A DNA stretch of 56,626 nucleotides, taken from the NCBI GenBank assembly GCA_018302605.1, contig JAGVZN010000020.1:1427-58052 (forward strand), written 5' to 3'. The stretch comes from Candidatus Woesearchaeota archaeon (GTDB lineage: Archaea; Nanobdellota; Nanobdellia; Woesearchaeales; GW2011-AR9). The position numbers and the translations under genes are program-made. Below, piece after piece: positions 1-56,626 of the stretch (the first letter of the stretch is position 1; each line of letters opens with the position of its first letter). Below the pieces are notes generated by a model, which saw only the letters and a program-made list of their open reading frames with translations, did not search any database and had not been told where the DNA came from.

Positions 1-1
1 A

Positions 2-20
2 CTCCGCACTTTGTGCGGAG
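2..20. repeat. Short perfect hairpin
   Basis: Eight-base arms (CTCCGCAC and GTGCGGAG) surround a TTT loop. It lies outside any coding frame I can support, beyond the 3' end of the first minus-strand gene. The remaining bases up to 115 show no gene. Its role is unknown; it could be a transcript-end hairpin for a gene beyond the window. Confidence 0.5.
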
Positions 21-115
21 CCATCTCGCATTTTCTAGTATTATAGCTATCCTTCAGCGACCATTTGGCGTCACCATCACTCACTTTTCGGATTGTGCCT
101 ATTTGGCGATACTAT

Positions 116-424
116 CTATTTTGGCAGACTTTGTCTGCCGGTAATCGTTACGATTGAATTTTCTTTGCCGATGGTAACTTCTTCCAGATTATTAATAATC
201 AGGTCATTCCCCATCAAATAATAGGAGATATTACGCAATTCCCGGATACGTACTTTTTCTATGGAAGGGATCTCGATGACTTCGAAAGGTGCACGGCCTT
301 TGAGATGGGGATTATTCTCATTGAAAAGCCCGATGAACGCAGACCATGTTTCTTCCTCTGTTTCACTGGGCTTACGACTGACGGTGACGCTTTTTACTTT
401 AAAATTTCGGGTAAAATCTTTCAT
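116..424 (-). CDS. Hypothetical protein, 102 aa
   Basis: I do not recognise this protein. It is soluble-looking, without membrane segments or a signal peptide, and mixes charged and beta-prone stretches. It is the last gene of a three-gene minus-strand run: only three bases separate it from the small membrane protein gene upstream, so they are very probably co-transcribed. Its last codons lie inside a perfect hairpin (GGCAGAC, TTT loop, GTCTGCC, about 122-138), which may mark the transcript end. No family or function is proposed. Confidence 0.6.
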   Translation of the reverse strand: MKDFTRNFKVKSVTVSRKPSETEEETWSAFIGLFNENNPHLKGRAPFEVIEIPSIEKVRIRELRNISYYLMGNDLIINNLEEVTIGKENSIVTITGRQSLPK

Positions 425-427
425 TGG

Positions 428-778
428 TTACTTAATGAAGCCCTTGCTTTTAAAGATTACGAAAATTTTCTTCAGATGAAGATAATAAGACAAGACGGAA
501 CCTCCACCGAATAAAATTATGCTCCAAAGACGACTTGTCCAAAAATTCCCCAAAAGATATCCGAACAGAAAACCGAGAATGATTAAGATGACCGGCAAAA
601 TTGGTTCTTTAAAGCGTTTTTGGTAAAAAATCCTCCCAGCAAGGACACCTGTAAGCAAAAGAGTAAGATAACTAAAGAGCGGGTTGCGTAGGCCGACGGC
701 CATCACTAAGCCAATGACCAGAAAGATCAGGGCGAATGTTTCCACCCAATACTCAAACCAGAGATCGCTGCTTTTCAT
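428..778 (-). CDS. Small integral membrane protein, 116 aa
   Basis: Four hydrophobic stretches are visible (about residues 12-30, 34-50, 60-76 and 80-100), followed by a basic C-terminal tail, so it is a small polytopic membrane protein. It has no motif I can assign. The start codon lies one base after the stop of the S2P-like gene and the stop lies just before the 102-aa gene, so all three form one tight operon. The context suggests a membrane function shared with the S2P-like protein, but this is inference from position only. Confidence 0.65.
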   Translation of the reverse strand: MKSSDLWFEYWVETFALIFLVIGLVMAVGLRNPLFSYLTLLLTGVLAGRIFYQKRFKEPILPVILIILGFLFGYLLGNFWTSRLWSIILFGGGSVLSYYLHLKKIFVIFKSKGFIK

Positions 779-779
779 G

Positions 780-1517
780 TTATTTCCCCGAACTGATTAA
801 GATGTAGAATATGCTTAATAGTGCGCTGATGATGATGGCTAAGATGAGCCCGATAGATGTCCTGCTCAGTAAAAGCACCCCAGCGAGGAGTACTAACAAG
901 ATGCCCAGATAGTACAATGATCGAGAACCAAAAAATATCTGGAGACCATCAAGCTGGGGAAGAGGGAGGAGAGCAAAAAAAGCCATGACCAGGTTCATAA
1001 ATACTCCTTTGTCAAGATAATAATTTGCCGGATTAAAATAAAGCATAATGGCAAAAATCAAAGCAATGATGAGATTACCATAAATTCCCCAGAGGCCGAT
1101 AAGGGCATTATCCCGATAGGAAAAACCATATCTGAATTCACCAAGACGTTGTTTGACCATCAGACTAGCAACGACGGTTCCGATGAGGATGACGGGGAGC
1201 CGGCCAAAACTGATGAAAGCCAATACAAGCATAATTAACAAGCCCGCCCACCATATCCGAAATTCGGCATTATAGCCTTGAGAGAGAGCAAAAATCTTCT
1301 GACAGGAAATCCGGAAAGAGATACTAATGCCAGTGACAAGAACAATACCCAAAAAGTGACGCAGGCCAAGTACAACATCAAAGGTTTCAGTCCCCCAATC
1401 CCGGAAAGAAAAGATGAAGCCAATGAGAATAACTGCGAGGAGGAGATTCGCTATTTCTGAGCGGGAAAAACGAAGGAATTCTTTGACCCTGGCCCATAAT
1501 TCCTGCTTGCTGACCAT
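780..1517 (-). CDS. Site-2-protease (M50)-like membrane protein lacking the HExxH motif
   Basis: This 245-aa polytopic protein aligns by eye with archaeal M50/S2P intramembrane metalloproteases. Residues 74-88 (KIFALSQGYNAEFRI) resemble the segment that follows the HExxH helix, and residues 183-191 (LLPLPQLDG) resemble the family's N-P-x-D-G site. Where HExxH is expected (about 66-72) the sequence is SISFRIS, without His or Glu, and the Asn-Pro of the second motif is not conserved. It is therefore probably proteolytically inactive and may bind or shield membrane segments. A TATA-like TTTATATAC at 1540-1548 sits about 25 nt before the ATG, implying a nearly leaderless transcript. First gene of a three-gene operon. 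Confidence 0.7.
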   Translation of the reverse strand: MVSKQELWARVKEFLRFSRSEIANLLLAVILIGFIFSFRDWGTETFDVVLGLRHFLGIVLVTGISISFRISCQKIFALSQGYNAEFRIWWAGLLIMLVLAFISFGRLPVILIGTVVASLMVKQRLGEFRYGFSYRDNALIGLWGIYGNLIIALIFAIMLYFNPANYYLDKGVFMNLVMAFFALLPLPQLDGLQIFFGSRSLYYLGILLVLLAGVLLLSRTSIGLILAIIISALLSIFYILISSGK

Positions 1518-1665
1518 ATGTTTTGATGAAGAGAAAGAAGTATATAAATGATGCTGTTCATCGTACGTATTCAGTTTCGCCTAAGAGCGAGAGAATCTCC
1601 TCGTTAGACGAGGTTGGTGCTTTTTTCATCTCCAAAACTGTCTTTTTCATCTCAAAAAACGGCTG

Positions 1666-1818
1666 AAACGCGGAGTATTCCACCACTCTTCCGAGTGGTG
1701 GTTTGCAAGCAAACCACTTATTTATTAGTGGAATACTTGCGTGCTCAAAATTAGGCAGGGGTGAGCGAAGCGAACATGCCACCGGTCTATTTGACCGGTG
1801 GTCCCCTGCCTATTTTGA
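1666..1818. repeat. Dispersed palindromic repeat, family B, long copy
   Basis: The element begins AAACGCGGAGTATTCC and ends with a palindromic CACCGGTC/GACCGGTG arm pair followed by GGTCCCCTGCCTATTTTGA. In reverse complement the two ends match the shorter copy at 13438-13490 almost base for base, and a third remnant lies at 44357-44390. Inner hairpins (CCACTC...GAGTGG; CAAACCAC...) add structure. It fills most of the 1518-1854 gap. No transposase lies nearby, so it is best described as a MITE- or REP-like non-coding element. Confidence 0.7.
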
Positions 1819-1854
1819 CAAACGCCGAGCGAACGGCAAAGTAAATACGTACGG

Positions 1855-2880
1855 TCATCTCTTTCGTAAAAGCCATACCCCGGAAGACCCTTCACCACGT
1901 TTTATCTTCTGCGTGGAGATTAATTCAAATCTGTCTGAAACAGGTAATTCCCAACGATCTCTTCCCATAATCAGAATTGTCCCGCCATCTTTTAAGAGCA
2001 GTCTTGCCTGATAATATAATTCATTGATTTTCTCTTCATCTTTAGATGTGACCATGAATACCATCCGGTCAAAATAGAGCTCTTCATAATGGGCATCAAG
2101 ATCTTCCAGAGATAGATGTTGAATGTTGATACCATGTCTAAGATGAGCGAGAGTAACATTCTTACGCGCCGCGAGAACATTGGAGAGTGAACTATCAAAA
2201 GCCTCAATGACGGCAAAAGGGCGAGGGATAATTTCTGTAACTAAATCTTTTCTGATGGGGAGATGACCAGCATATAACCCTGCTTCAATGGCAGGAGTTC
2301 CATCTTTGACAAGACCAACCAATAATTTTTCACCGGGAGCATAGCCGCTTTCCCGGATAAGCCAATAGGCCACATCACCTTTGAATACGGCAGAATGAGG
2401 AAAAACACGATAGTCGCGACTATTTAATTCTTGGTTGTAAAGATCGATGCCGATGATGTATTCCTCACCCGTGAAATAAACGATAATTAAAACGTCTGGT
2501 TTCTTGTAATCGACCCTTACATTAATAGAATTATTCTGGAAAACAGTATCCAAGAGATTGTAGACAGATTTGGCAATAGTCTGACGCAGTTCTTGGCCGG
2601 CCACATTTTCCACTTCGATCTTGAACGTGGTTTTGTCATGAAAATAAAAAGAAAGATTTTCCCCGATCGGGTATTGGTCAATTTTCTGGCAACAGCCTAA
2701 GACGGCGAGCAGACGACGGGGTGCTTGTGCATGCGTTAAAAGCGTTTTTATCACTTCTTGATTTTCTGAAGAAAAAAGAATAGCATTCCCCTGAATATCA
2801 CTGGTGACCCCCGCCAATTCAAAGAGTTCCTGTTGGGTAAGGGCAGCCAGGCCAGAACTGGCTAAGAAAGCATATCTCAT
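1855..2880 (-). CDS. THUMP/Rossmann methyltransferase-like protein (Trm14/TrmN family), probably inactive
   Basis: The 341-aa layout follows THUMP-domain N2-guanosine tRNA/rRNA methyltransferases: an N-terminal ferredoxin-like/THUMP region (about 1-150), an RDYRVF-type linker (155-160) and a Rossmann domain whose segment 186-200 ([15 protein letters not shown]) sits where the family has LLDPMCGSGTxLIEA. The D-P-M-C-G-S-G-T SAM-binding signature is largely lost, and no N-P-P-Y catalytic motif occurs later; the position reads ELYFDRMVF. It may bind RNA without methylating it. Its ATG overlaps the gyrA stop (ATGA), so it is translated downstream of gyrA. Family placement is moderately sure; loss of activity is inference from missing residues. 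Confidence 0.6.
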
Positions 2881-5339
2881 TGCGGGTGATTCTCCTTCTC
2901 TTCTTCTTCCACAATGACAATTTTTGCAGCCGCCGCTAATCTGTCCCCTTCGTTAAGGCGCATGACACGGACGCCCTGCGTGACTCGACCAATCGAGGAT
3001 ATTTCCGCACATTTAAGACGGATACCGATCCCTTGCCGTGAGATGAGCATTAATTCTTCAGAACCATCAACAAGCATGATCACCTGAACAGGCCCATTTT
3101 TATCAGTAATTTTAATGTTGGTAACACCTTTTCCCCCACGGTTGCATAAACGGTATTCAGATACGGGAGTACGTTTGCCATATCCTTTTTCGGTGAGCGT
3201 CAGGATTTCACGGCCTTCCTCTGCAGCAAGCATACCGATAACCTCATCTTCTTTCTCTAGACGGATTCCCCGGACACCATGGGCCGTCCTCCCCATCGGA
3301 CGGACGTCTTCTTCATTAAATCGGTTAGCCTGGCCGTCTTTTGTGGCGAGGATGATCTCTTGATTGCCCGTCGTGTAACGTACGTTGACCAGTGTGTCTT
3401 CCTCGTCAAGATTGATGGCCCGGATTCCGCCGCGGCGGGGGTTGGAGAACTCCTGCAGAGATGTTTTCTTAACGGTTCCTTCTTTTGTTGCCATAAAGAG
3501 ATACCCTTCTTTGAAATCGCGGACGGCGATGACCGCCGTCGCCTTTTCATTAGGCTGCATCTCAACGATATTTGCAATATGCTTCCCTTTCGATTCGCGG
3601 CTGCCCTCGGGGATATGATATACTTTTAACCAATAGACTTGGCCATTGTTTGTGAAGAAAAGGAGGTAGTCATGAGTAGAGCATGAAAATACTTTTTCAA
3701 CAAAGTCTTCCTCTTTCATCCCTGCGGCGCGGATGCCTTTCCCGCCGCGTTTCTGGATGCGATAGATATCGGGGGGCAGACGTTTGACATATCCGGAATT
3801 GGTGATCGTGACGACAACCTGTTCGTCCTCAATCAATTCTTCAATATTGAAATCCTCATCTTCGCCAGGAACGATACGAGAACGGCGAGCATCACCGTAA
3901 CTTTTCCGGATCTCCTCCATCTCCTCTTTGACAAGCTCAAGCACTTTCTGTTCAGAACCGAGAATTTCCAAGTAATATTCTATTTTCTGGAGGAGTTCGA
4001 CATGCTCTCGTTTTATTTTCTCCTGTTCTAGTGAGGCTAGCTTCTGGAGGCGCAAATCCAGAATTGCTTTGGCCTGATCATCAGTAAGGGTGTACGTTGA
4101 AGTCAGAAATAACCGGGCATCATCGACTGTCCGGCTCTGCTTGATGCCGGCAATAATCGGGTCTATATTGTCAAGGGCAATCAGCAGGCCTTCCAGAATA
4201 TGGACACGGGCACGAGCTTGGGTTAAATCATATGTTGTCCGACGAATAATAATGGTCTTGCGGTGTTCAACATGCTGTTGAAGCAGATCTTTTAACCCCA
4301 GAATTCGCGGTTCATTATTAACAAGGGCGAGGAGTGTAATCCCAAATGAGACTTTTAAGCGGCTGAATTGGTAGAGTTGGTTAAGAATGACCTGTGGATC
4401 AACATCACGACGCAGTTCGATGACAATACGAATCCCTTCCCGATCAGATTCATCGTTGATGTTGCGGATACCAATAATCCTTTTTTCATTAACTAAAGAA
4501 GCGATCTGCTGGATTAACTCTTCTTTATTGACCTGATAAGGTATTTCGGTTACGATAATCTTATCGCTGTCTTCAACGTGAGCGACCGATTTGATCGTGA
4601 CTTTGCCTTTTCCTTTTGCATATGCGTGAAGCAGACCTGTGCCGCACATCACTTCTCCCCCCGTTGGGAAATCCGGGCCAGGGACGATAGACATCAATTC
4701 TTCAACAGTTATATCTGGATTGTTGATGATGGTCGTTATCGCATCGGCAATCTCGATGAGGTTATGAGGAGGGATGTTTGTGGCCATCCCGACGGCGATA
4801 CCAGATGAGCCATTGACAAGAAGATTGGGGATGACCGTTGGCAGGACGACCGGTTCTTTTAGCGAACCATCAAAATTATCCCGAAATTCAACAGTATCTT
4901 TATCGATGTCGCTGAGCAATTCTTCAGTGAATTTTCTTAATTTAGCTTCAGTATATCTCATTGCGGCAGCGTTATCACCATCAATGCTCCCAAAGTTGCC
5001 CTGCCCTTTGATCAGGGGATAACGAAGTGAGAAGTCCTGAGCCATTCTGACGAGAGCATCGTACACGGCAGTGTCGCCGTGGGGATGATATTTCCCCAAA
5101 ACTTCCCCGACGATCCGAGCGCATTTCTTAGATGGCTTATTATGGAACATGCCCAGATCATGCATTGCGTAAAGAATTCGACGGTGGACCGGTTTGAGCC
5201 CGTCACGGACATCGGGCAGGGCGCGGCCGACGATGACAGACATGGCGTAGGTGACGTATGCCTCTTTCATCTCTTGCTCGATCACGCGAGGGATGATCTT
5301 CTCTGTCCAAGCTGGCTTTGACGGATCTGATTCTGACAT
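2877..5339 (-). CDS. gyrA: DNA gyrase subunit A
   Basis: An 820-aa type IIA topoisomerase subunit. The N-terminal breakage-reunion domain is complete: [18 protein letters not shown] near residues 39-55, [18 protein letters not shown] near 84-101, and catalytic Tyr129 in [10 protein letters not shown]. The C-terminal beta-pinwheel begins with a GyrA box (KRGGKG, about residue 528), which distinguishes GyrA from topoisomerase IV ParC and predicts negative supercoiling. Some archaea obtained gyrase from bacteria. No gyrB is adjacent, which is unusual, so GyrB must be encoded elsewhere. A TATA element lies at 5393-5402, giving a leader of about 30 nt. The stop overlaps the start of the THUMP protein gene. 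Confidence 0.97.
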
Positions 5340-5392
5340 TTTAGGGGTGGTGTTTGTCGACGGTAAATCTCCTATTTTTGGAGAGGCGGGGC

Positions 5393-5402
5393 CTTTATAA
5401 AG
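5393..5402 (-). promoter_or_regulatory. TATA box of gyrA
   Basis: CTTTATAAAG is a strong archaeal TATA box on the minus strand, about 55 bases before the gyrA ATG. Initiation about 25 nt downstream would leave a leader of roughly 30 nt containing GGAGAT-like purines. Confidence 0.6.
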
Positions 5403-5648
5403 ATTGTGCTTGTGAAATGGGCTTTTGTTTTCGAGCTAAAGTTTATAAAAAAGCAGGAAAATTTGGTAGTGTCCACATTTGACTGATGATGATTTTTCTG
5501 TGAAATGAAAATTGCTGAATTATGAACCTAAACAAGCAACATTTTTCTTTCAGAATGCTGTGACAAAGATTCATCTGGAGAAACATTTTCCGGCGAGCCG
5601 ATCAGCATAACAGAAGCGTATTTTCAAAGTATCACTAATAGATCTCTG

Positions 5649-6500
5649 TTGGAGATCCTGATTCAAAAAGAAAATCTTCCTCTTTTGGAACATCTTCTGG
5701 AGCAAGAGGCCGTTTCGTTTACTCGATTATACCGGGAGAATTTCCCGAATGTTGAAAACCACCATCAGATTGGGGGGATTGATTGCCGGAAATTTGATCA
5801 TACCCAAGGAGAGTTAGATTTTGGGAAAATACTTTCCAAACAGGAGCTGGCTGTAACCTACAGAGATGTCAAAAGTCTTGTCCATCGTTTCTTGGATATT
5901 CCGACGCTTTCAACCTGTTGGGCGTTGTATAGTCCGGAAGCAGAAGAGGATCATACTTGTTTTTATCGGTGGAGTGCGTTGCATAATTGGGGGAGTATCC
6001 ACTTACGCCGACTTCACTCTGTCGATTTGCTTCCTGCCCTTGTCCATGAATATGCCCATCATGCCCAGCGAGACTCGATCAAAGGCATGGGTTTGCCTTA
6101 TGAACCATTTCTTTCAGATGGACCTTCCTATCGAATATTCAAAGAAGGCCACAGCTTTGCTGTCGAGAGAGCAATCACCCAGCAGAAATATGTGGAAACG
6201 GGAAATAGAGGATATTTGTATGATATTTCCGATGCTCTTGTTTTTCTTCGAGATGCGTATATTTTTGTCAGTGAACAACATTCTCAAAAGCCGAAGAGAA
6301 ATCTTCTGTTGTTAGGACGGCTTACTTGTGGTGATTGGATGCCCATTGATGAGTACATCAACTCCGTTCTTCAACATTTTGACCCCCATTGCAGCGGCGG
6401 AGCACTCTTTCTTATCGAAGAATTCAAGAATAGAAGCGCAAAAGATGCTTTGCAGACAATCTGCCGGGAAGCGGTGCACGGGCGGTATGTGTTTTCGTGA
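5649..6500 (+). CDS. Putative zinc metallopeptidase (HEYAH), start uncertain
   Basis: The protein contains LVHEYAHHAQ with the zincin motif H133-E134-x-x-H137, preceded by a hydrophobic helix, and a later EGHSFAVE segment that could supply the third, gluzincin-type Glu ligand. There is no signal peptide, so it is probably cytoplasmic. The length from the TTG at 5649 is 283 aa, but the frame is open and coding-like back to about 5532 without an ATG or GTG, while an ATG at 5522 in another frame starts a 13-codon stub. The true start may be a rare codon, or a frameshift may separate the N-terminus. A TATA-like element (GTTTATAAAAAAG) lies near 5441-5453. Substrate unknown. Confidence 0.65.
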   Translation: MEILIQKENLPLLEHLLEQEAVSFTRLYRENFPNVENHHQIGGIDCRKFDHTQGELDFGKILSKQELAVTYRDVKSLVHRFLDIPTLSTCWALYSPEAEEDHTCFYRWSALHNWGSIHLRRLHSVDLLPALVHEYAHHAQRDSIKGMGLPYEPFLSDGPSYRIFKEGHSFAVERAITQQKYVETGNRGYLYDISDALVFLRDAYIFVSEQHSQKPKRNLLLLGRLTCGDWMPIDEYINSVLQHFDPHCSGGALFLIEEFKNRSAKDALQTICREAVHGRYVFS

Positions 6501-6522
6501 CGTTCGGGATTATAAAAGAGAA

Positions 6523-6760
6523 GTTTGAAAAATAGTAATTTTGGCAGATAGATTGTTTATGCAAAAATAGCCAGAAAACCATTGACTTTAGTCAATGGAT
6601 GAATGGCATAGCATCGTCTCTTTTCAAACCCCGTACTTCAGTACGGGGTGAGACGACTTCACGCATTTTTATGATTTCAGGCCAAAATTACGACTATTTC
6701 AAATTCTCTTGAGAAGTTTGTAAATCAATAATTGAATTATTCAAACTTCTCAAAAGATAA
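6523..6760. mobile_element. IS200/IS605-like end or non-autonomous palindromic element
   Basis: Nested inverted repeats fill the gap between the zincin and GAPDH genes. Arms 6524-6545 and 6681-6703 are complementary (TTTGAAAAATAG / CTATTTCAAA-like). Inside are perfect hairpins 6579-6598 (CCATTGAC-TTTA-GTCAATGG) and 6628-6649 (ACCCCGTAC-TTCA-GTACGGGGT), the latter extended by CGTCTC/GAGACG. A further pair, GAGAAGTTTG/CAAACTTCTC, lies at 6711-6751. GAC-TTTA-GTC and GTAC-TTCA-GTAC stem-loops are typical of IS200/IS605 transposon ends. No tnpA or tnpB is present, so this looks like a solo end or MITE-type derivative. Confidence 0.5.
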
Positions 6761-6904
6761 TCAACTCTTTTTCTTTATTGATGAACCTTACCCAAAACCA
6801 GCTTTTTATATCTTATGCAAAAAAAAACCTTAATACCAATTTCTAACTTTTTTAACTGACAGAAAAATATCTCCCATTGCAAAACTAAACGAGGTGTTTT
6901 ATCC

Positions 6905-7984
6905 ATGACCAGAAAAGTCCATATTGTGGGAACGGGAACAATCGGTGAGCCGCTGATCGGCTTATTTACGCGACATGCGCAGGATTGGGATATCAGCAGA
7001 GTTTCATTTCATAAAAGAACTCCATCACAAAACGATCGCCCAAAAGTGCTGAATTTAATGAAAGCCGGAGCGGTGCTTGCCGTGGATGATGTTGTCCAGC
7101 GCGAATTTGAGAGATTGGGGATGCAGGCGGGGTTATCATCGGAAGAAGCTTTAAGTGAAGCCGATGTGGTGATTGACTGCACACCCGCGGGTAATGATCA
7201 CAAAGAAAGAATCTATCAGCACCTTGACGGTCCAAAAGGCTTCATCGCCCAAGGTTCAGAGTTTGGATTTGGTAAGCCTTACGCCCGAGGGATCAACGAC
7301 CAAATGCTCGTGCCGGGAGAAGATAGATATCTCCAGGTTGTAAGCTGTAATACGCATGCCCTCGCCGCTTTGGTCAAAGTGATTGGGTATAACGGTACGA
7401 CTAGTGATCCCGATGTTGAAAACATGATCAAAGGAAAATTCTTGTTCATCAGGAGGGCAACGGACATATCGCAAGATGATGATTTTTGCGCGTCACCAAC
7501 CATAGATCGACACAAAGATCTGCAGTATGGAACACACCATGCCCGTGATGGGGCTCATCTTTTCCGCACATTGGGGATAGAACCGGTCATTTTCTCCAGT
7601 TCAATGAAAGTTCCAAGTCAATATATGCACATCACTCACTTCACGATAACGGTGCGTGATCCAGTAACTGTGGAACTGCTGGTAGAGAAAATGAAACAGG
7701 ATGAATATCTCGCTGTCACGCAGAAGAAAACAACGGGCAGTGTCTTCAGCTTTGGCCGGGATCACGGGTATTATGGACGGATTTTCAACCAGGCGATCAT
7801 CCCTGTTAGCGCTTTGCACATCTCTGGCGGTCAGGATGGCCATGATGTCACCGGCTTCAGCTTTACCCCGCAGGATGGTAATTCGTTGCTGAGTTCAACT
7901 TCAGCTGCTCTCTGGATACTCGACCCGGAACGTTATGAAAAGCAGCTGGAAAACTTGAAAGATTATGTGTTTAAAGAGATTTAG
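6905..7984 (+). CDS. gap: Archaeal type II glyceraldehyde-3-phosphate dehydrogenase
   Basis: A 359-aa enzyme of the archaeal phosphorylating GAPDH family, which interconverts glyceraldehyde 3-phosphate and 1,3-bisphosphoglycerate with NAD(P). The N-terminal Rossmann signature VGTGTIGEPL (8-17) is followed by DVVIDCTPAG (87-96) and the catalytic Cys148 in VVSCNTHALAAL, matching the family's SCNTTxL site. His residues after the Cys (H152, and the MHITH segment further on) fit the active site. The ATG is used; the 400-bp gap upstream holds the palindromic element. It converges on the scpB operon with only five bases between stops. Confidence 0.9.
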   Translation: MTRKVHIVGTGTIGEPLIGLFTRHAQDWDISRVSFHKRTPSQNDRPKVLNLMKAGAVLAVDDVVQREFERLGMQAGLSSEEALSEADVVIDCTPAGNDHKERIYQHLDGPKGFIAQGSEFGFGKPYARGINDQMLVPGEDRYLQVVSCNTHALAALVKVIGYNGTTSDPDVENMIKGKFLFIRRATDISQDDDFCASPTIDRHKDLQYGTHHARDGAHLFRTLGIEPVIFSSSMKVPSQYMHITHFTITVRDPVTVELLVEKMKQDEYLAVTQKKTTGSVFSFGRDHGYYGRIFNQAIIPVSALHISGGQDGHDVTGFSFTPQDGNSLLSSTSAALWILDPERYEKQLENLKDYVFKEI

Positions 7985-7989
7985 AGAGA

Positions 7990-8637
7990 TTATTCTTCTT
8001 TATTTTTTTCTTTTAATGTGGAGTTTATCTCTCCCATCGCTTTCTTGATCTCCTCTTTAGCTTCTTCTTTATTTTGATCCAATTCAATCAGACGCTCGAC
8101 CTCATCGGCTTCTTTATTTACTTGCTCGGCTTCATTCAGGATTTCGGGAGGCACAAACTTGAGAAAAGCCTGCTTTGCTTCCTCACTGGGAAGATCAAAA
8201 TATTCAAAGAACTTCTTTGTCAGCTTGATCTTAAATGTGCGGCCCGTTTTTTCTTTCGCAATATAGCCTTGCTCTTCCAGAGCTTTCAGATGATCATAGG
8301 CGGAAGCGCTCCGGAGCTTGATCACGTCCGACTGAACGATGGGGTATTTCCAAGCGATTACCGCCAGTGTTTCCATCAATGGACGTTCCAATTCAGTACT
8401 GGAAACGATGCTGCTGACCAGAGGGATGAATTCGTCCCGGACGGTAAGTTTCCAGCCGCTTTCTTTCTTGACCAGGCGCAGGGAGTGATCGCGAGAATTG
8501 TATTCCTGCTGGAGCCCAGCAATGATCTCCTCAGTCCGTTCAACAGTCAAAGAGCACAGGCTGGCGATACGTTCAATTGTTATCTCTTTGCCGACGGCAA
8601 ACAAGACAGCCTCTACTTTTTTGGGATCATTCTCCAT
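7990..8637 (-). CDS. scpB: Segregation and condensation protein B
   Basis: A 215-aa protein with the ScpB double winged-helix pattern: KKVEAVLFAVGKEITIERIA at the N-terminus, ETLAVIAWKYPIVQSDVIKL in the middle, and TGRTFKIKLTKKFFEYFDLP near 130-150. ScpB works with the kleisin ScpA and an SMC ATPase in chromosome organisation. The C-terminal ~45 residues are an acidic-basic coiled extension. It follows the 197-aa gene by one base, so they form an operon. No scpA or smc lies in the window. Confidence 0.88.
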   Translation of the reverse strand: MENDPKKVEAVLFAVGKEITIERIASLCSLTVERTEEIIAGLQQEYNSRDHSLRLVKKESGWKLTVRDEFIPLVSSIVSSTELERPLMETLAVIAWKYPIVQSDVIKLRSASAYDHLKALEEQGYIAKEKTGRTFKIKLTKKFFEYFDLPSEEAKQAFLKFVPPEILNEAEQVNKEADEVERLIELDQNKEEAKEEIKKAMGEINSTLKEKNKEE

Positions 8638-8638
8638 C

Positions 8639-9232
8639 TTAGTGCTCCAGCGTTTTTGGTGAATCTTCTTTGAGATAATAAATCCCCTCTTTCATGTCAA
8701 CCTTCTTCTCATCAATCAGCTGGTCCAGAAAGTCTTCCAGTTGATTCAGATTAACCCCAGTGAAATGGCTGAGTTGGGCAGAAGTCAGATTCTGTGTGCC
8801 GAGAAGGACAAGGATATAATTCTTCAGAATGTCTTGGGTATTTTTTCGGAGATGCTCATTTTCCAGACGGAGCTGTTTGGCGACCATATCTACCTGATGG
8901 AGACGGGCTTGGAGATCGTTGAATAAGGAGGAAGTGTGGGTATTAGAAAAAGCGATTTCATGGGGTTCGAGAATCTCGATCAACGAAGGCATGTAATCAA
9001 AACAAAAGCTGATGATCTCCACCAGAGAAGCAGTCTTGACTTCCAGTTCGGCAAAGATCATCCAAAGCTGCTGGTCCTTCTCCTGCTGGATTTCGGCCAC
9101 CTCTTCTGAAACAACAGTGTATTTCTTATCCTCTTTAATTTTGGCGAGATATTCCCGAAGGGAACTTTCTACATGTTCTTTCGGACGACCGGCAACTTCC
9201 AAAACAGTGCGAAAGAGAACTTTTTCTTCCAT
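8639..9232 (-). CDS. Conserved-type hypothetical protein with C-terminal winged-helix-like region
   Basis: I do not recognise this 197-aa protein with confidence. It is rich in Glu, Lys and Leu, has a coiled stretch around 100-130 (leucine-rich heptads around QVDMVAKQLRLENEHLRK), and ends in a segment that looks like a small winged helix (LTSAQLSHFTGVNLNQLEDFL). It is translationally linked to scpB, so a role with the SMC-ScpB condensin complex is plausible. It lacks the ScpA kleisin signatures, so calling it ScpA would not be justified. Confidence 0.65.
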   Translation of the reverse strand: MEEKVLFRTVLEVAGRPKEHVESSLREYLAKIKEDKKYTVVSEEVAEIQQEKDQQLWMIFAELEVKTASLVEIISFCFDYMPSLIEILEPHEIAFSNTHTSSLFNDLQARLHQVDMVAKQLRLENEHLRKNTQDILKNYILVLLGTQNLTSAQLSHFTGVNLNQLEDFLDQLIDEKKVDMKEGIYYLKEDSPKTLEH

Positions 9233-9258
9233 GCTGTCAAGAATAGAGAAGAGTATTT

Positions 9259-11469
9259 TTAAGCTTTTCTGAAGAAGACTAGACCCACAGTGAGCAAGGC
9301 GAATGAAATGATGAGAAAATAGGGGATAGTCTTTTTGGCTTTGGCTGATGTCGATTCGTATACCACCAGACCCCCTTGATTAATTTGGGAGGGGAGTGCT
9401 GTTCGAGATTGGGTGTACGGGAGAGTGGTGGTTGCTGACAAAGAAAGTCCGGTAACAGAAGATGGAAGAGAAGAATTGAGGGTAGTAAATACTGGTGATG
9501 GAGCCGGGAGAACATAGACTTCTGCCGTCGTTTCTTTAGGGTTCTTCAGGCCTTCCTGGCGCAGGCCGATCTTAACTTTGTACGTGCCCTCGGCAGTGGA
9601 ATGATCCAGTTTCAGGAAAAGATTCTGTTCTTTTTCTTCAGCGCTGCCTAACAAGAATAACTGGGTATCCGCGTCGTGGTCTTGCGAATTGTTTTGGCAG
9701 GAATAACATTTTTTCCCTCTGTACACATAACCATAAAGTTCATACGAGAGCGGAGCTGAAGAACTGACTGCCCCTTTGACTTGAACTGTAACTGGCAGGC
9801 GATCACCGACATGGATGGAAGGGGGCATGTTGATACTGATTGCAGCAGCGCGGCTCGTACGGGAAGTGGTAGCACTGGAAGTAGCAATAGTGGTCATGCA
9901 CAGATTGGAAGAGACCCCTTCAATAGGGACACTCTCTTCGGTACGCTGGCCGAGGCCTTCGACGATTAAAGTGATAGACCCGTTGGGATATTGATAGCGA
10001 CAATTAGCGTCTAATTGAAGCGGGATTGTGAGGGTGGAAAAATGATTCTTTTCTTTCAGAAGAAACGAAGTCGTTTTGCTCACTTTTTTGCCGACGTGCT
10101 CTGCCCAGACACGAATCTCACTTTTCGTTTCGTTGCTTTTGTAAATGTGTAGTTTTAACAACAGCTGATCACCCCAGCGAGCTTTTTTATCCGATCCCAA
10201 GTTGATATTTTCCACAGAAAGCGTGCTGTTTTCGGGCATCAGTGTCTGGTCCGTTTGAAGATAAAGTTGTTGAACGATGTTATCCTCTGGATGCGTATCG
10301 GAGCAACTCATGTTCACGACAGTAAACGTAACCAGATACGTATCCGCAGAAAGCGCTGGGGAATATTCTGTGTAGAGAGAAGAAATGATTTTGGAGTTGG
10401 TCCAAGGAGAATAATTTTTGACGACCCGGCCGGAGCCGGTTTCAATTTCTCCTACAACAGTAATATTAACCGCCCGGGGATGATGATTTGTCGCAGTAAT
10501 GATAAATGGGAGATTGGCGTCGGCGCTGGTGAGGTTTCCGTCCAGGGATAAAGAAACATCGCAAGGTTCTTCATCGGAAAGCGGGGCGAGGGGTGTTGGA
10601 AAAGCGAGTGTCCATCGTGATCCATTACGCTGCCAGGAGTAGCCTTCTTTGCTGCTGCTATAACTGGTTCTGGTCAGAATATCCTGATCTCTGTTGATCA
10701 AAGTAATTTCATCGTAATCGGTATCTAAAGAAAAATCGCTGTCGCCATTGCGATAGACCAGAAGATAACAGCGAGGACAAATGGTGAGGCCTTCTTTTCC
10801 CAGTGTGTTCGTGTCGGCAAGATATACTTTCCCGCCATTTTGATCTTGAAGCAATGCACCACGCAGATCGACGGAAACTGAGCCATTGTTAAAAAGCTCT
10901 ACCCATTCGCCCCCAGGAAGATGGTCATCGTCGGCTCCGAAAGGATTAGGCAGCAGTTCGCTGATCATGATGTCCGGCGAGGTGGTTCTTAGATGCCAAA
11001 TGCTGTTGCGGGCGCCGGGAGTACCTCCATCAACAAGCGATTCCCCCCAGGTGTTATCTTCACGACGCTCGAGAGTCCGGTTATTCGTTAACGCACCAAG
11101 AGAAGAATTATAAGTTAATTCAGTGGAACAAGTTCCGTCTAAGATGATCGTATCCCCGGTGTTGGTAAGAGAGATGGTAAGGGGGATGATTGTGCCGTTA
11201 AATGAAGAGGTATTCTGAAAGATTTCTGGCTTACGGGCGATAATGATCAATTCTTCCGGGGAGATCACTGTTGGCGGCAAAAGTTTTGCGTCCAGAAAAC
11301 AGCCAGAGAAGTTGATTGTCTCGTTGCCATTATTCCGGATCTCAATCCATTCATTAGACCACCCGCCGAAGTCGTCGGTAGGGGCATAGGAAATCTCATT
11401 GATCTCGAGCAGTGCCGAGGCAGAAGAGAGAAAAAATACTGCCCAGATCCACCATATCCACCCCTTCAT
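9259..11469 (-). CDS. Membrane-anchored surface protein with two lamin-tail domains
   Basis: A 736-aa exported protein. The ATG at 11469 gives a clean signal peptide (MKGWIWWIWAVFFLSSASA); the TTG nine bases upstream is less likely. Two lamin-tail beta-sandwich domains are visible: residues ~20-140 (INEISYAP...EWIEIRNNG...) and ~165-290 (ISELLPNPF...EWVELFNNG...). Further Ig-like beta segments follow, then a Thr/Ser/Pro-rich spacer and a C-terminal membrane helix (IPYFLIISFALLTVGLVFF) with a basic stop. N-x-S/T sequons are abundant, fitting archaeal N-glycosylation. Probably an envelope or adhesion protein, sole gene in its unit. Confidence 0.85.
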   Translation of the reverse strand: MKGWIWWIWAVFFLSSASALLEINEISYAPTDDFGGWSNEWIEIRNNGNETINFSGCFLDAKLLPPTVISPEELIIIARKPEIFQNTSSFNGTIIPLTISLTNTGDTIILDGTCSTELTYNSSLGALTNNRTLERREDNTWGESLVDGGTPGARNSIWHLRTTSPDIMISELLPNPFGADDDHLPGGEWVELFNNGSVSVDLRGALLQDQNGGKVYLADTNTLGKEGLTICPRCYLLVYRNGDSDFSLDTDYDEITLINRDQDILTRTSYSSSKEGYSWQRNGSRWTLAFPTPLAPLSDEEPCDVSLSLDGNLTSADANLPFIITATNHHPRAVNITVVGEIETGSGRVVKNYSPWTNSKIISSLYTEYSPALSADTYLVTFTVVNMSCSDTHPEDNIVQQLYLQTDQTLMPENSTLSVENINLGSDKKARWGDQLLLKLHIYKSNETKSEIRVWAEHVGKKVSKTTSFLLKEKNHFSTLTIPLQLDANCRYQYPNGSITLIVEGLGQRTEESVPIEGVSSNLCMTTIATSSATTSRTSRAAAISINMPPSIHVGDRLPVTVQVKGAVSSSAPLSYELYGYVYRGKKCYSCQNNSQDHDADTQLFLLGSAEEKEQNLFLKLDHSTAEGTYKVKIGLRQEGLKNPKETTAEVYVLPAPSPVFTTLNSSLPSSVTGLSLSATTTLPYTQSRTALPSQINQGGLVVYESTSAKAKKTIPYFLIISFALLTVGLVFFRKA

Positions 11470-11598
11470 CGGCGGCAATCCCGCCGCCGGCTTTAAATAG
11501 ATGATGGGATTAGAACCTAATGTCTCAAAAACAACCTTTTCACTATTCTTTAATACTAAACAAAGTTTTTAAACGCCTTTCCATTCAGTAGTAGTATT

Positions 11599-12120
11599 AT
11601 GTCTTGGTTCAGCAGAAAGAAGGTTCCGAAGGTTCCGTTTCCCACCGGCCATCCCGCAGGAGAAGGAGCTCTGCGCTTTCCTTCGATGAGACCGGAAGAA
11701 CGGGTGATTGAGCCAGCAAAAGTTAAAGAGGCTGTAGGTTTGGAGATGCCTTCAATTACGGAAGAAGCGCCAACTTTTGCTGCAAGGCGGCCCTTGGAAG
11801 AGTCAGTTTTCCCACGAGAAGAACAAAGAGCTGCCCTGCCGGAAGCAACATCCAGATCGGGAGCAGCGAGGATACCCTCATTTCATCCTAAAGCGGAAGA
11901 AGAGCCGTTGTTCGTCAAGGTTGATGTCTATCAACGCATCTTAGGAGAGATTGAATCTATCAAGACTGATGTTTCTGCGGCGTTTGAAGCGTCAAAGCGG
12001 CTGGAGACATCGGAATACAATGAAGAAGAGAATTATACCAAATTAAAACGGGCGATCCGAGTGATTCACGATCGTCTGCTTCAAGTCGATAAAAACCTGT
12101 TTAAAGTGCAGGGAAGTTAG
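11599..12120 (+). CDS. Hypothetical coiled-coil protein with FVKVDVY motif
   Basis: This 173-aa protein starts with a short basic segment (MSWFSRKKVPKVPFPTG), has a disordered Pro/Glu/Ala-rich middle, and ends in a helical region from about residue 105. The stretch PLFVKVDVYQRIL closely resembles PVFVKIDEYNDVL in the next gene, so the two share a module. A TATA-like TTTTTAAACG lies about 25 nt upstream. It is first of three same-strand genes with gaps of 11 and 9 bases. No enzymatic motif is visible; a structural or cytoskeletal role is only a guess. Confidence 0.7.
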   Translation: MSWFSRKKVPKVPFPTGHPAGEGALRFPSMRPEERVIEPAKVKEAVGLEMPSITEEAPTFAARRPLEESVFPREEQRAALPEATSRSGAARIPSFHPKAEEEPLFVKVDVYQRILGEIESIKTDVSAAFEASKRLETSEYNEEENYTKLKRAIRVIHDRLLQVDKNLFKVQGS

Positions 12121-12131
12121 GAGGGATTTTC

Positions 12132-12359
12132 ATGGAACGCATGCCTGTTTTTGTAAAAATAGATGAATATAATGATGTACTTGCCGTTGTTGGGTCGATC
12201 CGGAAGAAATTGGATGAAGCTAAAGAGACACTCTTAAAAATTTCTGACCTTAAAAATGAAGAGGATCATCAGTTAGAGTTATGGCAGAATAGTTTAGCCG
12301 AACTGGAAAAGAAAGTTGATTTTATCAATCATTCTCTTAATGAGCCGGAACAATTTTAG
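12132..12359 (+). CDS. Small coiled-coil protein with FVKIDEY motif, 75 aa
   Basis: A short, acidic, almost wholly helical protein. The N-terminus MERMPVFVKIDEYNDVLAVV is paralogous to the C-terminal module of the preceding gene, and the remainder (LDEAKETLLKISDLKNEED...) has heptad-like hydrophobic spacing, predicting an antiparallel hairpin or dimeric coiled coil. An AGGAGGG purine run precedes the ATG, so it is probably translated by a Shine-Dalgarno start inside the operon. Function unknown; interaction with the product upstream is likely from the shared module. Confidence 0.7.
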   Translation: MERMPVFVKIDEYNDVLAVVGSIRKKLDEAKETLLKISDLKNEEDHQLELWQNSLAELEKKVDFINHSLNEPEQF

Positions 12360-12368
12360 GTCGCAATC

Positions 12369-12884
12369 ATGACAAAAAGAAAAAAATCAGCAAAGAGGAA
12401 AGTGATGAATAGGTCTCATCCCAAACCCCTCTCAAAAGAACACGTAAGAACTCATCTCGAAAAAGACCCAGAATATATGGTCCAAGTCAGTGATCCAAAA
12501 ATATTGCGCAAAGACTTGCTGGAATCGCTGAGAGAAGTGATTATCTTCATGCAGGGTTATGAGACATTTCGTAAGATTCAGGAAGAAAAAGTCGCGTTGT
12601 TTACCGTCCTTAAATCGCAGGTAAGGGAGATTAATTCACTGGTCGATGGAAAACTAAAGAAATATCTGCCTAAAGGAAAGCTTCGTGGATTTTCTGAGAA
12701 ACAGTTACAGCAGCAAGGATTAGATGAAGAGTTGCTTTCACCGGCAGGACAGCAGCCGTTGGAAGTCGTGTCGATCGAGAGAAGCACGCCTCGAGAACAG
12801 ACCGAGCGCGAGCAGCCCAGTGAGTTAGACGAACTGGAAAAACAGCTGCGGGATATTGAAAGCCAATTGCAGAATATTAGATAA
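12369..12884 (+). CDS. Hypothetical basic/coiled-coil protein, 171 aa
   Basis: The third gene of the coiled-coil operon. It begins with a strongly basic tail (MTKRKKSAKRKV), has a conserved-looking helical core (about 40-85: KILRKDLLESLREVIIFMQG), a short linker, and a C-terminal acidic coiled coil (ELDELEKQLRDIESQLQNI). The basic tail could contact nucleic acid or membrane. I do not recognise the family. Its constant linkage to the two FVK(V/I)D proteins suggests one complex. Confidence 0.65.
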   Translation: MTKRKKSAKRKVMNRSHPKPLSKEHVRTHLEKDPEYMVQVSDPKILRKDLLESLREVIIFMQGYETFRKIQEEKVALFTVLKSQVREINSLVDGKLKKYLPKGKLRGFSEKQLQQQGLDEELLSPAGQQPLEVVSIERSTPREQTEREQPSELDELEKQLRDIESQLQNIR

Positions 12885-12946
12885 GAACAAGGGTGCGTCG
12901 TCGCGCAACAAAAGTTTTATAAATACTTTCTTCTCTGCGCAAAAAT

Positions 12947-13432
12947 GTGATTGAATTAAATACTCCAGATATAGTTGGTAGTGCTGACGAACTTGCTAGA
13001 AGAGTACAAGAATATTCCCAATCACAGGAAAAATCATGGCGACGGATTCCTTATTTGGCTCTCAAAGCAGACCACAGGTGCGGTGTTTTGAATACGCTTG
13101 CTACAGCTTACAATAAGGGGTTATGGGGGGTGGGAGAAAAGGAGCGTGGTTTATATCTGATGTATGTTGATTTGGCAACCGGTATCATCGCCGATCCTGA
13201 TAAGTCTCTCCGAAGAAAAGTGATCGCCCCCGCGAGGCGAGAAGAAATCTTGCTCCTCGCTTCTGATTTAGACAAGATAGATGCAGGAAAGATAGCGGCA
13301 AATTTAGAGTCTCGTGCAAAACAACTTTGTCTAGATGATTCTCCAGCCAATGATGTCTGGAGAGATCAAATAAGGGTCAGACTTAATCTTTCGGAAATGT
13401 ATGTCCGGCCTGCCGATTGGTCTTATCGATAA
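12947..13432 (+). CDS. Hypothetical protein, 161 aa, leaderless GTG start
   Basis: An unrecognised soluble protein rich in Ala, Arg and Leu, with mainly helical predicted content and no catalytic motif I can name. The GTG at 12947 is chosen because a TATA box (TTTTATAAATAC, 12914-12925) lies about 26 nt before it, which fits a leaderless transcript; the ATG two bases earlier is in another frame. Directly downstream is a family B palindromic repeat and then the tRNA-Leu gene. Confidence 0.55.
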   Translation: MIELNTPDIVGSADELARRVQEYSQSQEKSWRRIPYLALKADHRCGVLNTLATAYNKGLWGVGEKERGLYLMYVDLATGIIADPDKSLRRKVIAPARREEILLLASDLDKIDAGKIAANLESRAKQLCLDDSPANDVWRDQIRVRLNLSEMYVRPADWSYR

Positions 13433-13437
13433 TTTTG

Positions 13438-13490
13438 TCAAAATAGGCAGGGGACCACCGGTCAATAGACCGGCGGAATACTCCGCGTTT
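13438..13490. repeat. Dispersed palindromic repeat, family B, short copy
   Basis: TCAAAATAGGCAGGGGACC, then the hairpin ACCGGTC/GACCGG, then GGAATACTCCGCGTTT. It is the reverse complement of the two ends of the 1666-1818 copy joined with the middle missing, so it is probably an internal deletion derivative. Confidence 0.7.
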
Positions 13491-13509
13491 GAATCTTGTT
13501 AGCAATACT

Positions 13510-13519
13510 TTTATAAAAG
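13510..13519 (+). promoter_or_regulatory. TATA box of tRNA-Leu
   Basis: TTTATAAAAG lies about 47 nt before the mature 5' end; initiation near 13540 would leave a leader of about 20 nt for RNase P to remove. Confidence 0.5.
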
Positions 13520-13560
13520 AGATGACTATTTTTATTCCGCTCCGCAAATTTAGGTTTCAC

Positions 13561-13725
13561 GTGGGCGTGCCGGAGCGGTCAAACGGGATAGTTCGTTTGG
13601 CAAAGGTGCTAAATGAGTCCATACTCAAGTCGTTTGGGTTATGAGGCTTCCCCAAGAGGTCGATGAAGAACTGTGAGCCATCTATTGGCTTAGTGCCTAC
13701 GCAGGTTCGAATCCTGCCGCCCACA
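13561..13725 (+). tRNA. tRNA-Leu(CAA) with two introns
   Basis: Class II tRNA. The acceptor arms GTGGGCG/CGCCCAC pair fully, the discriminator is A at 13725, the T-arm is GCAGG-TTCGAAT-CCTGC (13701-13717), and the D-arm is CCG/CGG with GG at positions 18-19. A normal anticodon arm forms only if two segments are removed: 13592-13622 (31 nt, after position 30) and 13630-13679 (50 nt, canonical 37/38 site). The remaining exons, 13561-13591, 13623-13629 and 13680-13725, give stem ATAGA/TCTAT around CTCAAGA, anticodon CAA, and an 84-nt mature tRNA with variable arm TGGCTTAGTGCCTAC. The middle exon is just seven nucleotides. Boundaries could shift by a base. CCA is not encoded. Confidence 0.85.
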
Positions 13726-13769
13726 CTTTTTTAGAAACATTATTAATACTTCAAGATCATCCAGTGATA

Positions 13770-14969
13770 ATGCTTGGAGATTCTATGTTTACGAGGAAAA
13801 TCAATTTAACCACAGTTGTGATCCAATTTAATTTCAAGAGATATTCGGTAAGAGATTTTCGTAAAGATTATACGTTAACGGAGAACATTTACTATAAAGA
13901 GTGGTTTAAAGATAAGAACATCCCCACTGAGATTAGGGAGGATGTGAAACTAGCACAATTCTATGAACTCGTTTTCAAGAGGGAAATATACCAAAGAGTA
14001 AGAACTGGAGAACGGCTGAACATATCATACCGGCAGTTTAAGAAAATAAGCACTAAGCTCTTAGCGGAGTTTATTTTTTATGTTCTTAGGCAATCAGAGT
14101 TTAAGCGAGTGATTGAGGGAAGAGATACAATAATTGTTAAAGTATCTGTGATGGAAGGAACGGAAGAGGGGACGTATGCTGAAATGGTTAATGAAGATAG
14201 TGATTTTCAGAGAATTTCTTTAGATGTCAGTGGAGCGTGGTTGTTGGGTAGAATTTGTCTTCCGTGGATGTTCCTGAAAAAAATCGATTCTGCGTTTCTG
14301 TTAAAGACAATAAGCCACGAATTGGAGCATTACATTGAGTTGACACGGGGAATCTACCAAAAAGAATATGCAGCAATTCAGAAGATTAGTAAATTTATGA
14401 AAGTAAATCCGAAGAAAATTGGTGCTCTTCCTGTAGTCTATGAGATACTTTGTAATTTGTATACTGAAGGAATTGCCGTTTTTCAAGAAAAAAGGTATGC
14501 AAGATATATAAAATTTGACCTAGACAAAATTGAGCTGATTAAAAGAGAAGTTGAAGCGATCTCAGTGATGAAAGACAAGAGGAGGGCTCAGGAAAGGTAC
14601 GAACGAGTTTTTCCGGATTCAGAAGGCGGAGAGTATTATTTAGGTTTTATGATGTGTTTCTTTATTGGACTAAGTTTGGCTCAGAAAGAGAATGCAACGT
14701 TGAGTATCCTAGCACCAAGAAAAGAGACTATCTCGTACACTAAACTGAATAGTTATATCCTCGAGGATAGGAACTTTGTGATTGCTCAACTAAGCCCAGA
14801 GATATTTGTTAAAACATATACAAAATTGAGTTCAATTACTACCTTTCAAAAATTTGTAAATGTGTATCTTCAATCTTGCCGTGAACTTGGGTTGGGACGG
14901 TTGGTACAGTTTATTGACAAACCATGGATAACAAAAATTATTAAGAATACGAAGAGAGCGAGAAAGTGA
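13770..14969 (+). CDS. Putative cytoplasmic zinc metallopeptidase (HELEH)
   Basis: A ~400-aa protein with TISHELEHYIEL, a zincin HExxH motif (first His about residue 183 from this ATG), and a later LYTEGIAVFQ segment that may give the third, Glu ligand as in gluzincins. No signal peptide or membrane segment is seen. Starts at 13770 and 13785 are both possible; the GTG at 13764 is less likely. It has no operon partner, standing between the tRNA-Leu gene and the beta-CASP nuclease. It shows no clear overall similarity to the zincin at 5649, so two unrelated HExxH proteins lie within 9 kb. Substrate unknown. Confidence 0.6.
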   Translation: MLGDSMFTRKINLTTVVIQFNFKRYSVRDFRKDYTLTENIYYKEWFKDKNIPTEIREDVKLAQFYELVFKREIYQRVRTGERLNISYRQFKKISTKLLAEFIFYVLRQSEFKRVIEGRDTIIVKVSVMEGTEEGTYAEMVNEDSDFQRISLDVSGAWLLGRICLPWMFLKKIDSAFLLKTISHELEHYIELTRGIYQKEYAAIQKISKFMKVNPKKIGALPVVYEILCNLYTEGIAVFQEKRYARYIKFDLDKIELIKREVEAISVMKDKRRAQERYERVFPDSEGGEYYLGFMMCFFIGLSLAQKENATLSILAPRKETISYTKLNSYILEDRNFVIAQLSPEIFVKTYTKLSSITTFQKFVNVYLQSCRELGLGRLVQFIDKPWITKIIKNTKRARK

Positions 14970-15012
14970 GATTTACCAAATGTTTTTAAAGTCAAACTGA
15001 TTCTTTAAATTT

Positions 15013-16347
15013 ATGCCAATCGAAATCTGCACCATCGGCGGTTATACCCAGACCGGCGGCAATAGCGTTGCGATCAAAGTAGGAGAAGAAGTAGTTATTC
15101 TGGATATGGGCTTAAACATGGAGAATTATATCCGTTACACCGAAGATAGAGAAGATATCAGCGCCAAGTCCTATAAAGAATTGCTCAAGGCGGGAGCGGT
15201 GCCAGATTATAATTTCATCAACGACTGGAAAGATAAAGTACTGGCCATCGTACCCAGCCATGCGCATCTGGATCATTGCGGAGCGATCCCCTTTGCTGCC
15301 GGCTTATTTCCGAATGTTCCGATCATCTGCACACCTTACACGATCGAGGTGCTCAAAGGAGCACTGGAAGACGACCGGATTAAGATACCTAACCAACTGA
15401 TCCCATTAAATGCTAATTCCACTTACAAGCTCTCGGAGAATATGATTCTCGAATTTATCCACGTAACTCATTCTATCCCCCATACGGTGATCGTCGTACT
15501 GCATACGCCGGAAGGAAAAGTAATGTACGCCAACGACTATAAATTCGACCGCCAGCCAACATTGGGAAAAGCACCTAATTTTGAACGTCTGGAAGAACTA
15601 GGAAAAGAAGGGATCAAAGTGTTGATCATCGAGTGCCTCTACGCCGAAGAGCATCGCAAGATGCCTTCCGAATCTGTCGCAAAACAGATGCTGAAAGAAG
15701 TGATGCTGGGAACAAACAGTCAGGGGAAAGCGATGATCGTCACGACGTTTTCTTCCCATATTGCCCGTCTGAAAAGCATCATCGAGATGGGTAAGAAATT
15801 AAACCGTAAAATTGTCTTTTTAGGCCGCTCGTTAGCAAAATACATTAAAGCAGCAGAAGATTTAGGTTTGGTTAATTTCAAACAAGATGTAGAGATCATC
15901 AGCTATCGCGATAAGATCGAGAAGGCGCTGCGGAAAATCATGAAAGATGGCAAAGACAAGTATCTGATCGTCTGCACCGGCCACCAAGGAGAACCGAAAG
16001 CAATCCTCTCACGAATGGCCAGAGAGGAACATGACTTCCGCTTTGATGAGGGAGATATTATCATCTTTAGCTGTTCTGTCATTCCGGTCCAGCTAAATCG
16101 GGATAATCGAAATCGGCTGGAAAGCAATCTACACAGCAAGAATGTGAGGATATTTAAGGATGTGCATGTTTCTGGTCATGCCGCACGTGAAGATCACCGC
16201 GAATTATTGGAATTGATCAAGCCGCAGGCAGTAATCCCTGCCCACGCTGGAGGAGAGAAAGCACGAGAACTTGCCGATTTAGCAACAAAGATGGGATTCA
16301 AGAAAGTATTTCTGATGGAAGATGGGAAAAGGGTTGTTATTAAGTGA
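15013..16347 (+). CDS. rnj: Beta-CASP metallo-beta-lactamase ribonuclease (archaeal RNase J)
   Basis: A 444-aa exoribonuclease of the RNase J family. The metallo-beta-lactamase motif SHAHLDHCGA lies at about residues 77-86, a second His-containing site is HVTHSIPHT (around 155-163), and ANDYKFD gives the metal-bridging Asp. Beta-CASP motifs follow (TTFSSHIARL; VSGHAAREDH; IPAHAGG near the C-terminus). In archaea it degrades RNA 5' to 3'. Compared with aCPSF1 it lacks KH domains. Single gene with its own AT-rich promoter; start ATG at 15013. Confidence 0.9.
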   Translation: MPIEICTIGGYTQTGGNSVAIKVGEEVVILDMGLNMENYIRYTEDREDISAKSYKELLKAGAVPDYNFINDWKDKVLAIVPSHAHLDHCGAIPFAAGLFPNVPIICTPYTIEVLKGALEDDRIKIPNQLIPLNANSTYKLSENMILEFIHVTHSIPHTVIVVLHTPEGKVMYANDYKFDRQPTLGKAPNFERLEELGKEGIKVLIIECLYAEEHRKMPSESVAKQMLKEVMLGTNSQGKAMIVTTFSSHIARLKSIIEMGKKLNRKIVFLGRSLAKYIKAAEDLGLVNFKQDVEIISYRDKIEKALRKIMKDGKDKYLIVCTGHQGEPKAILSRMAREEHDFRFDEGDIIIFSCSVIPVQLNRDNRNRLESNLHSKNVRIFKDVHVSGHAAREDHRELLELIKPQAVIPAHAGGEKARELADLATKMGFKKVFLMEDGKRVVIK

Positions 16348-16372
16348 AGCTTTAGGACTGACTCCACTTTCA

Positions 16373-17128
16373 TTAGTTTGACACTTTCATAATTTTGACA
16401 TGATTTATTGTTTTGAGGGCAATCCTCTTCCCATCATTCCTGGCTAAGACGTGATCCAGAAGTCTTATTTCAAGACCGGGGTGTAATTTACGTTCGATTT
16501 CAGCACAAAGCCAACGGTAGGCTTTCTCTTGGAAATCCGGATTTATGATCTGCGGTTTTTGCACACCACGAAGCTGGATCCAATATTTTTCTTCCAAAGT
16601 GTGGATAGCGCCAATCAGCCCGTTGTGAACATGCCTGTAAAATGAATCTGGGGGCATGGCAATTTCCCGGACAATCAAACCATTACCATCCAAAACTTCA
16701 ATGCTTGGATCAAATTTATTCCCTCGATAGGCAACATGATTTAATCGATTTCCCCAGGTCCAGGCAACGCTATAAGCATCCATTTCCGTCTCTGTAACGA
16801 TTCCCTGCCGGGTAAGATAATTCTCTTCTTCTCTTTTACCCCGTTTTTCTTCTTCCACCAAAAAATGCTCCAGCTGTTCTCGCTGCAACTGATCCTCTTT
16901 TTTTAGATGGTATGACTCACGATCAAAAACAAAAGCATACGCTGAATGGACTGCTTCGATACACTGAATCAAGCGATCCCGCCGTTCTGCCGATCGGACT
17001 ATTTTTGTCCATTCTTCAGGAGGAGGGGGCGGTGTTACTTGTAAAAACAGCGCCAGATTTTTAGTGGTGTAAATACAGCCCAGATCTCTTTCAGTATTTA
17101 ATACGTCCAACCGCTCGATTAAATCCAT
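16373..17128 (-). CDS. Hypothetical protein, 251 aa
   Basis: I do not recognise this protein. It has a Pro-rich patch (VTPPPPPEEW), a charged helical middle (about 85-110) and a C-terminal half with alternating hydrophobic and charged residues ending LKTINHVKIMKVS. No membrane segment, metal motif or P-loop is visible. It converges with the RNase J gene and diverges from PCNA, separated from the latter by about 100 bases holding both promoters. Confidence 0.6.
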   Translation of the reverse strand: MDLIERLDVLNTERDLGCIYTTKNLALFLQVTPPPPPEEWTKIVRSAERRDRLIQCIEAVHSAYAFVFDRESYHLKKEDQLQREQLEHFLVEEEKRGKREEENYLTRQGIVTETEMDAYSVAWTWGNRLNHVAYRGNKFDPSIEVLDGNGLIVREIAMPPDSFYRHVHNGLIGAIHTLEEKYWIQLRGVQKPQIINPDFQEKAYRWLCAEIERKLHPGLEIRLLDHVLARNDGKRIALKTINHVKIMKVSN

Positions 17129-17185
17129 CTGTAATTACACACAACACCCCAACTATAAGTACTTTACTCCTCCACCACAATAAAC

Positions 17186-17194
17186 TTTATAAAA
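17186..17194 (+). promoter_or_regulatory. TATA box of PCNA
   Basis: TTTATAAAA lies about 40 nt before the ATG. The short leader contains GTAGGGGGTAGGGA, a purine run that could serve as a ribosome binding site. Confidence 0.55.
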
Positions 17195-17228
17195 CAATTT
17201 CGTTCTCGGCTCGTAGGGGGTAGGGAAC

Positions 17229-17975
17229 ATGAAACTTGTCTTAGCAGAACCAAAATATTTCAAAGAGAGTATCAGTATCATTTCTGACTTAGTTACGGAA
17301 GCAAAATTTAAGGTTACATCAGCAGGATTAGAGTTAGTAGCGATGGACCCGGCAAATGTTGCGATGGTCATCTTTAAGCTGTTAAGCAGTTCATTTGTGG
17401 AATGTAAAGTAAAGGGTACAGAAGAGCTGGCTGTCAATCTTAACCAATTAAAACAGATCTTAAGGCGGGCTAAAAGTGATGATACGGTCACTTTGGAAAC
17501 AACGGATGATGCCAAACTGACCATCCAATTTAAGAGTAATACGACGCGTTCTTTTTCCATCCCCACGCTGGATCTTGACGAAAAAGAGCAAAAAGTGCCG
17601 GAATTGACTTTCCCATTGAGCGTGACAACCCATTCATCCATCTTAACCGATTCCATTGATGATGTCAGTGTTGTGGCAGAATCAGTCACTTTCCTGGGAG
17701 AAGCAAAGATGCTCTCCGTGAAAGCGGAAGGAGACTTGTCCAAAGCGTTTATTGAGATCAATGCTGATGAGAATACGGTGATCAAAGTTGTAGGGGATGG
17801 AAAACATAAAGCAAAATATTCTTTAGAATATCTGAAGAAAATGGCGGCAGCGGGAAAGATGGCTGATCAGGTCAGCCTGCAGTTTAATAACGATTACCCT
17901 TTAAAGTTAGAGTATAAAGTCACTGACCGGCTGTTGATGAGTTTTATCCTGGCGCCAAGAGTGGATAATGATTGA
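17229..17975 (+). CDS. pcn: DNA polymerase sliding clamp (PCNA)
   Basis: A 248-aa clamp subunit. Typical PCNA features include LVTEAKFKVTSAGLELVAMD near the N-terminus, AVNLNQLKQILRRAKSDD, the interdomain loop around residues 110-130, and the C-terminal LEYKVTDRLLMSFILAPRVD, matching the family's C-terminal strand and PAP[RK]-like tail. It encircles DNA and tethers PolD, ligase, FEN1 and other PIP-box proteins. It has its own promoter; a small membrane protein gene follows after about 60 bases. Confidence 0.96.
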   Translation: MKLVLAEPKYFKESISIISDLVTEAKFKVTSAGLELVAMDPANVAMVIFKLLSSSFVECKVKGTEELAVNLNQLKQILRRAKSDDTVTLETTDDAKLTIQFKSNTTRSFSIPTLDLDEKEQKVPELTFPLSVTTHSSILTDSIDDVSVVAESVTFLGEAKMLSVKAEGDLSKAFIEINADENTVIKVVGDGKHKAKYSLEYLKKMAAAGKMADQVSLQFNNDYPLKLEYKVTDRLLMSFILAPRVDND

Positions 17976-18035
17976 TTAGTATTCTCACCGTGCCGAGGAA
18001 CAAATTATTTATAGAGATTAATTTATTGAGCATCT

Positions 18036-18254
18036 ATGCCTCTTTATGGTGAAGGGATTTTGTGGTACATTTTGTTAGGGGATTGTCTTATTTACAACGT
18101 TCTCTGCTGGTCGAAAAGAAAATGGCATGATAAAACTGGCCATTGGCTTTCGGAGTATGTTCCTTTGAACAAAGTGCTGGGGTTCCTTTACTTATTTTTG
18201 ATCCTCTGGATCGGAAGCGCGCTCTGGAGATTGGATATACTTCTCTTTCGTTAA
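18036..18254 (+). CDS. Small membrane protein, 72 aa
   Basis: Two hydrophobic segments (about residues 6-24 and 47-66) with a basic Trp-rich loop between them suggest a two-pass membrane protein. A TATA-like TTATTTATAG lies about 30 nt upstream. The family is unknown to me, and coding status rests on ORF integrity, promoter spacing and membrane-like composition. Confidence 0.5.
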   Translation: MPLYGEGILWYILLGDCLIYNVLCWSKRKWHDKTGHWLSEYVPLNKVLGFLYLFLILWIGSALWRLDILLFR

Positions 18255-18448
18255 GTCCCCCATAGGTATGGGTGTCTAAGTCCATAGGTATAGGCCAATA
18301 CCATAAAGGTTATAAAACAACTATCCCTCTTTCTTTAAAATAGTAATGACATCAGGGATAAAAAACAGTCACTTACCAAACAGGAAACGACAGGTTGAAT
18401 ATAGTTAAACTATGCCATTTACTAAAACAACAATTAAATGAGGAGGTA

Positions 18449-19177
18449 ATGAGGATGGAACAACAAGAAAAGCAGGAACAGCGAGAAGAACAGCGGCAAA
18501 AGCCAAGTTCAGATAAATTCTGGAAATTTGCGACGGTAGCGCTCATTGTGATATTAGCAGTGTTTGTTTTCCGAAATAATGGAGGAGATACGACAGCACC
18601 AACGGGAGGAGCAGTCGCCGTCGGTAATGGACAGGCTCCAACGGCGCCGGTTGATATGAAACAGCTCGTCGACGACGATGCTGTTAAAGGTGAAGCTAAT
18701 GCACCCGTAACCATTGTCGAGTTTAGTGATTATGAATGCCCTTTCTGTGCCCGGTTCTACGAACAGACGTTGTCACAGATTAACGAGCGTTACATCAAGA
18801 CGGGAAAAGTGAAGTTTGTCTATCGGGACTTCCCATTAAGTTTCCACCCTCAAGCACAGAAAGCAGCAGAAGCCGCGGAATGTGCTGGTGAACAAGGCAA
18901 GTATTATGAGATGCATGATCTATTGTTCACCAAAGGTGTGCAGGGCGGAGTTGCCGGGTTCAAGCAGTATGCCCAGGAACTTGGTTTGGATACAGGAAAA
19001 TTCAATTCCTGCCTTGATTCTGGCCAGATGGCCGCAGAAGTGAGAAAAGACATGGCGGATGGCGCAGCGGCAGGAGTCCAAGGGACACCCGGTTTCTTCG
19101 TTAATGGTGTAGTAATCTCCGGTGCTCAGCCCTTCGAAGTCTTCCAGCAAGTAATTGATGCGGCGCTGGTACAATAG
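18449..19177 (+). CDS. DsbA-family thioredoxin-fold oxidoreductase, membrane-anchored
   Basis: The 242-aa product begins with a polar Gln/Glu-rich cytoplasmic tail, then one membrane helix (about 28-45, FATVALIVILAVFVFR), so the catalytic domain faces outside. FSDYECPFCARFYEQTL has the CxxC (CPFC) of the DsbA/BDP family, and GVQGTPGFFVNG carries the cis-Pro loop. It probably forms or isomerises disulfides in exported proteins. The ATG at 18449 is preferred over the frame's earlier codons because AGGAGGT sits five bases before it. Several Cys-rich exported proteins occur in this window as possible substrates. Confidence 0.88.
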   Translation: MRMEQQEKQEQREEQRQKPSSDKFWKFATVALIVILAVFVFRNNGGDTTAPTGGAVAVGNGQAPTAPVDMKQLVDDDAVKGEANAPVTIVEFSDYECPFCARFYEQTLSQINERYIKTGKVKFVYRDFPLSFHPQAQKAAEAAECAGEQGKYYEMHDLLFTKGVQGGVAGFKQYAQELGLDTGKFNSCLDSGQMAAEVRKDMADGAAAGVQGTPGFFVNGVVISGAQPFEVFQQVIDAALVQ

Positions 19178-19210
19178 ACAGAAAAAAGATTATTTTTTTT
19201 TATTTTTTAT
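19178..19210 (+). terminator. Poly-T transcription terminator
   Basis: Directly after the DsbA-like stop the coding strand has runs of T (TTATTTTTTTTTATTTTTTATTT), the usual archaeal termination signal without need of a hairpin. Confidence 0.5.
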
Positions 19211-19300
19211 TTGATGATTATTGTTTCTCGAATTCTGATTGATACTTTTCTTGCAAGAAGGGATATAATGCTTTTTGATTCTGGTCTGCTCCTGCATTTC

Positions 19301-19774
19301 CTATTTCAATTTTATCTTAATTCCCACAGCATCGCCAAGACGCTCTTTCTGCCGCTGGAGATGGCGTTGAGCATGATGCTTCAGTGGATGTAAATAATGT
19401 GTATCAAATGACCCGCGATCAGGCCCCTGGAGAAAGATCGAAATACTAACTATCAACAGGCCAAGGTCACGGATAGCGATATCATTGTAGCCTAAACCAA
19501 TAATAACCAAGATTAGATGAAAGACAGCAACAGCCGCGGTGATTCTTGTGAGGAATCCAACGATCAAAAACGCTCCCACAAGAGTATCAAATACCCCATT
19601 AAAGAGGATGATTGTCAGTGGTTGGGCTGGAATCAACTTGGCAAAATCAGGCAAATAGCCTAAAAAGCTCTGGCCATCAAAGATTTGAATCATCCCAAAC
19701 CAGAAAAAGACCAGGCCGATCCCCAGACGGGCGACGAAAGGTGCATATTGCTGCAATCGTTCAAAGCTAACCAT
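19301..19774 (-). CDS. DoxX-family membrane protein
   Basis: Counted from the ATG at 19774, this is a 157-aa four-helix membrane protein (segments near 12-30, 50-70, 75-95 and 100-115). ARLGIGLVFFWFGMIQIFDG and the GAFLIVGFLTRITAA segment are typical of DoxX/DoxD-like proteins, some of which take part in thiol or respiratory redox chemistry. The longer frame would begin with a TTG lying within the TATA-like AAGAATATAAAC, so the internal ATG about 26 nt beyond it, a leaderless start, is chosen. It sits in the redox cluster between the DsbA-like and CPSC membrane genes. Confidence 0.75.
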   Translation of the reverse strand: MVSFERLQQYAPFVARLGIGLVFFWFGMIQIFDGQSFLGYLPDFAKLIPAQPLTIILFNGVFDTLVGAFLIVGFLTRITAAVAVFHLILVIIGLGYNDIAIRDLGLLIVSISIFLQGPDRGSFDTHYLHPLKHHAQRHLQRQKERLGDAVGIKIKLK

Positions 19775-19889
19775 TTGTGGGGAGACGCAATCTACGTTTA
19801 TATTCTTTACGGTCAACTAATGGGCAGCATCAATGGGAGAGGAGATCACCTGCACAAGCATTATAAGAAGAAAATGTTTCTGGTCTTAA

Positions 19890-20420
19890 ATGATGAGGAG
19901 ACTAAGAGAAGTGGGAAGAGCATTAAAAATGGTGTATGCTCAAAAGCAATATTATCTTTATTCTTTAACCTTTGCTTTCCTGGTTTTTTCACTGAATCCT
20001 TTATTGCGAAATTATCGCCTTTTAAAAGCGGAGTTCTCTCTCCCGTTGGCTTTACGCCTGATCATCGCTTCACCGATGACGTCAGAAACACTTTCTGTCC
20101 TGATGTTATTCTGTCTTTCTGTTCTGTCCGGAATGGTTCTGTCTTTAAGTCTTTTTGTCATTAAAAGACAGATTTCACAAAGTGCGAATGTTGGGTTGAT
20201 CGGAACTTTGATCGGCATCGCCGCCCCGGCCTGCCCTTCTTGCGCTTTAGGTCTGCTCGGGGCATTCAGTGTGGGAGGATTGCTCACTTTTCTTCCGTTT
20301 AAAGGAAAAGAACTGGGGGTTTTGGGTATTATCTTGCTTTTGTTCTCGTTATTTTACTTGAGCAGAAAAATTGAAACGACAGTATGTTCTTTGCCAATCA
20401 AAAAAGGAGAGGAACGCTGA
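19890..20420 (+). CDS. Integral membrane protein with ACPSC motif
   Basis: A 176-aa membrane protein with about four helices. Between helices is IGIAAPACPSCALGLLGAFS: the PACPSC motif occurs in a family of small membrane proteins often encoded near thioredoxin-like proteins, and its Cys pair may pass electrons or bind metal. The ATG lies about 27 nt after a TTATAAG element, so the message is nearly leaderless. It converges on the thioredoxin-like lipoprotein gene with a five-base gap, supporting a shared envelope redox role. Confidence 0.7.
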   Translation: MMRRLREVGRALKMVYAQKQYYLYSLTFAFLVFSLNPLLRNYRLLKAEFSLPLALRLIIASPMTSETLSVLMLFCLSVLSGMVLSLSLFVIKRQISQSANVGLIGTLIGIAAPACPSCALGLLGAFSVGGLLTFLPFKGKELGVLGIILLLFSLFYLSRKIETTVCSLPIKKGEER

Positions 20421-20425
20421 ACCGA

Positions 20426-20776
20426 TCATTGAAGAGAACAGTTTGTTCTTTGAGAGAGATCTTCCAGCCCAATAACCCCTGCGAACCGTGTGCCATCACC
20501 AAGCTCCCAAGTAGGATAACTGCTGATCTCTTCTTTACTGCAGAGTTCGGTCTGTGATTTCCCATCGGGAAGGGAACACTCCACATAATTCACGTATTGG
20601 AAACTATCCCCGAATAATTTTTTCTGTTCAGTACAATGCGAGCACCAGAAAGCACCGTACATCTTAACGCCGTTCTCTGTAAGACAGGTAGCAAATAAAT
20701 CATAGCTGGCTTTGCTGGAACAGCCAACCAAAAAAAGAGAGAGAATACAGAGAACAATGATAATAAAATATTTCAT
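20426..20776 (-). CDS. Thioredoxin-like lipoprotein (VKOR-partner type)
   Basis: The 116-aa protein begins with a lipoprotein-like signal (MKYFIIIVLCILSLFLVGCSS), the Cys at residue 19 being the likely anchor. GAFWCSHCTEQKKLFG contains a CxxC site and closely matches the thioredoxin domain that is fused to VKOR in many bacteria (GAxWCPHCxxQKxLFG), as does SSYPTWELGDGTRFAG. Here it stands alone, so its partner may be a separate VKOR or the CPSC protein next door. A CTTTAAATAAG element sits about 26 nt upstream, giving a leaderless start. Confidence 0.8.
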   Translation of the reverse strand: MKYFIIIVLCILSLFLVGCSSKASYDLFATCLTENGVKMYGAFWCSHCTEQKKLFGDSFQYVNYVECSLPDGKSQTELCSKEEISSYPTWELGDGTRFAGVIGLEDLSQRTNCSLQ

Positions 20777-20801
20777 GACAGATCAAGAATCACAATCTTA
20801 T

Positions 20802-21278
20802 TTAAAGTTTATGGATGTGTTTCTGAGAGGCGGGATCGTTAAAATCGTCAGAACCAAGAATAGCACGGAGCCGGCTGCTTTTTTGAGCAGTTGGTTGAAA
20901 AGGACTGGCCCGAACAATCTGCGGCGAAAGACTGCGCCGTTGAAGTTCTTCTTGCAGAGTTTCTTCCGAAATGCTGTGGTCATAGCCAAGACAGATAATA
21001 TCCGGATTCTTTTCGGAGATGATCTTATAGTGATCTTGATGATCACCAAGAACAGCTTCATCAACAATCCGCAGGGCCTGCACCAATTGCCGCCGCTCTT
21101 CTTCCGCGAAGAGAATCTCTTTCTTCTGTTTCTGTTTTGTGCTGTCACGGGCGATGACTACGATCAGATAATCACCGTACTTCTTGGCCTGTTCGAAATA
21201 GTTAAGATGACCGAGGTGCAGGAAATCAAATGTGCCAAAGCACATTACTGTCTTCAGAGGAATATTTTTATTTTTCAT
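20802..21278 (-). CDS. ribL: Cytidylyltransferase-fold nucleotidyltransferase, probable FAD synthase
   Basis: The 158-aa product (start at ATG 21278) has the HxGH nucleotidyltransferase signature in CFGTFDFLHLGHLNYFEQAK and a second motif, IICLGYDHSI. Archaeal proteins of this size and motif set are FAD synthases (RibL), transferring AMP to FMN; glycerol-3-phosphate or other cytidylyltransferases share the fold and cannot be excluded. The start overlaps the 3' end of the AsnB-Dph6 gene by ten bases, so it is translationally coupled to it. Confidence 0.75.
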   Translation of the reverse strand: MKNKNIPLKTVMCFGTFDFLHLGHLNYFEQAKKYGDYLIVVIARDSTKQKQKKEILFAEEERRQLVQALRIVDEAVLGDHQDHYKIISEKNPDIICLGYDHSISEETLQEELQRRSLSPQIVRASPFQPTAQKSSRLRAILGSDDFNDPASQKHIHKL

Positions 21279-23406
21279 TTTGTTTAGGCAGTAGTCTGGC
21301 CTGATGAATGACCAGCGTTGCGGTATTTTTCTGCTCTTCAATGATCTCCGCTTTTTGAATTTTTATTTTTCTCTTAAACATCGGGCAGTCCAAAACAACG
21401 GATTCAAATTCGCCGCCTTCACCTGCGATATTGATATAGGTTTTTTCACGGATTTTTTTTAACTTCTCAATATCTGTTTTGATGATGACCCGATTCAGCC
21501 ACGACTGATCTAACCCGGCGGCGGCAATAGCCGTGAAAATTATTTCAAATCCAGCGTGGAGCAGCTCTTCCAAGTGAGCGTCGGGTTGTTTATGCCAGAG
21601 CGGGGCAAAGATCTTGAGGCCGAGCCGGTCACAGATCTGTTCGATGCGATCGCGTTGATACGTTGAGAACAAGGCGCCGCTGACAATTCCTTCAATATGA
21701 TACTGTTCTTGCGCTCTTCTCAGAGCCGTTTCAAGATCGAGAAGCTCCAATTCTTTCTCTCCGGCTGTTTCTTGGATGATGATCGGAAGTTCCATCGCCT
21801 GAGCCTGTAATTCAATAATTTCGACACCAGCGCTTTGAAACATGTATGAATGGGGATTTTTTGATCTGAGGGTGATCAGACAAGTCAATTCATAATTCTG
21901 CTGACTCATAATATACGCCGCGGCCGTGGAGTCCTTACCTGAAGAGAAGAGGACACCAAGTTTGAGATTGGGCTTTTGATAAAAATTTTGAAGATATGCG
22001 GATTTGCTGGTATGGCCTGCTTTCCGGGAAAGGCGGGCGATGGCGTTATCCATCCGTGAGCCATATTGCGCGGCAACTTTCCTGCGCAAGGCAAATTGTT
22101 CGGGCAACCCTTCTTCCCGGGCTATATCACGCAGGATGATCTTGGTTTGAGAAGCACTGACTTTATATTGCTGGGGGATCTTCAAAGCATAGGCAACTAA
22201 TTCTTTGTCTAGATAGGGCAAACGCAGTTCAAGATTATTCTCCATGGTCAGGACGTCATCACGATAAAGGTCACGTTCATAGAGCTTAAGCAGCCCGGAA
22301 ACACATTCCTGATTGATATTTGCAGATTGCTTATGCCGTTCATAGCCGGCAAAAATCTCTTCGCTGCCCAAGCCGGAGAAAATAACTTTGCAGCCATCTT
22401 CTTTAGCCATCTCACTCGCAAGATAGAACGTGAGCGCAACGCTAACTTTTGTGACATTAGAATCTTCAATGAGAGGTACTATTTTTTGGAGATAAGCAGG
22501 AATCTCATCGAGCTTGACTTTCTTGATCTTTAATTTTAAATTTAATTTTTGAGCAATGTCTTGTGCGGCAGAAAGATCAGAAGGAGAAACAGAAAGAGGA
22601 ACATCGTCCGTGTTCAAAACAGCTGTATAACAGGTAAAATCATAATCAAAGTCATTAAGAAATTTTGCGATGTATGTAGAATCGATCCCCCCTGAGAAAA
22701 GAACACCAAATTTCTGGTGAGGGATGCGTTTTTGGATAGCTTGATGGAGTAATTCTTTTGTTTTCTGTTTGAGCTTAGCGAAATCTTCATTAAGTTCAGG
22801 AAGATAGTGAAAAAAACTGCGCCGCAGGAAAGAAAGGGTGTTGGTGGAAATGGTGTAGGCCAAGATCGATCGCGGGTTTAGTTCCTGAATGTGCCTGAAC
22901 CCGATCTTTTCCAATACCTTTTTCTCAGAAGCGAAGATAAATGAAGTGGAAGTGTGAGCATACCACAGCGGCTTTTCACCAATAAGATCACGGGCGAGGA
23001 CAAGGGAATTATCGTTCCAATAGGCAAAGGCGTACACGCCGTCAAGTTCATCGATCTTTTCTAATCCAAATGTATCCAGAAACTGCAAGAGGAAATCAGC
23101 ATCATTCTTGGCCGTAAAGCCATATGCTTTAGCTAATTCTTTCCAATTATATACCTCGCAATTAGCAGAAAGAATACCTTTGCGTTTGAGTGGCTGGGGA
23201 ATATGATCAATAATAGCATGAAGAGTATGGCCAAGAAGATTCTCTTCTTCAAATGATGGTAAGTTAACAAGATCTTTAGCCGTGAATAGCTCATTTTCCG
23301 AAGCGAGACCACAGCCGTCCTGTCCACGATTCTGTAAGAGAGCGAGGGCTGTCTTTATCTTCTGGTTCGCTTCCGGGTGATTGAAGATACCAATAATACC
23401 GCACAT
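21268..23406 (-). CDS. Asparagine synthetase (glutamine-hydrolysing) fused to a Dph6-type diphthine-ammonia ligase domain
   Basis: A 712-aa multidomain protein. Met is followed by the nucleophile Cys2 (MCGIIGIFNH) of a class II glutaminase domain (1-200) with NRGQDGCG. An AsnB-type synthetase domain has PP-loop FSGGIDSTY near 237-245. From about residue 480 a second PP-loop, LGVLFSSGKDSTAAAY, opens an ATP-pyrophosphatase of the DUF71/Dph6 family, with GIVSGALFSTYQRDRIE, PLWHKQPDAHLEELL and GEGGEFESVVLDCP, all characteristic of diphthine-ammonia ligase. The fusion suggests that ammonia released from glutamine could serve diphthamide amidation on EF-2, or simply that two amidations are co-expressed. 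A TATA-like element lies between it and the divergent membrane protein gene. Confidence 0.88.
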   Translation of the reverse strand: MCGIIGIFNHPEANQKIKTALALLQNRGQDGCGLASENELFTAKDLVNLPSFEEENLLGHTLHAIIDHIPQPLKRKGILSANCEVYNWKELAKAYGFTAKNDADFLLQFLDTFGLEKIDELDGVYAFAYWNDNSLVLARDLIGEKPLWYAHTSTSFIFASEKKVLEKIGFRHIQELNPRSILAYTISTNTLSFLRRSFFHYLPELNEDFAKLKQKTKELLHQAIQKRIPHQKFGVLFSGGIDSTYIAKFLNDFDYDFTCYTAVLNTDDVPLSVSPSDLSAAQDIAQKLNLKLKIKKVKLDEIPAYLQKIVPLIEDSNVTKVSVALTFYLASEMAKEDGCKVIFSGLGSEEIFAGYERHKQSANINQECVSGLLKLYERDLYRDDVLTMENNLELRLPYLDKELVAYALKIPQQYKVSASQTKIILRDIAREEGLPEQFALRRKVAAQYGSRMDNAIARLSRKAGHTSKSAYLQNFYQKPNLKLGVLFSSGKDSTAAAYIMSQQNYELTCLITLRSKNPHSYMFQSAGVEIIELQAQAMELPIIIQETAGEKELELLDLETALRRAQEQYHIEGIVSGALFSTYQRDRIEQICDRLGLKIFAPLWHKQPDAHLEELLHAGFEIIFTAIAAAGLDQSWLNRVIIKTDIEKLKKIREKTYINIAGEGGEFESVVLDCPMFKRKIKIQKAEIIEEQKNTATLVIHQARLLPKQNEK

Positions 23407-23472
23407 AGCACTGCTGATTGCGGAAGCTTTATAAATATTTCACTTCTTTTTGGTAGTGTTTAATTTGTAAAA

Positions 23473-23934
23473 ATGGGAGATCTTATTCGGATTACAGACT
23501 ATCGCCAGCGGAAGAGAGTGCAGAATGCAGAACGCCTGGGAAGCAAAATAAAGAGATGGGGAGGGGTGACCATACTGGTGGGAATTCTCGGCAGCGTCGC
23601 TTATTTTACTGGTTACGGTGTTTTACAGTCGTTCGCACCAAAAAAAGAATATCACGCTGTGTCACAGCGGAGGGTAGTTGAGACCGCTCATCTGCCCTTG
23701 GGAGGGAGAAGCGATGAATTGACGAAATATCTTGTTGAGGATGGAATAGAAAGTGTACGCACGTTCCAATGGGGGCATACAATCACTTATTCAGACACGG
23801 ATGGCGATTTGAACGTTGATCGGATTGTCATTGATTGTTCAGAACAGGTCATTTCTCCTTTGGAAAGACAATTAGAATACGGGACGGGATTGCTAAAGAC
23901 CGAAAGAAAAAAGAATTTTGTACCGGTTAAATAA
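23473..23934 (+). CDS. Single-pass membrane protein, 153 aa, unknown function
   Basis: An N-terminal basic segment (about 1-28), one membrane helix (VTILVGILGSVAYFTGYGV, 31-49) and an external domain of about 100 residues with acidic, repeat-like SDTDGDLNVDRI, which could bind calcium (DxDxDxNxD spacing). No family is recognised. It is transcribed divergently from the AsnB-Dph6 gene and converges on the GTPase gene with a 17-base gap. Confidence 0.6.
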   Translation: MGDLIRITDYRQRKRVQNAERLGSKIKRWGGVTILVGILGSVAYFTGYGVLQSFAPKKEYHAVSQRRVVETAHLPLGGRSDELTKYLVEDGIESVRTFQWGHTITYSDTDGDLNVDRIVIDCSEQVISPLERQLEYGTGLLKTERKKNFVPVK

Positions 23935-23951
23935 ACGACAACATTTTCCTC

Positions 23952-25049
23952 TCAGCGCAAGTGCAATTCCAAAATGTCCCCATCCTGCAGGACATGATGA
24001 AGCATCTGCCTTTGACCCGGAAACTTAGCGGAAGAACCCCAGATCCGAGAAAATTTAAACTTTTTGATGAAATCTTTGTGTAATTTACAGCAGATATCTT
24101 CAACTGTTGAACCGATCGTGATAATCATCGGCTCATTCATGTCCGCTTCTTTCTTGGGCTCTTTCATATAGACGCGGATAAAATTAAGCTTATGAAAAAT
24201 AAGCTCTTTGAGTGTATTAATATTGATGTCTGTTTCTGCGGAGACGATGATATCAGCATTTGTTTCTTCTTTTACTCTCGTTGCCTGCTCTACAGTAGCC
24301 AAGTCGATTTTGCTGATGCAGGTGATTGCCGGGAGATATTTCTTGTTGGTTTCGATGCAGTCGATGAGATCATCGACATTAATCGGGCTTCTGATCAGCA
24401 CGTTGGCACTGTTGATCTTGAACTCGCGCAGAATCTGGGCAATGGTCTGGTCGTCGATGTCTAGGGCAACAGTCTTGCCGATCTGAATTCCGCCGCGTGA
24501 TGTTTTTTTGATGAAGACTTCGGGTTTGGTCTTATTCAAGCGGATACCTGATTCCCAGACTTCACGCAGGATGGCTGGATAGTGTTCAGGGTTGTTTACA
24601 TCGATGACGATTAGGACAAGATCAGCGTTGCGGATGACGGCAAGAACTTCGCGCCCTCTTCCCCGACCAGAAGCAGCGCCGCTGACAATGCCGGGAACGT
24701 CCAAAATTTGAATCTTGGCTTGTTTATACTCCATCACCCCAGGAATGACACTCAGTGTGGTGAACGCATAGGCAGCTACCTCGGAACGGGCGTCGGTAAG
24801 CTTGTTAAGGAGGGTTGATTTTCCAGCTGAGGGAAAGCCAAGCAAGAGGACAGTGGCATCACCGGATTTGCGGACGGCATAGCCATGTTCAGATTGACCG
24901 GTCTTTTTTTGGATACGTGACTCTTGCTTATCTTTAAGCATGGCTAATTTTGCTTTGACCAGACCGATATGGCCTTGCGTCGCTTTGTTATACTTTGTTT
25001 TTTTGAGCTCATCTTCCAGCTCTTTGATCTTTTCTTTGTAATCGGGCAT
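23952..25049 (-). CDS. DRG-type OBG-family GTPase with TGS domain
   Basis: A 365-aa translational GTPase of the developmentally regulated (DRG/Rbg) family. A helical N-terminus precedes G1 GFPSAGKST (71-79), a G3 region ILDVPGIVSGAASGRGRG, G4 SKID (in ITCISKIDLA) and G5 VSAET. The C-terminal TGS domain runs from about 295 (FIRVYMKEP...) and ends with GDILELHLR. DRG proteins associate with ribosomes and are nearly universal in archaea. Single transcription unit. Confidence 0.92.
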   Translation of the reverse strand: MPDYKEKIKELEDELKKTKYNKATQGHIGLVKAKLAMLKDKQESRIQKKTGQSEHGYAVRKSGDATVLLLGFPSAGKSTLLNKLTDARSEVAAYAFTTLSVIPGVMEYKQAKIQILDVPGIVSGAASGRGRGREVLAVIRNADLVLIVIDVNNPEHYPAILREVWESGIRLNKTKPEVFIKKTSRGGIQIGKTVALDIDDQTIAQILREFKINSANVLIRSPINVDDLIDCIETNKKYLPAITCISKIDLATVEQATRVKEETNADIIVSAETDININTLKELIFHKLNFIRVYMKEPKKEADMNEPMIITIGSTVEDICCKLHKDFIKKFKFSRIWGSSAKFPGQRQMLHHVLQDGDILELHLR

Positions 25050-25141
25050 TTCTCTTGATGAGGGAGGGGGGTTTTTAATGGTTTTGCTGGGAAAAGTACG
25101 AGAATGAAGTTATCCAAGAGGATTAATGTGGAGAGTAAATA

Positions 25142-25212
25142 GGTACATATTAAGTTTAGGGCTTGTTTGTTTTCGCTTCGAGCCGTGGTCTAGCCAAGCC
25201 CGACAAAACTGA
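25142..25212. repeat. Imperfect inverted repeat upstream of the ABC transporter
   Basis: GTTTAGGGCTTG and CAAGCCCGACAAAAC form an imperfect outer stem, with a smaller GCTTCGAGC hairpin inside. It lies in the 200-bp divergent intergenic region between the GTPase and the ABC transporter and may be regulatory or a decayed palindromic element. Confidence 0.35.
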
Positions 25213-25248
25213 ATATTTACTAAAGAGCAAAAGTATTTATAGAAAAAG

Positions 25249-27012
25249 ATGCTTCAGAATATGATGAGAAACGAGGAAGGGTGGGTGACAAAGATCCTGA
25301 GGATTGTACCGGAGATTAAACAAGGAGTGGCGAGCGGCTTTTTGATATCTTTGTTCTATGAAAGTATCAAGTTTGTTCCAATAATCTTGTTGAAGTTCAT
25401 TATTGATTATTTTGTCTTGGGGAAAAGTCCTGTTTCTCAGTTGATCTATGCGATAGTGGGCATCTTCATTTCTTATGTAATTCTAGAGATCATAGAATAC
25501 TTCTCTAAAAAAGCAACAGTCCGCTGGAATCTGCGCTATGAACAAAAAATCCTCAAAAAAGCAGAGAAAAAACTATTAGAGCTGGATTTAGGATATCACG
25601 AAGAATATAACACTGGGACGCAAGTTTCTAAGATTACCAAAGGAGTACATCACTTAACTGAGCTGATTTGGTTTACATTTGAAGAGTTTATACCAACACT
25701 AGTACAGTTACTGATCACAATTGGATTATTATTGTACGAGCAATGGCTGCTGGCTTTGATCTTTGCAATCTTTGTACCGCTAATTCTTTGGATCACGGCT
25801 TATGAAAGAAAAAAAGTACAGCCACTACGCCAGCAATTTCACCACAAGTATGATGAAGCGGTAGGCGAGTTGGGAGAAACACTCCTGAACATATCAACAG
25901 TGAAAGATTACGTTCAAGAAAAACAGCAAATGAAGAGATTTAACTATCTGCTAGACGAATATTCTCATTTATTCATCGCACGACATGATTATTCTCTCCC
26001 CCTCCTGATGATACGTAATATTATCATCAATGTGGGAAGAGTGGCAACTCTTAGTTTCGCTTCGTATCTTGTCTTACAGGGAAAATTGAGTGCGGGAAGT
26101 TTGGTTCTGGTTTACACTTTAACAGAAAAAGCATTCATATCAATGCATCGTATTGGAAAACTTTATAGTTATCTCGGGGACGCGATGGAGTCCATTAATC
26201 GCTTGACAAATCTTTTGCAGGAAAAAGCAAGAGTCACAAATATTCAAAGTGCATGGGCAATTTCAGCGTTGGAAGGAAAGATTGAATTCAAAAACGTTAT
26301 TTTCTCTTATGAAAGAGAAAAAGAAGTTCTACAAAATTTCACTTTGAAAATAGAACCGCACCAAATCGTTGCGCTGGTTGGCCGATCTGGTTCGGGGAAG
26401 AGCACAGTAGCCAAACTCCTTCTGCGGAATTATGATATCCTGTCGGGTGCACTGCTGATTGATGGAAAAGATATTAAGAGCTATAAAATAGAGGATTACC
26501 GAAATAGAATCGCCGTCGTCTCGCAGCAAGTAGAGATCTTCAATCGCAGTATTATGGAGAATATCCGCTTTGCCAAGCCCGGGGCGACACAAAAAGAGAT
26601 TATCGCTATCGCCAAGAAAGCTCATGCCCACGAATTTATTATGGAGTTCCCAAAAGGATATGAAACTATTGTTGGTGAGAAAGGAATCCGCCTGTCGGGT
26701 GGGCAAAAACAACGGGTGAGTATTGCCCGAGCTTTGTTAAAGAGTCCAGATGTTTATGTTTTTGATGAAGCGACATCATCACTAGATTCCGAATCAGAAC
26801 AATATATTCAAAAATCGATTTTCTCGATTGCAGGGAAAAAAACAACAATCATCATTGCTCATCGCTTATCGACGATCCGCAAAGCGGATCTCATCGTAGT
26901 AATGGATGCAGGAAGAGTGCTGGAACAAGGAACATATGAACAATTGCTTCAGAGGAGAGGAGCTTTCTGGAAAATAATCCACCTGCAGGAAATGGCGGAA
27001 TTGAGAAAATAA
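25249..27012 (+). CDS. ABC exporter, fused permease and ATPase
   Basis: A 587-aa half-transporter of the ABCB/MsbA type, expected to work as a homodimer. Six membrane helices occupy about 20-320. The nucleotide-binding domain has Walker A GRSGSGKST (about 378), Q-loop SQQVEIF, signature LSGGQKQR (about 482), Walker B VYVFDEATSS (about 503) and H-loop AHRLST. It exports lipid, peptide or drug-like substrates; the sequence does not tell which. It is monocistronic or leads into the MscS-like gene, which has its own TATA box. Confidence 0.93.
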   Translation: MLQNMMRNEEGWVTKILRIVPEIKQGVASGFLISLFYESIKFVPIILLKFIIDYFVLGKSPVSQLIYAIVGIFISYVILEIIEYFSKKATVRWNLRYEQKILKKAEKKLLELDLGYHEEYNTGTQVSKITKGVHHLTELIWFTFEEFIPTLVQLLITIGLLLYEQWLLALIFAIFVPLILWITAYERKKVQPLRQQFHHKYDEAVGELGETLLNISTVKDYVQEKQQMKRFNYLLDEYSHLFIARHDYSLPLLMIRNIIINVGRVATLSFASYLVLQGKLSAGSLVLVYTLTEKAFISMHRIGKLYSYLGDAMESINRLTNLLQEKARVTNIQSAWAISALEGKIEFKNVIFSYEREKEVLQNFTLKIEPHQIVALVGRSGSGKSTVAKLLLRNYDILSGALLIDGKDIKSYKIEDYRNRIAVVSQQVEIFNRSIMENIRFAKPGATQKEIIAIAKKAHAHEFIMEFPKGYETIVGEKGIRLSGGQKQRVSIARALLKSPDVYVFDEATSSLDSESEQYIQKSIFSIAGKKTTIIIAHRLSTIRKADLIVVMDAGRVLEQGTYEQLLQRRGAFWKIIHLQEMAELRK

Positions 27013-27023
27013 TAACCATAATC

Positions 27024-27032
27024 TTTATATAC
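27024..27032 (+). promoter_or_regulatory. TATA box of MscS-like gene (leaderless)
   Basis: TTTATATAC is centred 27 nt before the ATG at 27055, so transcription should begin at or next to the start codon. This spacing supports the ATG over the TTG at 27046. Confidence 0.6.
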
Positions 27033-27054
27033 AAACTTCCCGCTGTTGAGCAGA

Positions 27055-27591
27055 ATGGTCAATGAAGTGATCCAAACAGCACAATCCTATTTTTATGATA
27101 TCACTTTGGGGGTCGCTATCCTTTTTATTGGTTTTGCCTTGGGGATCATCGTGCGAAAAGTCGTGTTTAAAGTTCTGAAAGGAGCCGAGCTGAACAAAGT
27201 GGTGGTCAAGATTGGAATCCGTCATGACCTCGAAAAATGGATCAGTTCGCTGGCGTCTTTTATCATTTATTTGATCACAATCATCTTTTTCCTAAGATAC
27301 TTAAATATTACATCAATAGTAATTTATCTAGTCGTCGGAGCCGTGTTGATGTTATTGATCCTGACTTTCCTTGTAGGATTAAAGGACATCATCCCTAATT
27401 TTGTGGCTTGGGTAGTCATCCAGAAAAGGGAGTTGATTCGCGAAGGAAGAAAGATTGAGGTGCGGGAAATCTCCGGCGTAGTGGAGAAGATTGGCTATCT
27501 GGAGACGGAGATCAAAACAGAGAATGGAGATACGTTGTATGTACCCAATTCACTTTTTCTTAAATCAAAGACGCGGGTGAAGAAAGAATGA
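27055..27591 (+). CDS. Small MscS-like mechanosensitive channel protein
   Basis: A 178-aa protein with three hydrophobic helices (about 14-35, 60-80 and 85-112), followed by the MscS beta domain: DIIPNFVAWVVIQKRELIREG, then VREISGVVEKIGYLETEI and DTLYVPNSLFLKSKTRV. The family's pore helix pattern is replaced by VVGAVLMLLILTFLVGLKD. It lacks the C-terminal alpha/beta vestibule of E. coli MscS, so it is a minimal form. The stop overlaps the next ATG (ATGA), coupling the two genes. Confidence 0.8.
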   Translation: MVNEVIQTAQSYFYDITLGVAILFIGFALGIIVRKVVFKVLKGAELNKVVVKIGIRHDLEKWISSLASFIIYLITIIFFLRYLNITSIVIYLVVGAVLMLLILTFLVGLKDIIPNFVAWVVIQKRELIREGRKIEVREISGVVEKIGYLETEIKTENGDTLYVPNSLFLKSKTRVKKE

Positions 27592-27920
27592 TTGAATATG
27601 TTGATAAAGCAAAAAACAAACCGGAAGAATATCTTCTGAGTCATCAGGGATTAGCAAGATTTCCGGATAAAGGACCAGACGAGGAGATTAATCTCCCCTC
27701 TTTTCAGAATGATCTTGAGCAGGGAAGAGTAGAATCAGCAGCAGGAGAAACATGGGTTGCTTATCACAAGGGAGTGCTCTGCGGCCGAGCAGCTGAAGGT
27801 CGGAAGCTCTACGATGCTGCTACGTCTTATTATGGGTCATCAAATCTCGCCGTATTCAGAGTTCCTAAAGAGAGAGAATCTATTGATGATACGTTAAAAG
27901 ATGCTTTAGGCCGATATTGA
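27588..27920 (+). CDS. Small protein, possibly DUF5678-like
   Basis: A 110-aa soluble protein whose region WVAYHKGVLCGRAAEGRKLY followed by a hydrophobic strand (SNLAVFRVP) resembles DUF5678-type domains, which share a W-V-A-x-x-x-G-x-V/L-x-G pattern and end in a VP strand. The N-terminus (residues 1-50) is acidic and probably flexible. It is translationally coupled to the channel gene by a four-base overlap. Family assignment is tentative. Confidence 0.6.
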   Translation: MIEYVDKAKNKPEEYLLSHQGLARFPDKGPDEEINLPSFQNDLEQGRVESAAGETWVAYHKGVLCGRAAEGRKLYDAATSYYGSSNLAVFRVPKERESIDDTLKDALGRY

Positions 27921-27959
27921 TGCTTATCTTTGTGATACATTTAGGACAAGAGCCAATCT

Positions 27960-28208
27960 TCACTTCTTTGCGCTTTCCAATAAGCTAACCACATCCCAGA
28001 TCTGGGTGCGCAGGTAGGAAGGGAGATCAAGCATATTAAGATCTTCTAATTCTAAAAGTGCTTTTTCCACAGCAAGTTCTGTATTACTTTGAAGAAGAGA
28101 AATCACTTTTGCGGCCCGCTCACAAAATGCTTTCCCCGAGTCTTCTTCATTAATCAGGACGTGAAGGCGGCTGAGGGCATCATCAATCGAGGGAGAATGA
28201 ATTGTCAT
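27960..28208 (-). CDS. UPF0147 family protein
   Basis: An 82-aa all-helical protein. The segment NTELAVEKALLELEDLNMLD followed by LPSYLRTQIWDVVSLLES matches the archaeal UPF0147 family closely. Function is unknown. Its start overlaps the prefoldin beta stop (ATGA), and it ends the likely L37Ae-RpoP-prefoldin transcription unit, an arrangement consistent with a translation or folding role. Confidence 0.85.
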   Translation of the reverse strand: MTIHSPSIDDALSRLHVLINEEDSGKAFCERAAKVISLLQSNTELAVEKALLELEDLNMLDLPSYLRTQIWDVVSLLESAKK

Positions 28209-28528
28209 CTTTTATCCTGCAATTCTTTTACTGCCTCTTGCTGTACTGATTGCATGGTTTTTTTGATATTTTCTTCTTGTCGAAGAAAGCTTTTCAGGCG
28301 AATCTCGGCAGTTTCTTTTTTTTGTTGGAGATCAGAAAGAATATCGGTGGGAGAAGCAGCGAGCATAATTTTTCCGACTATCTTATAAGCTTTATCCGTC
28401 TTTGCTACCTCTTCACAGGCTGAATTAAGTTCTAAAAGTGAGGATTCAATTTGTTGTTTTTGAAGAAGAATATTCTGTAAATTCTGTTGAAGCAATTGTA
28501 ATTTATCTACTGTTGAAGCTGGACTCAT
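28205..28528 (-). CDS. pfdB: Prefoldin subunit beta
   Basis: A 107-aa protein with two long helices joined by a hydrophobic beta-hairpin region (KAYKIVGKIMLAASPTDILS), the typical prefoldin-beta layout. Four beta and two alpha subunits form a jellyfish-shaped chaperone that hands unfolded proteins to the thermosome. It lies between rpoP and the UPF0147 gene, all on the minus strand with small gaps or overlap. Confidence 0.9.
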   Translation of the reverse strand: MSPASTVDKLQLLQQNLQNILLQKQQIESSLLELNSACEEVAKTDKAYKIVGKIMLAASPTDILSDLQQKKETAEIRLKSFLRQEENIKKTMQSVQQEAVKELQDKR

Positions 28529-28556
28529 GGTGGTTCTCTTTTTTTAAACAAAAAGG

Positions 28557-28691
28557 CTAGCGAGCTTTGACCTGAATGACAGTACGCCGATCTTTATAGA
28601 GAATCTTGCCACCACAATAAGGGCATCTTACTTTAGCCCGGGTGTATTCATCCTCCACTTTTTTCCCACAATCAAAACAGACATAATACAT
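28557..28691 (-). CDS. rpoP: DNA-directed RNA polymerase subunit P (Rpo12)
   Basis: A 44-residue zinc-ribbon protein too short for most gene screens. Translation gives MYYVCFDCGKKVEDEYTR, then VRCPYCGGKILYKDRR and a terminal VIQVKAR. The two CxxC pairs (C5/C8 and C23/C26) bind zinc, and the closing RxxxxVxA(R) tail is typical of archaeal RpoP and eukaryotic Rpb12. It sits 12 bases after the L37Ae gene, the usual archaeal pairing. Confidence 0.95.
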   Translation of the reverse strand: MYYVCFDCGKKVEDEYTRAKVRCPYCGGKILYKDRRTVIQVKAR

Positions 28692-28703
28692 ATTGTGCAC
28701 CTT

Positions 28704-28901
28704 TTAGATAGTATATGCTTTTCCGGCAAATTTAAGATTACATTTACGACATTGCCAGATGCCCATGGCCAGACGGCGGACAGCAACTTTGCTGCAGGAG
28801 GGACATTTATGGGCAGAACGCTGCAGCTCTTCGATTTGCGCAAATTTTTTCTTTGGTTTTGTCCCGTAGCGGGTTCCAAAACGTTTTGTTGACGCTGCCA
28901 T
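28704..28901 (-). CDS. rpl37ae: 50S ribosomal protein L37Ae
   Basis: From the ATG at 28901 the product is 65 aa. It begins KRFGTRYGTKPKKKFAQIEE and has the zinc ribbon CPSC...CRKC (HKCPSCSKVAVRRLAMGIWQ, then CRKC), followed by FAGKAYT, all hallmark eL43/L37Ae features. Compared with the family it is slightly short. An upstream TTATATTTA at about 28912-28920, directly after the tRNA-Pro gene, is its TATA box, which is close to the ATG. It leads the rpoP-pfdB-UPF0147 run. Confidence 0.93.
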   Translation of the reverse strand: MAASTKRFGTRYGTKPKKKFAQIEELQRSAHKCPSCSKVAVRRLAMGIWQCRKCNLKFAGKAYTI

Positions 28902-28923
28902 TGTCTTTCTGTGTAAATATAAG

Positions 28924-29101
28924 TGGGGCTGCCCGGACTTTCCTAGATTCACGATGCTCTCTGTGAAATCTGTTCGAACCGGGGTTCAATGGTTTTTTTT
29001 TGTTCCGGTCATTGCCGAAGCTCGCCCAAACCATTAGTGATAGTTACCCGAAGGGTAGAGGCAGGACTTGATCATCCCTCGCCAGGCTACACTACAGCCC
29101 C
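28924..29101 (-). tRNA. tRNA-Pro(UGG) with three introns
   Basis: The 178-nt gene becomes a standard 73-nt tRNA after removing three segments: intron 1, 29081-29043 (39 nt) in the D-loop after G18-G19; intron 2, 29024-28994 (31 nt) at canonical 37/38; intron 3, 28972-28938 (35 nt) in the T-loop between 59 and 60. The joined exons give acceptor GGGGCTG/CAGCCCC with A73, D-stem GTG/CAC, anticodon stem AATGG/CCATT with loop TTTGGGA, variable GAAC, and T-arm CCCGG-TTCGAAT-CCGGG; every stem pairs fully. Without the splicing no D- or T-arm exists. Intron edges in the D-loop could move by one base. CCA is not encoded. Confidence 0.87.
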
Positions 29102-29109
29102 ACAGCCTA

Positions 29110-29132
29110 TTTATAAACTTTTGTATAAAAAA
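29110..29132 (-). promoter_or_regulatory. TATA elements of tRNA-Pro
   Basis: Two TATA-like stretches lie before the gene on the minus strand: TTTTTTATAC (29123-29132), at correct spacing for initiation near the mature 5' end, and GTTTATAAA (29110-29118), which is too close. Confidence 0.45.
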
Positions 29133-29142
29133 TGGAGCTATA

Positions 29143-29448
29143 TTAAAAACCTTTCCTTTGGTCGGGCGTTGTGTCAAAGTCGGCAGCCTGGCTAACCCGT
29201 TGTTGGAGGATATACTGGTCGAGAATTCGTTCTAGCCTCAATGCTCTTTCCCTGAGTGCAATTTCGTATCCAACAGAGGTTTCTTCTCCGGACAGGTTGA
29301 TACGCCCCGAGATATCACCACGTTGATTGTGGATAGAATAAGACCCATCGTCTTGGTTTTCAGCAACAATAAAACCATTTTTGGTTATATATTCAATAAT
29401 TCCATCTAGTTCTGCTCGTTGAATACCATAACGAATGTCTTTTTTCAT
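29143..29448 (-). CDS. Hypothetical protein, 101 aa
   Basis: An unrecognised small soluble protein. The N-terminal half (RAELDGIIEYITKNGFIVAE) looks like a helix-strand pair followed by a beta-rich section, and the C-terminal half is helical and Arg-rich (ALRERALRLERILDQYILQQ). The ATG immediately precedes the Xaa-Pro peptidase stop, so it is the second gene of that operon. No function is proposed. Confidence 0.6.
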   Translation of the reverse strand: MKKDIRYGIQRAELDGIIEYITKNGFIVAENQDDGSYSIHNQRGDISGRINLSGEETSVGYEIALRERALRLERILDQYILQQRVSQAADFDTTPDQRKGF

Positions 29449-30498
29449 CTAAGCACGGGAAAAAGGGATAGTTATAAAATTTTTGGGCGCTTTAGTTAAA
29501 ATTTCTCGTTTCTTGCCGTTCCAGACCAAAGTATCTTCTATGCGTATCCCAAACTTGCCGGGTAGATAAATCCCCGGCTCGATGGTAAAAGGAACATCTT
29601 TCATGACAACGGCATGAGAATCAGAAAAAGCCGGCTGTTCATGGACTTCGATACCGATGCCGTGACCAAGCGCATGATTAAAATAAGAGGCGTATTTACC
29701 AAGTTTCATCCGCGCTATGTGATCTAATTCTTTTAGAGAAATCCCAGATTTGACGGTATCCAAAGCCGCCTGTTGCGCGTCGGCCAAAAGATGATATAAT
29801 CTCTTTTCTTCCGTAGTTGGTTTTCCGAGGAAAAGGACACGGCTCATGTCCGCACAATAACCGTTGATGCGGGCGCCAAAATCAAGTTGGAGAAAACCAC
29901 ACCGCAGTCGGGTGGTAGATGTCAGATGATGGGGTATAGCAGAATTTTTCCCCACGGCAACAATTGTGGGAAAAGCGATTGTCCCCCGACGCTGACGAAT
30001 AAACGCTTCGAGAAAGAGAGCAACATCCTGCTCCGTTTTTAATCTTTTTTGAGGCAGTTCTTTGATCAAAGCTTGGAAAGCGGCAGAGGTCAGTGCACAG
30101 GCTTTGACCATTAAAACAAGTTCTGTTTTGGTCTTTTTCAGACGCAGTTGTTCTAAAGAAGAGGAGATATCTTTTACTTTGGCACGAGGAAAGATCTTCT
30201 TGATTCTGTCCAAGAGCTCAACCGTAAGGTTAGCTTTGTTTATTCCAATCGATTGGAAGGTGCTGTTAGCATATTTTGCCGACCAACCCGGGGCGAGATT
30301 GCGGACAATGACACCCTGTTTTTTGGGTTTATGATCCAAAGGGGAAAGAAAGAGAATGGCTTGATGAGGGGTGATAAGTAGATACCCCCCGGTAAATTCG
30401 CTGCCGATGAAGTAGTAGACGGCGGGATCGTCATGGCTAAAAAAAGCGAGATCGATCTTGTTCTTTGCAAGGAGATGCTGAAATTGGCGTAATTTCAT
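29449..30498 (-). CDS. pepQ: Xaa-Pro aminopeptidase (M24 family)
   Basis: A 349-aa metallopeptidase (start ATG 30498 rather than the upstream TTG). The N-terminal creatinase-like domain is followed by the pita-bread domain with metal ligands in LDFGARINGYCADMSR (two Asp), HALGHGIGIEVHE (His), FTIEPGIYLPG (Glu) and GIRIEDT (Glu). It removes N-terminal residues before proline or acts on dipeptides with C-terminal proline; the two are hard to separate by sequence. The gene is followed without a gap by the 101-aa gene. Confidence 0.9.
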   Translation of the reverse strand: MKLRQFQHLLAKNKIDLAFFSHDDPAVYYFIGSEFTGGYLLITPHQAILFLSPLDHKPKKQGVIVRNLAPGWSAKYANSTFQSIGINKANLTVELLDRIKKIFPRAKVKDISSSLEQLRLKKTKTELVLMVKACALTSAAFQALIKELPQKRLKTEQDVALFLEAFIRQRRGTIAFPTIVAVGKNSAIPHHLTSTTRLRCGFLQLDFGARINGYCADMSRVLFLGKPTTEEKRLYHLLADAQQAALDTVKSGISLKELDHIARMKLGKYASYFNHALGHGIGIEVHEQPAFSDSHAVVMKDVPFTIEPGIYLPGKFGIRIEDTLVWNGKKREILTKAPKNFITIPFSRA

Positions 30499-30543
30499 GA
30501 TCAAAGGAAGGGGAGATCTGTTCTTAAATCCTTCTTTTTGTAC

Positions 30544-30593
30544 GTATTAAGTCCGTACTGGGTAGGTCAGCCCGCCCAGACTTAACTTAATAC
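30544..30593. repeat. Palindromic element, family C, short copy
   Basis: GTATTAAGT and ACTTAATAC form an outer stem around CTGGG/CCCAG-type inner arms. The left half (TATTAAGTC-GT-CTGGG--GGTC) recurs at the left end of the larger element at 33561-33740, so both belong to one family. It lies between two divergent peptidase genes. Confidence 0.55.
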
Positions 30594-30640
30594 AGACTTC
30601 TTTTCAAAACACATATAAATCCCTAAAATATAACTAATCG

Positions 30641-31846
30641 ATGCAAAAGATTGTCCTCCCAAACGGCTTAAAAGTGATCTACCAACACCGACCGGGAAAT
30701 TCGGTAGTTGTGGAAGTGATGGTAAAGGTAGGGAGTAACCATGAACTGCCAGAAGAGAGGGGTATCGCTCATTTCTTAGAGCACATCCTCTTTGAAGGAA
30801 CGACAAAACGGCCGACAAATAGAGAGATCTCCAATGAAATTGAGAAAATCGGCGGTGATTTTAATGCCTACACAACAAATGAACGGACCTGTTTTTATGT
30901 AAAAGTATTGAAGAAGCATTTTCATAAAGCAGTGGAAATTCTCGCGGAAATCCTGCAACAGCCGTTATTCGCAGAAGAGCATATCGCCAAAGAGAAAAAT
31001 GTCGTGCTCAAAGAAATTGACATGGTCCACGACGAGCCGAGTTATTATCAATGGATCCTGCTGCAGCAGAATCTATTTAAGAAAGCACCCTGTAAATTTC
31101 CAACGTATGGTGATCGGAAAGTGATCAAGAATCTGACTACAGAGAAAGTGGTTAATTATTTTCAAAAATATTACGTGCCTAATAACATGGTGGTGGCGAT
31201 TGTGGGAGATATCAGCAATTGGAAGAGAGAAGTTATCGCTCATTTCACCGCCGAGAGAAAGGTTGTGATCCATCCGGAATATCTGGAGGAGCCAGCAGCG
31301 ACGAAGAGCCAGGAAGTGGTCGAAAAGAGGAAGAATATTGCCAACACCTATACAATCATGGGATTTAAAACTGCTCCGCGAGGACATGCAGATACATATG
31401 TTTTGGAGGTCCTCAATGGGATTCTGGGAAGGGGCCAGAGCGGGAGAATGTTTGTCGAGATCAGAAGTAAGAGAGCTTTGGCTTACGAAGTGGGAACACA
31501 GCATTTTGCCGATGTTCATTTTGGCTTTTTTGCGGTCCATGCTTCGATCGACCGAAAGAACAAGAAGTTGATCCGACAAATCATTTTGGCCGAGATCGAG
31601 AAGATAAAACAATGCTCAGAAGAAGATCTGGAAGAAGCTAAGACCTATGTGGAAGGAAGTTATCTGCTGGATATGGAAGATGGACAGAAGACTGCCGATC
31701 AATTATTGTTTTGGGAACAGGTGAAGGACGTAAGAATGATGGGTGATTTTCTTAAAAAGGTGAAGAGAGTGACTTTAAAAGACCTGTATCGTGTGATTGA
31801 CTCTTATTTTAAATATCACACTTTTGTGGTGTTGAGGGGGAAGTAA
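30641..31846 (+). CDS. M16-family zinc peptidase (insulinase/processing-peptidase type)
   Basis: A 401-aa protein with the inverted zinc motif HxxEH (H44-F-L-E47-H48 in GIAHFLEHILFEGT) and a downstream KEIDMVHDEP that supplies the third Glu ligand. N-terminal LPNGLKVIYQ and EVMVKVGSNHELPEERG fit the M16 family, as does the second M16 lobe after about 180. It degrades peptides; a substrate cannot be assigned. Start ATG at 30641 with a TATA-like CATATAAATC upstream. Archaeal members of this single-subunit kind usually dimerise. Confidence 0.9.
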   Translation: MQKIVLPNGLKVIYQHRPGNSVVVEVMVKVGSNHELPEERGIAHFLEHILFEGTTKRPTNREISNEIEKIGGDFNAYTTNERTCFYVKVLKKHFHKAVEILAEILQQPLFAEEHIAKEKNVVLKEIDMVHDEPSYYQWILLQQNLFKKAPCKFPTYGDRKVIKNLTTEKVVNYFQKYYVPNNMVVAIVGDISNWKREVIAHFTAERKVVIHPEYLEEPAATKSQEVVEKRKNIANTYTIMGFKTAPRGHADTYVLEVLNGILGRGQSGRMFVEIRSKRALAYEVGTQHFADVHFGFFAVHASIDRKNKKLIRQIILAEIEKIKQCSEEDLEEAKTYVEGSYLLDMEDGQKTADQLLFWEQVKDVRMMGDFLKKVKRVTLKDLYRVIDSYFKYHTFVVLRGK

Positions 31847-31896
31847 TGAACTGATTAAAGAAAATCTTATATATTCCTCTAGTCTAAAATCAAAAT

Positions 31897-32362
31897 ATGA
31901 CAAAATATACTCTTTTTGATTTTGCTTCTGAGGATCCGATCGAAATTGGCAGAGAGAATAGCTTATGAAAACTCTGAACAAAGTTTCTTGGATCGCGGTT
32001 TTTATTGTTTAAAAGATCATACGCGGGGCTATCTTTCCAAAAGAGAAGAATACGAAGCGGCAATGCCGCAAAATCTGGAAGAAGCTTTGGAAGAAGTAGA
32101 CAAAGAAGGACGATTTGTAATGTTTAAAGAAGGTTTTAAATGTGCAGGTATTCTCTTTTTTAAATGAGAATTTTTAGGGTCATTAGTATATGGTGCTCTT
32201 TCGCTAGTTGCCGGAACAAAACATGCTTTGACACCAAGAGAGAAACGGGCAGAAGAGCTGTTGAGAGAGAGCAAATATGAAAATAGTTTTGGAGAAGAGG
32301 AATTTGAAAGGATGAATCGTGAATTTTCCAAATTATTTGCTCATTATAGTCAATCGCAATAA
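31897..32362 (+). pseudogene. Broken small gene, frameshift plus in-frame stop
   Basis: A TATA box (CTTATATAT, near 31867) precedes ATG 31897, whose frame reads MTKYTLFDFASEDPIEIG and soon stops. The next frame continues as coding-like sequence (LAERIAYENSEQSFLDRGFY and onward) to a TGA at 32165-32167. The same frame then resumes with GSLVYGALSLVAGTKHALTP and ends at 32362 after a Glu/Arg-rich helix. A single frameshift near 31945 and one stop codon would restore one ORF of about 150 codons. It could also be two tiny genes. I do not recognise the protein. Confidence 0.5.
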
Positions 32363-32388
32363 TTTTTGAAATTTTTTGTGAGTTATTA

Positions 32389-33408
32389 TTATTCATAGGC
32401 AGTGGCGGCAATCTTCTCTAATTTTACCCCATTCTTTCGAAAGACAGCGAGAAGATCATTGATCTCTTTAGCCAGAGCCATCTTTAAGTCTAATGGATGA
32501 AGTTTCTTTTGGATGAATGCCTCTTCTATCTCTTGGTAAGTGGAAAAAGAGACATTGCCGCCAAATTTAGCAGGACGTTCGATAGTCAATTTTTCTTTTC
32601 TGTCGTTTTTGATGGTCATGATTACATTCTTCAGAAAAGCTAATACTCCATTATCTTGGACGATTCCTTCCTCACAGTACGCTCCTTTGATTTTATCAGT
32701 GACAATCTTCTCGTCGTCTAACAAGTCTATTTTTGATTTAGGATCTGAAGCAGACATCTTTTTACCGATCAGGCCGGGAATAAGAGGAGTCATCACTTCG
32801 ATGCGCTGTTTGTATCCCATTTTAGGCAGGTTTTCCCGGGCAAACATCAGTATTTTCCGCTGGTCAATCCCACCATACTGAATGTCTACACCGAGATATT
32901 GTTCATCGAGGGATTGCATCAGGGGATAGATTAAGCCGCTGAGTTTAGGATTATCACCAAATTTTACAACTTCAGAAGCAGATTTCATCGCGTCATGGAC
33001 AGAGGTGAAAGTAGACATCTTCAGTGTATCCAACATATATTCTTTACTCAGTTGGAAAGATGAGCCTTTGACTAGTTCAATGTTTTTGAGATCAGCCCCA
33101 ATGGCAGTGAACATCAACGGGATGACCGCACTGTAATAGGCATAGCGTTTCTCCAAGACATCCCAGGGGCAGTTATCAAGCGCTCCGTGGAGATCAGCGA
33201 GAAGTACTTTCACTTTGAATCCAGCCCGGAGAAAGTCGGCCATCTTCAGGACCCAGACAAAATAGCCAATATGCGGTCGGCCGGTAATTGCCGTTCCGAG
33301 ATAGACTGACGGCTGTTTTTTTGTTTTGAGAAGAGTAAGAAGCTCTTCTTCAGTGACCATTTCCTGAGTATTGCGTTTGATGAGATTAAAACGCGCTTTG
33401 ATATCCAT
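32389..33408 (-). CDS. tyrS: Tyrosyl-tRNA synthetase
   Basis: A 339-aa class I synthetase of the archaeal/eukaryotic type. Motifs are GRPHIGYF (HIGH equivalent) and KKMSAS (KMSKS equivalent), plus GVDIQYGGIDQRKI in the Tyr-binding region. Residues such as YLGTAITGRPH and LADLHGALDN resemble TyrRS more than TrpRS. The longer frame to 33504 would add 32 residues without similarity, so the ATG at 33408 (MDIKARFNLIKRN) is chosen. Single gene. Confidence 0.93.
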   Translation of the reverse strand: MDIKARFNLIKRNTQEMVTEEELLTLLKTKKQPSVYLGTAITGRPHIGYFVWVLKMADFLRAGFKVKVLLADLHGALDNCPWDVLEKRYAYYSAVIPLMFTAIGADLKNIELVKGSSFQLSKEYMLDTLKMSTFTSVHDAMKSASEVVKFGDNPKLSGLIYPLMQSLDEQYLGVDIQYGGIDQRKILMFARENLPKMGYKQRIEVMTPLIPGLIGKKMSASDPKSKIDLLDDEKIVTDKIKGAYCEEGIVQDNGVLAFLKNVIMTIKNDRKEKLTIERPAKFGGNVSFSTYQEIEEAFIQKKLHPLDLKMALAKEINDLLAVFRKNGVKLEKIAATAYE

Positions 33409-33560
33409 GCCTGCTAGAAATGATGAGGAGTATAAAATAATTGCTGTTCTCTGAGACAATCCATTTTCAGAGTGATTGTGAACCGTCGCTGAAGACGATT
33501 TCAAGAAATTTCAGAATTACAGAAAAAGATCGAGCCAGTTTCGGATTGTGCTTTTTTGTC

Positions 33561-33740
33561 GTAGGTATTAAGTCTGTGCTGGGCGGGTCGGCCTGCCTCC
33601 TCTCGCTTTGATTGTTTTCTTGCATCTTTTGAGAACTCTATTCAGAGATGCGCGAGAATCTAATCTTTAGTTCAATAGCAACGCTCGGCAGGCCATCTTG
33701 ACCCTGCCCACACAGACTCAACTAAATATGTACATACGTA
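33561..33740. repeat. Palindromic element, family C, long copy
   Basis: Arms at 33571-33597 and 33687-33718 are inverted repeats (AGTCTGTG-CTGGGCGGGTC-GGCCTGCC against its complement with small bulges), enclosing about 90 bases of unstructured sequence. The left end matches the short copy at 30544-30593. The gap 33409-33800 between tyrS and the HAD gene holds this element and the HAD promoter (AAATATAAATA near 33755) and nothing else that I see. Confidence 0.6.
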
Positions 33741-33800
33741 CTTTTTGTCGCAAAATATAAATAGAAACCCGTTATTGGCTTGTAATGGGGGTAGAACAGC

Positions 33801-34445
33801 ATGATAAAAGTACTTTTCTTTGATTTTTGGGGAACATTAGTGGAAAACGGGGTCTGGAGCCCAATCAAACAGGTCAGGACCATTTTAGGTATTAAAGCTC
33901 CTTTTTCTGAATATGTAGTCAGAATGGAAAAAGTGGTGATGACCAAGAATTTTGACTCATTACGAGAAGCATTTCAGGCGTTGTGTGCGGATTTCACCGT
34001 TCTTTGTACGGAAGAACAACTCGATTCACTGGTGGGGATGTGGAACAAATCATGGATGTTGGCAAAGCCGTATGAGGAAGTTGGAGAAATGTTGCAGCAA
34101 CTTGCCCAAAAATACCGCTTAGTCCTTGTTTCTAATACGGACTGTTTTTCAATTAATTCGGTCTTGGAGAAGTATGCACTCAAGCGGTATTTTGAAAAAA
34201 TTGTCTTTTCTTGTGAGGTAGGAAAGATTAAAACAGATGAAGACTTCTTTCCCACAATCCTTTTAGATCTTCAGCTCTTGCCGCAGGAAGGATTGATGGT
34301 AGGGGATAGCCTGCAAAGTGATATTGAACCGGCGGAGAGAGCGGGGATGCATGCTATATTGATTGATCGTAAAAATTCACGTGAACACGGACAGAAGATC
34401 GGTTCTTTGAGAGAGTTAGAAAAAAAGATTGGAGAATTACTTTAG
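33801..34445 (+). CDS. HAD-superfamily hydrolase
   Basis: A 214-aa protein with HAD motif I FFDFWGTLVENG (nucleophile Asp at residue 8; the usual DxDGT is DFWGT), motif II LVSNTD, motif III Lys in CEVGKIKTDEDFF and motif IV MVGDSLQSDIEPAERAG. A helical cap lies between motifs I and II. Phosphatase or dehalogenase-like activity is expected; the substrate is not predictable. A GGGGG-rich leader precedes the ATG, and RNase Z follows after 20 bases on the same strand. Confidence 0.88.
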   Translation: MIKVLFFDFWGTLVENGVWSPIKQVRTILGIKAPFSEYVVRMEKVVMTKNFDSLREAFQALCADFTVLCTEEQLDSLVGMWNKSWMLAKPYEEVGEMLQQLAQKYRLVLVSNTDCFSINSVLEKYALKRYFEKIVFSCEVGKIKTDEDFFPTILLDLQLLPQEGLMVGDSLQSDIEPAERAGMHAILIDRKNSREHGQKIGSLRELEKKIGELL

Positions 34446-34465
34446 TAGAACATAAGAGAAATACC

Positions 34466-35356
34466 ATGATGGAAATCATCTTTTTGGGAACAGGATGTAT
34501 GCAGCCGACAAAGCTGCGCAACCATGCCGGAGTACTACTCCAGCATGGAACAGAACACATCTTGTTTGATTGTGGTGAGGGAATCCAAAGACAGATGAGG
34601 ATAGCCGGGGTGAAACCAGCAAAAATTACAAAATTATGTATTAGCCATTTCCATGGTGACCATGTTTTTGGCATTCCTGGATTGTTAAGCAGCATGGGCG
34701 CTGACCAATTTGCGAGTAAATTACAGATTTATGGTCCAAAAGGGACAAAGCAATACCTCAAAAATTTTCTGGAAGCATTTGCGGCAAAAGATATTATTGA
34801 ACATGAAGTCCATGAAGTTGCTTCGGGAATTATTTTTGAAGGAGAAACATTCACGATTGAGGCGAGACCATTAAAACATTCCGTGCCCTGCATTGGCTAT
34901 CGTTTTCAGGAGAAAGATAAACGCCGGATTCAGGTAGCAAAGACAGAAAAACTGGGGTTGCAAGGGCCGCTCTTGGGGGAATTACAAGAAGGGAAGAACG
35001 TGGAATGGAAAGGAAAAGTGATTAAAGCGGAGGATGTAACCTATCTTGTCTCGGGAAAGAGCGTGAGTTATGTAACAGATACCGCTTTGTGTAATGGAGC
35101 AGTGGCGTTGGCGAAGGATGTTGATGTCTTAATTATTGAAGGAACTTTATTGGACGATCTTAGGGCAAATGCCAAAAAATCATTACATCTGACCGTGAAG
35201 CAGGCGGCATTGATCGCATCGGAGAATAATGTAAAAAAATTAGTGATTACTCATATCAGCCAGCGTTATAAGACCAATCATGAGATTATGGAAGAAGCAC
35301 AGTCTTATTTTGCCGGGGCGATCGTCGCAGAAGATTTTATGAAAATTAAAGTTTGA
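34466..35356 (+). CDS. rnz: Ribonuclease Z (tRNA 3'-endonuclease)
   Basis: A 296-aa short-form RNase Z. Motif I MEIIFLGTGC, the metal site SHFHGDHVFGIPGLL (about 60-74), GYRFQEKDKRR in the PxKxRN-like region, YVTDTALCNG and LVITHISQRY with a final His. It cuts precursor tRNAs after the discriminator base so that CCA can be added, relevant here because the tRNA genes do not encode CCA. One of the cloverleaf repeats begins 15 bases after its stop codon. Confidence 0.95.
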   Translation: MMEIIFLGTGCMQPTKLRNHAGVLLQHGTEHILFDCGEGIQRQMRIAGVKPAKITKLCISHFHGDHVFGIPGLLSSMGADQFASKLQIYGPKGTKQYLKNFLEAFAAKDIIEHEVHEVASGIIFEGETFTIEARPLKHSVPCIGYRFQEKDKRRIQVAKTEKLGLQGPLLGELQEGKNVEWKGKVIKAEDVTYLVSGKSVSYVTDTALCNGAVALAKDVDVLIIEGTLLDDLRANAKKSLHLTVKQAALIASENNVKKLVITHISQRYKTNHEIMEEAQSYFAGAIVAEDFMKIKV

Positions 35357-35370
35357 TTGAATTGCTTTCA

Positions 35371-35468
35371 ATCTATACTAAAAATCTATAGATTTCGAAC
35401 AGAAATCTATGGATTTTGGCATATACCAAAAGAATTAGGTTCGAAACCTAATTCTTTTTAGTATAGAT
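35371..35468. repeat. Cloverleaf palindromic repeat, family A, copy 1
   Basis: 98 bp. Outer arms ATCTATACTAAAAA (35371-35384) and TTTTTAGTATAGAT (35455-35468) are perfectly complementary. Between them are three successive hairpins: one with TTTCGAACAGAAA at its tip, a central TTTTGG/CCAAAA, and GAATTAGGTT-CGA-AACCTAATTC. The whole folds as a four-way junction. The last hairpin can also be drawn as a 5-bp stem with a seven-base TTCGAAA loop, like a tRNA T-arm. It lies between rnz and the acetyltransferase gene. Confidence 0.85.
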
Positions 35469-35490
35469 GGAGGATAATGGAGGATGATCG

Positions 35491-35958
35491 ATGATAACCA
35501 TTAGAAAATTTAAACTTCCTGACGCCGTTTCTTTAGCACGATTACATCGCGGGACTATTCGCTCGGTTAATAGTAAAGATTATTCTCCACCAGAGATTGC
35601 CACCTGGTCTGGCAGGACATCGGCAAAGAGGTTTAGAAACTTGGGAAAACTAAATGATAGATTTGTTGCTCTGGAAAAAAGAAAAATAGTTGGTTTTGGA
35701 GATTATAAAGACAATGAAGTTATGGGGTTGTATATCCATAAAAAACACACGGGTAAAAGTATTGGAACTAAATTACTAACAAAAATAGAAAGAGAAGTTT
35801 ACGCCAGCGGGAAGAGAACGCTGAAATGTATCTCCACGGTTACCGCACGTTCTTTTTATGAGAAAAATGGATTTAAAGTGGTCAAGAAGACCATTCATCA
35901 GATACAAGATCAAAAATTACGAGTCTTTGAGATGAAAAAGCGGTTGATTAAGATTTAA
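35491..35958 (+). CDS. GNAT-family acetyltransferase
   Basis: A 155-aa N-acetyltransferase. MITIRKFKLPDAVSLARLHR is a typical GNAT beta1-alpha1, EVMGLYIHKKHTGKSIGTKL contains the acetyl-CoA binding Q/R-x-x-G-x-G/A analogue (KHTGKSIGTK), and ARSFYEKNGFKVVKK is the C-terminal motif. The acceptor cannot be told from sequence. GGAGGA repeats precede the ATG. The Hjc gene begins immediately after its stop. Confidence 0.88.
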   Translation: MITIRKFKLPDAVSLARLHRGTIRSVNSKDYSPPEIATWSGRTSAKRFRNLGKLNDRFVALEKRKIVGFGDYKDNEVMGLYIHKKHTGKSIGTKLLTKIEREVYASGKRTLKCISTVTARSFYEKNGFKVVKKTIHQIQDQKLRVFEMKKRLIKI

Positions 35959-36381
35959 ATGGTATTAAACTGTAAAGCAAAGGGTACACGCGGCGAGAGA
36001 GAATTAATCAAGATTTTTAACGAGAGTGGCTGGTCGGCGATCCGTGCAGCAGGAAGCGGCTCTTCACGCTACCCTTCGCCGGATATTCTCGCTGGAAACG
36101 CAATGAGAAGAGTGGCAATCGAATGCAAAGTAACAAAAGATCAAAAGAAATATCTTTCCAAAGAAGATGTAGAACAGCTGCAAACATTTGCTCAGCGTTT
36201 TGGTGCGGAATCCTGGGTGGGAATACGCTTTCCGGATGAAGAATGGTATTTTTTGACATTGGAAGACTTGGAAAAAACCGGAAATTGCTGGGCTGTTTCT
36301 GTGGAATTGGCTAAACGAAGGGGCTTGACGGCGGAAGAACTGATGGGAAAAGGAAACTTAGATCTAAGCCGTACATCCTAA
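35959..36381 (+). CDS. hjc: Holliday junction resolvase Hjc
   Basis: A 140-aa archaeal resolvase with the PD-(D/E)xK nuclease pattern: KGTRGERELIKIFNESGW (Glu), PSPDILAGN (Asp) and VAIECKVTK (E-x-K). It cleaves four-way DNA junctions in recombination and replication restart. Its C-terminal extension after residue 115 is slightly longer than in many Hjc proteins. It directly abuts the acetyltransferase gene and precedes the thiolation operon. A nearby four-way palindrome is a possible substrate, but only by inference. Confidence 0.93.
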   Translation: MVLNCKAKGTRGERELIKIFNESGWSAIRAAGSGSSRYPSPDILAGNAMRRVAIECKVTKDQKKYLSKEDVEQLQTFAQRFGAESWVGIRFPDEEWYFLTLEDLEKTGNCWAVSVELAKRRGLTAEELMGKGNLDLSRTS

Positions 36382-36477
36382 ATATTTCATAAAAGTTTAT
36401 AAAGAATTCCGTGAAAAAGTTAGTCTAAATAAAATTTACCGAATTTTTGCTTTATTTTGAAGCGAGGAGGAGGAGAA

Positions 36478-36681
36478 ATGAACATTATTGTAGCCAATGA
36501 AAGAGAAAAAACTGTAACTGAAATTATCTTTAGCGGCGTGACTGTCGCCGATCTTCTTCAGCAGCTGCATCTTAATCTGGAAGCATTTCTGGTAGTCCGT
36601 AATCGAGAAGTGATTACTGAGGATGAAGCGCTCCATGAGGATGATACGCTAGAGCTGCTGAGTGTCATCTCGGGGGGCTAA
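36478..36681 (+). CDS. Ubiquitin-like sulfur carrier (MoaD/ThiS/SAMP type)
   Basis: A 67-aa beta-grasp protein ending in a bare Gly-Gly (LELLSVISGG), the hallmark of sulfur carriers that are adenylated and thiocarboxylated at the C-terminus. VTVADLLQQLHLNLEAFLVV and NREVITEDEALHEDDTLELL match the ThiS/SAMP2/TtuB pattern. The start ATG at 36478 follows GAGGAGGAGG. It lies one base before the PP-loop thiolase and upstream of the E1, so its likely role is to deliver sulfur to tRNA 2-thiouridine; use as a protein modifier is also possible. Confidence 0.88.
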   Translation: MNIIVANEREKTVTEIIFSGVTVADLLQQLHLNLEAFLVVRNREVITEDEALHEDDTLELLSVISGG

Positions 36682-36682
36682 G

Positions 36683-37618
36683 ATGAAATGTGTTCATTGT
36701 TCTAAGCCAGCGGTCATTGGCCTGCAGCATGGTGCTCTCTGTAAAATTCATTTTATAGATTATTTTGAAGACAAAGTGATCAAGACGATGAATAAGTATC
36801 AGATGATTGAGCGGAAAGATAATATTTGTGTCGCAACATCAGGAGGAAAAGATTCATTAACGGTTCTTTATCTCACTAAAAAGTATTGTGAAAAATATGA
36901 TATTCCACTAACTAAGATCAGAGCTTTGGCTGTTGATGAAGGTATTGCTCAGTACCGAGAAAAAACTTTGATCGATCTGCAAAAATTTTGCAAAGAACAG
37001 GCCATCTCTTTAGAAGTTGTCAGTTTTGAACAGGAATTAGGAAAAACGCTGGATGAAGCCTATCCCCTGATCAATAAAAGCGCACAAAAAAAGCCTTGCA
37101 ATGTTTGCGGGGTATGGAGAAGATATCTTCTTAATAAATATGCCGCAAAAAGCGGGGCTAGCAAAGTGATCACCGGACATAATCTTGATGATGAAGCTCA
37201 AGTTATTATCATGAATATCTTCAAAGCAAATACAAAACTCACCGGCCGCTTGGGGCCAATTTCCGGAATCGAATGTTCAGACTATTTCATCCAGCGGGTT
37301 AAACCGCTTTATTTTTGCACGGAGAAGGAAGTGCGTCTTTACGCTTTCCTTAAAAAATTTCAGGTTGAATTTACTGAATGTCCCTATTCCAAAGAAGGGT
37401 TTCGCCATCAGGTTCAGGCCATGCTAAATGACTTTGAGGAAAGATATCGGGGGACAAAACAAGGGGTCATCAATTCTTTTCTGGCTTTGCTGCCCCAAAT
37501 CCGTGAACAGGAAAAAGGAAACGTTGAATCAGTAAGAGAATGTGCCCGGTGTGGTGAGGCCGCCAATAAAGAAGTTTGTAATGCGTGTCAAATGAAAGAG
37601 ATGATTTCTCATGATTGA
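36683..37618 (+). CDS. tRNA 2-thiouridine synthetase (NcsA/TtuA/Ncs6 family)
   Basis: A 311-aa PP-loop enzyme. An N-terminal zinc knuckle (CVHCSKPA...HGALCKIH) is followed by the ATP-binding ATSGGKDSLTV (about 51-61), the PCNVCGVWRR Cys pair, TGHNLDDEAQ, and a C-terminal zinc site (CARCGEA...CNAC). The Cys of C-N-V-C and a later one would hold the catalytic iron-sulfur cluster in TtuA-type enzymes. It thiolates the wobble uridine (or U54) using sulfur from the ubiquitin-like carrier. ATG is one base after the carrier's stop and its own stop overlaps the E1 start. Confidence 0.9.
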   Translation: MKCVHCSKPAVIGLQHGALCKIHFIDYFEDKVIKTMNKYQMIERKDNICVATSGGKDSLTVLYLTKKYCEKYDIPLTKIRALAVDEGIAQYREKTLIDLQKFCKEQAISLEVVSFEQELGKTLDEAYPLINKSAQKKPCNVCGVWRRYLLNKYAAKSGASKVITGHNLDDEAQVIIMNIFKANTKLTGRLGPISGIECSDYFIQRVKPLYFCTEKEVRLYAFLKKFQVEFTECPYSKEGFRHQVQAMLNDFEERYRGTKQGVINSFLALLPQIREQEKGNVESVRECARCGEAANKEVCNACQMKEMISHD

Positions 37619-38582
37619 TTCAGCGCGTTATTCACGACAGGAAATTATCGCAGAAATCGGCAAAGAAGGACAGAAAAAAATACAGAAAAGCCATGTTGCG
37701 ATCATCGGCATCGGTGCTTTGGGTAGTGTTGCGGCCGAGCTTCTCGCCAGAGCAGGGGTCGGTACATTAACGATTGTTGATCGAGATATTGTTGAGCTTT
37801 CTAATCTTCAGCGGCAGACTCTTTTTACTGAAAAAGATGTGGGGAGGAGTAAAACAGTTGCGGCGGCGCAAAGATTGAACGAAATAAATCAAGAAGTGGT
37901 GATTATTCCAAAGGCTATCCATCTGGCTGCCCATAATTGTGATTTTCTTTCGGCAGTGGATCTCATTTTAGATTGCACGGATAATCTTCAGACGCGATTT
38001 TTGATCAATCATTATTGCCGCAATCAAAGCAAGCCCTGGATTTATGCTGCAGCGATCAGGACAGAGGGATATATCATGCCGATCGTTCCGGGCGGGCCTT
38101 GTCTGCGTTGTTTTATCTCAACTGCGCCAACAGAAACATGCGCAACGGCGGGAGTTTTGAATACAATCATTTCCAGCACGGCTAGTCATCAGACAACTCT
38201 GGCGCTGAAGATTATTGTCCAGGGGAGGAAAGCAGTCGCTGAAAATGAATTGATAAAGATTGATGTTTGGGAAAACACCATTAGAAAAATGGTCATTTCA
38301 AAGAAGAAAAATTGTCCTGTTTGTCTTGGGAAAGATGATCCATTGCTGCAGGAAGAACAAACAAAGATCATTCCATTCTGTTCAGGAAAAAAATATCAGA
38401 TGACAACTAAAAAAGATTTTGCTGTGTTAAAAAAATTTTGGGAAAAAACAGGAGAAATTCTTTGTGATGGAGAGACACTGTCGTTCAAGAATATTCTTCT
38501 GTTTAGAGACGGCCGGGTTTTGATCAAAGCAAATTCCGAAGAAGAGGCAATGGTGATCTATAATCAATGGATCGGAAGTTGA
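37611..38582 (+). CDS. E1-like carrier-protein adenylyltransferase (MoeB/ThiF/UbaA)
   Basis: A 323-aa ThiF-fold protein. N-terminal RYSRQEIIAEIGKEGQKKIQ and IIGIGALGSVAAELLARAGV (nucleotide-binding GxGxxG) are typical, as are DRDIVELSNLQRQTLF and the D-C-T-D-N motif. Zinc is held by CLRC (about 163-166) and CPVC (about 236-239); the catalytic Cys lies in TETCATAGV. A C-terminal tail of about 70 residues after the zinc site is not rhodanese. It activates the upstream sulfur carrier by adenylation. The ATG overlaps the preceding stop. Confidence 0.9.
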   Translation: MIDSARYSRQEIIAEIGKEGQKKIQKSHVAIIGIGALGSVAAELLARAGVGTLTIVDRDIVELSNLQRQTLFTEKDVGRSKTVAAAQRLNEINQEVVIIPKAIHLAAHNCDFLSAVDLILDCTDNLQTRFLINHYCRNQSKPWIYAAAIRTEGYIMPIVPGGPCLRCFISTAPTETCATAGVLNTIISSTASHQTTLALKIIVQGRKAVAENELIKIDVWENTIRKMVISKKKNCPVCLGKDDPLLQEEQTKIIPFCSGKKYQMTTKKDFAVLKKFWEKTGEILCDGETLSFKNILLFRDGRVLIKANSEEEAMVIYNQWIGS

Positions 38583-38599
38583 TTAAATCTGTCAAAAAT

Positions 38600-39430
38600 T
38601 TAGGCGTTCTGATATTCTAAAAGTGTTTTGTTGATCAGCTTTTCATCAAAAGCAAGAAGTGGTTTTAATATTAAAAAATGTCGAGAAAGATCATGCTCCA
38701 CTAAATCAAAACTACCCGTAACTAAAATATTTATTTTCTTCTGATGAGCAAATTGCTTGAGTTCTGAATATGTGGAAAACAACGATAATTGCAATGGAAA
38801 TGGGCTGAATTTTTGCAGGAGAGAGATGTCATAATCATGCAGCCCAACAGGGAGAAGAGATATTCCCCTTTTCATCATCAACAACCCAGCTAAGCGGCTT
38901 TGTTCATTTTCCACCAAAAGCAGAACGGGGCCTTCTGAACCTGTCGGCAATCCACCAAAACAGGGTATTGATTCTGTAAAGAGATAAGCACCATCGTTGT
39001 TAATTTCAATTTGAAGAATCAAACGTGGATTTTCTTTGGTGTAACGGAGCGCAGTCTTCTCTTCGATGTATTTTCCTACGCGGGCAGTGATTTCTGGTGA
39101 TGTGAACGGAAAACGTTTGTCTGAACGTTTGGTAATAATCTTAAATGTCTTTTTTTTATCTTGTAGAAGACTTACGGCAGCAGCGCAGATAGCATCAATC
39201 TGGGGATGGATTTTTATTGAAAGGGAATAGGATACCAAGCCAAATACCCTCCGCAGAAGATGATGTTGTTCAAAAAAAGGAAGAATAAATCGGCCGCGGA
39301 GCGGAACGATGTCTTTCTTATTTGTTGCAGTAAGCACAGCGATGTTCTGACGCAGGAGTTTTTCAAAAGTGAGATAATTCTTTCCTTTGAGGAATATTTC
39401 TCCACAGCGGAGTAAGATGTGTGTGGTCAT
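38600..39430 (-). CDS. ThiI-like THUMP protein with a degenerate PP-loop
   Basis: The 276-aa protein starts with HILLRCGEIFLKGKNYLTFE, the ThiI NFLD/THUMP beginning, continues with a THUMP domain to about 165, and has CFGGLPTGSEGPVLLLVENE then QSRLAGLLMMKRGISLLPV, aligning with ThiI GGLPVGTxGKVLxLLSGGIDSPVAGYLMMKRG. The S-G-G-I-D-S-P ATP-binding loop is replaced by ENEQSR. Later ILVTGSFDLVEHDLS and LKPLLAFDEK follow ThiI. It is thus very probably unable to bind ATP or thiolate, but may bind tRNA. It converges with the E1 of the thiolation operon, 18 bases apart. Confidence 0.72.
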   Translation of the reverse strand: MTTHILLRCGEIFLKGKNYLTFEKLLRQNIAVLTATNKKDIVPLRGRFILPFFEQHHLLRRVFGLVSYSLSIKIHPQIDAICAAAVSLLQDKKKTFKIITKRSDKRFPFTSPEITARVGKYIEEKTALRYTKENPRLILQIEINNDGAYLFTESIPCFGGLPTGSEGPVLLLVENEQSRLAGLLMMKRGISLLPVGLHDYDISLLQKFSPFPLQLSLFSTYSELKQFAHQKKINILVTGSFDLVEHDLSRHFLILKPLLAFDEKLINKTLLEYQNA

Positions 39431-39605
39431 TTTGTTATTATTAAGTGGTTAATTTTTGTGATTCTTAATTGAGGATAAAGATTGTTGATATATAAAACAT
39501 ATATAAATCAACGCTGGGTTCATTTATAAAGGGAATATTTAAATACTTTGCTTTCATTATGTTAATAATTCAGTTATGCTAATAATTATTTGGGGGGTTT
39601 AGCAA

Positions 39606-40163
39606 ATGACCGTGAGTTCAGCAAAGAAGAAAATACGAATTGTAAATATTGTTGTTTCTACCGCTCTGGAAAAGGATATTCCTTTGGAAAAAATGGCTGC
39701 TACTCTCCCAAATACAGAGTATAATCCTGAACAATTCCCTGGATTGGTCTTGCGCATTAAAGAGCCAAAAACATCGGCATTAGTCTTCTCCAGTGGAAAA
39801 GTGGTTTGTACTGGTGCGCGGACGATGGAAGAAGTGGATCTAAGCATCCAAAGCATCATCAAAAGCTTAAAGAAATTAAATATTATTGTAACAGTTAAGC
39901 CGGTGATTACTGTTCAAAATATCGTTGCTTCTGGGAGCATAGGTATGGACCTAAACTTGAATGTATTGGGGCTTAAATTACCAAATACGGAATATGAACC
40001 GGAACAATTCCCGGGATTGGTCCACAAGTTAAAAGGGACCAACGCCACTTTTTTGTTATTCAGTAATGGAAAGATTGTTTGTACAGGCACAAAAACAGAA
40101 TTACAAGTTAATGAGGCCACGGACAAGCTTATTGATAACCTGAAGAAAGTATTGGCAAAGTGA
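39606..40163 (+). CDS. tbp: TATA-box binding protein
   Basis: A 185-aa protein made of two direct repeats of the TBP saddle (about 8-92 and 100-183). Each repeat has an LPNTEYxPEQFPGLV motif and a FSxGKxVCTG motif. It binds the TATA boxes that are frequent in this window and recruits TFB and RNA polymerase. The promoter region carries three TATA-like stretches (TATATAAAACATATATAAATC at 39488-39508 and TTTATAAAG) and a tandem TAATAATT repeat (39558-39590), which would suit autoregulation. GGGGGG precedes the ATG. Confidence 0.96.
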   Translation: MTVSSAKKKIRIVNIVVSTALEKDIPLEKMAATLPNTEYNPEQFPGLVLRIKEPKTSALVFSSGKVVCTGARTMEEVDLSIQSIIKSLKKLNIIVTVKPVITVQNIVASGSIGMDLNLNVLGLKLPNTEYEPEQFPGLVHKLKGTNATFLLFSNGKIVCTGTKTELQVNEATDKLIDNLKKVLAK

Positions 40164-40345
40164 AGATTAAATTTTGGTTTTAATAGATTATCATTTACCA
40201 TTTTTGTATTTGTTTAGCTCTTCTGGCAGGTTGTGAGTGAAAACAGAAAAATATATTGATGGTATTTGGCATCGTGAGTAATCAAATTGGATATTGGTTC
40301 TATCCTCCAAATCTTTAAATATCAGGAACATGCCTTAAGAGAGAT

Positions 40346-42367
40346 ATGGAAGTGGATGAACAGATCAAAGTATTTAGAGAATTCATTGAACAGAATTACT
40401 ACCCGCAGCTGCTGGAAGCTGTCCGGAAAGGAAATATATTTTTTGTTCTGGATTTTGCCGAATTGGTAAAATTTAACACCGAACTTACCGATGAGATCCT
40501 GGAAGACCCGGAGAATATTCTTAAAGCGGGAGAGTTAGCCATCAAAGAGTTTGACCTGCCAAAAAAGGTGACAAAATTTTCGCTTCGATTCAAAAACCTG
40601 CCCGCTTCGCAAAAAATAAAAATTAGTGAAATCAGGAGCCGCCATCTCAAGAAGTTTGTTTGGATAGAGGGTACGGTTCGTAATAAGACTGATGTCCGGC
40701 CGCATGTTGCTGCTTCTAAGTTTGAATGTCCTTCCTGCGGCAATATTCTTACCGTCCTGCAACTGGATAATAAATATAAAGAACCAAGCCGCTGTGGCTG
40801 CGGGCGTAAAGGAAAATTTAAAGAAATTTCAAAAGAATTGGTGGATGGTCAGGGATTGATCTTGGAAGAGATTACTGACGATCTTGATGGAGCACAACCT
40901 AAAAGGATCAATATTTTTCTCAAAGATGATTTGGTTTCACCCATCTCTGAACGAAAGAGCAGTCCTGGTTCAAAAATCTTGGTTGTTGGATGGGTTTCTG
41001 AGGTTCCGACGACGCTGCGCAGCGGTGGACAATCAACAAAATTTGATTTGATTGTAGAAGCAAATTATACACAACCGATAGAACAGGATCAAAATGATGT
41101 TCAGATCAGCAAAAAAGAATTACATGAAATTGAACAGATCGCCAAAGACCCGCAAGTCCTACAGCGGCTGGTGGAAAGTATCGCCCCATCTATCTACGGC
41201 CATGAAAAGATCAAAGAAGCGCTTGTCTTGCAGCTGGCTGGTGGCTGTCGAAAGATAAGACCGGATGGCGTGGCCACCAGGGGTGATATGCATATGCTTC
41301 TTATTGGTGACCCGGGAAGCGGCAAGTCACAATTGTTGAAGCGTCTTTCTAAGATTGCCCCAAAAGCGCGTTTTACCAGTGGAAAAGGATCGACAGGGGC
41401 AGGTTTGACGGCGAGTGTTGTCAAAGATGAGTTTTTGGGGGGATGGAGCCTGGAAGCTGGTACGCTTGTTTTAGCAAACCAAGGCTTTGCGATCATTGAT
41501 GAGATGGACAAGATGGGTAAAGAAGATACATCTGCACTTCACGAGGCTTTGGAACAGCAAACAATCAGTATTGCGAAAGCGAATATTCAAGCAACATTGC
41601 GTTGTGAAACGACCGTTCTTGCGGCGGCAAACCCAAAATTTGGACGATTTGATCCTTATGATCTCGTTGCTTCACAAATAGACTTGCCGCCTACATTAAT
41701 TAACCGCTTTGATCTTATTTTTCCGGTCAAAGATCTCCCTAACCGGGAAAAAGATGAGCGTACTGCCGGATTTATTCTTGGTTTACACAAAGAACCAGAT
41801 AAAGCCGTTTCGGAGATCTCTACTGATTTATTAAAAAAATATTTTGGGTATGTTCGAGCGAAAATGAATCCAAAAATGACCGATGAGGCGATCACAGAAA
41901 TCAAAGCATATTATATCAACATGCGTAATTCCGGGATTAGTGAAGAAGGGGGGATTAAGAGTATTCCCATTACTGCCCGTCAATTGGAAGCGTTGGTTCG
42001 TCTCTCTGAAGCGAGGGCAAAAATCCGTTTTTCTAAGACTGTTGATAAAGCAGATGCACAAAAAGCGATAGAATTGGTAGACTACTGCCTGAATCAAATC
42101 GCAAAAGATGAAAAGACGGGACGGATCGATATCGATCGCTTAAGTAGTACAATCACTGCTTCTCAAAGAGGAACAATCAGCATTATTAAAGAAATAATTG
42201 ATGCATTGGAGGACCAGCTTTCATCTAAGATGATCCCCCTTGAGATGGTTATTGAAGCAGGAAAAGAAAAGAGCATCAATCCGGAAACAGTCAACGAAAC
42301 AATCGATAAGTTGCGCCGCTCAGGCGACATTTTTGAACCACGAAAAGGATTTGTCCAGCGATTATGA
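40346..42367 (+). CDS. mcm: Replicative DNA helicase MCM
   Basis: A 673-aa AAA+ hexameric helicase. The N-terminal domain contains an OB fold with a zinc site (CPSC...CGCG, about 128-150). The ATPase has Walker A GDPGSGKSQLL (about 321), Walker B FAIIDEMDKM (about 382), sensor/ANPKFGRFD and arginine finger NRFDLIF (about 452). A C-terminal winged helix ends the protein. Residues near the C-terminus (DKLRRSGDIFEPRKGFVQRL) are echoed in the C-terminus of the following RPA gene. The stop overlaps the next start (ATGA). A leaderless-type TATA (CTTTAAATATC) precedes it. Confidence 0.97.
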   Translation: MEVDEQIKVFREFIEQNYYPQLLEAVRKGNIFFVLDFAELVKFNTELTDEILEDPENILKAGELAIKEFDLPKKVTKFSLRFKNLPASQKIKISEIRSRHLKKFVWIEGTVRNKTDVRPHVAASKFECPSCGNILTVLQLDNKYKEPSRCGCGRKGKFKEISKELVDGQGLILEEITDDLDGAQPKRINIFLKDDLVSPISERKSSPGSKILVVGWVSEVPTTLRSGGQSTKFDLIVEANYTQPIEQDQNDVQISKKELHEIEQIAKDPQVLQRLVESIAPSIYGHEKIKEALVLQLAGGCRKIRPDGVATRGDMHMLLIGDPGSGKSQLLKRLSKIAPKARFTSGKGSTGAGLTASVVKDEFLGGWSLEAGTLVLANQGFAIIDEMDKMGKEDTSALHEALEQQTISIAKANIQATLRCETTVLAAANPKFGRFDPYDLVASQIDLPPTLINRFDLIFPVKDLPNREKDERTAGFILGLHKEPDKAVSEISTDLLKKYFGYVRAKMNPKMTDEAITEIKAYYINMRNSGISEEGGIKSIPITARQLEALVRLSEARAKIRFSKTVDKADAQKAIELVDYCLNQIAKDEKTGRIDIDRLSSTITASQRGTISIIKEIIDALEDQLSSKMIPLEMVIEAGKEKSINPETVNETIDKLRRSGDIFEPRKGFVQRL

Positions 42368-43137
42368 AACCAGAAAATATATCCGAAATGAAAACAAAAC
42401 GGCAGATTGCCTATAAGATTCCTATTGTTTTGCTTCAGCAAGGAAATTATATTATTCAACAAGAGCAGGAACCAAATTATTTAGAGATTGAAAATGGCTT
42501 TAAAATATACAGGGTTAATATTATTGCAGTCATTATCGGAAAAGAGAAAGTAGGAATGATCACCAATATTTATATTGATGATGGCACGGGAACAATCACT
42601 GCTCGACTTTTTGAAGAAAGCAAGTCGCTTCGTCTGGGAGAAGTAGGAGATGTAATCCAGTTGATTGGCAGAATCCGAGTTTATAATGAAGAACGTTATC
42701 TTTCCCCGGAAATTTTGAAAAAGATAGAAGCAACCTGGTTAAAAGTCAGATCTAAAGAAATCAAAAACTGTCTGCAAGAAATAACAAAAATAGGTGTTTC
42801 TAAAAAAAGAGATGAAGAAGCAAGTTTAGAAAAAAAAGAAAATAAAAAAACAGAAGATAAAGAATCTGAATTGATGATCCAAACAAATTTAAAATTACCT
42901 AAAAAAAGAAATGATAAAAAAGAATTAATACTTCCAACAGAATCAAATAACTTTAATATAGATATACCTCACGAAAAAATATTAAAAATAATTAAAGAAT
43001 TGGATAAAGGGTTGGGGGTTTTTATGGAAGAGATAATCAAAGCATCACCATTAACCAATACGGAAGCGATGATCCATCAATTATTAGAGAGGGGTGATAT
43101 TTTTCAAAATCAACCAGGACGAGTCAAAGTTTTGTAA
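42364..43137 (+). CDS. Single-stranded DNA-binding RPA-like protein
   Basis: A 257-aa protein with one OB fold (about 50-125: INIIAVIIGKEKVGMITNIY, DDGTGTITARLF, VIQLIGRIRVYNEERYLSPE), a Lys/Glu-rich disordered linker (about 135-190) and a C-terminal winged helix (HEKILKIIKELDKG...LERGDIFQNQPGRVKVL). This matches RPA32/RPA2-like architecture; it binds single-stranded DNA during replication. Four-base overlap with mcm shows translational coupling, so helicase and ssDNA-binding protein are made together. No zinc finger is present. Confidence 0.88.
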   Translation: MKPENISEMKTKRQIAYKIPIVLLQQGNYIIQQEQEPNYLEIENGFKIYRVNIIAVIIGKEKVGMITNIYIDDGTGTITARLFEESKSLRLGEVGDVIQLIGRIRVYNEERYLSPEILKKIEATWLKVRSKEIKNCLQEITKIGVSKKRDEEASLEKKENKKTEDKESELMIQTNLKLPKKRNDKKELILPTESNNFNIDIPHEKILKIIKELDKGLGVFMEEIIKASPLTNTEAMIHQLLERGDIFQNQPGRVKVL

Positions 43138-43199
43138 ATTATCTGAATTTGTATATTTGTTCGACTGATGGCTAAACCAAGATCAGAATAGAATCGGAA

Positions 43200-44066
43200 T
43201 TACGAAAAGAAAACAGGAGTAAGATAAACCTCGATAATACTACCTACCACTAAAAAACCAATACTAATCAAAACCAAATCAATAACATCAACATATATTT
43301 TTTGTTCTTTTAAATTTTGTTTGATAAAAGCGATGGAAATTATTCCTCCAGCAAGGCCGGCAATGAAATAAGCAGTAATTTCAAAAATACCATGAGTCAT
43401 ATAGCGAAACACGCTGAATGCAGCAGCACTAAAATATGTAGCTATGGAATTATATCCCAACAAAGTTATTGCTTTGGAAACTTCTAATTTGATAAGGTTA
43501 CCCATCGCTGAAGCAATTACAGAAGCATTCCAGGTGAGAATAAAGATGGCCCCAGATCCATACAAAAAAGAAAAGATTAAACAAAAGAACAATACTTTAA
43601 AGTTATTCAATAAAATACGTAAAAAAAGGCTTAAAGAGGTGAGATTGCCGGTCACTACCGCACTGCTGGGACTATTTTGAATAGCGTTATTAACATTCAT
43701 AATTGCTTCTTGCTGAAGATTGAATATGGAGTTGACCATCGGTTCGGGGAGGATAATATAAGCTAATACCATTGCGGTGAGAATTCCAAAGAAAAGAAAG
43801 ATAAAAAAGAACAGAACTTTTCCGTGTTCTTTAAGAATTCGTGATTCAGGATACTTAAAATCAAGTTCTTCTTCATTTTTAACTGCGACATAAAAGAGGG
43901 GAAGGGTGGCCATTACAATCAGGAAAACTGAAAGAAGTCCAGCCGCATCCCGAAAGACAATATAAGATAGAATCATGGCTATAATAGAATTAAAGAAACC
44001 TGCGATGAACATCTGCCATGGTTTTCTTTTAAGAGCAAAAGGATTGAACAACAATTCTAAGACCAT
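43200..44066 (-). CDS. SpoIIM/DUF95-family membrane protein
   Basis: A 288-aa protein with about six membrane helices. The conserved family core is visible as LLNNFKVLFFCLIFSFLYGS, GAIFILTWNASVIASAMG and THGIFEITAYFIAGLAGG. Function in archaea is unknown; in Bacillus the relative SpoIIM acts in membrane and cell-wall remodelling. Start ATG 44066 is used rather than the TTG two codons upstream. It faces the replication origin and converges on rpa with a 62-base gap. Confidence 0.85.
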   Translation of the reverse strand: MVLELLFNPFALKRKPWQMFIAGFFNSIIAMILSYIVFRDAAGLLSVFLIVMATLPLFYVAVKNEEELDFKYPESRILKEHGKVLFFFIFLFFGILTAMVLAYIILPEPMVNSIFNLQQEAIMNVNNAIQNSPSSAVVTGNLTSLSLFLRILLNNFKVLFFCLIFSFLYGSGAIFILTWNASVIASAMGNLIKLEVSKAITLLGYNSIATYFSAAAFSVFRYMTHGIFEITAYFIAGLAGGIISIAFIKQNLKEQKIYVDVIDLVLISIGFLVVGSIIEVYLTPVFFS

Positions 44067-44282
44067 ATTCAAAAAAGACGCTGTTGACTATATAAACATT
44101 TCCAACGAAAGAAAATCATCAAAAATATTTTTTGAAAAAAAGAGAAACAAAAGAGAAGAAGTGTTCAAAATCAAAATAATTGTTAAAATAAGAACAAATT
44201 AAAAGATCGAAGATAACAAAAAGATAAAATTGCATTTAACAACAAGAAAAGAAAGAAAAAGCAATTTGTAAAGACAAACCAT

Positions 44283-44305
44283 CCCCCCTCAATTTCGAGT
44301 GGAAA
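44283..44305 (-). promoter_or_regulatory. Origin recognition box (ORB-like), left
   Basis: On the minus strand this reads TTTCCACTCGAAATTGAG followed by GGGGG, closely matching the archaeal ORB layout TTCCAxTxGAAA-n-GGGGG that Orc1/Cdc6 binds. It is inverted relative to the right-hand box. Confidence 0.78.
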
Positions 44306-44356
44306 ATGGTCGAAGAAACAATTTATTATTAAGAGATGTTTAAAAGATAGTGATTA

Positions 44357-44390
44357 TCAAAATAGGCAGGGGATCACTGGTCAATAGATT
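44357..44390. repeat. Dispersed palindromic repeat, family B, remnant
   Basis: TCAAAATAGGCAGGGGATC followed by ACTGGTCAATAGAT, which differs at a few bases from the 13438-13490 copy and loses the right part. Its insertion inside the origin region suggests that the element was once mobile. Confidence 0.6.
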
Positions 44391-44802
44391 GAGAGCATGC
44401 TTGACTACATTTAAGAACGTTTGTTCGAACTCTGATTATTTCGATGAAGCTTTCTTCGCTTCTTGATCACTGGTAAACACACTAATGGAATAATCAGATT
44501 TAAGATTTAGATCCGACAAAACAATTTGTTGGGGAAAAAGTGTTGAATCCAAAAATAGGTGTTCAATGCAATTTCATATCAGATTGAACGGTTAGTCAAA
44601 ATGAGTAAAGAACAACTAATTAAAGAAAATCCTGAAGAGCGACTATCCCCAACCCTAATGGGTGAGGATTTTTGTTCATTTCATTTAATAGATAGGTGAT
44701 TTGCTTGTAAACCACTAATCAAAACACTTAATGAAGCAACGACTTCATTAGTGCCTCAGTGAAATATTCTTTTCATAAAAGAGAGTGATGGAACACTCCA
44801 CG

Positions 44803-44898
44803 TTTTAATAATAATAATAATAATAATAATAACAATAATAATAACAATAACTATTATTAATAATTAAAATATATTTTCTATATTGAAAATATATTCTT
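44803..44898. repeat. AAT microsatellite and AT-rich unwinding tract
   Basis: About fifteen AAT/AAC trinucleotides followed by mixed ATATATT-rich sequence with almost no G or C. In the context of flanking ORB motifs it is the best candidate for the duplex unwinding element. Copy number could vary or be mis-assembled. Confidence 0.7.
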
Positions 44899-45024
44899 CT
44901 GCCACAATCAACTCTATCTTGAGATTGCATTTAACAACAAATAGTTATACTTCTTATTATTCTAACTACTTTAAAGATATATTATTCAATACACTCATCA
45001 AGTCTTAGTAGTCTTTATAACCAT

Positions 45025-45045
45025 CCCCCATAAATATTTCCTCTA
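45025..45045 (-). promoter_or_regulatory. Partial ORB-like motif
   Basis: The minus strand reads TAGAGGAAATATTTATGGGG plus one more G, then ATGG. It shares the GAAAT and GGGGGATGG parts with the left box but lacks TTCCA, so it may be a mini-ORB or weak site. Confidence 0.4.
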
Positions 45046-45081
45046 AACAAATTTCCATTCATTTCCCTCCTAAATCAATAA

Positions 45082-45104
45082 CTTCCACTAGAAATGAAGG
45101 GGTG
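45082..45104 (+). promoter_or_regulatory. Origin recognition box (ORB-like), right, at orc1 start
   Basis: CTTCCACTAGAAATGAAG followed by GGGTG matches the ORB consensus and the left box (TTCCACT-x-GAAAT). It ends three bases before the orc1/cdc6 ATG, so Orc1 binding would also cover its own promoter/start, suggesting autoregulation. Confidence 0.8.
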
Positions 45105-45107
45105 TCT

Positions 45108-46310
45108 ATGATCAAAATTGGTACTTATTTCGAAAACTATTTGGAAAAAGATTCGTTTTTTTTAGATAAATCAGTACTTCTTTCTTCTTATTTTCCGGAA
45201 GAAATACCTTATCGTGAAGAACAGATCCAAGAAATCGCTAATATACTTGCTCCGGCACTGCGTTTGGAAAAAACCTCTAATTTGTTTGTCTACGGAAAAA
45301 CAGGAACAGGGAAAACTCTTTCGCTCCGTTATATCCTTGCCTCACTACGTCAAATTGCTGAAAAAAAGAGAATTCCTATCCAAACGATTTATCTCAACTG
45401 TAAGCTTAAAAGAGTGGCTGATACTGAATATCGTCTTATTGCCCAATTAATTAAATTCTTGGGTCAGGAGATTCCACCCACCGGATTACCTACAGATGAA
45501 GTTTATAACATTTTTTATAAATTAATTGACCAGAAGAAACAAATGTTTTTATTAGTGCTTGATGAAATAGATCAGCTTACAAAAAAGATCGGAGATGAGA
45601 TACTTTATAATTTAACACGAATTAATTCGGAGCTGCGTTATGCCCAAATCTGTCTCATTGGAATATCCAATAATCTGATTTTCGCAGAAGATCTTGATCC
45701 ACGTGTCAAAAGCAGTCTTTCTGAAGAAGAAATCATCTTTCCCCCTTATAATGCACTTCAAATTCAAGATATCCTCAGGAAACGCGCTGCCAAAGCGTTT
45801 CGGGCAGAAGCACTGGAGATCGGATTAATCGAAAAATGTGCTGCTTTTGCTGCGCGTGAGCATGGGGATGCCCGACGGGCAATAGATCTTCTTCGTGTTG
45901 CGGGGGAGATTGCTGAACGAAGCGGCTCTTCTGTGGTTACTGTTGCTCATCTCGATGATGCCGAACGCAGAGTAGAATCTGATAAAATTATTAATGCTGC
46001 TGTTAATCAACCAAAGCAATTTCAACTTGTTCTTTATACTTTATTGCTGTTCACCACCCAAAAAAAACCAATCTTCACCGGTGAGATTTATGAATTATAT
46101 TCCAATTTTTGCAAGAGAAGCAATTATAATATTTTAACCCAACGCCGTGTTTCTGATATTTTGGCGGAGTTAGATATGTTGGGCATTATCAATGCTAATA
46201 TTATCTCTAAAGGAAGATACGGTCGAACCCGTCAAATCACCATCTCTTTGGAAGAAACCATAATCATCAAATTAAAAGAGATTTTGGAAAAATCCCTTCA
46301 TCTCTCTTAA
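45108..46310 (+). CDS. orc1: Orc1/Cdc6 replication initiator
   Basis: A 400-aa AAA+ initiator (start ATG 45108, not the GTG two codons before). Walker A YGKTGTGKTLS lies near residue 62, Walker B MFLLVLDEIDQL near 150, sensor 1 in CLIGISNNL, sensor 2 AREHGDARRAIDLLR near 250, and a C-terminal winged helix that includes TQRRVSDILAELDMLGIINA. It binds ORB elements and loads MCM. The adjacent AT-rich region with ORB-like sites is its likely target. DP1 follows 76 bases downstream. Confidence 0.96.
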   Translation: MIKIGTYFENYLEKDSFFLDKSVLLSSYFPEEIPYREEQIQEIANILAPALRLEKTSNLFVYGKTGTGKTLSLRYILASLRQIAEKKRIPIQTIYLNCKLKRVADTEYRLIAQLIKFLGQEIPPTGLPTDEVYNIFYKLIDQKKQMFLLVLDEIDQLTKKIGDEILYNLTRINSELRYAQICLIGISNNLIFAEDLDPRVKSSLSEEEIIFPPYNALQIQDILRKRAAKAFRAEALEIGLIEKCAAFAAREHGDARRAIDLLRVAGEIAERSGSSVVTVAHLDDAERRVESDKIINAAVNQPKQFQLVLYTLLLFTTQKKPIFTGEIYELYSNFCKRSNYNILTQRRVSDILAELDMLGIINANIISKGRYGRTRQITISLEETIIIKLKEILEKSLHLS

Positions 46311-46386
46311 ATATTGATCTTATTATTCATCAACAAAATCATTTAAAATAATTTAAAATAGATCCAAATACCATAAATAAAATACC

Positions 46387-48144
46387 ATGACTCAAAAGAA
46401 ACCCAAAGAATTCATTGAAGAGATGTTTGAGAAAGGGATACTGATCAACGAAGAGATCCTCTCTAAACGTTCCCATTCGTTAGATGATAATATCATCCAA
46501 AAAATAGAACTAGAAGAAGATCTTTTGGTTCTCAATGAGGATTATGCCCATCTTCTGACTCAATCTTCACTGGTTGATTGGTATGAAATTGACAAATCAC
46601 GCGTAGATGCTGAAAAAGATCGAGATGATGATCTCTATCAAGCTCAACTTAAAGAATTTTCCGTTTCTCAATGTACTATACAATCTTCAGTCTCAAAACA
46701 AAATATTGTCTCTTCATCAACATTAATTGACCAGACACTTTCTGTTCAACCAGACAAAAACATCACTTTTCAATCAGAAAATATTTTTCTTCCTGAATCT
46801 GATGAATTATCTTTTCCAGAAATTGGTTCTGATGATCAGCAAAATACTACTCTTCAGAGCACTACTCTTCAAAATAATTTATATCCAACAACGGTTACTA
46901 TTGTTGTATCTTATCAAAACAATCCTCGAAAATATTATATTGAAGATTTTACTAATTTTTTCCTTTCCCGCTATCGTTTTCTGGAAAGTATTTTACGCAA
47001 CCGTAAAGAATTAAATGGCATATTGCCAATCAAGCGCATTCTCCAAAAGACCGAAAAAGAAAAAGTTTCTTTAATTGGAATCGTAAAAGAGATCGGTGAA
47101 ACCAAAAATGGAAATATTATTATCACTTTAGAAGATCCCAGTGGGGAAATAAAAATTCTCGTTTCAAAAAATAAAAATGAACTTTATTTAACCGCTAAAG
47201 ATCTGGTTGTCGATGAAGTTGTAGGAATGGTTGGTGTTTTTTATGATAAAATTATTTTTGTTGATTCTTTTGTCTGGCCGGATATTCCACAAAGCCACGA
47301 ACTAAAAAAAGGACCAGAAGAAGAATATGTTATTTTTTTATCTGATATCCACGTCGGCTCAAAACTGTTTCTCAAGAAAGAATTTCATAAACTTTTACAA
47401 TGGCTGCAAGGTAAGATGGGAAATGAGGAACAACAACAGATTGCGCAAAAAGTTAAATATATCTTTATCGCCGGCGATCTAGTTGATGGTGTTGGTATTT
47501 ATCCCTCACAGCAAGAAGAATTGGAAATTGATGACATTTCTCTCCAATATGCCGCATTTACAGAACTGATCAAGCAGATCCCATCTGATAAAAAAATAAT
47601 TATCTGTCCAGGAAATCATGATGTTGTTCATCTTGCTGAACCACAGCCTGTATTTTATCAGGAATTTGCTCCCGGCCTCTTTGATTTGCCTCAGGTCACG
47701 TTGGTGACTAACCCGGCGCTGGTCAACATTGGTAAAACTGTTGATTTTGCGGGATTTGATGTTTTGATGTATCATGGGTTTAGTTTTGATTATTATGTGG
47801 CTAACGTTGAATCAATTCGTTCGCAAGGTGGTTATCATCGCTCTGATCTAATCATGAAATTTCTTCTTAAACGCCGTCATCTTGCCCCTTCTTTTAAGTC
47901 TACCCCTTATTATCCTTCCCATGCCGAAGATCCTCTCCTCATCAAAACGATTCCTGACTTCTTTATTACAGGACATATTCATTACTCGAAGCAGGCGAAT
48001 TATCGCGGGGTTACGATGATCAGCGGCAGCTGTTGGCAAGGAAAGACTACATTCCAAGAAAAATTAGGACACCAACCTGAACCGGCACGTGTTCCCATCG
48101 TCAATCTTAAAACACGACAGATCAAAGTATTGAGGTTTGGTTAA
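46387..48144 (+). CDS. polB: DNA polymerase D small subunit (DP1), proofreading exonuclease
   Basis: A 585-aa protein. An N-terminal variable region (1-180, Ser/Gln-rich around 90-170) is followed by an OB fold (about 235-290) and an Mre11-like calcineurin phosphoesterase: FLSDIHVGS, AGDLVDG, CPGNHDVVH, YHGFSFD and TGHIHYS carry the metal-binding Asp, His and Asn. In archaeal PolD this domain removes misincorporated nucleotides. It forms a heterodimer with DP2, encoded 17 bases downstream; both share a promoter region with orc1 upstream. Confidence 0.96.
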   Translation: MTQKKPKEFIEEMFEKGILINEEILSKRSHSLDDNIIQKIELEEDLLVLNEDYAHLLTQSSLVDWYEIDKSRVDAEKDRDDDLYQAQLKEFSVSQCTIQSSVSKQNIVSSSTLIDQTLSVQPDKNITFQSENIFLPESDELSFPEIGSDDQQNTTLQSTTLQNNLYPTTVTIVVSYQNNPRKYYIEDFTNFFLSRYRFLESILRNRKELNGILPIKRILQKTEKEKVSLIGIVKEIGETKNGNIIITLEDPSGEIKILVSKNKNELYLTAKDLVVDEVVGMVGVFYDKIIFVDSFVWPDIPQSHELKKGPEEEYVIFLSDIHVGSKLFLKKEFHKLLQWLQGKMGNEEQQQIAQKVKYIFIAGDLVDGVGIYPSQQEELEIDDISLQYAAFTELIKQIPSDKKIIICPGNHDVVHLAEPQPVFYQEFAPGLFDLPQVTLVTNPALVNIGKTVDFAGFDVLMYHGFSFDYYVANVESIRSQGGYHRSDLIMKFLLKRRHLAPSFKSTPYYPSHAEDPLLIKTIPDFFITGHIHYSKQANYRGVTMISGSCWQGKTTFQEKLGHQPEPARVPIVNLKTRQIKVLRFG

Positions 48145-48161
48145 ATTGAGGTTTGAATAAT

Positions 48162-51100
48162 ATGACAATCATTGCTTCTCCGGCGATGCAGGCGTACTTT
48201 GAACAGATCACTGAAAAAGTGACTGCTGCTTATACCATTGCGCAAAAAGCCCGTTCAAAAGGTTTGGATCCTGAAAAAGATGTTGCTATCCTTTTAGCCA
48301 AAAATATGGCTGAACGGGTTGTTGGTCTGATTTCTGTCGTTGCCCCACAGATTGTCAATACCTCCATCGCTGCCCGCCTTGCGGAATTAGAAAAGAAGTA
48401 TGGTCTCCTCGATTGGCGTGTCGGTTTTATCATCGCTGAAGAAGTGGCCAAAGAAAAATTCTGTACATTTGAGGATAAACTTACCGCAATGGAGGTGGGG
48501 ATTAGGGTGGGATTTGCTTATCTTACTCTGGGAATCGTTTCTGCCCCGTTAGAAGGCTTCATCGGATTAAAGATAAAAAAAAGAAAAGATGGAAAAGAAT
48601 ATTTTGCCCTTCAATATGCCGGACCGATTCGCGGGGCGGGGGGAACTGCCGCTTCTACTTCAGTCATCCTTGCTGATTACGTTCGGGTCAAAATGGGTTA
48701 TGCTTCTTATGATCCCAATGAAACAGAAATCAATCGCTATGCTATCGAAGTAGGTGATTATCATGAACGGGTGACCAACCTGCAATATCGACCTTCGGAT
48801 CAAGAAATTAAATTTATGGTGTCTCATCTTCCCGTCGAAGTGGACGGTGATCCTACGGAAAAATTTGAGGTGTCAAATTATAAAGATCTTCCCCGTATTG
48901 AAACAAATCTCATCCGCGGCGGGGTGGCGTTGGTCCTAGCCGAAGGTCTCTGTCAAAAAGCCCCCAAACTTTGGAAACGTCTTTCTAAATGGGGAAAAGA
49001 TATTGGGCTGGAATGGGGTTGGCTTGTCGATTTTATTAAACTTAAAGAAGAAATTCACGCTGCTCACGAGATGAATGTTAGCAAATCCCCCGAGAAAAAT
49101 TCCTCTGAGAAAGTAGTCAGACCAAACAACACATTTTTGATGGATCTTGTTGCAGGGAGACCTATCCTTACACATCCTTTAGCAGCTGGCGGATTCAGGC
49201 TGCGTTACGGACGGGCGAGAACAACTGGTTTCTCTGCCACCGCACTTCATCCGGCAACAATGATAGTTCTAAATAAATTCATCGCCATTGGCACCCAATT
49301 GAAAGTAGAACGTCCCGGAAAAGCCGCCACTGTCACGGTATGTGATTCTTTAGAAGGACCAATCGTTCGTCTTACCGATGGTTCTGTTTTGAAGTTACAA
49401 ACTGAAGATGAAGCCAAACTAGTCTTTTCTTCCATCGAAAAGATTCTCTTTTTGGGAGATATTCTATTCAATTATGGTGATTTCTCCGAGAATGGGCAAA
49501 AATTGGTGCCCGCTGGCTACTGTCCAGAATGGTGGGCACTGGAATTTGAAAAAGTACTTGGCAAAAACCAAACCAATCAATGGCTGATCTCTGCCTCACA
49601 AAAATTAGGTTTTCCTCAAGAACGGATCATTGAACTTCTCCACTCTCCTTTATTGTCGTATCCTACTTGGGAAGAAGCCATCCATATTTCTAAAACTTAT
49701 TCTTTTCCTGTCCATCCCGAATTTACCTGCTATTGGAAGCTTGCCTCTGCGGAGGATGTTTCTCTCTTTTTCCAGTGGCTCAAAGAAGGCAAAGTGAAAT
49801 GCGATCAAACAGGTATTACCAAAATCATTCTCTCTTTCAGCAAAGAATTATCATATCCCAAGAAAATTCTGGATAACATCGGCCTCCTCCACAAAATTAT
49901 CAATAAAGATAATCTGATCATCGAACAAAAAGAAGCACGCTACTTAGGCCTGGTTTTTGATTTCTCTTCTCAGCAGGGATTAGAACAACGATCACTTCCT
50001 TCTCCGGCTTCTTTTAAGAATGCATTGGAATTCATCAATTCATTCAGCAAAGTTATCCAGCGTGATAAAGCTGGGACATTTATTGGTGCACGCATGGGCC
50101 GGCCGGAGAAAGCGAAGATGCGCCATCTTACCGGTTCACCGCAGGTCATGTTTCCCGTTGGGGAAGAAGGGGATCGCCTGCGTAGTTTTCAATCAGCTCT
50201 CTCCGTCGGAAAAATTGCCAGCTCTTTTTCCCTATTTTATTGTCAAGCTTGTCAAAAAGAGATGATTTATCCCTCCTGTGAGGAATGCGGCAAAGATTGT
50301 GTCGAACGCTACTTTTGCCGTGCATGTGGTGATCTTGAAAAAGATCAATGTCGGCATGGACCGGCTTCTCGTTATAAATACCAACAGCTTGATATTGCTT
50401 ATTACTTTGCTAAAGCAAAAGAACGTCTGGGTGAAAATGTTCTTCCTGATCTGATCAAAGGTATTCGGGGAACATCAAATAAGAACCATGTTGTTGAACA
50501 TTTAGCTAAAGGCATTTTACGGGCAAAACATAATATCTATGTTAACAAAGATGGAACGACACGCTATGATTGCACCGAACTTCCAATTACCCACTTTAAA
50601 CCCAAAGAAATCAAAACTTCCGTTGAAAGATTACGTCAGTTAGGATATATTTTGGATATAGATAACAAAGATCTTTGTTCTGAAGATCAAGTTTTAGAAA
50701 TTAAGCCTCAGGATATCATTCTGCCCGGCTTTGATTCGTTGGATGAATCAGCACCCAAAGTTCTCTCTCGTGTTGCCAAATTCTTGGATGATCTTCTCGT
50801 CCGTTTTTATGGATTAGAATCTTTTTATAATATTAAAGCGGAACAAGACTTGGTCGGCCATCTTGTTGTGGGCATCGCTCCTCATATCTCTGCCGGGCTC
50901 GTCGGCCGTATCATCGGCTTCTCTGAAACACAAGGATTGATCACTCATCCAATGTATCACGCCGGATTACGCCGTGATTGTGACGGCGATGAGGCTGCGG
51001 TCATACTCCTTCTTGATGCTCTTCTTAATTTCTCCCGCAAGTATCTTCCAGAAAAAAGGGGGGCAAAGACGATGGATTCACCTCTGGTGTTAACCGCTTT

Positions 51101-51752
51101 CCTTAATCCTTCCGAAGTGGATGATCAGGTACATGGGATAGATACGGTTTGGCGTTATCCTCTTGAATTTTACGAAGCTGCCTCGGAGATGAAATCTCCT
51201 TGGGAAGTGAAATCCGGGCTGGAACAGAAAAAGATAGAGCAAATCAGCGATCGTCTGGGAACACCACAGCAATATGAAGGCTATGGATTTACCCACCCTA
51301 CCTCTAATTTTAACAGAGGTGTGCAATGTTCTGCCTATAAGATTCTTCCATCGATGGAAGAAAAATTGATGGGCCAGATGGATATCGCCCAAAAGATCCG
51401 GGCGGTAAACATGGACGATGTTGCCAGATTAGTCATTCAAAAACATTTTATCAAAGATCTGAAAGGGAATCTCCGTAAATTTTCCATGCAGCAATTCCGC
51501 TGTGTCAAATGCAATGAAAAATACCGCCGCCCGCCTTTGAGCAGCAAATGTACGGTCTGCGGCGGAAAATTAATTTTTACTATTTCCGAAGGCTCTGTGG
51601 TCAAGTATCTGAAGCCTTCACTGATGCTTGCTGAAAAATACGATTTTTCTCCCTATCTTAAACAGACTTTGCAGATGATCAAAGCTGATATAGAACATGT
51701 TTTTGGCAAAGAGAAAGACAAGCAGGTTGGATTGGGAGAGTTTATGGGGTGA
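48162..51752 (+). CDS. polC: DNA polymerase D large subunit (DP2)
   Basis: A 1196-aa catalytic subunit (ATG 48162; the TTG at 48153 is less likely). Signature segments include QYAGPIRGAGGTAASTSVIL, LIRGGVALVLAEGLCQKAPK, and HAGLRRDCDGDEAAVILLLD (about 929-948), whose DxD Asp residues bind the catalytic metals in the double-psi beta-barrel core. Two zinc modules appear: CQAC...CEEC...CRAC (about 695-725) and CVKC...CTVC (about 1115-1140). No intein interrupts the usual insertion sites; the DCDGDE site is intact. The C-terminus KQVGLGEFMG lacks an obvious extended PIP-box. Confidence 0.97.
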   Translation: MTIIASPAMQAYFEQITEKVTAAYTIAQKARSKGLDPEKDVAILLAKNMAERVVGLISVVAPQIVNTSIAARLAELEKKYGLLDWRVGFIIAEEVAKEKFCTFEDKLTAMEVGIRVGFAYLTLGIVSAPLEGFIGLKIKKRKDGKEYFALQYAGPIRGAGGTAASTSVILADYVRVKMGYASYDPNETEINRYAIEVGDYHERVTNLQYRPSDQEIKFMVSHLPVEVDGDPTEKFEVSNYKDLPRIETNLIRGGVALVLAEGLCQKAPKLWKRLSKWGKDIGLEWGWLVDFIKLKEEIHAAHEMNVSKSPEKNSSEKVVRPNNTFLMDLVAGRPILTHPLAAGGFRLRYGRARTTGFSATALHPATMIVLNKFIAIGTQLKVERPGKAATVTVCDSLEGPIVRLTDGSVLKLQTEDEAKLVFSSIEKILFLGDILFNYGDFSENGQKLVPAGYCPEWWALEFEKVLGKNQTNQWLISASQKLGFPQERIIELLHSPLLSYPTWEEAIHISKTYSFPVHPEFTCYWKLASAEDVSLFFQWLKEGKVKCDQTGITKIILSFSKELSYPKKILDNIGLLHKIINKDNLIIEQKEARYLGLVFDFSSQQGLEQRSLPSPASFKNALEFINSFSKVIQRDKAGTFIGARMGRPEKAKMRHLTGSPQVMFPVGEEGDRLRSFQSALSVGKIASSFSLFYCQACQKEMIYPSCEECGKDCVERYFCRACGDLEKDQCRHGPASRYKYQQLDIAYYFAKAKERLGENVLPDLIKGIRGTSNKNHVVEHLAKGILRAKHNIYVNKDGTTRYDCTELPITHFKPKEIKTSVERLRQLGYILDIDNKDLCSEDQVLEIKPQDIILPGFDSLDESAPKVLSRVAKFLDDLLVRFYGLESFYNIKAEQDLVGHLVVGIAPHISAGLVGRIIGFSETQGLITHPMYHAGLRRDCDGDEAAVILLLDALLNFSRKYLPEKRGAKTMDSPLVLTAFLNPSEVDDQVHGIDTVWRYPLEFYEAASEMKSPWEVKSGLEQKKIEQISDRLGTPQQYEGYGFTHPTSNFNRGVQCSAYKILPSMEEKLMGQMDIAQKIRAVNMDDVARLVIQKHFIKDLKGNLRKFSMQQFRCVKCNEKYRRPPLSSKCTVCGGKLIFTISEGSVVKYLKPSLMLAEKYDFSPYLKQTLQMIKADIEHVFGKEKDKQVGLGEFMG

Positions 51753-51783
51753 GTAAATCCATTGTTGTGATAATTATTCTTTA

Positions 51784-52080
51784 TTATCCCATTGCTACCT
51801 GCGCATGCGGCACATTATGTACATACAAAATTTTCTGTGGATCAACCAAGTCTAATTCCACCCCTAACGCCACTGCCTCTTTTCCGGTAAATACCAAATC
51901 TCGTGCTAGAGCAATCAGTTGCTTTACTTCTTCTTTCGATTTCTCTTTGCCCCGATAAAAAGGGGACCGCAAATCCAGCTGGGTTTTCTTTTCTTCAAAC
52001 AACGTTCCAATGATGTTGCTATCTGTTACAACAAGCAGAAGACCATGCGCCCCTTCTTTTTCTGCCACAACCAGGGCCAT
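51784..52080 (-). CDS. DUF424 family protein
   Basis: A 98-aa protein resembling archaeal DUF424: LLLVVTDSNIIGTLFEE, the LDLRSPFYRG region and the closing YVHNVPHAQVAMG are family-typical. Its role is unknown, but it is regularly encoded beside aIF2-beta as here (one base between the genes), suggesting a translation-related function. It converges on the DP2 gene. Confidence 0.82.
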   Translation of the reverse strand: MALVVAEKEGAHGLLLVVTDSNIIGTLFEEKKTQLDLRSPFYRGKEKSKEEVKQLIALARDLVFTGKEAVALGVELDLVDPQKILYVHNVPHAQVAMG

Positions 52081-52081
52081 G

Positions 52082-52489
52082 CTAAATCGCCTTCACCGGT
52101 TTTTTTGCCCCGCAGGCGCTGCATTTGATATAACGCGCTCCTTTTTCCTCAGTCAGCTTTGTTTCCGGCTTATGGCATTCCGGGCAGAAAACGAATTCGC
52201 TGGCATATTTCTTGATTTTCTTGTTGATTGCTGATGCGGAGATCTTTGTCCCAAAAATAACTCTCTCCCCAAAAAATTTTCCTGGAGTTGCTAATTCCCG
52301 AAGAAGATATTTTAACAGATGTTCTGGATCACGATCGAGATCTTTGGCAATTTTCTTGAGATTACTCAGGACGGTCTTATTTCTCTCTAAGTGTCCCATT
52401 ACTTTGTCTATCGTAAAGCGTTCACTTCCTTGGGTGATTTCGGGCAGTTCCTGCCGCGCTTTTTGCAATAATATTTCGTAGCTTTTCAT
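52082..52489 (-). CDS. eif2b: Translation initiation factor aIF2 subunit beta
   Basis: A 135-aa protein with the N-terminal helix (YEILLQKARQELP), a core alpha/beta domain (GHLERNKTVLSNLKKIAKDL, then LLKYLLRELATPGK) and the zinc ribbon CPECHKPET...CSACGAKKPV. With alpha and gamma subunits it brings initiator Met-tRNA to the ribosome. DUF424 follows in the same unit. Confidence 0.95.
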   Translation of the reverse strand: MKSYEILLQKARQELPEITQGSERFTIDKVMGHLERNKTVLSNLKKIAKDLDRDPEHLLKYLLRELATPGKFFGERVIFGTKISASAINKKIKKYASEFVFCPECHKPETKLTEEKGARYIKCSACGAKKPVKAI

Positions 52490-52588
52490 CTTTCTTTAAG
52501 ATTTGGGCTTGTTTTATAAATGTTTAGGGACAATGGCCAATTTCAACCCTACCAGCTTAGTAGAAAAAGTCGTCCGCCCGACCTGAAG

Positions 52589-52689
52589 ATTGACCGTGAG
52601 AAACGATTGACAGGAACAGGTGTGAAAAAGATCAGATCAAATGGTCTGTTCTGCGTCAAAGAATACAACCAGTTTTCGCCACGGTCAAT
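52589..52689 (+). ncRNA. Candidate structured RNA hairpin
   Basis: A perfect 10-bp stem ATTGACCGTG (52589-52598)/CACGGTCAAT (52680-52689) closes a 100-nt region. Inside, TTGAC/GTCAA and GAACAG/CTGTTC form a second stem separated by an asymmetric pocket, with a GATCAGATC apical part. A TATA box (TTTTATAAA, 52512-52520) lies about 30 nt before the earliest RNA. Two strong hairpins follow: 52705-52727 and 52731-52757. The shape recalls H/ACA guide RNA but no ACA box is clear. A 63-codon frame (52520-52711) overlaps but starts inside the TATA box. Strand is chosen by that promoter. Confidence 0.45.
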
Positions 52690-52704
52690 GGCCTGGATGC
52701 AAGA

Positions 52705-52757
52705 AAAGTGAAAAACAATCACTTTTCTGCACAGAAAACAGATCGCTGTCTGTTTTC
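52705..52757 (+). terminator. Tandem hairpins, possible transcript end
   Basis: AAAAGTGA/TCACTTTT and AGAAAACAG/CTGTTTTCT stem-loops occur one after the other, followed by a T-rich stretch (GACTTTTTC). They fit the 3' end of the candidate RNA upstream. Confidence 0.45.
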
Positions 52758-52847
52758 TTGTGACTTTTTCTACAGAACAACCCTACCGGAATCTTTATAT
52801 ATCTTAAACTCTACGTTACAAATAATAGTAAAAAGAGGTGTATTCAC

Positions 52848-53048
52848 ATGCCAGGACTTGAACTTGCCGAAGTAATTCTTGCCGTAATCGTCGGTACGCT
52901 TGCTGCAATTGTCTATTCATTGCGAGTATTGATTATGCTGGAGCGTCGTGTTGCTTCTATGGAGATGAATATTCAGCGTCTGACGTCAAAGGTGCTTCAC
53001 GAAGAAGTTGTTATTGAACGTCTGCTCAAAGGCAAAAAGAAGAAATAA
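52848..53048 (+). CDS. Small membrane protein with coiled tail, 66 aa
   Basis: One membrane helix (about 6-30, VILAVIVGTLAAIVYSLRVL) is followed by a heptad-like helix (RRVASMEMNIQRLTSKVLHE) and a Lys-rich end (LLKGKKKK). AGAGGTG precedes the ATG, and CTTTATATATC (52793-52803) serves as TATA box. Function unknown; a membrane-bound oligomeric scaffold is plausible. It converges on the TFE gene with a three-base gap. Confidence 0.65.
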   Translation: MPGLELAEVILAVIVGTLAAIVYSLRVLIMLERRVASMEMNIQRLTSKVLHEEVVIERLLKGKKKK

Positions 53049-53051
53049 TTT

Positions 53052-53732
53052 TTATCTCTTCTTTTTGACGATTCTCCTAATTTTCTTTACGATATTTTCT
53101 CTTTTCTTTGTTTTAGATTTAACTGCTTTCTGTTTTGAAGATTTCTTTTTTTGTACTACTTTTTTCTTGGCTTTTACCACTTTCTTTCTCTCTTTGCCTT
53201 GCTTCTTCTTCTCTTGATGTTCTTTTTTAAGAGCAGTGAATTCTGCTTCCAATTCATCTATTTTTTTCTGCAGCTGTTTCACGCGTTCTTCGGGATGATC
53301 TTGATCAAGCAGTTCCCCACATTCAGGGCAACGAAATTCAAAATCCATGGCCTGATCAAAGTTGAGGCGAACACATACCGTGGAGCAGATAAAAAACAAC
53401 TCTTTCTTCTCTTCTTCCAACTGCATTTTCAACTTTTCCAAAAGGTTTCTTTTCATCTTATAATAATTAAATTTAATGCTTTCCGGTAGCAGGGTCCAAT
53501 AATAAATATACCAGCCTTTCTGCTTATCTTTTTTTCGGGTAAAACCAACTAGGTTGTAGTTATGCAAAATATACAATTGCTTGCGGATAATTTTAATATC
53601 TTTCTTCGTTCTCGTCGCTAAATCAAATTCAGAAACATTTGCTTTGCCAATCAGCTCTTTGACGAGGGGTGTTCCTTCCAGCCCTAGCAGAGCGACGAGT
53701 ATTTCCTCTATTTTTTGGGGGGTGAAGCGCAT
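53052..53732 (-). CDS. tfe: Transcription factor E (TFE-alpha) with Lys-rich tail
   Basis: The 226-aa protein has an N-terminal winged helix (LVKELIGKANVSEFDLATRT...), a linker, a zinc ribbon with FFICSTVCVRLNFDQAM and FRCPECGELLDQ, and a coiled coil (about 150-172). TFE helps open promoters with TBP and TFB. The first Cys pair is spaced CxxxC rather than the usual CxxC. From about residue 174 the tail is almost wholly Lys/Arg with Gln/Ser (about 50 residues), unusual for the family, which may add DNA binding. Confidence 0.88.
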   Translation of the reverse strand: MRFTPQKIEEILVALLGLEGTPLVKELIGKANVSEFDLATRTKKDIKIIRKQLYILHNYNLVGFTRKKDKQKGWYIYYWTLLPESIKFNYYKMKRNLLEKLKMQLEEEKKELFFICSTVCVRLNFDQAMDFEFRCPECGELLDQDHPEERVKQLQKKIDELEAEFTALKKEHQEKKKQGKERKKVVKAKKKVVQKKKSSKQKAVKSKTKKRENIVKKIRRIVKKKR

Positions 53733-53805
53733 TTTTGCTGTAAATCTACCACCAGCAAGGTAAAAAGTAGTTACTTGTTGTGAATAACCCTTTTAAATGT
53801 TTCGG

Positions 53806-53901
53806 TTTATACTAAAAAGAATTAGGTTTCGAACCTAATTCTTTTGGTATATACCAAAATCCAAAGATTTCTGTTCGAAATCTATGGATTTTTAGTATAA
53901 A
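53806..53901. repeat. Cloverleaf palindromic repeat, family A, copy 2 (inverted)
   Basis: 96 bp, opposite orientation to copies 1 and 3. Outer arms TTTATACTAAAAA and TTTTTAGTATAAA pair perfectly; inside are GAATTAGGTT/AACCTAATTC, the palindrome TTTTGGTATATACCAAAA, and a GATTT/AAATC arm with one mismatch (CCAAAG against CTATGG). It lies 80 bases upstream of the Rpp30 ATG, within the tfe-rpp30 divergent gap. Confidence 0.85.
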
Positions 53902-53982
53902 TGGGTGCGGGACAGGGAAAATTAATTTTAAGCTATTCTTTTATTTATTTTGTGATCTTTTTTGGGGAGCTTTTTTAAAGAT

Positions 53983-54531
53983 ATGGGTCATATTCTTCTG
54001 ATGGATAATTACATATTATTTCCCGAAACTGAAAACGTGAAAAGATTAAGCGCAGCTTTAGGCTTCTCCCAAATCAATTTTAAAGGAAAAGACTTTGAGA
54101 TCGTGCTTGCCTCTTCTCAAAAAGAATTAATCCAAAAAGCACGTCAATTGAAGCAGAAGAAGTCACAAGTCTTCTTTCAGCCGGCAACAGAGGAAATGCT
54201 GCGTTTTGCACTGGAAAAAGTGCCGATCGATGGGGTTATCGGCGTGGAAAACATCCATCGTTCTGATTCCGTCCATTACATCCGCGGCGGATTGGACCAA
54301 ATTCTCTGTAGGATTGCTCAGGAAAATGAAAAAATCATAGTCTTCTCGTTCTCTTCAATCTTGAATTCGGAGCAGCGTCCGCGTCTCTTGCGCAGGATGA
54401 TGTTTAATCTTGAACTATGTCAAAAGTTTAAAGTAAATACTCTTTTTGGGAACTTTTCCGTCGCTCCGGAGGAAATGCGTTCTGCCGCCGATCTACAGGC
54501 ATTTACGCGAATTTTAAGGAAAAGTTTATAA
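53983..54531 (+). CDS. rnp3: RNase P protein component 3 (Rpp30)
   Basis: A 182-aa protein (ATG 53983; TTG 53962 would add seven residues). It follows the Rpp30 PHP-barrel pattern: YIRGGLDQILCRIAQEN, IIVFSFSSILNSEQRPRLLR, RMMFNLELCQKFKV and a final FGNFSVAPEEMRSAADLQAF. In archaea it pairs with Pop5 to activate RNase P RNA, which removes tRNA 5' leaders. It is monocistronic here and lies beside one of the tRNA-like cloverleaf repeats. Confidence 0.9.
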   Translation: MGHILLMDNYILFPETENVKRLSAALGFSQINFKGKDFEIVLASSQKELIQKARQLKQKKSQVFFQPATEEMLRFALEKVPIDGVIGVENIHRSDSVHYIRGGLDQILCRIAQENEKIIVFSFSSILNSEQRPRLLRRMMFNLELCQKFKVNTLFGNFSVAPEEMRSAADLQAFTRILRKSL

Positions 54532-54586
54532 ATTAACTTCTTTTTAGTAGTCAAATATTGGTTTGTGGTGTTTTGGAGAGATTAAA

Positions 54587-54985
54587 ATGAAAAAAACACT
54601 AGTTTCAATGGTTGTTGGTATCTTTTTGGGGTCAAATGTGTTCGCCTGCGGTCCAGACGAGATCAATAATTATTATGGCGCCGGCGGCGCTAATGGCGGG
54701 GGATATACCTGTGCCACTATGGCTGTAAATTATGCAAACTGTAAAGGGGCAGAAAATCTTTGGGGTAATGGTAATCTGATGACAATGGAAAAGTACACAG
54801 AAGGGATAACGGCCCTTTGTCTGCAGGGTGGAAAGAAAGGTGATCGTTGGTTAGATCAAGAATGTCTTGATTGCATGTCTACCGCTCCCTGTTCAACGTA
54901 TCTCACCGAAGGAGGCGAGGAAGGGAAAATCACTCCTGATGAATATTGTAAGTCCCACGGTATTTGCGAAAATGCTGATTTCTGA
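54587..54985 (+). CDS. Secreted Cys-rich small protein
   Basis: From ATG 54587 the 132-aa product has a signal peptide (MKKTLVSMVVGIFLGSNVFA) cut just before C21; the Cys might be lipid-modified, though the lipobox is poor. The mature part is Gly/Asn-rich early and has about nine Cys residues in pairs (CxxC in ECLDCMSTAPC), so it is probably stabilised by disulfides. An ITPDEYC stretch slightly resembles an EF-hand-like acidic loop. GAGA precedes the ATG. No family is recognised. Confidence 0.65.
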   Translation: MKKTLVSMVVGIFLGSNVFACGPDEINNYYGAGGANGGGYTCATMAVNYANCKGAENLWGNGNLMTMEKYTEGITALCLQGGKKGDRWLDQECLDCMSTAPCSTYLTEGGEEGKITPDEYCKSHGICENADF

Positions 54986-54997
54986 AAACATACCCGT

Positions 54998-55024
54998 CCA
55001 CCAAGAGTGGTGGAAATTTTTTAT
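54998..55024 (+). terminator. Hairpin plus T-run terminator
   Basis: CCACC/GGTGG arms around AAGAGT are followed by AAATTTTTTATTT, just 13 bases after the stop of the secreted protein gene; a likely transcription end. Confidence 0.5.
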
Positions 55025-55030
55025 TTAAAG

Positions 55031-55122
55031 TATACTAAAAATCCATAGATTTCGAACAGAAATCTTTGGATTTTGGTATATACCAAAAGAATTAGGTTCG
55101 AAACCTAATTCTTTTTAGTATA
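55031..55122. repeat. Cloverleaf palindromic repeat, family A, copy 3
   Basis: 92 bp core. Outer arms TATACTAAAAA/TTTTTAGTATA, then ATCCATAGATTT/AAATCTTTGGAT (one mismatch), the perfect palindrome TTTTGGTATATACCAAAA and GAATTAGGTT-CGA-AACCTAATTC. It has the same orientation as copy 1 and lies between the terminator above and the promoter of the last gene. Confidence 0.85.
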
Positions 55123-55282
55123 AGTGTGGACTGTTTTTGTACTTAACAGATTTGTCATAGCAGATTGGATAATCGGATGCACCGCTTGGTTTTGCCGCCG
55201 GCTAAACAAATACAGTGAAATCCATCCATTTTGTCGGTAGATTTATAAATTTCTCTGCTCTCTTCTAAAAGAGAGTGTCTGT

Positions 55283-56626
55283 ATGAAAAAAAGAGGCCGT
55301 GTTTTGATTGTAGTAGCTGTGCTATTCTTATTATTGGCAGTCAATATCCCTGCGCAGGAAGATTCTTCGGGAGAACAAGCTGTTTCCCTGGGAAAACGGT
55401 TAAACGACAAAAAGACAATGGGATTAGGCCGTGTGGTTAATGCGGAGTATTCTGCATGTTTTCTTGACAAGGGTAATTCATGTATTGCCGGCAGTGTGGA
55501 GAATGCTGAGATCGTTGGTAAAAAAATAGGAATTATCGTAGAGCAAGTAATCTCTTCCGATTTAATAACTGGACACGGCGAATGGGAATGTGATAACGTC
55601 GGAGAAGAATTAAGCAATCTGGGAAATAAAGGAAATCCCCTCGGCTGTTTTGTCGGAATTGTCGATGAAGATGATGATGCCGCTGACGATGGCGCAGTGG
55701 GATTTGCAGTCAAAGGAACACTTTTAGATCACAGCTGGCGTTCGATTACCTGGGCAGATCATTATCCTGCTTGTGATGATCAAGATGCATTTGATCTGCT
55801 GTATAATGGACTCTTTGCTTCTACGGCCGAAGTGCGCGGCTTAAAATTCCTCTGCGCCGAAGACAGCCAGTGGCATCAATGTATCGATGATCGGGAACTA
55901 ACTTCGTTAACCTATGGCTCATACATCCATGGTGATCAAAGTACTTTGTATAATTGTACAACCACAGATGATGTTGTCACTTGGGTTGAGATCGGGGTAG
56001 ATCAAGATCACGATCTGGTTACAGTTGAAGAAGGCGATTGCCGGGACGATCCGACAGATGAACCAATCGTCTGTGCAGATTTGGAATCTCTCGCTGACTG
56101 CAATAACCTAAAGTATGCCTCCTGCGCCGTCTGTATCAATCCCGCTCGGCCAGAAACAGGCAATGATGGCATTGACAATAGCTGCCGAACGGGCAAGATA
56201 GAAGCTGATGTTTTTACTGTCAATGATGACCCTGATCTCCCTAAATATAAAGATGTCTGTGAACGTGAATATGATTATAGTCCTACGAGCAGTGGGATAA
56301 ACCGCTGCTGCGGCGATGATGGCATCAAAGATGTGGGTGAAGTGATCGACACAGAGTCTGGAAAATATGTTTGTCTCAATAACAATCTTGTTAAAACGCA
56401 GATGGGAAAATCACCCTCAGAAATCTTGAGTGCGGAATGGGATATCCCTGCCCCCTCTCAAGAGGGAATGTCCTCAGAAGAAACAGGCAGCAGCGAGTGG
56501 AGCTGGATTTCGGCCGCAGGCAATGCCAAATTTACCATTTTCACGATCAACAAACCCGGTGAAATCTCCACTGATCTTGTTTCTAATGGGCTGGATTGGA
56601 AAGCATGTTCTTCAGCAAATGAGGGA
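55283..56626 (+). CDS. Secreted Cys-rich acidic protein, 3' end outside the window
   Basis: The frame from ATG 55283 stays open for 448 codons to the window end, so the gene is incomplete. A signal peptide (KKRGRVLIVVAVLFLLLAVN, residues 2-21) is followed by an acidic, Cys-rich extracellular region with many GDDD-type and DDxD stretches and regularly spaced Cys (for example CADLESLADCNNL, YASCAVC, NRCCGDDG). Such features suggest disulfide-rich, calcium-binding surface proteins known from DPANN archaea, where similar large secreted proteins are common. A TATA box (ATTTATAAATTT, about 55241-55252) precedes it. No named domain is assigned. Confidence 0.8.
   Translation, partial: MKKRGRVLIVVAVLFLLLAVNIPAQEDSSGEQAVSLGKRLNDKKTMGLGRVVNAEYSACFLDKGNSCIAGSVENAEIVGKKIGIIVEQVISSDLITGHGEWECDNVGEELSNLGNKGNPLGCFVGIVDEDDDAADDGAVGFAVKGTLLDHSWRSITWADHYPACDDQDAFDLLYNGLFASTAEVRGLKFLCAEDSQWHQCIDDRELTSLTYGSYIHGDQSTLYNCTTTDDVVTWVEIGVDQDHDLVTVEEGDCRDDPTDEPIVCADLESLADCNNLKYASCAVCINPARPETGNDGIDNSCRTGKIEADVFTVNDDPDLPKYKDVCEREYDYSPTSSGINRCCGDDGIKDVGEVIDTESGKYVCLNNNLVKTQMGKSPSEILSAEWDIPAPSQEGMSSEETGSSEWSWISAAGNAKFTIFTINKPGEISTDLVSNGLDWKACSSANEG

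Follow-up and report, generated by a model that had tools for sequence, protein, structure and literature searches.

What is the palindromic repeat that occurs three times within a 56,626-nt stretch of a Candidatus Woesearchaeota genome (the window, meaning the whole stretch of DNA that was analysed), and by what means has it spread? The first-pass annotation described three nearly identical copies, one of them inverted, each folding as a cloverleaf, and suggested a mobile element replicating through a hairpin intermediate, an RNA or a protein-binding cruciform as possible identities. All three copies are indeed present, with exact limits of 92 nt each (Table 1), and copy 1 differs from copies 2 and 3 at 3 positions. 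We conclude, with a probability of roughly 0.8, that the element is a MITE-like, non-autonomous DNA transposon resident in Woesearchaeota-type archaea and moved in trans by a TA-specific transposase.

Table 1. Positions of the three element copies in the window and of the parts of copy 1.
Feature	Position	Strand	Remarks
Element copy 1	35374-35465	+	92 bp; flanked by genes for a metallo-beta-lactamase-fold protein and a GNAT acetyltransferase
Element copy 2	53808-53899	-	92 bp; in the spacer separating two divergent ORFs
Element copy 3	55031-55122	+	92 bp; identical to copy 2
Copy 1, left terminal inverted repeat TATACTAAAA	35374-35383	+	its opening TA is one of the two TAs of the target duplication; from alignment and TA duplication
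Copy 1, arm B hairpin	35384-35414	+	13-bp stem, loop GAACA
Copy 1, central palindrome TTTGGCATATACCAAA	35415-35430	+	junction between the units; serves as a TA target within the element
Copy 1, arm A hairpin (AGAATTAGGTTCGAAACCTAATTCT)	35431-35455	+	from folding
Copy 1, right terminal inverted repeat TTTTAGTATA	35456-35465	+	its closing TA is the second TA of the target duplication

Elements of this family are bounded by TATAC...GTATA, contain no ORF and are 92-95 bp long. Each is built of two minimal palindromic units in mirror arrangement with one TA in common, in the order [TA]TACTAAAA-stem-CGAAC-stem'-inner foot-TA-inner foot'-stem-GTTCG-stem'-TTTTAGTA[TA]. The outer ends span about 26-28 nt each (TATACTAAAA...TCGAAC), the outer feet read TATACT-AAAA and the inner feet TATAC-AAAA or TATACC-AAAA, and TATAC/GTATA feet are present in all copies read. 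The loop CGAAC is encountered inward from either end in 62 of the 68 elements that could be classified on both arms; loop flips of a single arm are rare (e.g. L139 and L184), and lone single units with two outer feet were also found. As single strands the three window copies fold with z = -11.8, -11.0 and -9.3, and none of 200 dinucleotide shuffles folded as well. An outer stem with three hairpins, as originally drawn for every copy, holds for copies 1 and 2, but copy 3, cut without its flanks, favours two long hairpins.

The window contains genes for TFIIE-alpha and for the archaeal Holliday-junction resolvase Hjc, which identify the source as archaeal; Hjc (35959-36381) is encoded two genes downstream of copy 1, a proximity that is probably coincidental. 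A separate 35-nt intergenic repeat, TTRTCAAAATAGGCAGGGGAYCACYGGTCAATAGA, occurs at 13435-13469 and 44354-44388, 31 kb apart and 91% identical, the latter copy within roughly 1 kb (44073-45101) that appears poor in genes and could hold a non-coding RNA. The sequence at about 13557-13722 resembles a class II tRNA gene with an intron (GTGGGCGTGCCGGAGCGGTC...GGTTCGAATCCTGCCGCCCAC); neither ARAGORN with bacterial settings nor Rfam at the gathering score called it.

The family extends well beyond the window. Searches of the whole genome and its relatives returned many copies, not only the original three: the 1.16-Mb source genome has 7, full or degraded, and a covariance model detected the family in 26 of the 353 genomes of the order, across 22 genera, with per-genome copy numbers that are lower bounds since about 12 candidates were scored per genome. 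In a draw across the phylum, the sole match beyond the order lay at a contig start. Scanned with a pattern, 84,980 species genomes gave at least 80 loci, and the 80 matches listed all carry titles of Woesearchaeota, Nanoarchaeota or archaeon MAGs. Every match that could be named is an archaeal MAG, with Woesearchaeota or Nanoarchaeota in nearly all of the titles. Phages and plasmids gave no match to the element, and neither did viral contigs searched with two patterns. A relaxed scan, which admits a few false positives, counted 81 distinct double elements in the loci of the MAG RIFCSPHIGHO2_02_FULL_33_21 (G127), and across the whole of that genome there are 126 exact end motifs (control 0). 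Contig ends often coincide with copies, as expected of repeats. The covariance model listed 8 matches in genome G016 (JAUYKZ01), which nevertheless has 20 forward and 21 reverse exact end motifs, 41 in all (control 0); an unread subfamily is probably abundant there. Further double-hairpin families with other ends (TATAGTAAG..., TATAGGAAATAAC... and TATCTCGGGAATC...) occur at TA sites in G127 and in another element-bearing genome, G126, where they adjoin or sit within members of the main family (loci L163, L172, L181, L087, L164, L182 and L208).

The proposal that the repeat is mobile was borne out by these dispersed copies and by empty sites. When the flanks of filled sites were joined with a single TA, they matched empty sites with zero gap, which defines a 2-bp TA target-site duplication. 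One element (L170) lies inside a Y1-transposase gene that is uninterrupted in two relatives (L115, 87% over 209 nt; L213, 76% over 198 nt), three others (L178, L193 and L094) interrupt a terminator-like hairpin of which L188 has the empty form (95-96%), and L172 and L181 form a further pair. In G016, an element of the G189 type is nested within the central TA of another element, and the gain is exactly TA. The spacer homologous to that of window copy 1 in a genome of the same genus (G002), about 26 bp, lacks the element; its divergence prevents a base-exact join of the flanks. Target preference is symmetric, ATA-TA-TAT, and the element's own central TATATA is a preferred target into which other double-hairpin sequences have inserted. 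Its use as a target accounts for the multi-hairpin arrays of relatives and for the hairpins that flank a copy on contig C1 of the source genome. The array at that site (C1:8770-8960, about 1450-1650 of L005) comprises four hairpin units, the element having TATAC/GTATA-footed hairpins on either side. Copies are mostly intergenic yet do enter genes: by rough ORF calls in G126 and G127, ORFs of 100 aa or more contain 15 of 58 copies, as against 71% of random TAs.

How the arms have stayed paired is a separate matter, and here the initial argument was wrong as first written. The supposedly compensatory outer-arm letters, ATCTATACT/AGTATAGAT in one copy and TTTATACT/AGTATAAA in another, differ only beyond TATACT...AGTATA and are host flank; across 98 sites, flanking positions pair at 34-44% at distances 1-4 and at 21-37% beyond. 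Covariation depends on the level of comparison. Among the five intact copies of the source genome, the varying pairs (14-38, 16-36, 17-35, 47-52 and 59-81) are changed on one side only, whereas between subfamilies the stems are compensated: their sequence differs greatly, while pairing, stem length, ends, loop and loop orientation are kept. Stems were compared hairpin by hairpin because a MAFFT alignment of divergent subfamilies misplaces the arms. In 29 non-redundant arms, the ten loop-proximal positions pair at 86%, as against 39% with shuffled partners (maximum of 2000 shuffles, 51%), and every one of these positions shows 3 or 4 Watson-Crick pair types. Mismatches in these arms are G-T in 9 cases and A-C in 6, and a separate count on the oriented strand gave fewer G-T than A-C; with no clear excess of G-T, these small numbers give no sign of selection at the RNA level. 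Compensated stems and arm flips would most simply be ascribed to DNA-level palindrome correction and inversion.

These properties suggest a mechanism in which the outer ends (TATACTAAAA...TCGAAC) would be read as transposon ends by a trans-acting, TA-specific transposase. This enzyme would insert the element at the TA of ATA-TA-TAT contexts and so duplicate the TA, and palindrome correction in DNA together with selection on the ends, rather than an RNA function, would be mainly what keeps the arms paired. We infer a cut-and-paste DDE transposase of the IS630/Tc1-mariner type, supplied by another element, because the chemistry and target consensus of that group match insertion at TA with TA duplication. 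One IS630 copy with readable ends was found in the same genome family; it has TATAG ends and is flanked by TA. A family-by-family search did not find DDE_3 (PF13358) in the source genome, nor in G126 and G127, the most copy-rich of the genomes checked. DDE_Tnp_1 is absent from the source genome and present in some element-bearing genomes, where the copies examined lack TATACT ends. No multi-copy transposase gene was recognised by eye among the ORFs of 576 kb of element-bearing loci, nor did the stretches read, which come from incomplete, partly read MAGs, contain any transposase gene enclosed by widely separated ends. We do not file the element as an IS630 MITE, since neither an IS630 transposase nor an autonomous element that shares its ends turned up when sought. 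The partner enzyme may have been lost, may be encoded in the tenth of the MAG that is missing or on an unbinned plasmid or virus, or may belong to a family other than those searched.

Fixed-length paired arms with a CGAAC tip are more than an ordinary MITE needs, and this counts against the MITE reading. It is conceivable, if doubtful, that extruded hairpins are the recognised substrate, the enzyme reading fixed-length paired arms and CGAAC tips on any stem and still leaving a TA duplication. Were this so, DPANN archaea would have a structure-recognising, TA-targeting transposition system marked by free turnover of stem sequence. The same arms, with a conserved, oriented loop that persists despite stem turnover, would also suit single-strand transposition by an HUH/Y1 enzyme of the REP/RAYT or IS200/IS605 kind that recognises folded hairpins, and Y1 genes do occur in G126, in G127 and in 8 of the 20 genomes of the family that bear the element. 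Yet Y1 is equally common in genomes without the element (9 of 29), Y1_Tnp is absent from the source genome, the Y1 loci examined lack such hairpins, and the 2-bp TA gained at empty sites is not expected of HUH insertion; we regard this route as improbable. The hairpin replication intermediate proposed at the outset is not supported either, since a TA duplication combined with inverted ends is the pattern of staggered double-strand insertion.

Multiplication of the gene for a structured RNA (with a regulatory, terminator or RNA-guided role) would explain the strong folding, the compensation between subfamilies and the mostly intergenic location. We consider it very improbable: the element has no Rfam match, the stem mismatches, few as they are, show no clear G-T bias, some copies interrupt ORFs, a scan at copy 1 found no terminator-like site, and dispersion is targeted to TA. 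The chance that the element is instead the cassette of a site-specific (serine) recombinase appears slightest of all. A 2-bp TA crossover core would leave identical flanking TAs, and the palindromic junction of the ends resembles the element's own centre; however, the targets have only a short AT-rich palindromic context in common and no attachment site, and copy number and scattered targets better fit transposition.

Among known systems, the TA-targeting MITEs of the IS630/Tc1-mariner group include RUP and Correia/NEMIS. MITEs of this group resemble the present element in a length of about 100 bp, inverted ends, TA duplication, an AT-rich symmetric target and a mostly intergenic location, but the element differs in consisting of two complete mirrored hairpins, in stems that turn over with compensation and in having no partner transposase found with the same ends. 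The inverted terminal repeats of adeno-associated virus form T-shaped or cloverleaf palindromes. The element is like them in shape and in the occasional flipping of single arms; unlike them, it is not terminal, has no replication gene, flips rarely and is inserted at TA. REP dimers, or BIMEs, fall into GTAG and CGTC families (PMC3733652). They likewise have paired palindromic units, heterodimers with different stems and nested or clustered arrays, but the element carries no GTAG or CGTC tag, has no link to a RAYT and shows TA duplications at insertion sites. An identity with REP/BIME was rejected on the TATAC/GTATA feet, the lack of Y1 in the source genome and the lack of a family-wide association with Y1.

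The archaeal cases in a 2024 review of prokaryotic MITEs come from Sulfolobus, Halobacterium, Haloquadratum and others, and the word DPANN does not appear in it (PMC10969869). In the paper collection that was searched, nothing came up on Woesearchaeota or Woesearchaeales in combination with MITEs or transposable elements; mobile elements in the DPANN group seem to have received little description. The family is best read as a variant of a known sort of DNA parasite rather than as a new RNA or hairpin-replicating element, and it has been active enough for identical copies and interrupted genes to be present. Its stems vary while pairing, length, ends and loops are fixed, which makes it a natural test of palindrome upkeep at the DNA level without RNA selection, and further insertions at the central TA show a route to complex multi-hairpin repeats.
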